From a virus: a stretch of 20,258 nucleotides of DNA. The notes beneath the pieces were generated by a model. It searched no databases and was not told the DNA's origin. It worked only from the letters and a program-made list of their open reading frames with translations. Position 1 is the stretch's first letter. Each line of letters begins with the position of its first letter. The position numbers were made by a program, and so were the translations under genes. Below are positions 1 to 20,258 of this stretch, piece after piece. The DNA is taken from IMG/VR virus record IMGVR_UViG_3300020169_000152, positions 1 to 20,258 of that record. The stretch is one strand, 5' to 3'.

Positions 1-51
1 GAGAACTGGTCATTAGCTGAAGACAATGGTATAATTAGGAGTAATAACTAG
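1..51 (+). CDS. Possible C-terminal end of an upstream gene (partial)
   Basis: The first reading frame is open from the left edge to a TAG at 49-51 and would encode the last 16 residues of a protein (ENWSLAEDNGIIRSNN). The other two + frames stop at about 16 and 20. The orientation matches the replication operon that follows. Sixteen codons are too few to recognise a family or show coding bias, so this is only the most economical reading of the left edge. The alternative is that the whole 1-251 region is non-coding. Confidence 0.3.
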   Translation, partial: ENWSLAEDNGIIRSNN

Positions 52-96
52 TTTTCCTACATTACCAGTACCTAATTCAAATTAACAATATAGGAG

Positions 97-125
97 TTGC
101 AATCGACAAACAAACATGATATACT
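97..125 (+). promoter_or_regulatory. Candidate sigma70-type promoter for the replication operon
   Basis: TTGCAA (97-102) and TATACT (120-125) are separated by 17 bases, the optimal spacing for a housekeeping-sigma promoter. They match the consensus at 4 of 6 and 5 of 6 positions. The site lies in the only sizeable intergenic gap of the + strand, about 125 bases upstream of the SSB start. Transcription would begin near 132-135 and give a leader of about 120 bases containing the GTATAC palindromes. A second TATACT overlaps at 125-130. No phage RNA polymerase gene is visible here, so use of host polymerase is plausible. The AT-rich background makes chance matches possible. Confidence 0.45.
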
Positions 126-180
126 ATACTTATGTACTTTAGTTTATAACCTTTAAAGATATATCTTAAACGTATCATAA

Positions 181-207
181 AGTATACAATGTATACTATA
201 GTATACA
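181..207. repeat. Cluster of GTATAC palindromes (possible operator or leader hairpin)
   Basis: GTATAC occurs three times in 25 bases, at 182-187, 191-196 and 201-206. Bases 190-207 form a perfect 18-bp palindrome, TGTATACTATAGTATACA. In addition, AGTATAC (181-187) and GTATACT (191-197) form a second inverted repeat around a 3-base spacer, so the middle copy can pair either way. The cluster lies between the candidate promoter and the SSB start, which begins 45 bases downstream. It could bind a dimeric repressor, form alternative RNA hairpins or be part of a replication origin. The sequence alone does not decide between these. Confidence 0.6.
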
Positions 208-251
208 ATAGAGTACATAAAACTAATCTTTTTAACAATGAGGCAATTAGT

Positions 252-620
252 ATGGCAGTATTAGAAGGTAACGTAGCGTTCGCAAACCTTGACGAACACG
301 AAGAATATCAGGGTCAATCAACTGGGAAATACTCATTGGTATTGTCGCTAGAACCTGCTGACGCAGATACCCTAGCCAATAAGGGTGTCAAACTACGCGA
401 GTATGAGGGAACTCAGCAACGCAAGTTTAGCACTAAATATGATGTACCCATGTTTGATGCAGATGGTAAGGACTTTGTAGGTCGATTAACCAGAGGTTCT
501 AAAGTACGTGTTAAGTACGCAGAAGGTAAACCTCACCCAGTACATGGTACATCTACATACTTGTCAGCCATTAAGGTGCTAGAACTAGCGGAAGCTACCG
601 AGGGAGGCTCGGACTTCTAA
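252..620 (+). CDS. Single-stranded DNA-binding protein, T7 gp2.5-like (122 aa)
   Basis: This is probably the phage ssDNA-binding protein that coats template strands and coordinates helicase and polymerase. I recognise the family from overall pattern and position. It is a small OB-fold-sized protein (MAVLEGNVAF...) directly upstream of primase-helicase and polymerase. It ends in an acidic tail with terminal phenylalanine (EATEGGSDF), the hallmark of T7 gp2.5, whose C-terminal Phe docks on the polymerase. It is much shorter than T7 gp2.5 (232 aa), close to the compact versions in other marine phages. The ATG at 252 is chosen because GAGG at 240-243 sits 8 bases upstream. An in-frame ATG at 189 would add 21 residues encoded by the palindromic region and has no ribosome site. 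The stop overlaps the next ATG by one base. Confidence 0.7.
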   Translation: MAVLEGNVAFANLDEHEEYQGQSTGKYSLVLSLEPADADTLANKGVKLREYEGTQQRKFSTKYDVPMFDADGKDFVGRLTRGSKVRVKYAEGKPHPVHGTSTYLSAIKVLELAEATEGGSDF

Positions 621-2239
621 TGACTGACTCGCATTTTGTTAAACATGAGCCATGCCCATCGTGTGGCTCAAAGAACAATCTCGCGAGGTACTCCGATGGG
701 CACGCCGTCTGTTTTACAGGCGGTTGTGACCACTACGAGAGAGGCAACGGTGAGATTGTACAGAGTAAACCTAAAGCGAACAGGATATTAGAGATGACAG
801 GTGTTATAGCATCAATACCAGACAGACGTATCACAGAGGCAACTTGTAAGAAGTTTGGTGTCACTGTTGAGTACGATACAGAAGGGACTATAAGCAAGCA
901 CCACTACCCATACTATGACAAGGACACAGGCGCACAGATAGGTACTAAGTCTCGCATAGTAGACAACAAAGCATTCTATGCAAGCGGTACGTTTGACAAT
1001 GCAGGTCTGTTTGGTCAGCAAGCATTCAAAGGTGGTGGTAAATACATAACAGTAGTAGAGGGAGAAGCTGATGCCTTAGCGGTGTCGGAAATGTTTGACG
1101 GTAAGTGGTCGGTTGTGTCAATACGGTCAGGCGCATCAGGAGCAGTGAAGGACATCAAGCAGAACTTGGAGTGGCTTGAATCATTTGAGAACGTAGTCAT
1201 CTGTTTCGACAGTGACAATGCGGGTCAGGAAGCATCTCGCGCGGTGTTAGATTTATTTACACCCAACAAAGCGAAGAACGTAAAGTTACCTGTCAAGGAC
1301 GCAGGTGAAATGCTGAAGGAACGTAACGTACAGGGGTTCATCAGGGAGTGGTGGAACGCTAAGACGTATCAACCAGACGGTATCATTGCAGGACTTGATA
1401 CTTGGGAGTCGATTGTAGCGCAGGAAGATGTACAGTCCATACCGTATCCGTGGTCATGCTTGAATGATATGACGTATGGTTTCAGGGAGAAGGAACTTGT
1501 AACAATAACCAGTGGTTCTGGTATGGGTAAATCACAGATTGTCAGAGAGTTGGAACACTACTTACTAGGTGCAACAGATGACAACATTGGTATACTCGCA
1601 TTGGAAGAGGACATACCTAAAACTGCTCTAGGGATTATGAGCATCGAGGCAAACCAGACTCTACATCTGAGCCGCGAGTTTAGCAGGGAAGATAAGAAGG
1701 TATTCTGGGATAAGACATTAGGCACAGGACGTATCTATATGTTTGACCACTGGGGTTCTACCAATGAAGATAACCTACTAAGTCGCATTAGGTATATGGC
1801 TAAAGGTCTTGACTGTAAATGGATTATCCTAGACCACTTGAGTATTGTTGTTAGTGACCAAGAGAACGGTGACGAACGTAAAGCCATCGACAGCATCATG
1901 ACCAAGCTACGTCAGTTGGTACAGGAGACAGGTGTTGGTTTATTCTTGGTGTCACACTTACGCAGACCATCAGGTAAGGCACATGAGGACGGTGGACAGA
2001 TTAGCTTGGCTGAGTTACGAGGTTCAGCGGCAATCGCACAGCTATCCGACATGGTGATTGGTTTGGAACGTGACCAACAGAACCCAGATGCACAGGTAAG
2101 GAACACCACTACGGTTAGGATACTTAAGAACCGATACGCAGGACTTACAGGGGCGGCTTGCTACCTCTACTATGATAAAGATACTGGTCGTATGATTGAA
2201 ACTACGTGCCCAGTTAACGATGACAGTCAGGAGTTCTAA
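620..2239 (+). CDS. Bifunctional DNA primase-helicase, T7 gp4-like (539 aa)
   Basis: A ring helicase that unwinds DNA 5'->3' and makes primers at the fork. Domains in order: an N-terminal zinc-binding domain with Cys12, Cys15, Cys31 and Cys36; a TOPRIM primase core with the acidic residue in VVEGEADA (Glu147) and FDSDNAG (Asp197, Asp199); and a RecA/DnaB-type helicase with Walker A SGSGMGKS (298-305), Walker B IILDH (402-406) and SHLRRP (445-450). It also has the conserved ELRGSAAIAQ and ILKNRYAG segments that supply the H4 and arginine-finger region. Length is close to T7 gp4 (566 aa). The acidic C-terminus ending in Phe (DDSQEF) matches the T7 tail that contacts polymerase. GAGGGAGG (600-607) lies upstream. 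The gene overlaps SSB by one base, and the next gene starts immediately after it. Confidence 0.96.
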   Translation: MTDSHFVKHEPCPSCGSKNNLARYSDGHAVCFTGGCDHYERGNGEIVQSKPKANRILEMTGVIASIPDRRITEATCKKFGVTVEYDTEGTISKHHYPYYDKDTGAQIGTKSRIVDNKAFYASGTFDNAGLFGQQAFKGGGKYITVVEGEADALAVSEMFDGKWSVVSIRSGASGAVKDIKQNLEWLESFENVVICFDSDNAGQEASRAVLDLFTPNKAKNVKLPVKDAGEMLKERNVQGFIREWWNAKTYQPDGIIAGLDTWESIVAQEDVQSIPYPWSCLNDMTYGFREKELVTITSGSGMGKSQIVRELEHYLLGATDDNIGILALEEDIPKTALGIMSIEANQTLHLSREFSREDKKVFWDKTLGTGRIYMFDHWGSTNEDNLLSRIRYMAKGLDCKWIILDHLSIVVSDQENGDERKAIDSIMTKLRQLVQETGVGLFLVSHLRRPSGKAHEDGGQISLAELRGSAAIAQLSDMVIGLERDQQNPDAQVRNTTTVRILKNRYAGLTGAACYLYYDKDTGRMIETTCPVNDDSQEF

Positions 2240-3961
2240 GTGAAGCAAGTTGTTTTTGATATAGAAGCTAACGGTCTACAGCCTACAAAGGTCTGGGTAA
2301 TCGTTGCTTGCGACCTATCAAACCAAGAGACAGTTGAGTTCTCAGGTGATACGTTGCAGGACTTCAATGCTTATATCAAAGATGCTGAGGTCATTGGTCA
2401 TAACATCATTGGCTATGACGTACCAGTTCTTGAACGCTTACTAGGCACAGACTTTAGTAGTTGTAAGATTACAGATACATTAGTATTGTCAAGACTTACT
2501 GAACCATCGCGTGAAGGTGGTCATTCGTTAGATAACTGGGGACAGCGGTTAGGTTTCCCTAAAGGAGAACATAGTGATTGGAATACATTTTCTCAGGATA
2601 TGGTGGACTATTGCAAGCAAGATGTACTGGTTAATGTCAAAGTGTACCACGCGCTACGAGGTGTACTGGCAGGTTTTGGAAGCGAAAGCATTAGCCTTGA
2701 GCATCAAGTACAAAGCATTATCACAAAGCAGACAGACAACGGTTGGTTATTAGACCAAGAACACGCTTTCATATTGCTTGCTAAACTTAAGGAAAAGAAG
2801 TACGACCTTGAAGATAAGGTACATGAAACATTTAAACCGTTACCTACATTCATTAAGGAGATAACACCTAAGTACAAGAAGGACGGCACGATGTCCGTAG
2901 TTGGTCTTAAGTTTCTGGGGGACAGTTGGTCAGACTACATAGCACCATTTAGTCGTGTTGATTACCCAGAGTTTAACTTAGGCTCAAGACAGCAGATAGG
3001 TAGATACTTACAATACTTTGGTTGGAAGCCAGAGAAGTTTACAGAGAAGGGACACGTTATTGTAGACGAAGCTATCTTATCTAAGGTCACTGGTATACCC
3101 GAAGCTAATATGATTGCTGAATACCTAATGGTTCAGAAGCGTATTGCACAGGTACAGAGTTGGCTAGATGCTATCAAAGATGATGGTCGTGTACATGGAT
3201 ATGTAAATGCTAACGGTGCAGTAACGGGACGTATGACACACTCTAGTCCTAACGTAGCACAGGTGCCTAGTTCAGGCGCACCATACGGAGCAGATTGTAG
3301 AGCCTGTTGGACTACACCTAAAGGCTACAAGATTGTCGGTATGGACGCATCGGGACTTGAGTTACGAATGCTTGCACATTATATGAACGATGAGGGATAT
3401 ACAAATGAAATACTCACTGGAGACATTCATACAGCAAACCAACTTGCTAGCGGTGTTGACACACGAAGTCAGGCAAAGACTTTCATATATGCGTTCTTGT
3501 ATGGAGCAGGGGACGCAAAAATCGGAAGTATCGTTGGAGGAACTGCTGTTGATGGTAGAAGACTTAAGAAGAAGTTCCTCACAAACACGCCATCTCTTAG
3601 AGAGTTACGAGAAAGAGTTAGCGTGGCATCTGGAAGAGGTTATGTTCACGGATTGGACAGGCGCAGAGTCGCAGTACGCTCAGAACACTCAGCATTAAAC
3701 ACGCTGTTACAGTCAGCAGGTGCAATCGTTATGAAGAAGGCACTATGTTTACTGGACGAGTACGCTAAGGCTTGGAACTTAGATTATAAATTTATAGGAA
3801 ATATACATGATGAAATTCAAACAGAAGTTAAAGAAAGTGAAGCAGATGTTTTCGGACGCTTGGCAGTGTCTTGTATTGAAGCCGCGGGCATTCATTATAA
3901 ACTTAATTGTCCCCTTGCAGGTGAGTACCAAGTCGGAGACAACTGGTCGGAAACGCATTAG
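2240..3961 (+). CDS. Family A DNA polymerase with 3'-5' exonuclease, T7 gp5-like (573 aa)
   Basis: Replicative polymerase. The N-terminal proofreading domain has Exo I DIEANGL (Asp7, Glu9), Exo II GHNIIGYD (His54-Asp60) and Exo III YCKQD (Asp128). The polymerase domain has motif A MDASGLELR (Asp369), motif B with Arg409, Lys413 and Tyr417 in TRSQAKTFIYAFLYGAG, and motif C IHDE (His523-Glu525). Similarity to T7 gp5 is obvious around motifs A-C. Tyr417 is the equivalent of T7 Tyr526 and E. coli Phe762. The protein is about 130 residues shorter than T7's 704. Part of the loss lies between HETF (195-198) and FNLGSR (245-250), where T7 carries its thioredoxin-binding insert. It starts with GTG at 2240, directly after the helicase stop, with AGGAG at 2229-2233. 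Its 3' end overlaps the next gene by 41 bases. Confidence 0.97.
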   Translation: MKQVVFDIEANGLQPTKVWVIVACDLSNQETVEFSGDTLQDFNAYIKDAEVIGHNIIGYDVPVLERLLGTDFSSCKITDTLVLSRLTEPSREGGHSLDNWGQRLGFPKGEHSDWNTFSQDMVDYCKQDVLVNVKVYHALRGVLAGFGSESISLEHQVQSIITKQTDNGWLLDQEHAFILLAKLKEKKYDLEDKVHETFKPLPTFIKEITPKYKKDGTMSVVGLKFLGDSWSDYIAPFSRVDYPEFNLGSRQQIGRYLQYFGWKPEKFTEKGHVIVDEAILSKVTGIPEANMIAEYLMVQKRIAQVQSWLDAIKDDGRVHGYVNANGAVTGRMTHSSPNVAQVPSSGAPYGADCRACWTTPKGYKIVGMDASGLELRMLAHYMNDEGYTNEILTGDIHTANQLASGVDTRSQAKTFIYAFLYGAGDAKIGSIVGGTAVDGRRLKKKFLTNTPSLRELRERVSVASGRGYVHGLDRRRVAVRSEHSALNTLLQSAGAIVMKKALCLLDEYAKAWNLDYKFIGNIHDEIQTEVKESEADVFGRLAVSCIEAAGIHYKLNCPLAGEYQVGDNWSETH

Positions 3962-4106
3962 GAATTGTAATCACTGTGGCGTGGTGTTAGTAGAGGGAGA
4001 CAACTGGGCGAAGAGTACCGTGGCTAAGAAGAACTATATATGTAAGAAGTGTAACTCAACCAACACCCAGAGAAACCTCAAGAAGCGTAAAGGGAGAAAC
4101 GCATGA
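3921..4106 (+). CDS. Small zinc-ribbon protein (61 aa), function unknown
   Basis: The protein has two CxxC knuckles, Cys16-Cys19 (CNHC) and Cys41-Cys44 (CKKC), spaced by 21 residues, followed by a strongly basic tail (RNLKKRKGRNA). This is a single zinc ribbon suited to nucleic acid binding, and similar small ribbons accompany phage recombination and HNH-type genes. No HNH or other catalytic motif is visible. The frame stays open upstream to an ATG at 3807, but that segment lies wholly over the polymerase C-terminus. A GTG at 3921 is the latest reasonable start and gives a compact protein, though the ribosome site before it (GCAGG) is weak. The stop overlaps the next ATG (ATGA). Confidence 0.6.
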   Translation: MSTKSETTGRKRIRNCNHCGVVLVEGDNWAKSTVAKKNYICKKCNSTNTQRNLKKRKGRNA

Positions 4107-4516
4107 AGCCATGTAAAGCAGATAGGAAGAAGTTTGACTTAGACCTACAGTACGGAGAAGTCAGAGAGGATAAGGTAGCTGAGATGCTACAGGACAAGAA
4201 GATTGAGGTTAAGTCTGAGAAGGACTTATGGCAGAAGACAGGTAACATCTGCATTGAGTATCAATCTTGGGGCAAGCCATCAGGCATTGAGGCTACCGAG
4301 TCAGACTACTGGTTTCATAACCTCTGCATAGGTGACGATGAGTACTGTACCTTAGTGTTCAAGACTCCAGTCCTAAAGAAGATTGTTAATAAGTTAGATA
4401 CGTTCAGGAGTGTATCGGGAGGAGACCATAACGCAAGTCGTATGCACTTGGTCAACCTACGTAAGTTATTCTCAAGCGATGTCATTAAGGCATTCAAGGA
4501 TATAGACGATGAGTAA
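4103..4516 (+). CDS. Small PD-(D/E)XK nuclease-like protein (137 aa)
   Basis: The protein contains an ExK element, IEVKSE (Glu35, Lys37), preceded by acidic residues in GEVRED (Glu19, Glu22). It is followed by a conserved-looking stretch GNICIEYQSWGKPSGIEATESDYW (given as residues 47-70, including Glu52, Gly61 and Trp70). This arrangement resembles the restriction-endonuclease fold of small phage nucleases and Holliday-junction or VRR-NUC-type enzymes. A role in trimming or resolving replication intermediates is inferred from the motif and from its position between polymerase and two further nucleases. Exact substrate is unknown. AGGGAGA upstream serves as the ribosome site. The stop overlaps the next gene by 8 bases. 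Confidence 0.6.
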   Translation: MKPCKADRKKFDLDLQYGEVREDKVAEMLQDKKIEVKSEKDLWQKTGNICIEYQSWGKPSGIEATESDYWFHNLCIGDDEYCTLVFKTPVLKKIVNKLDTFRSVSGGDHNASRMHLVNLRKLFSSDVIKAFKDIDDE

Positions 4517-5384
4517 AACAATACATACACTAGTCAATGATATATACCGATTGATGGAGACAAAAGAGGCAGAGGAATCCGTAGACGTAGAGGCTGAGAT
4601 AGAACTGTTCGGTGAGAACATGAAGACTCTAATGCGTACAGAGTTTGGACGTAAGCGTACAACGGATAGAAGAACATTGCGCCTGTCAAACATTGGTCGT
4701 GACGATAGGGTCTTATGGAATGTTGTTAATGGTACTGAGAAGGAAGAGATTAAACCTGCTACCTACATTAAGTTTATGTACGGTCACTTGATTGAAGAGA
4801 TGTTATTGTTTATGACACGTATGGCAGGACATGAAGTATCAGATGAACAACGTGTATGTGAAGTAGAGGGTATCAAGGGACACATGGACTGTAAGATTGA
4901 CGGGCTTGTTGTTGATGTTAAGTCAGCCAGTTCCTTCGGGTTCAAGAAGTTCAAGGACGGTACACTTGCTATGGACGATGCCTTTGGTTATGTTGACCAG
5001 ATTAAAGCATACGCCCATGCCTGTGGTGAGACTGAGTTCGGTTGGTTAGCTATGGACAAAGCCAATGGTCATCTCGCGGTACTTAAGTACGACCTAGAGG
5101 ATACCCAAGCCCCTATACACGAACACATCAAGGGAGACATTAGAGAGCGTATTAAGCACGTTAAGGAGATGGTCAAGGGAGATGAGCCTACTGAGTTATG
5201 TACCAAGACAGTACCAGATGGTAAGTCGGGTAACATGAAGCTAGGCATCAAGTGTTCCTACTGTCAGTACAAGAAGCATTGCTATCCAGAACTGAGAGCC
5301 TTTGCCTATTCGTATGGTCCGAAGTTCCTTAGCGAAGTAGTCAACGAGCCTAGAGTACAGGAGATTAGCCTTGAGCAAATATAA
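4509..5384 (+). CDS. RecB/Cas4-like PD-(D/E)XK exonuclease (291 aa)
   Basis: The RecB-family nuclease motifs appear in order: GHLIEE (His92, Glu96), GHMD (Asp126), IDGLVVDVKS (Asp136, Lys138) and QIKAY (Gln164, Tyr168). A C-terminal cysteine set follows, at Cys231, Cys249, Cys252 and Cys258 (KCSYCQYKKHC). Such Cys groups hold a 4Fe-4S cluster in Cas4 and AddB, although in those proteins one Cys usually lies before the nuclease core, so the cluster here is inferred. The enzyme would degrade DNA ends and may fill the role of T7 gp6 exonuclease in host DNA recycling and recombination. The N-terminal ~85 residues, rich in acidic and basic residues, have no assigned role. AAGGA precedes the ATG. 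The gene overlaps the next by 14 bases. Confidence 0.8.
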   Translation: MSKTIHTLVNDIYRLMETKEAEESVDVEAEIELFGENMKTLMRTEFGRKRTTDRRTLRLSNIGRDDRVLWNVVNGTEKEEIKPATYIKFMYGHLIEEMLLFMTRMAGHEVSDEQRVCEVEGIKGHMDCKIDGLVVDVKSASSFGFKKFKDGTLAMDDAFGYVDQIKAYAHACGETEFGWLAMDKANGHLAVLKYDLEDTQAPIHEHIKGDIRERIKHVKEMVKGDEPTELCTKTVPDGKSGNMKLGIKCSYCQYKKHCYPELRAFAYSYGPKFLSEVVNEPRVQEISLEQI

Positions 5385-5775
5385 ACCACGGAAGACTAAC
5401 GGTAAGTTCAGGTCAGCGTTGGAGAAGGAGTTTTCAAAGGAGGTTAAACGTAAAGGCTTTGACTATGAACCATACGGTATGCCCTACACAGTGTTCAGAA
5501 CCTATATGCCAGACTTTGTACATGAACCAAGTAAGACAGTAGTGGAAGTAAAAGGTTTCTTTCGTGTAGGTGACACCTTGAAATACAAGTCAATTCGTGA
5601 TACAATAATAGAAGATGGTTACGAATTAGTATTCTTACTGTCTAACGAACATAAGAAGGTACGGAAGGGCGGTAAGATTACAATGGGTCAATGGTGTGTT
5701 AAGGAAGGTATGAAGCACTACACACTCAGCACTGCTCAAGAACTTGTCAAATACGTAGAAGGGAAGATGAAGTAA
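5371..5775 (+). CDS. Endonuclease I / Holliday-junction resolvase, T7 gp3-like (134 aa)
   Basis: This is the phage junction-resolving enzyme that cleaves four-way junctions and branched DNA. The T7 gp3 catalytic set is present in order: FRSALE (Glu18), YMPDF (Asp48) and VEVKG (Glu59, Lys61). The downstream TMGQWCVKEG resembles the gp3 segment before its C-terminus. Length (134 versus 149 aa in T7) fits a complete enzyme. The start is TTG at 5371, supported by AGGAG at 5359-5363 with 7-base spacing; no ATG fits before the catalytic Glu. It is the third nuclease-type gene in a row. Its stop overlaps the next ATG by one base (TAATG). Confidence 0.92.
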   Translation: MSKYKPRKTNGKFRSALEKEFSKEVKRKGFDYEPYGMPYTVFRTYMPDFVHEPSKTVVEVKGFFRVGDTLKYKSIRDTIIEDGYELVFLLSNEHKKVRKGGKITMGQWCVKEGMKHYTLSTAQELVKYVEGKMK

Positions 5776-5939
5776 TGTCACATACATTAGAGGAACTCAA
5801 GGAAGCAGTAGCAAGGGACTACGATGCGGTGTTAGTAGTTGAGGCTTTAGACATCTCAGTTGAGGACTTGCTAGAGGCTTTCGAGGATAGATTAATTAGG
5901 AATAGAGACTTATTTACGGAGGATGATTATGAGCATTAA
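5775..5939 (+). CDS. Small acidic protein (54 aa), function unknown
   Basis: The ATG overlaps the endonuclease stop (TAATG), and the frame runs to a TAA at 5937-5939 inside the next gene. The protein begins MSHTLEELKEAVARDYDA and is strongly acidic and leucine/valine rich. The helical pattern in LVVEALDISVEDLLEAFEDRL suggests a small helix bundle. I do not recognise a family. It is supported as real by the tight coupling at both ends and because it fills the only gap between endonuclease I and the DUF3310 gene. A ribosome site (GGGAAGA) lies within the preceding codons. Confidence 0.6.
   Translation: MSHTLEELKEAVARDYDAVLVVEALDISVEDLLEAFEDRLIRNRDLFTEDDYEH
5918..5922 (+). promoter_or_regulatory. 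Ribosome binding site that fixes the start of the DUF3310 gene
   Basis: GGAGG at 5918-5922 directly abuts an ATG at 5923 (no spacer) and lies 6 bases before a second in-frame ATG at 5929. Only the second has workable spacing, so the 103-aa form starting MSINDAS is preferred over the form two residues longer. Confidence 0.75.
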
Positions 5940-6240
5940 TGATGCAAGTCCTGCAGACTGGGACGCGCTTAGGGATAAACACCCTGCTTTAGTTAAGAAG
6001 TACGAAGACTTTGCTCTAAAGAATGAAGATGTAGTCAACAGTCCTAGTCACTACAACTACGGTAAGGTTGAATGTATTGAAGCTATAGAAGAGTCTATGA
6101 CACCAGACGCATTCAAGGGTTATCTCAAGGGCAATACCATGAAGTACCTATGGCGTTATGAACGCAAAGGTAAGGGACTAGAGGACTTGAAGAAAGCACA
6201 ATGGTATCTGGACAAACTTATATTGGAGGTGGAGGAATGA
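5929..6240 (+). CDS. DUF3310-family protein (103 aa)
   Basis: The C-terminal two thirds carries the DUF3310 pattern common in phages: VNSPSHYNYGKVECIEAIE (residues ~36-54), GNTMKYLWRYERKGK (~74-88) and a final LKKAQWYLDKL helix. The family is widespread next to phage nucleotide-metabolism and replication genes and is sometimes annotated as a nucleotide kinase-like protein, but its biochemical role is not established. Its position just upstream of ribonucleotide reductase fits a link to nucleotide metabolism. The N-terminal ~35 residues are a variable acidic extension. The stop overlaps the next ATG (ATGA). Confidence 0.85.
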   Translation: MSINDASPADWDALRDKHPALVKKYEDFALKNEDVVNSPSHYNYGKVECIEAIEESMTPDAFKGYLKGNTMKYLWRYERKGKGLEDLKKAQWYLDKLILEVEE

Positions 6241-6380
6241 GGGGACAGACACAGTACGGTAAGGGTTCAGCCCAGAGACCTACCAAAGATGCTGAACAGT
6301 TTGCGGATAACTGGGACGCTATCTTTAAGAAACAAAAACCTAAAGAACAGAAACCAAAGGATAAGGAAGAGAAGAAATGA
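6237..6380 (+). CDS. Small basic phage protein (47 aa), function unknown
   Basis: The gene is linked by ATGA overlaps to both neighbours, DUF3310 upstream and RNR downstream. The protein starts MRGQTQYGKGSAQRPTKDAE, has a QFADNWDAIF core, and ends in a low-complexity Lys/Glu/Gln tail (KKQKPKEQKPKDKEEKK). The arrangement of an Arg-Pro motif followed by F-x(3)-WD-x-IF recurs in short phage proteins near nucleotide-metabolism genes, as I recall it. No function is known to me. GGAGG just before the ATG supports translation. Confidence 0.65.
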   Translation: MRGQTQYGKGSAQRPTKDAEQFADNWDAIFKKQKPKEQKPKDKEEKK

Positions 6381-8254
6381 ATCAGTACCAAGAGTTTATA
6401 CATAAGTCCCGCTATGCACGTTGGCTACCTGAGGAAGGCAGACGAGAGCGATGGGATGAGACAGTCAACCGATACGTAGACTTCTGGAAGGAACGTGGTC
6501 AGATAAACGAGAAGACAGCCTTACAGTTGTTCAACGCTATCCATAACCTAGAAGTAATGCCCAGTATGCGTTGTATGATGACAGCAGGGGAAGCATTGGA
6601 CAAGGACAACGTAGCAGGGTTTAACTGTAGTTATCTACACATTGACTCACCACGTAGCTTTGATGAACTTATGTACGTACTTATGTGTGGTACTGGAGTA
6701 GGCTTTAGTGTTGAACGTAACTTCATTACCAAGCTACCTGTCATCGCTGAGTCATTCCATGAGACTGACAGTACCATTGTAGTAGCCGACAGTAAGATTG
6801 GATGGGCTAGTGCATTCCGTGAGTTGATTGCTATGCTGTATGCAGGTAAGATACCTAAGTGGGATATGCACAAGGTACGCCCATCAGGTGCTAGACTTAA
6901 GACATTCGGTGGTCGTGCTAGTGGTGCAGAGCCTCTTGAGGATTTGTTTAACTTCTGTGTGGGTATATTCCAGAAGGCATCAGGACGTAAGCTAACGAGC
7001 ATTGAGTGTCACGATGTTGTATGTAAGATTGCAGACATTGTAGTTGTCGGTGGTGTACGTAGGTCAGCATTGATTAGTTTGTCAAACCTATCCGACCCAC
7101 GTATGGCTAAGGCTAAGTCTGGTCAGTGGTGGATGGATGAAGGTCAACGTAGACTAGCTAACAACAGCGTAGCTTACACAGAGAAGCCAGACTTTGAGTC
7201 ATTCCTTACTGAGATGCACACCATGTATGACAGTAAGGCAGGAGAGCGTGGTATCTTTAGTCGTGTGGCGGCACAGAAGATAGCCGCTAAGAACGGACGG
7301 AGAGACCCTGAGCAGGACTTTGGAACTAACCCTTGCTCTGAGATTATCCTACGCAGTAATCAGTTCTGTAACCTATCTGAGGTCGTTATACGCGCACAGG
7401 ACGATTTAGTTAGTCTTAAAAAGAAAGTTGAAGTAGCTTCCATTATTGGAACCCTACAGGCTACCTTGACTGACTTCCGCTACCTACGCAACGTATGGAA
7501 AAAGAATACAGAAGAAGAAGCACTATTAGGTGTCAGTTTAACGGGTATATGTGACCACTATTTACTGGGTAAAGATTCACCAGACCTAGATAAGTGGTTA
7601 GAGGAGATGAAGGATGTTGCAGTTAAAACTAATAAAGAATGGGCTGACAAACTTGGCATTAATCAGTCTGCGGCTATTACTTGTGTTAAGCCAAGCGGTA
7701 CTGTGTCTCAGCTTGTTGATTCTGCTAGTGGCATACATCCCCGTTTTTCTAAACATTACATTCGTAGAGTACGTTCAGACAAGAAAGACCCGCTTGCTCA
7801 GTACATGACAGCCGCAGGTTTCCCTGTGGAAGATGACGTAATGAGTAAGTCTTCGTTAGTCTTTGGCTTTCCAATCAAGTCACCTGAGAGTAGTACCACA
7901 GTAAAGCAGGTAGGTGCTATGGAACAGCTAAGAGTTTGGAAGAAGTATCAAGACCACTGGTGTGAACATAAGCCAAGTATCACTGTTTATTATACAGATA
8001 GTGAGTTCCTGCAAATAGCACAGTGGATATGGGATAACTTTGATTCGGTCAGTGGTATTAGTTTGTTGCCAGTTAGTGACCATGTGTATCAGCAAGCCCC
8101 ATATGAGGACATAACCGCTGAGAAGTATGAGGAGTTACTAGCGGCTATGCCAGTTGATATTAAATGGGAAGACCTAGAACACTTTGAGAAGGAGGACAAC
8201 ACTACAGGTTCTCAGGAACTAGCGTGTGTCGGAGGAGCGTGTGAAATAGCATAG
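6377..8254 (+). CDS. Adenosylcobalamin-dependent (class II) ribonucleotide reductase (625 aa)
   Basis: Reduces ribonucleotides (in this monomeric RTPR-like type usually triphosphates) to deoxyribonucleotides using B12 to generate a cysteine thiyl radical. Key residues are visible: Cys84 (GFNCSY) and Cys331 (FCNLSE) as the active-site redox pair, and the NPCSEI loop with Cys320 as radical cysteine and Glu322. CGTGVGFSVE (104-113) and KPSGTVSQL (438-446) are also typical. The C-terminal pair Cys617/Cys622 (ACVGGAC) would shuttle electrons from thioredoxin. Length is shorter than the 739-aa Lactobacillus enzyme but usual for phage versions. No small subunit or activase gene follows, as expected for class II. 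GGAAGAG precedes the ATG. It is the last gene of the + operon, 8 bases before a terminator hairpin. Confidence 0.95.
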   Translation: MNQYQEFIHKSRYARWLPEEGRRERWDETVNRYVDFWKERGQINEKTALQLFNAIHNLEVMPSMRCMMTAGEALDKDNVAGFNCSYLHIDSPRSFDELMYVLMCGTGVGFSVERNFITKLPVIAESFHETDSTIVVADSKIGWASAFRELIAMLYAGKIPKWDMHKVRPSGARLKTFGGRASGAEPLEDLFNFCVGIFQKASGRKLTSIECHDVVCKIADIVVVGGVRRSALISLSNLSDPRMAKAKSGQWWMDEGQRRLANNSVAYTEKPDFESFLTEMHTMYDSKAGERGIFSRVAAQKIAAKNGRRDPEQDFGTNPCSEIILRSNQFCNLSEVVIRAQDDLVSLKKKVEVASIIGTLQATLTDFRYLRNVWKKNTEEEALLGVSLTGICDHYLLGKDSPDLDKWLEEMKDVAVKTNKEWADKLGINQSAAITCVKPSGTVSQLVDSASGIHPRFSKHYIRRVRSDKKDPLAQYMTAAGFPVEDDVMSKSSLVFGFPIKSPESSTTVKQVGAMEQLRVWKKYQDHWCEHKPSITVYYTDSEFLQIAQWIWDNFDSVSGISLLPVSDHVYQQAPYEDITAEKYEELLAAMPVDIKWEDLEHFEKEDNTTGSQELACVGGACEIA

Positions 8255-8262
8255 GTAAAACT

Positions 8263-8290
8263 AAGGGGGCGCAATGCCCCCTTTTGTTAT
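8263..8290. terminator. Bidirectional intrinsic terminator between convergent operons
   Basis: AAGGGGGC (8263-8270) pairs with GCCCCCTT (8276-8283) around a five-base GCAAT loop, followed on the + strand by TTTTGTTATT. It sits in the 35-base gap between RNR and the convergent 674-aa gene. The + strand U-tract is good; on the - strand the run after the stem (TTAGTTTTA) is weaker but serviceable. Confidence 0.9.
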
Positions 8291-10314
8291 TATCTAAATT
8301 GATTACGTATTTCCGCTTGTTCCTCATCACTCAAAGCATCCATAACGTCACTTACAATAAGTAAACCTGCTTTCTCTCTTGCATCGTCTGATTTAAACTT
8401 AGCTTTATTGAAGGCTAGTAGACGATTAACAGCTTTAGGGTTGCTAGATGCTTTAGCTAAGAATATTGGAGTACCCATCACAGCCATTGCAGTCCCGACC
8501 GCTAAAGGTGCGCCACCCACAGCGGTAGCAGTACCTACAGCCGCCATTCCTGCAATACTTTGATACTCTTTGTTTCTTAAAAATAGAGTACCTAAGTTAC
8601 CCTCTGGTTTCTTACTAGCCTCAGCCATTACATTAAATAACTGTCTTACTCTACCATAGTCCTCACCCATGATTGCTTTTAGTCTGGACTGTTCTTTAGG
8701 CTTAGAGAATCTAGCGGCTAAGTCTGCATACTTACTAATGTCAAAATCAGCAGAGTTTATGTCAGGAACTAAGTTCTTTATAAACGACTGTCTTATAGCC
8801 TGTTTAGCTTCCTTAGCCGTTGCGTAAGGTATTTCAGCAGGTAGTTCTTTAGTCTTAGCCAGTTGTTTATAAGCATTGTCTACACTTTTAAACATACTAC
8901 TTATTTTACTCACGTTCGTCTGTGTAGTAAGAAGATTACCTAAGACATCATAGTTACCCTTCTCTGCGTTTTTAATTACATTTTTATTTATCTCAGGAAG
9001 CAAACCCTTCATGCCCTCAGAGTAATCTTTCTTAAGCAGAGAGTAAGACTCAGCCGCTTTAGGGTCTACACTATCCAAGACATCCCCTATTCCTGTTTTA
9101 ATACGGTCTTGAAGCTCGCCTAACTGCTGACTAGCCGTTGAGTTATAGTTAGGTGATTTGATGTCCCCGAACTTCTTCATTTGTTGTGTCAACATTTTGT
9201 CAACATCAAGTAAATGATTAGCAGACATTGTGGGTAATTGCAAGATACCCTGTAACTGCTTGTTTATGAAACCACTAGCGTCATCCTCTAAAGTAGAAAC
9301 TCTTTTAGATATTTGCTTTTCGACAATCTTACCTGTTTTTTCATCTAAAACTCGTTTTGTTCCTTTAGTCACTACTTTATTTTCATTTAAGAAACGCAAT
9401 AGACTGTTTTTAACAGGAGAGGTATTTACTTTCTTATTAGACACACCTGTCTTAATAGCGTCTAAACCATCACCATACGCATCACTAAGAGCCATACGAC
9501 CCGCTGTAATAACGTCTAAGACAGCCGAACCTAATTCCTTAGGGGAAGCACCAGTCCGTATCACAGAACTCGCTGTAATGTCATTGAGAGCCGCCTGAGT
9601 TGCTTTGTTTACTTTGTCAGCATTCCCTATGGCTATCTTACCTGAACCTAGACCTGCTTCACCTAGCTTCTCAGCGAATACCTCTAAAGAACTAGCTTGT
9701 CCTGTTTGAAAACGTGACAAACTCCCTCCGCCTTTCTGAAGTATTTGTTGTGTAGCTTGTAAAGACTCAGGAGAACCTGCTTCCAGTCCTTGCTTAGGTA
9801 TAGCCGTTATCTGTTCAGCAATCTCTTTCGGTGTAAATCCTAACGCTTTCTTCGCGGCAACAAAGGCAGGTTTAGCCACTTTCCATGCACCTAATGTCGC
9901 TATGTCAAAACCTACGGACATTAAAGCCTTGTCTACCGCTTCATTATAATCTAACTCTTCTTTGTCAGTTATTACGTCAGAGGCTAAACTACCACCAAAC
10001 GTACCAAAAGCCCCAAGACCTATACCACCAACTATACGACCCGCAGGACCTAGAGGCGCACCTAGTTGCTGTCCCTTTAATGCCCCTGCAAGACCTAGAG
10101 GTAAGTCCATGTTAGATTTTACATAGTTATATATGTCTTTGTAGAAAGGTAAGTCCTCTTGTTCTACAGTAGGAGTAGGTTCTTGTGTTTTAAACGCATC
10201 TGCACTAATTAGACCATTTCTAATTGCTTTATCTTTTATTTCTTCTTTAGAAACACCAATAGGTGCGTCAATCTCTTGACCATTAGGCAGTATTACTATT
10301 TGTCTTTGAGTCAT
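8290..10314 (-). CDS. Large internal-virion/ejection-like protein (674 aa)
   Basis: This is the last gene of the - operon. The N-terminus (MTQRQIVILPNGQEIDAP, followed by SKEEIKDKAIRNGL) resembles the short leading domain of many phage internal virion proteins. A glycine-rich hydrophobic stretch follows at about 65-115 (LGPAGRIVGGIGLGAFGTF), then long helical coiled regions. A second Gly/Ala hydrophobic segment lies near 588-620 (GTATAVGGAPLAVGTAMAVM), and a charged C-terminal tail ends the protein. Large helical proteins with membrane-active Gly/Ala segments, placed at the end of the tail module, suit the T7 gp15/gp16 role of forming an ejection channel. This assignment rests on size, composition and position. 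No lytic transglycosylase motif is evident. A GAGGA site lies before the ATG, within the end of the previous gene. Confidence 0.55.
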   Translation of the reverse strand: MTQRQIVILPNGQEIDAPIGVSKEEIKDKAIRNGLISADAFKTQEPTPTVEQEDLPFYKDIYNYVKSNMDLPLGLAGALKGQQLGAPLGPAGRIVGGIGLGAFGTFGGSLASDVITDKEELDYNEAVDKALMSVGFDIATLGAWKVAKPAFVAAKKALGFTPKEIAEQITAIPKQGLEAGSPESLQATQQILQKGGGSLSRFQTGQASSLEVFAEKLGEAGLGSGKIAIGNADKVNKATQAALNDITASSVIRTGASPKELGSAVLDVITAGRMALSDAYGDGLDAIKTGVSNKKVNTSPVKNSLLRFLNENKVVTKGTKRVLDEKTGKIVEKQISKRVSTLEDDASGFINKQLQGILQLPTMSANHLLDVDKMLTQQMKKFGDIKSPNYNSTASQQLGELQDRIKTGIGDVLDSVDPKAAESYSLLKKDYSEGMKGLLPEINKNVIKNAEKGNYDVLGNLLTTQTNVSKISSMFKSVDNAYKQLAKTKELPAEIPYATAKEAKQAIRQSFIKNLVPDINSADFDISKYADLAARFSKPKEQSRLKAIMGEDYGRVRQLFNVMAEASKKPEGNLGTLFLRNKEYQSIAGMAAVGTATAVGGAPLAVGTAMAVMGTPIFLAKASSNPKAVNRLLAFNKAKFKSDDAREKAGLLIVSDVMDALSDEEQAEIRNQFR

Positions 10315-10316
10315 TG

Positions 10317-11384
10317 TTATAAATCCTCGAAACGAACTTTAGCTTTTTGTCCTTCTTCTTCAGTAGCAACAGGAAACATTTGTTTGAGAGTAGCTTCAAA
10401 CCCATCAGCGTCATCTGCTCTTAAATATAAAGAACCTCTCATTATACTATCATCTACTTCTTTTAGTAGCTGTTCTAGTATTCCTATGTTAGCTACGTTT
10501 CCTTTTTCTAAACCTGCGTATATCTTGGCAACTCTTTTAGTTTCTGAGTCGGAAATAATACCACCAAAGAAAGGTTTAAGAGAAGACATCATCTCCCTAC
10601 CTAATAGAATTTCTAACTGAGCTTTATTTCCTGATTTAACACCAAAAAAGTTTTCTAAACCAGTAGCCACTAAATTAATAGGACCACCTGTGTCTACTTT
10701 CTTCAGTAACTTCACAGCTTTTTCTAAATTCTGTCTTGACGCATTTGCCGCGGGTAAAGCACTTATAGCTGTAGCCTTGTTTTGTTGAAAACCTTTTTCT
10801 CTTTCTGTTAAACCCGCTTGCTTTACGTCTTTTTCTAAGTCTTCTACAGCGGTTAAACCAAACTCTCCACCAGTAATCTGAACTTCACCTACGGGTTGTT
10901 GACTCTTAGTTGCACCTATAGGTGAGTAAGAAACATCAGTTTTTCCTGTGTTAGGGTTAAAAACACTAGTAGCTGTAAAGTTGTCTTTGTTTGCATCCTG
11001 AATAGTAAACGTAGTTCCTTTCTGAGCATTAGCGTCTTGCTTATCCTTCAGGAAATCATTAAAGTTTTCAGGAGTAACAATACCCTGTGCCGCTAGTTTA
11101 TCTAAACCAGAATCAGGATATTTATTTGACAAGAAAGTAGAGAAGGCTGTCATTCTACTTTGTTCTTTAGCTTTATCTTCTCGCATCTTCTGACCTTGTG
11201 CCTGTACCAACTGTTGTTGTACTGTAGGACCTAGACCAAGCATACCACGTAACCCACCGCCCATACGTTGTGCCGCTTGTGCGCCCATTTGCATTCTTTG
11301 TTGGTCAGGAGTCAACTGAGTCATAGGGTCAATGCCTTGACTAGAAATGCCTGTAAGTAATCCTGCTATATCTCTGTTAGCCAT
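10317..11384 (-). CDS. Internal-virion-like protein (355 aa)
   Basis: A Gln/Met/Gly-rich N-terminus (MANRDIAGLLTGI, then SPDQQRMQMGAQAAQRMGGG-type sequence) is followed by a central Asn/Thr region (TATSVFNPNTGKTDVSY) and a helical C-terminal half (LEKDVKQAGL..., LEQLLKEVDDSIMRGSLYLR). I recognise the MANRDIAGLLTG opening from structural genes of other marine phages but cannot give a function. A role inside the head or as part of the ejection apparatus is inferred from its neighbours. Start choice: AGGAG (11394-11398) is 3 bases from an ATG at 11390 but 9 bases from the one at 11384, so the latter is preferred. The ribosome site overlaps the preceding stop, which suggests coupling. Confidence 0.6.
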   Translation of the reverse strand: MANRDIAGLLTGISSQGIDPMTQLTPDQQRMQMGAQAAQRMGGGLRGMLGLGPTVQQQLVQAQGQKMREDKAKEQSRMTAFSTFLSNKYPDSGLDKLAAQGIVTPENFNDFLKDKQDANAQKGTTFTIQDANKDNFTATSVFNPNTGKTDVSYSPIGATKSQQPVGEVQITGGEFGLTAVEDLEKDVKQAGLTEREKGFQQNKATAISALPAANASRQNLEKAVKLLKKVDTGGPINLVATGLENFFGVKSGNKAQLEILLGREMMSSLKPFFGGIISDSETKRVAKIYAGLEKGNVANIGILEQLLKEVDDSIMRGSLYLRADDADGFEATLKQMFPVATEEEGQKAKVRFEDL

Positions 11385-11396
11385 TCTCATTGTCTC

Positions 11397-12350
11397 CTAT
11401 TTGTTCAGTACGTCAAACATATCCATTAAGTCTTCTTCGGTTTTATCTATTTCTTTTTGTTGGTCAGTTCTGTTATCAAACAAACCACCAAATAAACCGC
11501 CCAGACTATCTAATAAAGAACTACCCCCACTAGTATCTACGCCATAAAGCTGACCTAAGATTTGTTCTTGTGTTGTAGGTTGTCTACCAAATAGAGAATC
11601 AGATAATGACTGCATTTGTTGTAACTGTAAACGGTTAGCTAAGTCTTCACCACCTATCAAGGCTTCAACACCTGACTGACCTAACTGACCAAACAGTTGT
11701 GCGCCAGTGCGTCTACCAATGTCAGCTAGTCCCGCTACGTTTGTACCCGCACCTAACGCACTCAGGGCTTGCTGTTGTGGCATATAACCTAGACCCATCA
11801 AACCACTAGCTGAAGACAACGCTTGCGCTTGTTCTGCCATAGATTGTGTCCTAGCACCTAAGTTTGCTCTAGCCATAGCCTCTTGTCTAGCAGTCTCTTG
11901 TGCTAACAACTCTGGTGAAGAACCACCATATGCCGCTGACTGTAAGCCCATACGACCTTGAGATAACATACGCTCTTCTAAGGCTAAACGCTGACGTTCT
12001 TCTTCAGGGCGTTGTACGGCTCTCATTTGCTCATACAGGTCAGCTTGCGCTGTACTAGGGTCTACCCCTACCTGACCAAACAAACCTTGTGCCTGACCCA
12101 TTAGTTGCGTCTGTAGAGCCTGTTGCTCAGGAGACAAGCCAATGTCTATACCACCAGTAGGTGTAGTAGTTGTTTGCCCTAAGCCTGTAGTAACAGTAAA
12201 GGGTTGGAACGTAGCTTTACCTGCGGCATCTTCAGCAAGACCCATAGATTCTGTGTAACCACGTTGTCCTATGTCTCTAGCACCTTGAATGCCTTCTTGC
12301 CCCATGTAGTATCCTGCACCTGCTTGTAGGAAATCTTCAAACGCACCCAT
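11397..12350 (-). CDS. Gln/Ala-rich virion protein, possibly T7 gp14-like (317 aa)
   Basis: The protein begins MGAFEDFLQAGAGYYMGQEG and is dominated by Gln, Ala, Gly and Leu, with long helical stretches such as LSPEQQALQTQLMGQAQGLF and ARQEAMARANLGARTQSMA. Repeated QA/LG blocks suggest extended or oligomeric helices. This composition, and placement after the nozzle-like gene and before two larger internal-type proteins, matches T7's order gp12, gp14, gp15, gp16. The equivalence is positional, not based on sequence identity. GGAGG lies 9 bases before the ATG, and the start overlaps the stop of the 90-aa gene by one base. Confidence 0.55.
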   Translation of the reverse strand: MGAFEDFLQAGAGYYMGQEGIQGARDIGQRGYTESMGLAEDAAGKATFQPFTVTTGLGQTTTTPTGGIDIGLSPEQQALQTQLMGQAQGLFGQVGVDPSTAQADLYEQMRAVQRPEEERQRLALEERMLSQGRMGLQSAAYGGSSPELLAQETARQEAMARANLGARTQSMAEQAQALSSASGLMGLGYMPQQQALSALGAGTNVAGLADIGRRTGAQLFGQLGQSGVEALIGGEDLANRLQLQQMQSLSDSLFGRQPTTQEQILGQLYGVDTSGGSSLLDSLGGLFGGLFDNRTDQQKEIDKTEEDLMDMFDVLNK

Positions 12351-12622
12351 TAGAATGTACCTCCGTCAATAGTGAAAGTACCCGCTAAAGTACCTGCTAG
12401 TGTTGTTGTGCCTGAAACAGATAAAGTACCTGATGCTGTAGCATTTACAAAAGTAGTAGTTCCCAGAAAACTAGGGGAAGCTAGGTTAGCTTTATCTTCT
12501 ATTGCCGAACGTATTGCTAAAAACTCTGTGTCAAAATCAACACCCTTAATAAGTTTATTAGGGTTTCCTGACGCAAGACCGTCTTTAACACTAAAGTCCG
12601 TTGTTATAACATAGTTACTCAT
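12350..12622 (-). CDS. Short fibre-like protein (90 aa)
   Basis: The N-terminus (MSNYVITTDFSVKDGLASGNP, about 20 residues, then KLIKGVDFDTEF) resembles the opening of phage tail-fibre or collar proteins, in which a TTDF...KD.L.SGNP..IKG.[ED] pattern precedes a shaft. Here the shaft is reduced to about 40 Ser/Thr/Gly-rich residues (TASGTLSVSGTTTLAGTLAG) of beta-repeat type, and the protein ends at IDGGTF. It could be a small trimeric plug or spike, or the surviving head of a lost longer fibre. The gene is neatly coupled at both ends (TAAATG upstream, TAATG downstream), which argues that the short form is functional. Confidence 0.6.
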   Translation of the reverse strand: MSNYVITTDFSVKDGLASGNPNKLIKGVDFDTEFLAIRSAIEDKANLASPSFLGTTTFVNATASGTLSVSGTTTLAGTLAGTFTIDGGTF

Positions 12623-14266
12623 TTATAAGGTTCTCCCTAATAATACTTTTAAATCAATTCGTTGTATGGAATAAGGACTTCCATCTATAGTTGCATTCAA
12701 TCCCATCGTTAAAACTCTACCGTTACCTGTACCATTGGCGTGTGGTGTCTGTATGTACACACCAGAGGCATATTCCGTTCCTACGTATCCTGTTTGTCCT
12801 GCTGCCGCAGTAAACTCACCTATGTTAAACTCACCTTCATTAGGCTCTAACGCGGGAGGAGTAATAGAAAAGTTACCTTCCGTATTAGGGTTATAATCAT
12901 AATACCATCTTAATATAGAGTCTTCACCTAAGTTACCCGCTACTGATACTTCCAGTTGTTTTAAAAACTTAATGTTTGCAGGTTTACCAAAGTCCATTGA
13001 ATTACTTTCGTACTTCATTATGTACGTTTTACGTTCAAGGGCGGCAGGGGCTATAACACTACCGCCAATTGCTCTTGAAGCATCATTGTATCCTGTATAT
13101 TTGTAAACACCAAATAGTTTACCAAACAAAATGTCACCGTTACGTCTACGTAGTAAACATTTAGGATTTATATCAGACCAAGTAGTTACCCTAGCTGAAC
13201 CGTCTGGCAAGAAACTTCTCATGTCAAAACAATAAGCTAAGTTTTCGTCAGGTAATGACAATACATAGAAGGCTTCCTCAGGACTATACACAGACTTAAT
13301 AGGACCTGAGTGTCTTCCTACCTCAAGTATTAACTCATCTCTAATGTTTTTACTGATGTCTCGCATAGGTGCAGACTTTTCTTGTATAACACGCCCTAAC
13401 GTCCTTACACCATCTTTAGACAAAAATATAATGTCACTACCTGTATTTTGCACAGAGTCTCTCTCAATGCAACCTACGCCCTCAATAACATCTTGTAAAA
13501 TCATAGTAGCAGGACTTTCAGCACCAGAGTAAATTAAGATACAATCTTTACAGAATATAATCAAGAAACCGTTGTGTGCCGCCAGTGCAGTTACTTCATC
13601 AAACCCACTAGGAAATACTGTACGTAAGTCTAAAGAACCTGATGTTCCACCATTCCAATGACCGCCAAGTAGCGTGTCAGACCAATATACTGTGTGTTTA
13701 TTTTCAGCAACATCAGCCGCCCACAGTTTACCGTATGCGGCTATAATCTCATTGGCTTGTGGTGCTGTGCCATTTGTGTGTTGCGCGTTTGAAAAAGCTA
13801 CTAAATCACCACTACCCTCATATATTAAAGGTTCGTGTCCACGTTGAAAAAAGTATGCTTTATTAGCAAGACTAGCCATCTTCCAGTTGTTAGCTGTTGG
13901 ACTGTAAGTTGCAGGTCTTACATTATCAGGGTTTTCAATATCTTTATAAATATATCTATGACTTGGACCACTACCGCTTGCTTCTCCTCCCGCAAAGAAA
14001 ATAGTAGACACCCCTAAATTATCCACAAACTCGTCTATAAATTCTACAGGGTTTGTATATAAAAAACTTGAAGCAGGTACATCAAGCGTATAGCTTTCAG
14101 TTAGTAAAACACTTCCTTTACGAGAACCAATACGACCAAACTTGTCAATGACACAGTTGTTAGCCGTAGCCGCAAAAGAAGTATCAATAGCCGTAGGCGA
14201 ATCCTGATTGTTAATACCAGAAAACGCAGGTGCTACAATAGATACTGCTTGTAGTTGTTGAGCCAT
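12623..14266 (-). CDS. Tail nozzle / stabilisation protein, TTPB- or P22 gp10-like (547 aa)
   Basis: A beta-rich protein starting MAQQLQAVSIVAPAF, with ANNCVIDKFGRIGSRKGS near residue 40 and repeated blade-like segments (LANKAYFFQRGHEPLIYEG, AYGKLWAADVAENKHTVYWS, TALAAHNGFLIIFCKDCILIYSG, DIIFLSKDGVRTLG). These suggest a beta-propeller, as in tail tubular protein B and P22 gp10, which close the portal channel and form the tail nozzle. It follows the adaptor-like gene, the usual order. I prefer the ATG at 14266, which overlaps the previous stop (TAATG) and gives the familiar MAQQ start, over the ATG at 14281, which adds MDGLL and would overlap the upstream gene by 16 bases. Confidence 0.6.
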   Translation of the reverse strand: MAQQLQAVSIVAPAFSGINNQDSPTAIDTSFAATANNCVIDKFGRIGSRKGSVLLTESYTLDVPASSFLYTNPVEFIDEFVDNLGVSTIFFAGGEASGSGPSHRYIYKDIENPDNVRPATYSPTANNWKMASLANKAYFFQRGHEPLIYEGSGDLVAFSNAQHTNGTAPQANEIIAAYGKLWAADVAENKHTVYWSDTLLGGHWNGGTSGSLDLRTVFPSGFDEVTALAAHNGFLIIFCKDCILIYSGAESPATMILQDVIEGVGCIERDSVQNTGSDIIFLSKDGVRTLGRVIQEKSAPMRDISKNIRDELILEVGRHSGPIKSVYSPEEAFYVLSLPDENLAYCFDMRSFLPDGSARVTTWSDINPKCLLRRRNGDILFGKLFGVYKYTGYNDASRAIGGSVIAPAALERKTYIMKYESNSMDFGKPANIKFLKQLEVSVAGNLGEDSILRWYYDYNPNTEGNFSITPPALEPNEGEFNIGEFTAAAGQTGYVGTEYASGVYIQTPHANGTGNGRVLTMGLNATIDGSPYSIQRIDLKVLLGRTL

Positions 14267-14919
14267 TAGCAAGCCGTCCATACAGTTTCAGAAGGGAATC
14301 GTGCCGCATCCATAGCTATAGCGTCAGCTAATGTAGCGTCAGCAATAGCAAACAGTTCCTGTGCCGATGTACCACCTGTCTCACCACGTTCACGGGAAGC
14401 AAGAGCAACAGCATATTGAATCACTGGTGCTGATGGTACTCCAAGTACTGTAGCATCAGCAGTAAATGGTGCTGTTCTATCCACCATGTTAAAACGTAAT
14501 GTATATACACCGTCAGGAATAGGAAATACATCTACAGTTAAATAACCATCGCTATTAAAACCATTCCAAGCATAGTAGTTAGGTGCGCCTTTAGGTGGTT
14601 CAGAGTTTAAGAAAACACTGTTCATATAAGAAGAAGTAGCTTGTCGCATAAAGAAGTTAGACGTATCGTTAATTACATCTAGCGTCTTACTGGCTGTACC
14701 TGTACCGTTTATATTATAACTAAATGTATTAGCTACTGTGTTGACAGTAAACGTGTTACGTAGCGAAGACCAGTCCCACGAATCCTCTACGATACGTTTA
14801 GCATCATTAACAAAGTCACCGATAAGTTTAGTATAGCCGTCAGCACTGCCTACAGCAGTAGTTACTTCGTTTTCTCTTAGTCTTCTTAGTACACTATTTA
14901 CTAGTTGTAAGTAAGTCAT
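14266..14919 (-). CDS. Tail adaptor protein, TTPA/gp4-like (217 aa)
   Basis: The protein opens MTYLQLVNSVLRRLRENEV and has a helical FVNDAKRIVEDSWDWSSLR segment near residues 52-70. It then has beta-rich sequence and ends with LASRERGETGG (about 172-182) plus a short helix. Small podovirus head-tail adaptors (tail tubular protein A, P22 gp4) typically show an N-terminal helix, an aromatic W-x-W/F motif and a conserved ARERGE-type helix, so this is the likeliest role. It would form the ring between portal and nozzle. It lies immediately upstream of the propeller-like nozzle gene. Start and stop are coupled to both neighbours by one-base TAATG overlaps. Confidence 0.6.
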   Translation of the reverse strand: MTYLQLVNSVLRRLRENEVTTAVGSADGYTKLIGDFVNDAKRIVEDSWDWSSLRNTFTVNTVANTFSYNINGTGTASKTLDVINDTSNFFMRQATSSYMNSVFLNSEPPKGAPNYYAWNGFNSDGYLTVDVFPIPDGVYTLRFNMVDRTAPFTADATVLGVPSAPVIQYAVALASRERGETGGTSAQELFAIADATLADAIAMDAARFPSETVWTAC

Positions 14920-16238
14920 TATCCATACCTTCTTGTGTTTGTCGGACTAAGCATTCTTTGTGTAGACTTAATCTCTGTGTCAAATTTAAATAACTCTTTG
15001 TCAAACAGTCCTTCGACCTGTGAAGGTTTCCTAGCCCCTGACATCATGCCTCTTGTGTCTCCTAATCCACTTACTGCTGTTTCTAACGCGTCGCCTAAAG
15101 GACTGTCCACAGCGTCTATAATCTCATCCACTACGTCTACGATAGGCTCTCCTACAGTTTCTATAGCTTCCTTCAAAGGAGTTGACAAATCTTCTATCGG
15201 TGCTGTTACACTCTCTACGCTTTCTTTAATAGGCTGTAATAAAGTATCATCTATTCCACGACCTAAGTCTCTAATGTCACCTATGACACCTGTGTCTGGT
15301 AACTCAAACTCAGGCAAGTCTACACCTAAAGCATCTAACGCTTCACCGCCGAACTCTTTAAGTAATGCCTCTTTGCCGCTACCGCCTTTTAGTAGTGTTC
15401 CCTGTACATTACCTAAACCTTCAGTAAATGTATTAGGGTCTAGTCCAAACAAATCAGCATCAATACCCACGTTTGCTAGGGTGTCTTCAATTAAATTAAC
15501 AGGAATGTCAGCAGTAAAACCTGATACAACATCACCTACTACATCTCCTACGTATCCTTTAGCCGCTCCTTCAATAATATCTCCAATGTCACCACCTCTA
15601 GCCGCAGACATCAAAGCCGCGCCTTGTGGTCCGCCGTATATAGACATAGCTAAATTCACTAAAGGATTAGACAATATCTTATCAGACATCTGCATTTCAG
15701 GTTCTCTGTACTGATATTGATTGTACTGCCCTACTTCACCACCTGTTGTTTGCCAATCAAAACCCTGAGCCGGCATATTAGAATTAAAATCTATGTGTGT
15801 GCCTGTGCCTGTGTTTAAATAAACATCAGAACCACCAATAGTTTCTCCTTCTCCATATACTTTTCTACTTAAACTAATATCGTTAGCTTTTAAGTAATCA
15901 TTCATTACGTCTGATTGACGTTCTACTGCATAACGTAAAAAGTTATTAGGGTCTTTAATGAAACCACCGTCTTCAGTCAATAGTTTGTACGTACTACCTT
16001 TATTAAAATCTAAAGGTCCTACATCAATAAATTCCTGTATTTCGTTATATGCGTCAGAACTTTTTTCGTATTCTTGTTGATAGTTTTTAAGTGATTTAAT
16101 ATATACTTCATCTGCAAAACTTTTAGCTTCACTGAAAGAACGCGGAGTGTTGTATTCATATCCTGTGTTTTGTCTACCTACAGGATTTCCAACACCGTCA
16201 TTCATAACGTGTTCAATTCTAAACTCTAGTTTTGACAT
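14919..16238 (-). CDS. Uncharacterised protein with amphipathic Pro-punctuated repeats (439 aa)
   Basis: I do not recognise this protein. The N-terminal ~180 residues are hydrophilic with mixed alpha/beta character (SFSEAKSFADEVYIKSLKNY, DVMNDYLKAND). A Gly/Ala segment follows at 191-240 (LVNLAMSIYGGPQGAALMSAA, GYVGDVVGDVVSGF). Residues about 333-391 form a degenerate repeat of P-[IL]-x-[DE]-type units: LQPIKESVESV, APIEDLSTPLKEAIETV, EPIVDVVDEIIDAV, SPLGDALETAV. The C-terminus is basic (RMLSPTNTRRYG). It is very acidic overall. Placement between holin and tail adaptor suggests a virion or tail component. No endolysin motif is visible. GAGGGA precedes the ATG, which overlaps the holin stop (TAATG). 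Confidence 0.75.
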   Translation of the reverse strand: MSKLEFRIEHVMNDGVGNPVGRQNTGYEYNTPRSFSEAKSFADEVYIKSLKNYQQEYEKSSDAYNEIQEFIDVGPLDFNKGSTYKLLTEDGGFIKDPNNFLRYAVERQSDVMNDYLKANDISLSRKVYGEGETIGGSDVYLNTGTGTHIDFNSNMPAQGFDWQTTGGEVGQYNQYQYREPEMQMSDKILSNPLVNLAMSIYGGPQGAALMSAARGGDIGDIIEGAAKGYVGDVVGDVVSGFTADIPVNLIEDTLANVGIDADLFGLDPNTFTEGLGNVQGTLLKGGSGKEALLKEFGGEALDALGVDLPEFELPDTGVIGDIRDLGRGIDDTLLQPIKESVESVTAPIEDLSTPLKEAIETVGEPIVDVVDEIIDAVDSPLGDALETAVSGLGDTRGMMSGARKPSQVEGLFDKELFKFDTEIKSTQRMLSPTNTRRYG

Positions 16239-16636
16239 TATCTATCCCTCTGTACTTTCTTAGTCTTCTCTACAGTTCTCATTGCACCTAAACCAAGCAT
16301 ACCCATTAGTACTGGCATCATAGTAGCCATATCTAAAACAGGGATTTCAATGGTAGAATCGGCAAGAGCAAGCGTAAAATTTGCCATCGGGATAAGAATG
16401 TACTGACTCGCAAGTCCAATACAACAAGTCCAACCAACAGCAGGTCTCCAACCCGACACAAACAGGCTTCTGTGTGCCGCTTCTGTCTTATTAACTTCAA
16501 GTTGCGCTTTCGCAAGTTCCTGCGCGTGTTTTTCAGCCATTGTCGAAAGTTCAAAGGCGATAGCATTCTTCTTGTCTTTATCCTCTATGAATTTGTCAAG
16601 TAAACCTGAAACAGGTCCGATTAGTTGTTGTATCAT
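16238..16636 (-). CDS. Holin, three-transmembrane GTA/3TM superfamily (132 aa)
   Basis: The protein matches the 3TM holin pattern: an N-terminal amphipathic helix (MIQQLIGPVSGLLDKFIEDKD), a charged coiled segment (EKHAQELAKAQLEVNKTEAAH), and the signature HRSLFVSGWRPAVGW (55-69). Hydrophobic segments follow at about 66-90 and 104-119, and a basic tail (VEKTKKVQRDR) ends the protein. It would form membrane lesions that time lysis and release or activate an endolysin. GAGG sits 5 bases before the ATG and overlaps the upstream stop. It is flanked by another membrane-associated protein, which supports a lysis or envelope cassette. Confidence 0.85.
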   Translation of the reverse strand: MIQQLIGPVSGLLDKFIEDKDKKNAIAFELSTMAEKHAQELAKAQLEVNKTEAAHRSLFVSGWRPAVGWTCCIGLASQYILIPMANFTLALADSTIEIPVLDMATMMPVLMGMLGLGAMRTVEKTKKVQRDR

Positions 16637-16643
16637 AAATGCC

Positions 16644-17063
16644 TCACTTAAGGGGATTAGACAAGTAATCCATACCTTGCCATAAATCCTCTACCTCTTT
16701 AGTCAATGTCTTTATCTTACCATCAACATCGCCAATGTTTTCTATTATAATCTCAGCCTTAGCTACTGTGCCTTTCATAGCCTCTATCTCATTAGCTAGC
16801 TTAGAAACGTCTGTATTGAGTTCTAACAGCTTTTCTTGCTGACTTAGTAGGGTATCTAACCTTGTTCCTAAAGTCCCTAGATTCTCACGTATGGGGCTTA
16901 TATTAGGTATCTTCTTAGACTCCAACGCTTCTAGTCTTGAGTACAAACTAGATGCAGTCCAGACTGTCCCACCGATGCTAGTACCTATGGTCATCACAAT
17001 GGCAATCCACACACCTTTGAATGACGTACCATTAATGTTTAGTTCTGACTTCTCTAGGCTCAT
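16644..17063 (-). CDS. Membrane-anchored coiled-coil protein (139 aa), possible spanin-like or lysis accessory
   Basis: One N-terminal hydrophobic segment (about residues 18-40, GVWIAIVMTIGTSIGGTVWTA) is followed by a long heptad-like region (about 59-130: LGTLGTRLDTLLSQQEKLLEL, VSKLANEIEAMKGTVAKAE, KIKTLTKEVEDLW). A single membrane anchor with a long coiled coil next to a holin resembles an inner-membrane spanin in outline. No lipoprotein partner with a lipobox is visible, and the family is not recognised. The ATG overlaps the stop of the exported protein upstream (ATGA). Its own ribosome site is weak, so translation probably depends on coupling. Confidence 0.65.
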   Translation of the reverse strand: MSLEKSELNINGTSFKGVWIAIVMTIGTSIGGTVWTASSLYSRLEALESKKIPNISPIRENLGTLGTRLDTLLSQQEKLLELNTDVSKLANEIEAMKGTVAKAEIIIENIGDVDGKIKTLTKEVEDLWQGMDYLSNPLK

Positions 17064-17896
17064 AGTTCTACGCAGTTAGTTTCATTCATAAAGCAATCAT
17101 AACTCTGAGCCGTAGGACCAGTCAAATAATACTCCGACTCGCTACCTAAGGTTAGTACTTCAGCTTCAGTCACATACAAGTCTAAACCGTAGTTCTGACC
17201 GTTAAGATAAACTGCTGTGAGGTTTCTAGTAGTATTATAACCCATAGCCACCCATTGAGCATTAGCATCATAAAAGATGTTAGTTTGCTCTGCTGTAGTG
17301 TTAGCGTTTTCTATGCCTTGCTCTAAGAACTCTACAGCTTCTTTGTTACCCGCTACCGCTAGGAATGCACTAGCGTTATTAGCGTGTGTCTCTATGTCAT
17401 CCATACTGGTGTTGTACGTATCTACTTCTTCCTGAGTGATTGTCAACACTTCTATGTTGTTTTCTACAAAAGTCTGTACTTCAGCTTCCTCTTGAGGACT
17501 AGCGGCTGACTCTGCTACTTCCGCTACTTCTTGTACAGCAATCATGTCAACTACTACTTCAGTAAATACACCAATGGCTTCATCCATCATGTCCAACTCA
17601 GTGTATGCTTTTTCCTCAAGTACAGTCTGTAAGTCACCGAAGGCTTTGTAGTTAGACATACCAGACAATGCGTTGTTGTACGCCTGTAGCTGTTCTGCAC
17701 TGATGTGCGCTGTGCTTGACATAGTACCATCAGACAACCCTGAGCCTGTATAAGAGTACTCTTGTGCCGCACCTACAAGTTTAATACCTCTGTCTATCTG
17801 GTCAACAATAGCGTTGGAGGTGTCAATAAGGCTGTCTAACTCACTGCTGTGTGCTACGGAACTTAGCACTAACAGAGATAATATCATCTTCTTCAT
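17060..17896 (-). CDS. Exported acidic protein with signal peptide (278 aa), function unknown
   Basis: A clear Sec signal peptide opens the protein (MKKMILSLLVLSSVAHSS, likely cleaved before ELDS). The mature part is very acidic and Ala/Thr/Asn-rich, with helical stretches (QEVAEVAESAASPQEEAEV, ITQEEVDTYNTSMDDIETH). It ends with the only two cysteines, Cys268 and Cys275, which could pair in the periplasm. I do not recognise a family. The start is ATG 17896: a long GGAGGAGAGGA site (17902-17912) lies 5 bases upstream, whereas an in-frame TTG at 17914 would place that site inside the gene. The first 56 bases overlap the upstream exported-protein gene in another frame. Confidence 0.75.
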   Translation of the reverse strand: MKKMILSLLVLSSVAHSSELDSLIDTSNAIVDQIDRGIKLVGAAQEYSYTGSGLSDGTMSSTAHISAEQLQAYNNALSGMSNYKAFGDLQTVLEEKAYTELDMMDEAIGVFTEVVVDMIAVQEVAEVAESAASPQEEAEVQTFVENNIEVLTITQEEVDTYNTSMDDIETHANNASAFLAVAGNKEAVEFLEQGIENANTTAEQTNIFYDANAQWVAMGYNTTRNLTAVYLNGQNYGLDLYVTEAEVLTLGSESEYYLTGPTAQSYDCFMNETNCVEL

Positions 17897-18461
17897 CTGT
17901 GTCCTCTCCTCCAATGTTTAGTATAGTGTTGTACCATTCGGTGTTGCCTGTGTAGTCAGGTATATATACTTCTGGTTGTCTCTTCATTATTAATACTGCA
18001 CGTTTACCGACAACTAACTTACCGTTGCTCAGTATGGGGCAAGGTGTTCCTGACAAGAACATACTCTTCCATACTTCCACTGCTTCACACATACGGGCTA
18101 CTGCCGCTACTTTCATTCCTAAGTCTGATAACAACTTAGCGTCCCTTCTACGGTCACAGTTAGGGTCTACTTCATAACTACCGCTTGACAACCCTATTCC
18201 TACTGTTTGCAATGAACCGCCTGAACCCTTAAGGCAAGTGTCCATACCGTTGGACATATAGCTAGGACTAATGGCAGAGCCTACTGGTATCTCGCTACTG
18301 CTTCCTGCACCATTGTATGTGTTACTTGTTGACGTATCCGTTGTGTTATTATTACTGTTTGTTGTGCTGTTGTCCCCATGAAACGTATTCAGAGAACCTT
18401 CCTGTGCATTATCAGCCAGTGTAACCCAACTGAACAACATTAACAAACAAAATAGTCTCAT
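17841..18461 (-). CDS. Exported four-cysteine protein with signal peptide (206 aa), function unknown
   Basis: Signal peptide MRLFCLLMLFSWVTLA is probably cleaved before DNAQ. A Ser/Thr/Asn linker follows (STTNSNNNTTDTSTSNTYNG). The body has four cysteines (76, 102, 125, 141), consistent with two disulfides in the periplasm or on the virion. Conserved-looking patches are PVGSAISPSYMSNG, DPNCDRRRDAKLLSDLG and GTPCPILSNGKLVVGK. Similar proteins occur, as I recall, in other marine phages without known function. The last ~25 residues are acidic and are encoded where the next exported-protein gene begins. The ATG overlaps the stop of the 52-aa membrane gene by one base. Confidence 0.75.
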   Translation of the reverse strand: MRLFCLLMLFSWVTLADNAQEGSLNTFHGDNSTTNSNNNTTDTSTSNTYNGAGSSSEIPVGSAISPSYMSNGMDTCLKGSGGSLQTVGIGLSSGSYEVDPNCDRRRDAKLLSDLGMKVAAVARMCEAVEVWKSMFLSGTPCPILSNGKLVVGKRAVLIMKRQPEVYIPDYTGNTEWYNTILNIGGEDTDEEDDIISVSAKFRSTQQ

Positions 18462-18619
18462 TACTTACGTAAGTTCTGTACTGTAGGTGATTCCCATATA
18501 CGTAAACCTAGCCATATAATAGTAAACAGACTGGCTACAGGAGGCAACCAAGCCGCTAAAGACATAAGTCCTGTTGATGCCGCTAGTACGTCTACGGCTT
18601 CTTTTGCTTCGTTAGTCAT
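18461..18619 (-). CDS. Small membrane protein (52 aa), possible holin-like
   Basis: The protein begins MTNEAKEAVDVLAASTGLMS and has a central hydrophobic stretch (about 20-42, LAAWLPPVASLFTIIWLGLRI). It ends with IWESPTVQNLRK. One hydrophobic segment, broken by Pro-Pro, is visible. Short proteins with a MTNE.KEAVDVL start and an IWxGxRIxE...VQ end recur in phage lysis regions, and a holin-type or membrane accessory role is plausible. AAGGA, overlapping the stop of the fibre gene upstream, lies about 8 bases before the ATG. Its stop overlaps the start of the exported four-cysteine protein (TAATG). Confidence 0.7.
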   Translation of the reverse strand: MTNEAKEAVDVLAASTGLMSLAAWLPPVASLFTIIWLGLRIWESPTVQNLRK

Positions 18620-18629
18620 GGTTATTTCC

Positions 18630-19490
18630 TTATGCGTTTTCTAAAGTTGTAATACGGGCAGTTAAAGCATCTATTAGTTCTTTTTGGTCTTGTATAGTTT
18701 TAAGCATAGGTACAATAAGTTTCTTGTAATGTACACCCGCCAAATCAGTACCGTTGTAAAATACTAACTCATCATTAACAGTCTCTACGTCTTCAGCAAT
18801 TAAACCATAGTCAAGTTCAGAACTATATGTATCAGCGTATGATTCTGTTATAGTTCCGTCTTCATTTATTGTTTCTTCTCTGTCTTTATAGTTAAAAGAA
18901 ACAGGGTCTAAAGTATATATCCAAGATACGTCTGTTAAGTCTGCAATGTTTGCTTTACTTTCTCTAACCGATGAAATATAACCTAGTTGACCATCACTTT
19001 TTATATGCACATCACGAGTACTTCCTGTTAGTGCATCATAAAAAACATCAGGAAAAAGCACTTTACCATCGTAAGTAAAATGAGCCACTAAGTTATCAGT
19101 AGAAGATACGCTTCCGTTTTGTGTATATATCTTCCAACTTGAAAATGCTGTTGATGTCCAATAACTGTGTGTACTACACTCAATAGAGCCTATGTTATCC
19201 CATTGAGCCGATGAAGTTTGTCCGTTTACTTGTATTCTAGCAAGAACGTCCGTACCACTAATATTGTCTGTATGGTCAAGTATTAAAGTAGGCTCACTCT
19301 TTTCAATGGTCAAGTTATTAGTTAAACTAGATGAAGCATCAAACTTTTCAAACTCTAAGTCTACTACAGATGAGCCGCCTGAACCACCAACAAATAGTTT
19401 CTTGTCAGCAATGTTTACAGCAAGTTCACCTTGAGCAAGACTGCTAGGAGTTCCTGACGATGTTTTATTTTTTGTAATGATTGTAGCCAT
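18630..19490 (-). CDS. Short tail fibre/spike with C-terminal S74 chaperone domain (286 aa)
   Basis: The N-terminal ~45 residues (MATIITKNKTSSGTPSSLAQ, then GELAVNIADKKLFVGGSGG) are the repeat-like opening found in phage fibre proteins. A beta-rich middle (about 50-165) ends in SDGQLGYISS. The C-terminus is an S74 intramolecular chaperone: SVRESKANI (Ser174 and Lys179 in the S-x4-K spacing of the autocleavage dyad), DYGLIAEDV, YKKLIVPMLKTIQDQ and a coiled-coil end. After trimerisation the chaperone would normally cut itself off. At 286 aa it is unusually short for a receptor-binding fibre. It lies between the 95-aa gene and the membrane-protein gene. Confidence 0.85.
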   Translation of the reverse strand: MATIITKNKTSSGTPSSLAQGELAVNIADKKLFVGGSGGSSVVDLEFEKFDASSSLTNNLTIEKSEPTLILDHTDNISGTDVLARIQVNGQTSSAQWDNIGSIECSTHSYWTSTAFSSWKIYTQNGSVSSTDNLVAHFTYDGKVLFPDVFYDALTGSTRDVHIKSDGQLGYISSVRESKANIADLTDVSWIYTLDPVSFNYKDREETINEDGTITESYADTYSSELDYGLIAEDVETVNDELVFYNGTDLAGVHYKKLIVPMLKTIQDQKELIDALTARITTLENA

Positions 19491-19506
19491 AGTGTTTACC
19501 TATTGT

Positions 19507-19794
19507 TTACCACGGTGTCCCTACTGTTACAGACGGACTAGCTTGTTCCGCTAGGTCTGCGTCTAGTGAAGCCTCAAGTGCTTCTGTGTCTAATGCTTCC
19601 TGTACCCATGCGATTACATTAGCTTCAGTTAAAGCATCATAGGCTGTATAACCATCTGCGTCTGCGTCAGGAGTAAAGCCTACAGTACCGTATGAAGTAG
19701 CTACGTTCTCACCAGAGGCTTTGTTTACTTGCCAATGGGCTACGATAACGCCACCGTCTGTGTTGCTTTCTAAAGTTGAGATTGTAAAGTTCAT
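19507..19794 (-). CDS. Small phage protein next to fibres (95 aa), function unknown
   Basis: The protein starts MNFTISTLESNTDGGVIVAHWQ and contains YGTVGFTPDADADGYTAYDAL, a helix EANVIAWVQEALD, a second helix EASLDADLAEQ and the end TVGTPW. This outline, an immunoglobulin-like beta half then a WVQ helix and a final PW, recurs in small genes beside phage fibre or tail genes. A structural or assembly role is inferred from position only. Its ATG directly follows the stop of the S74 fibre (TAAATG), with GGAG 9 bases upstream. Confidence 0.75.
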   Translation of the reverse strand: MNFTISTLESNTDGGVIVAHWQVNKASGENVATSYGTVGFTPDADADGYTAYDALTEANVIAWVQEALDTEALEASLDADLAEQASPSVTVGTPW

Positions 19795-20258
19795 TTATTT
19801 ATTCTCCAGTTGTGCAACTCGGTTGCGTAATGTTTGTACTTCTTTAATTAACATAGGTACTAACTTGCTGTAGTCAACACCCATCATATCTTCTGAATCT
19901 TCTGGTTGATGTACTGCTTCAGGTGCAACAGTTGCTAACTCCTGTGCAATTACACCGTAGTCCTGATGTGAGCCATCAGCCTTCCAGTCAAACTGTCTAA
20001 TTTGTATAGCATCAACCTTGCTACCTGCATCAGTAGAGTCTGTAATGTTTTCCTTAAGGCGTTCATCGGATGAGGTGTTATAATTAATACCTGTTGTACC
20101 GTTTTGTGTAATTGTTCCTATCGTATTAGTCCCGTGTCTAAACGCGGCATAATAATTACCATTAGCAACAGAAGAAGCATGACCTACGTTTATATAATCC
20201 ACCGTGCCAGTTTGAACGGTAACCCCACCGTTAAAGGCATATTGGTCAGTAGTACCCA
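19795..20258 (-). CDS. C-terminal part of an S74-type tail fibre (partial, at least 153 aa)
   Basis: The frame is open to the right edge (codon phase at 20256) and the visible part begins GTTDQYAFNGGVTVQTGT. A GTG at 20202 looks like a start but sits inside beta-rich fibre sequence that continues upstream, so the gene is cut by the window end. The S74 domain is textbook: SSDERLKENI (Ser and Lys of the autocleavage dyad), QIRQFDWK, DYGVIAQELATVAPEAV, DYSKLVPMLIKEVQTL and a C-terminal coiled coil (RNRVAQLENK). It is a receptor-binding fibre whose chaperone is released after trimer folding. It is paralogous in domain type to the downstream fibre, though the two S74 sequences differ widely. Confidence 0.88.
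   Translation of the reverse strand, partial: GTTDQYAFNGGVTVQTGTVDYINVGHASSVANGNYYAAFRHGTNTIGTITQNGTTGINYNTSSDERLKENITDSTDAGSKVDAIQIRQFDWKADGSHQDYGVIAQELATVAPEAVHQPEDSEDMMGVDYSKLVPMLIKEVQTLRNRVAQLENK

Follow-up and report, generated by a model that had tools for sequence, protein, structure and literature searches.

What is a run of exported and membrane proteins doing on the late strand of a marine phage, coupled to a holin gene? An earlier note on this DNA singled out these genes as an undescribed exported and membrane cassette, and rightly so: three of them, designated A, B and C, form a strictly conserved, undescribed and widespread cassette of marine phages.

The five-gene block and its surroundings

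The window (the whole stretch of DNA that was analysed) is an IMG/VR record of 20,258 bases and covers only part of a marine phage genome of ~35 kb. The plus strand of the window bears genes for an SSB-like protein, a primase-helicase, a DNA polymerase, a Cas4-type exonuclease and ribonucleotide reductase, the minus strand bears the late genes, and no terminase, portal or capsid gene is found within the 20,258 bases. The five coupled same-strand open reading frames are present at 16238-18619 as previously described. They are transcribed in the order m52, A, B, C, holin, with fibre (S74 chaperone) genes on one side and tail adaptor genes on the other. From low to high coordinate the features are:

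16238..16636, minus strand: 132-aa holin with three transmembrane (TM) segments (GTA_holin_3TM, phrog_3427), assigned by family profile match
16644..17063, minus strand: C, 139 aa, with an N-terminal TM segment, a coiled coil and a conserved C-terminal NPL
16647..16658, minus strand: codons for [N/S]PL(K), the conserved motif at the C terminus of C (NPL or SPL ends C in nearly all of 260 loci)
17060..17896, minus strand: B, 278 aa from ATG 17896 (284 aa if TTG 17914 is the start), predicted to be a long-helix periplasmic protein with a signal peptide
17841..17896, minus strand: overlap of the A and B genes, 56 nt, out of frame, with the B start at ATG 17896
17841..18461, minus strand: A, 206 aa, with a predicted signal peptide, an S/T/N-rich region and a C-terminal four-cysteine domain
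18461..18619, minus strand: m52, a 52-aa single-TM protein and the first gene of the block

Purifying selection acts on all five genes: median dN/dS is 0.215 for m52, 0.126 for A, 0.114 for B, 0.144 for C and 0.139 for the holin gene, with 0.213 for the tail adaptor. Values of 0.11-0.22 imply that the block genes are not chance reading frames. A DNA search with the block against phage records gave no match. The m52 gene directly precedes A (position -1) in 67 of 92 window-type loci; its product is ~50% alike to hypothetical proteins in three other phages and has no family match in profile searches.

Holin and endolysin of the phage group

The assignment of a three-TM holin in the earlier note is borne out. 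The 132-aa protein scores 70.1 bits against PF11351 (cut-off 24.8) over residues 4-116 and matches phrog_3427 at 4e-36; it belongs to GTA_holin_3TM over the full domain, with no notable difference. On these matches we are confident in classing it as a conventional holin.

The same note had seen no recognisable endolysin and had pictured a lysis system possibly lacking one, to be followed up by a search elsewhere in the genome. Its observation is correct within the window, and profile searches found no endolysin match for the five proteins or for the 439-aa protein. It does not extend to the phage group: longer relatives (66-98% identical in B) encode an M15 endolysin beside terminase, outside the span of the window. 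(Two of these relatives are complete genomes, since their ends overlap directly, by 127 bp in G002 and by 106 bp in G003.) The enzyme is a 118-aa protein whose gene is flanked by a putative small-terminase gene on one side and the gene for the large terminase on the other. It scores 44.0 bits against Peptidase_M15_3 (cut-off 23.2), and in G001 it matches the endolysin family phrog_894 at 1.8e-32. Like the Peptidase_M15_3 phage endolysins of that family, it has the His/Asp/His zinc-site motifs (THAQGIAAD and VHVD by inspection of the relatives' M15 protein P0007). M15 (PF08291) is above cut-off in seven of eight longer window-type records (G001-G003 and G005-G008). The relatives' protein has no SAR segment and is predicted to be a soluble enzyme. 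By family assignment, then, both the holin and the M15 endolysin of the window's phage group are normal, and the window shows no endolysin because it is a fragment that ends before the terminase region. A phrog_5107 'amidase' label on a 552-aa protein was rejected as a mislabelling, since that protein also matches head-closure and structural families.

The M15 gene is generally far from the holin gene in this phage group. In G007 the two overlap, and m52-A-B-C remains with the fibre genes; with holin and endolysin sitting together away from it, the cassette is not bound to lysis genes.

Conservation and properties of A, B and C

About 246 A loci are left once loci with identical A genes are dropped. 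B and C are kept in 182/182 IMG/VR loci that have at least four genes downstream of A, and at 260 loci a profile scan finds C 0-2.8 kb downstream of A (a count that includes some overlapping loci); every A locus without C ends within 2.5 kb. Homologues of A occur in IMG/VR and also among phage records (11, of which six have Pelagibacter and two Roseobacter hosts), and A-B-C is found in unrelated phages of these hosts, CRP-207, CRP-810, HTVC023P and HTVC033P being cultured carriers. The carriers include phages that infect the most abundant bacteria in the ocean. Literature passages on CRP-810, HMO-2011-type and HTVC023P-type phages do not describe it. A and C are kept across groups, and B is swapped between two unrelated types. 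The pelagiphage cassettes often have two extra genes between A and B, for another TM-coil protein and a 71-aa protein.

The C-terminal domain of A is marked by cysteines C76, C102, C125 and C141, which are invariant in 67/67 homologues. The earlier note had also pointed to a C-terminal cysteine pair in B; this pair is missing in one Roseobacter-phage homologue examined. A crude rule assigns a signal peptide to 115/246 A sequences (the same rule scores 23% of background reading frames), so that the call for A was made partly by eye, on N termini such as MKTPLILIMLLLLTSAAFA; A is predicted to be exported. It is homologous to phrog_20531, a family of unknown function. Two pattern scans covered 84,980 species genomes; the first gave no cellular homologue and the second found just one MAG contig, 4.7 kb long and perhaps itself from a phage, and A therefore appears to be a phage protein.

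B, taken earlier as a 284-aa exported protein, is present and predicted to be exported, but its start is most likely ATG 17896, behind a GGAGGAG ribosome-binding site, which makes it 278 aa. The rule assigns signal peptides to B in 162/166 window- and Roseobacter-type and 54/59 pelagiphage-type sequences, against 23% of background reading frames. B of the window/Roseobacter type is a helical protein of ~280 aa (predicted model, pLDDT 83.5). The pelagiphage type is ~430-610 aa and has an acidic stretch as well as a region that may bind carbohydrate, and profile comparison finds no homology between the two.

No family or fold library searched accounts for A or B. Neither protein has a PDB sequence match, and Foldseek with either model against PDB returned nothing at E ≤ 0.001 (the A model is weak, with pLDDT 61.7 and a disordered N-terminal part); in BFVD the B model matches three uncharacterised phage proteins only. 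The location of the block between fibre and tail adaptor genes could mean that its exported products belong to the virion or tail. That reading is improbable: signal peptides, predicted for both A and B, are unexpected for proteins assembled in the cytoplasm and make 'ordinary tail parts' unlikely, and neither protein has a structural family match or a PDB structural match.

C, whose gene overlaps that of B by ATGA, has one TM segment, near residue 17, and draws coiled-coil-type profile matches. Positive charge is higher before than after the TM segment in 97-99% of window- and Roseobacter-type sequences. By the positive-inside rule this predicts an N-in/C-out arrangement, as in i-spanins, and C would accordingly place its coiled coil in the periplasm. 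The window-type and pelagiphage-type C proteins are related (profile comparison, E 8e-7). C is mislabelled as lysozyme in two Roseobacter phage records.

Candidate roles of the cassette

With holin and endolysin assigned, the outer-membrane task of lysis is unfilled, and A-B-C is the obvious candidate for it. No spanin lipoprotein motif had been visible at first reading and this holds up: a scan of window A, B and C found no lipobox, nor the combination of lipobox and C-terminal TM segment that defines a unimolecular spanin, and among longer relatives the candidates for a lipobox o-spanin are only short, spurious or antisense reading frames. In G001, the late strand encodes m52, A, B, C and the holin as its exported and small membrane proteins. 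The phage group thus seems to be one without a lipoprotein o-spanin; Kongari et al. (PMC6139136) report 91 phages, out of 677, in which no spanin was found.

The best explanation, reached by elimination and gene association and given somewhat less than an even chance, is that A-B-C is a non-lipoprotein outer-membrane-disruption (spanin-equivalent) system. Host lysis would use the holin (16238-16636) and the M15 endolysin encoded next to terminase outside the fragment, and A-B-C, as late, co-oriented, overlapping genes, would take on the third task of Gram-negative lysis, the outer membrane. C would be anchored in the inner membrane, its coiled coil reaching into the periplasm, and its [N/S]PL end would dock on the secreted A (stabilised by disulfides) and/or B, which in turn would attach to the outer membrane itself or to its inner face. 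Removal of the wall by endolysin would then allow the complex to collapse and to break or fuse the membranes. It is a more tentative proposition that SAR11 and Roseobacter phages share an undescribed three-component, lipoprotein-independent disrupter of this kind, with A and C conserved and B interchangeable. A conserved exported cassette adjoining holin or endolysin genes is, in any case, a concrete candidate open to experiment.

The likeness to two-component spanins (lambda Rz/Rz1, T4 PseT.3/PseT.2) lies in C, likewise a predicted N-in/C-out coiled-coil protein of the inner membrane, and in overlapping late genes with exported partners near holin or endolysin. In contrast, A-B-C consists of three proteins, and where spanins have a short lipoprotein its exported partners measure 206 and 278 aa. 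In several records C matches the spanin family phrog_739 (1e-5 to 1e-2); these matches are weak and nonspecific, as 11 of 14 control genomes also give matches in this search.

A-B-C might instead regulate holin or endolysin, as an antiholin or lysis-inhibition sensor or in the manner of a releasin. T4 RI, a periplasmic disulfide-bonded lysis regulator, is a precedent. C is weakly similar to DUF2730/phrog_736, and Mu gp25, a DUF2730 (PF10805) protein, is a releasin (PMC9239132) that, like C, is short and helical with a TM segment and is encoded near lysis genes. On the other hand, C reaches 16.7 bits against a DUF2730 cut-off of 24.9 (0/30 records at E ≤ 0.01), its predicted topology is opposite to that of the releasin, and the phage endolysin is a soluble M15 enzyme and not a SAR enzyme. 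C was rejected as a DUF2730 releasin, and a regulatory role for the cassette is unlikely.

Curli (type VIII secretion, T8SS) modules, which also comprise exported proteins in marine phages, occur in related pelagiphages according to passages of one report (PMC9599517), and A has an S/T/N-rich stretch that could suit a reduced module of this type. CsgG was found in 0/30 A-B-C-bearing records, with positive controls detected, and this origin of the cassette is effectively refuted.

The main rival to outer-membrane disruption is that A-B-C alters the infected cell's envelope or surface, whether for superinfection exclusion, receptor masking, surface display or adhesion. We consider it rather unlikely; in this reading B would bind to glycans or to the outer membrane, with C as the anchor of the complex. 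It would account for the predicted export of A and B, for the S/T/N-richness of A and for replacement of B by an unrelated protein while A and C are kept, as might be expected of a surface-facing part. For pelagiphage-type B, moreover, two records annotate a carbohydrate-binding domain and there is a weak CBM_4_9 match, and the cassette can stand apart from lysis genes. Against this, exclusion genes are usually early, and the cassette is on the late strand with structural genes and in several lineages lies directly against holin or endolysin genes.

The neighbourhoods themselves point in both directions. Counting against a role in lysis, A-B-C lies beside primase and ribonucleotide reductase genes in the T4-like phage Mosig, and no lysis gene was identified within ~4 kb in 56 of 72 Roseobacter-type loci. 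The second TM-coil protein of pelagiphages, together with a small exported Cys protein, could be a spanin, which also counts against A-B-C. (Holin-like labels on pelagiphage proteins without a family match are by inspection only.) In favour of such a role, the holin gene directly follows C in 66 window-type loci of the window's group. The C gene of HTVC023P overlaps an M15 gene, and the A-B-C genes of HTVC033P come after genes for an amidase (PF01510) and a TM protein. The cassette of S28-C10, an Autographiviridae phage, lies just before terminase, and at the corresponding site the sister phages HTVC200P and HTVC119P have lysozyme and small membrane proteins.

Lysozyme and amidase labels

Two homologues of the inner-membrane coiled-coil protein C carry the record label (putative) lysozyme in Roseobacter phages:

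L133:3292-3873, CRP-207 gp73
L152:7243-7665, CRP-810 gp51

Each has a single TM segment, a coiled coil and a C-terminal NPL and, despite the label, no apparent catalytic domain. The matches of the 552-aa protein (window 12623-14281) include PHROG 5107 ('amidase'); since head-closure and virion structural families are matched as well, this label looks like an error.

A two-gene pair of pelagiphages

HTVC200P and HTVC019P lack the exported protein A. Just ahead of their terminase genes lie two genes, the first for a TM-coil protein and the second for a protein of ~70 aa with two cysteines:

L321:5212-5786, HTVC200P pair
L323:5104-5678, HTVC019P pair

In many A-bearing pelagiphages this pair is located between A and B. 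It may be an unrecognised spanin-like pair.

Surroundings of the cassette and occurrence of A

The only match for A in cellular genomes lies on a 4.7-kb contig binned as Marinimicrobia (L320), possibly a phage fragment. The 439-aa protein following the holin (window 14919-16238) has no family match and is strongly variable among related phages (counterparts of 441-742 aa, identity falling to about 25%). In two window proteins the C-terminal sequence resembles an S74-type chaperone, and a DUF7936 protein is encoded between them:

18630-19490, S74-type C-terminus
19507-19794, DUF7936 protein
19795-20256, S74-type C-terminus
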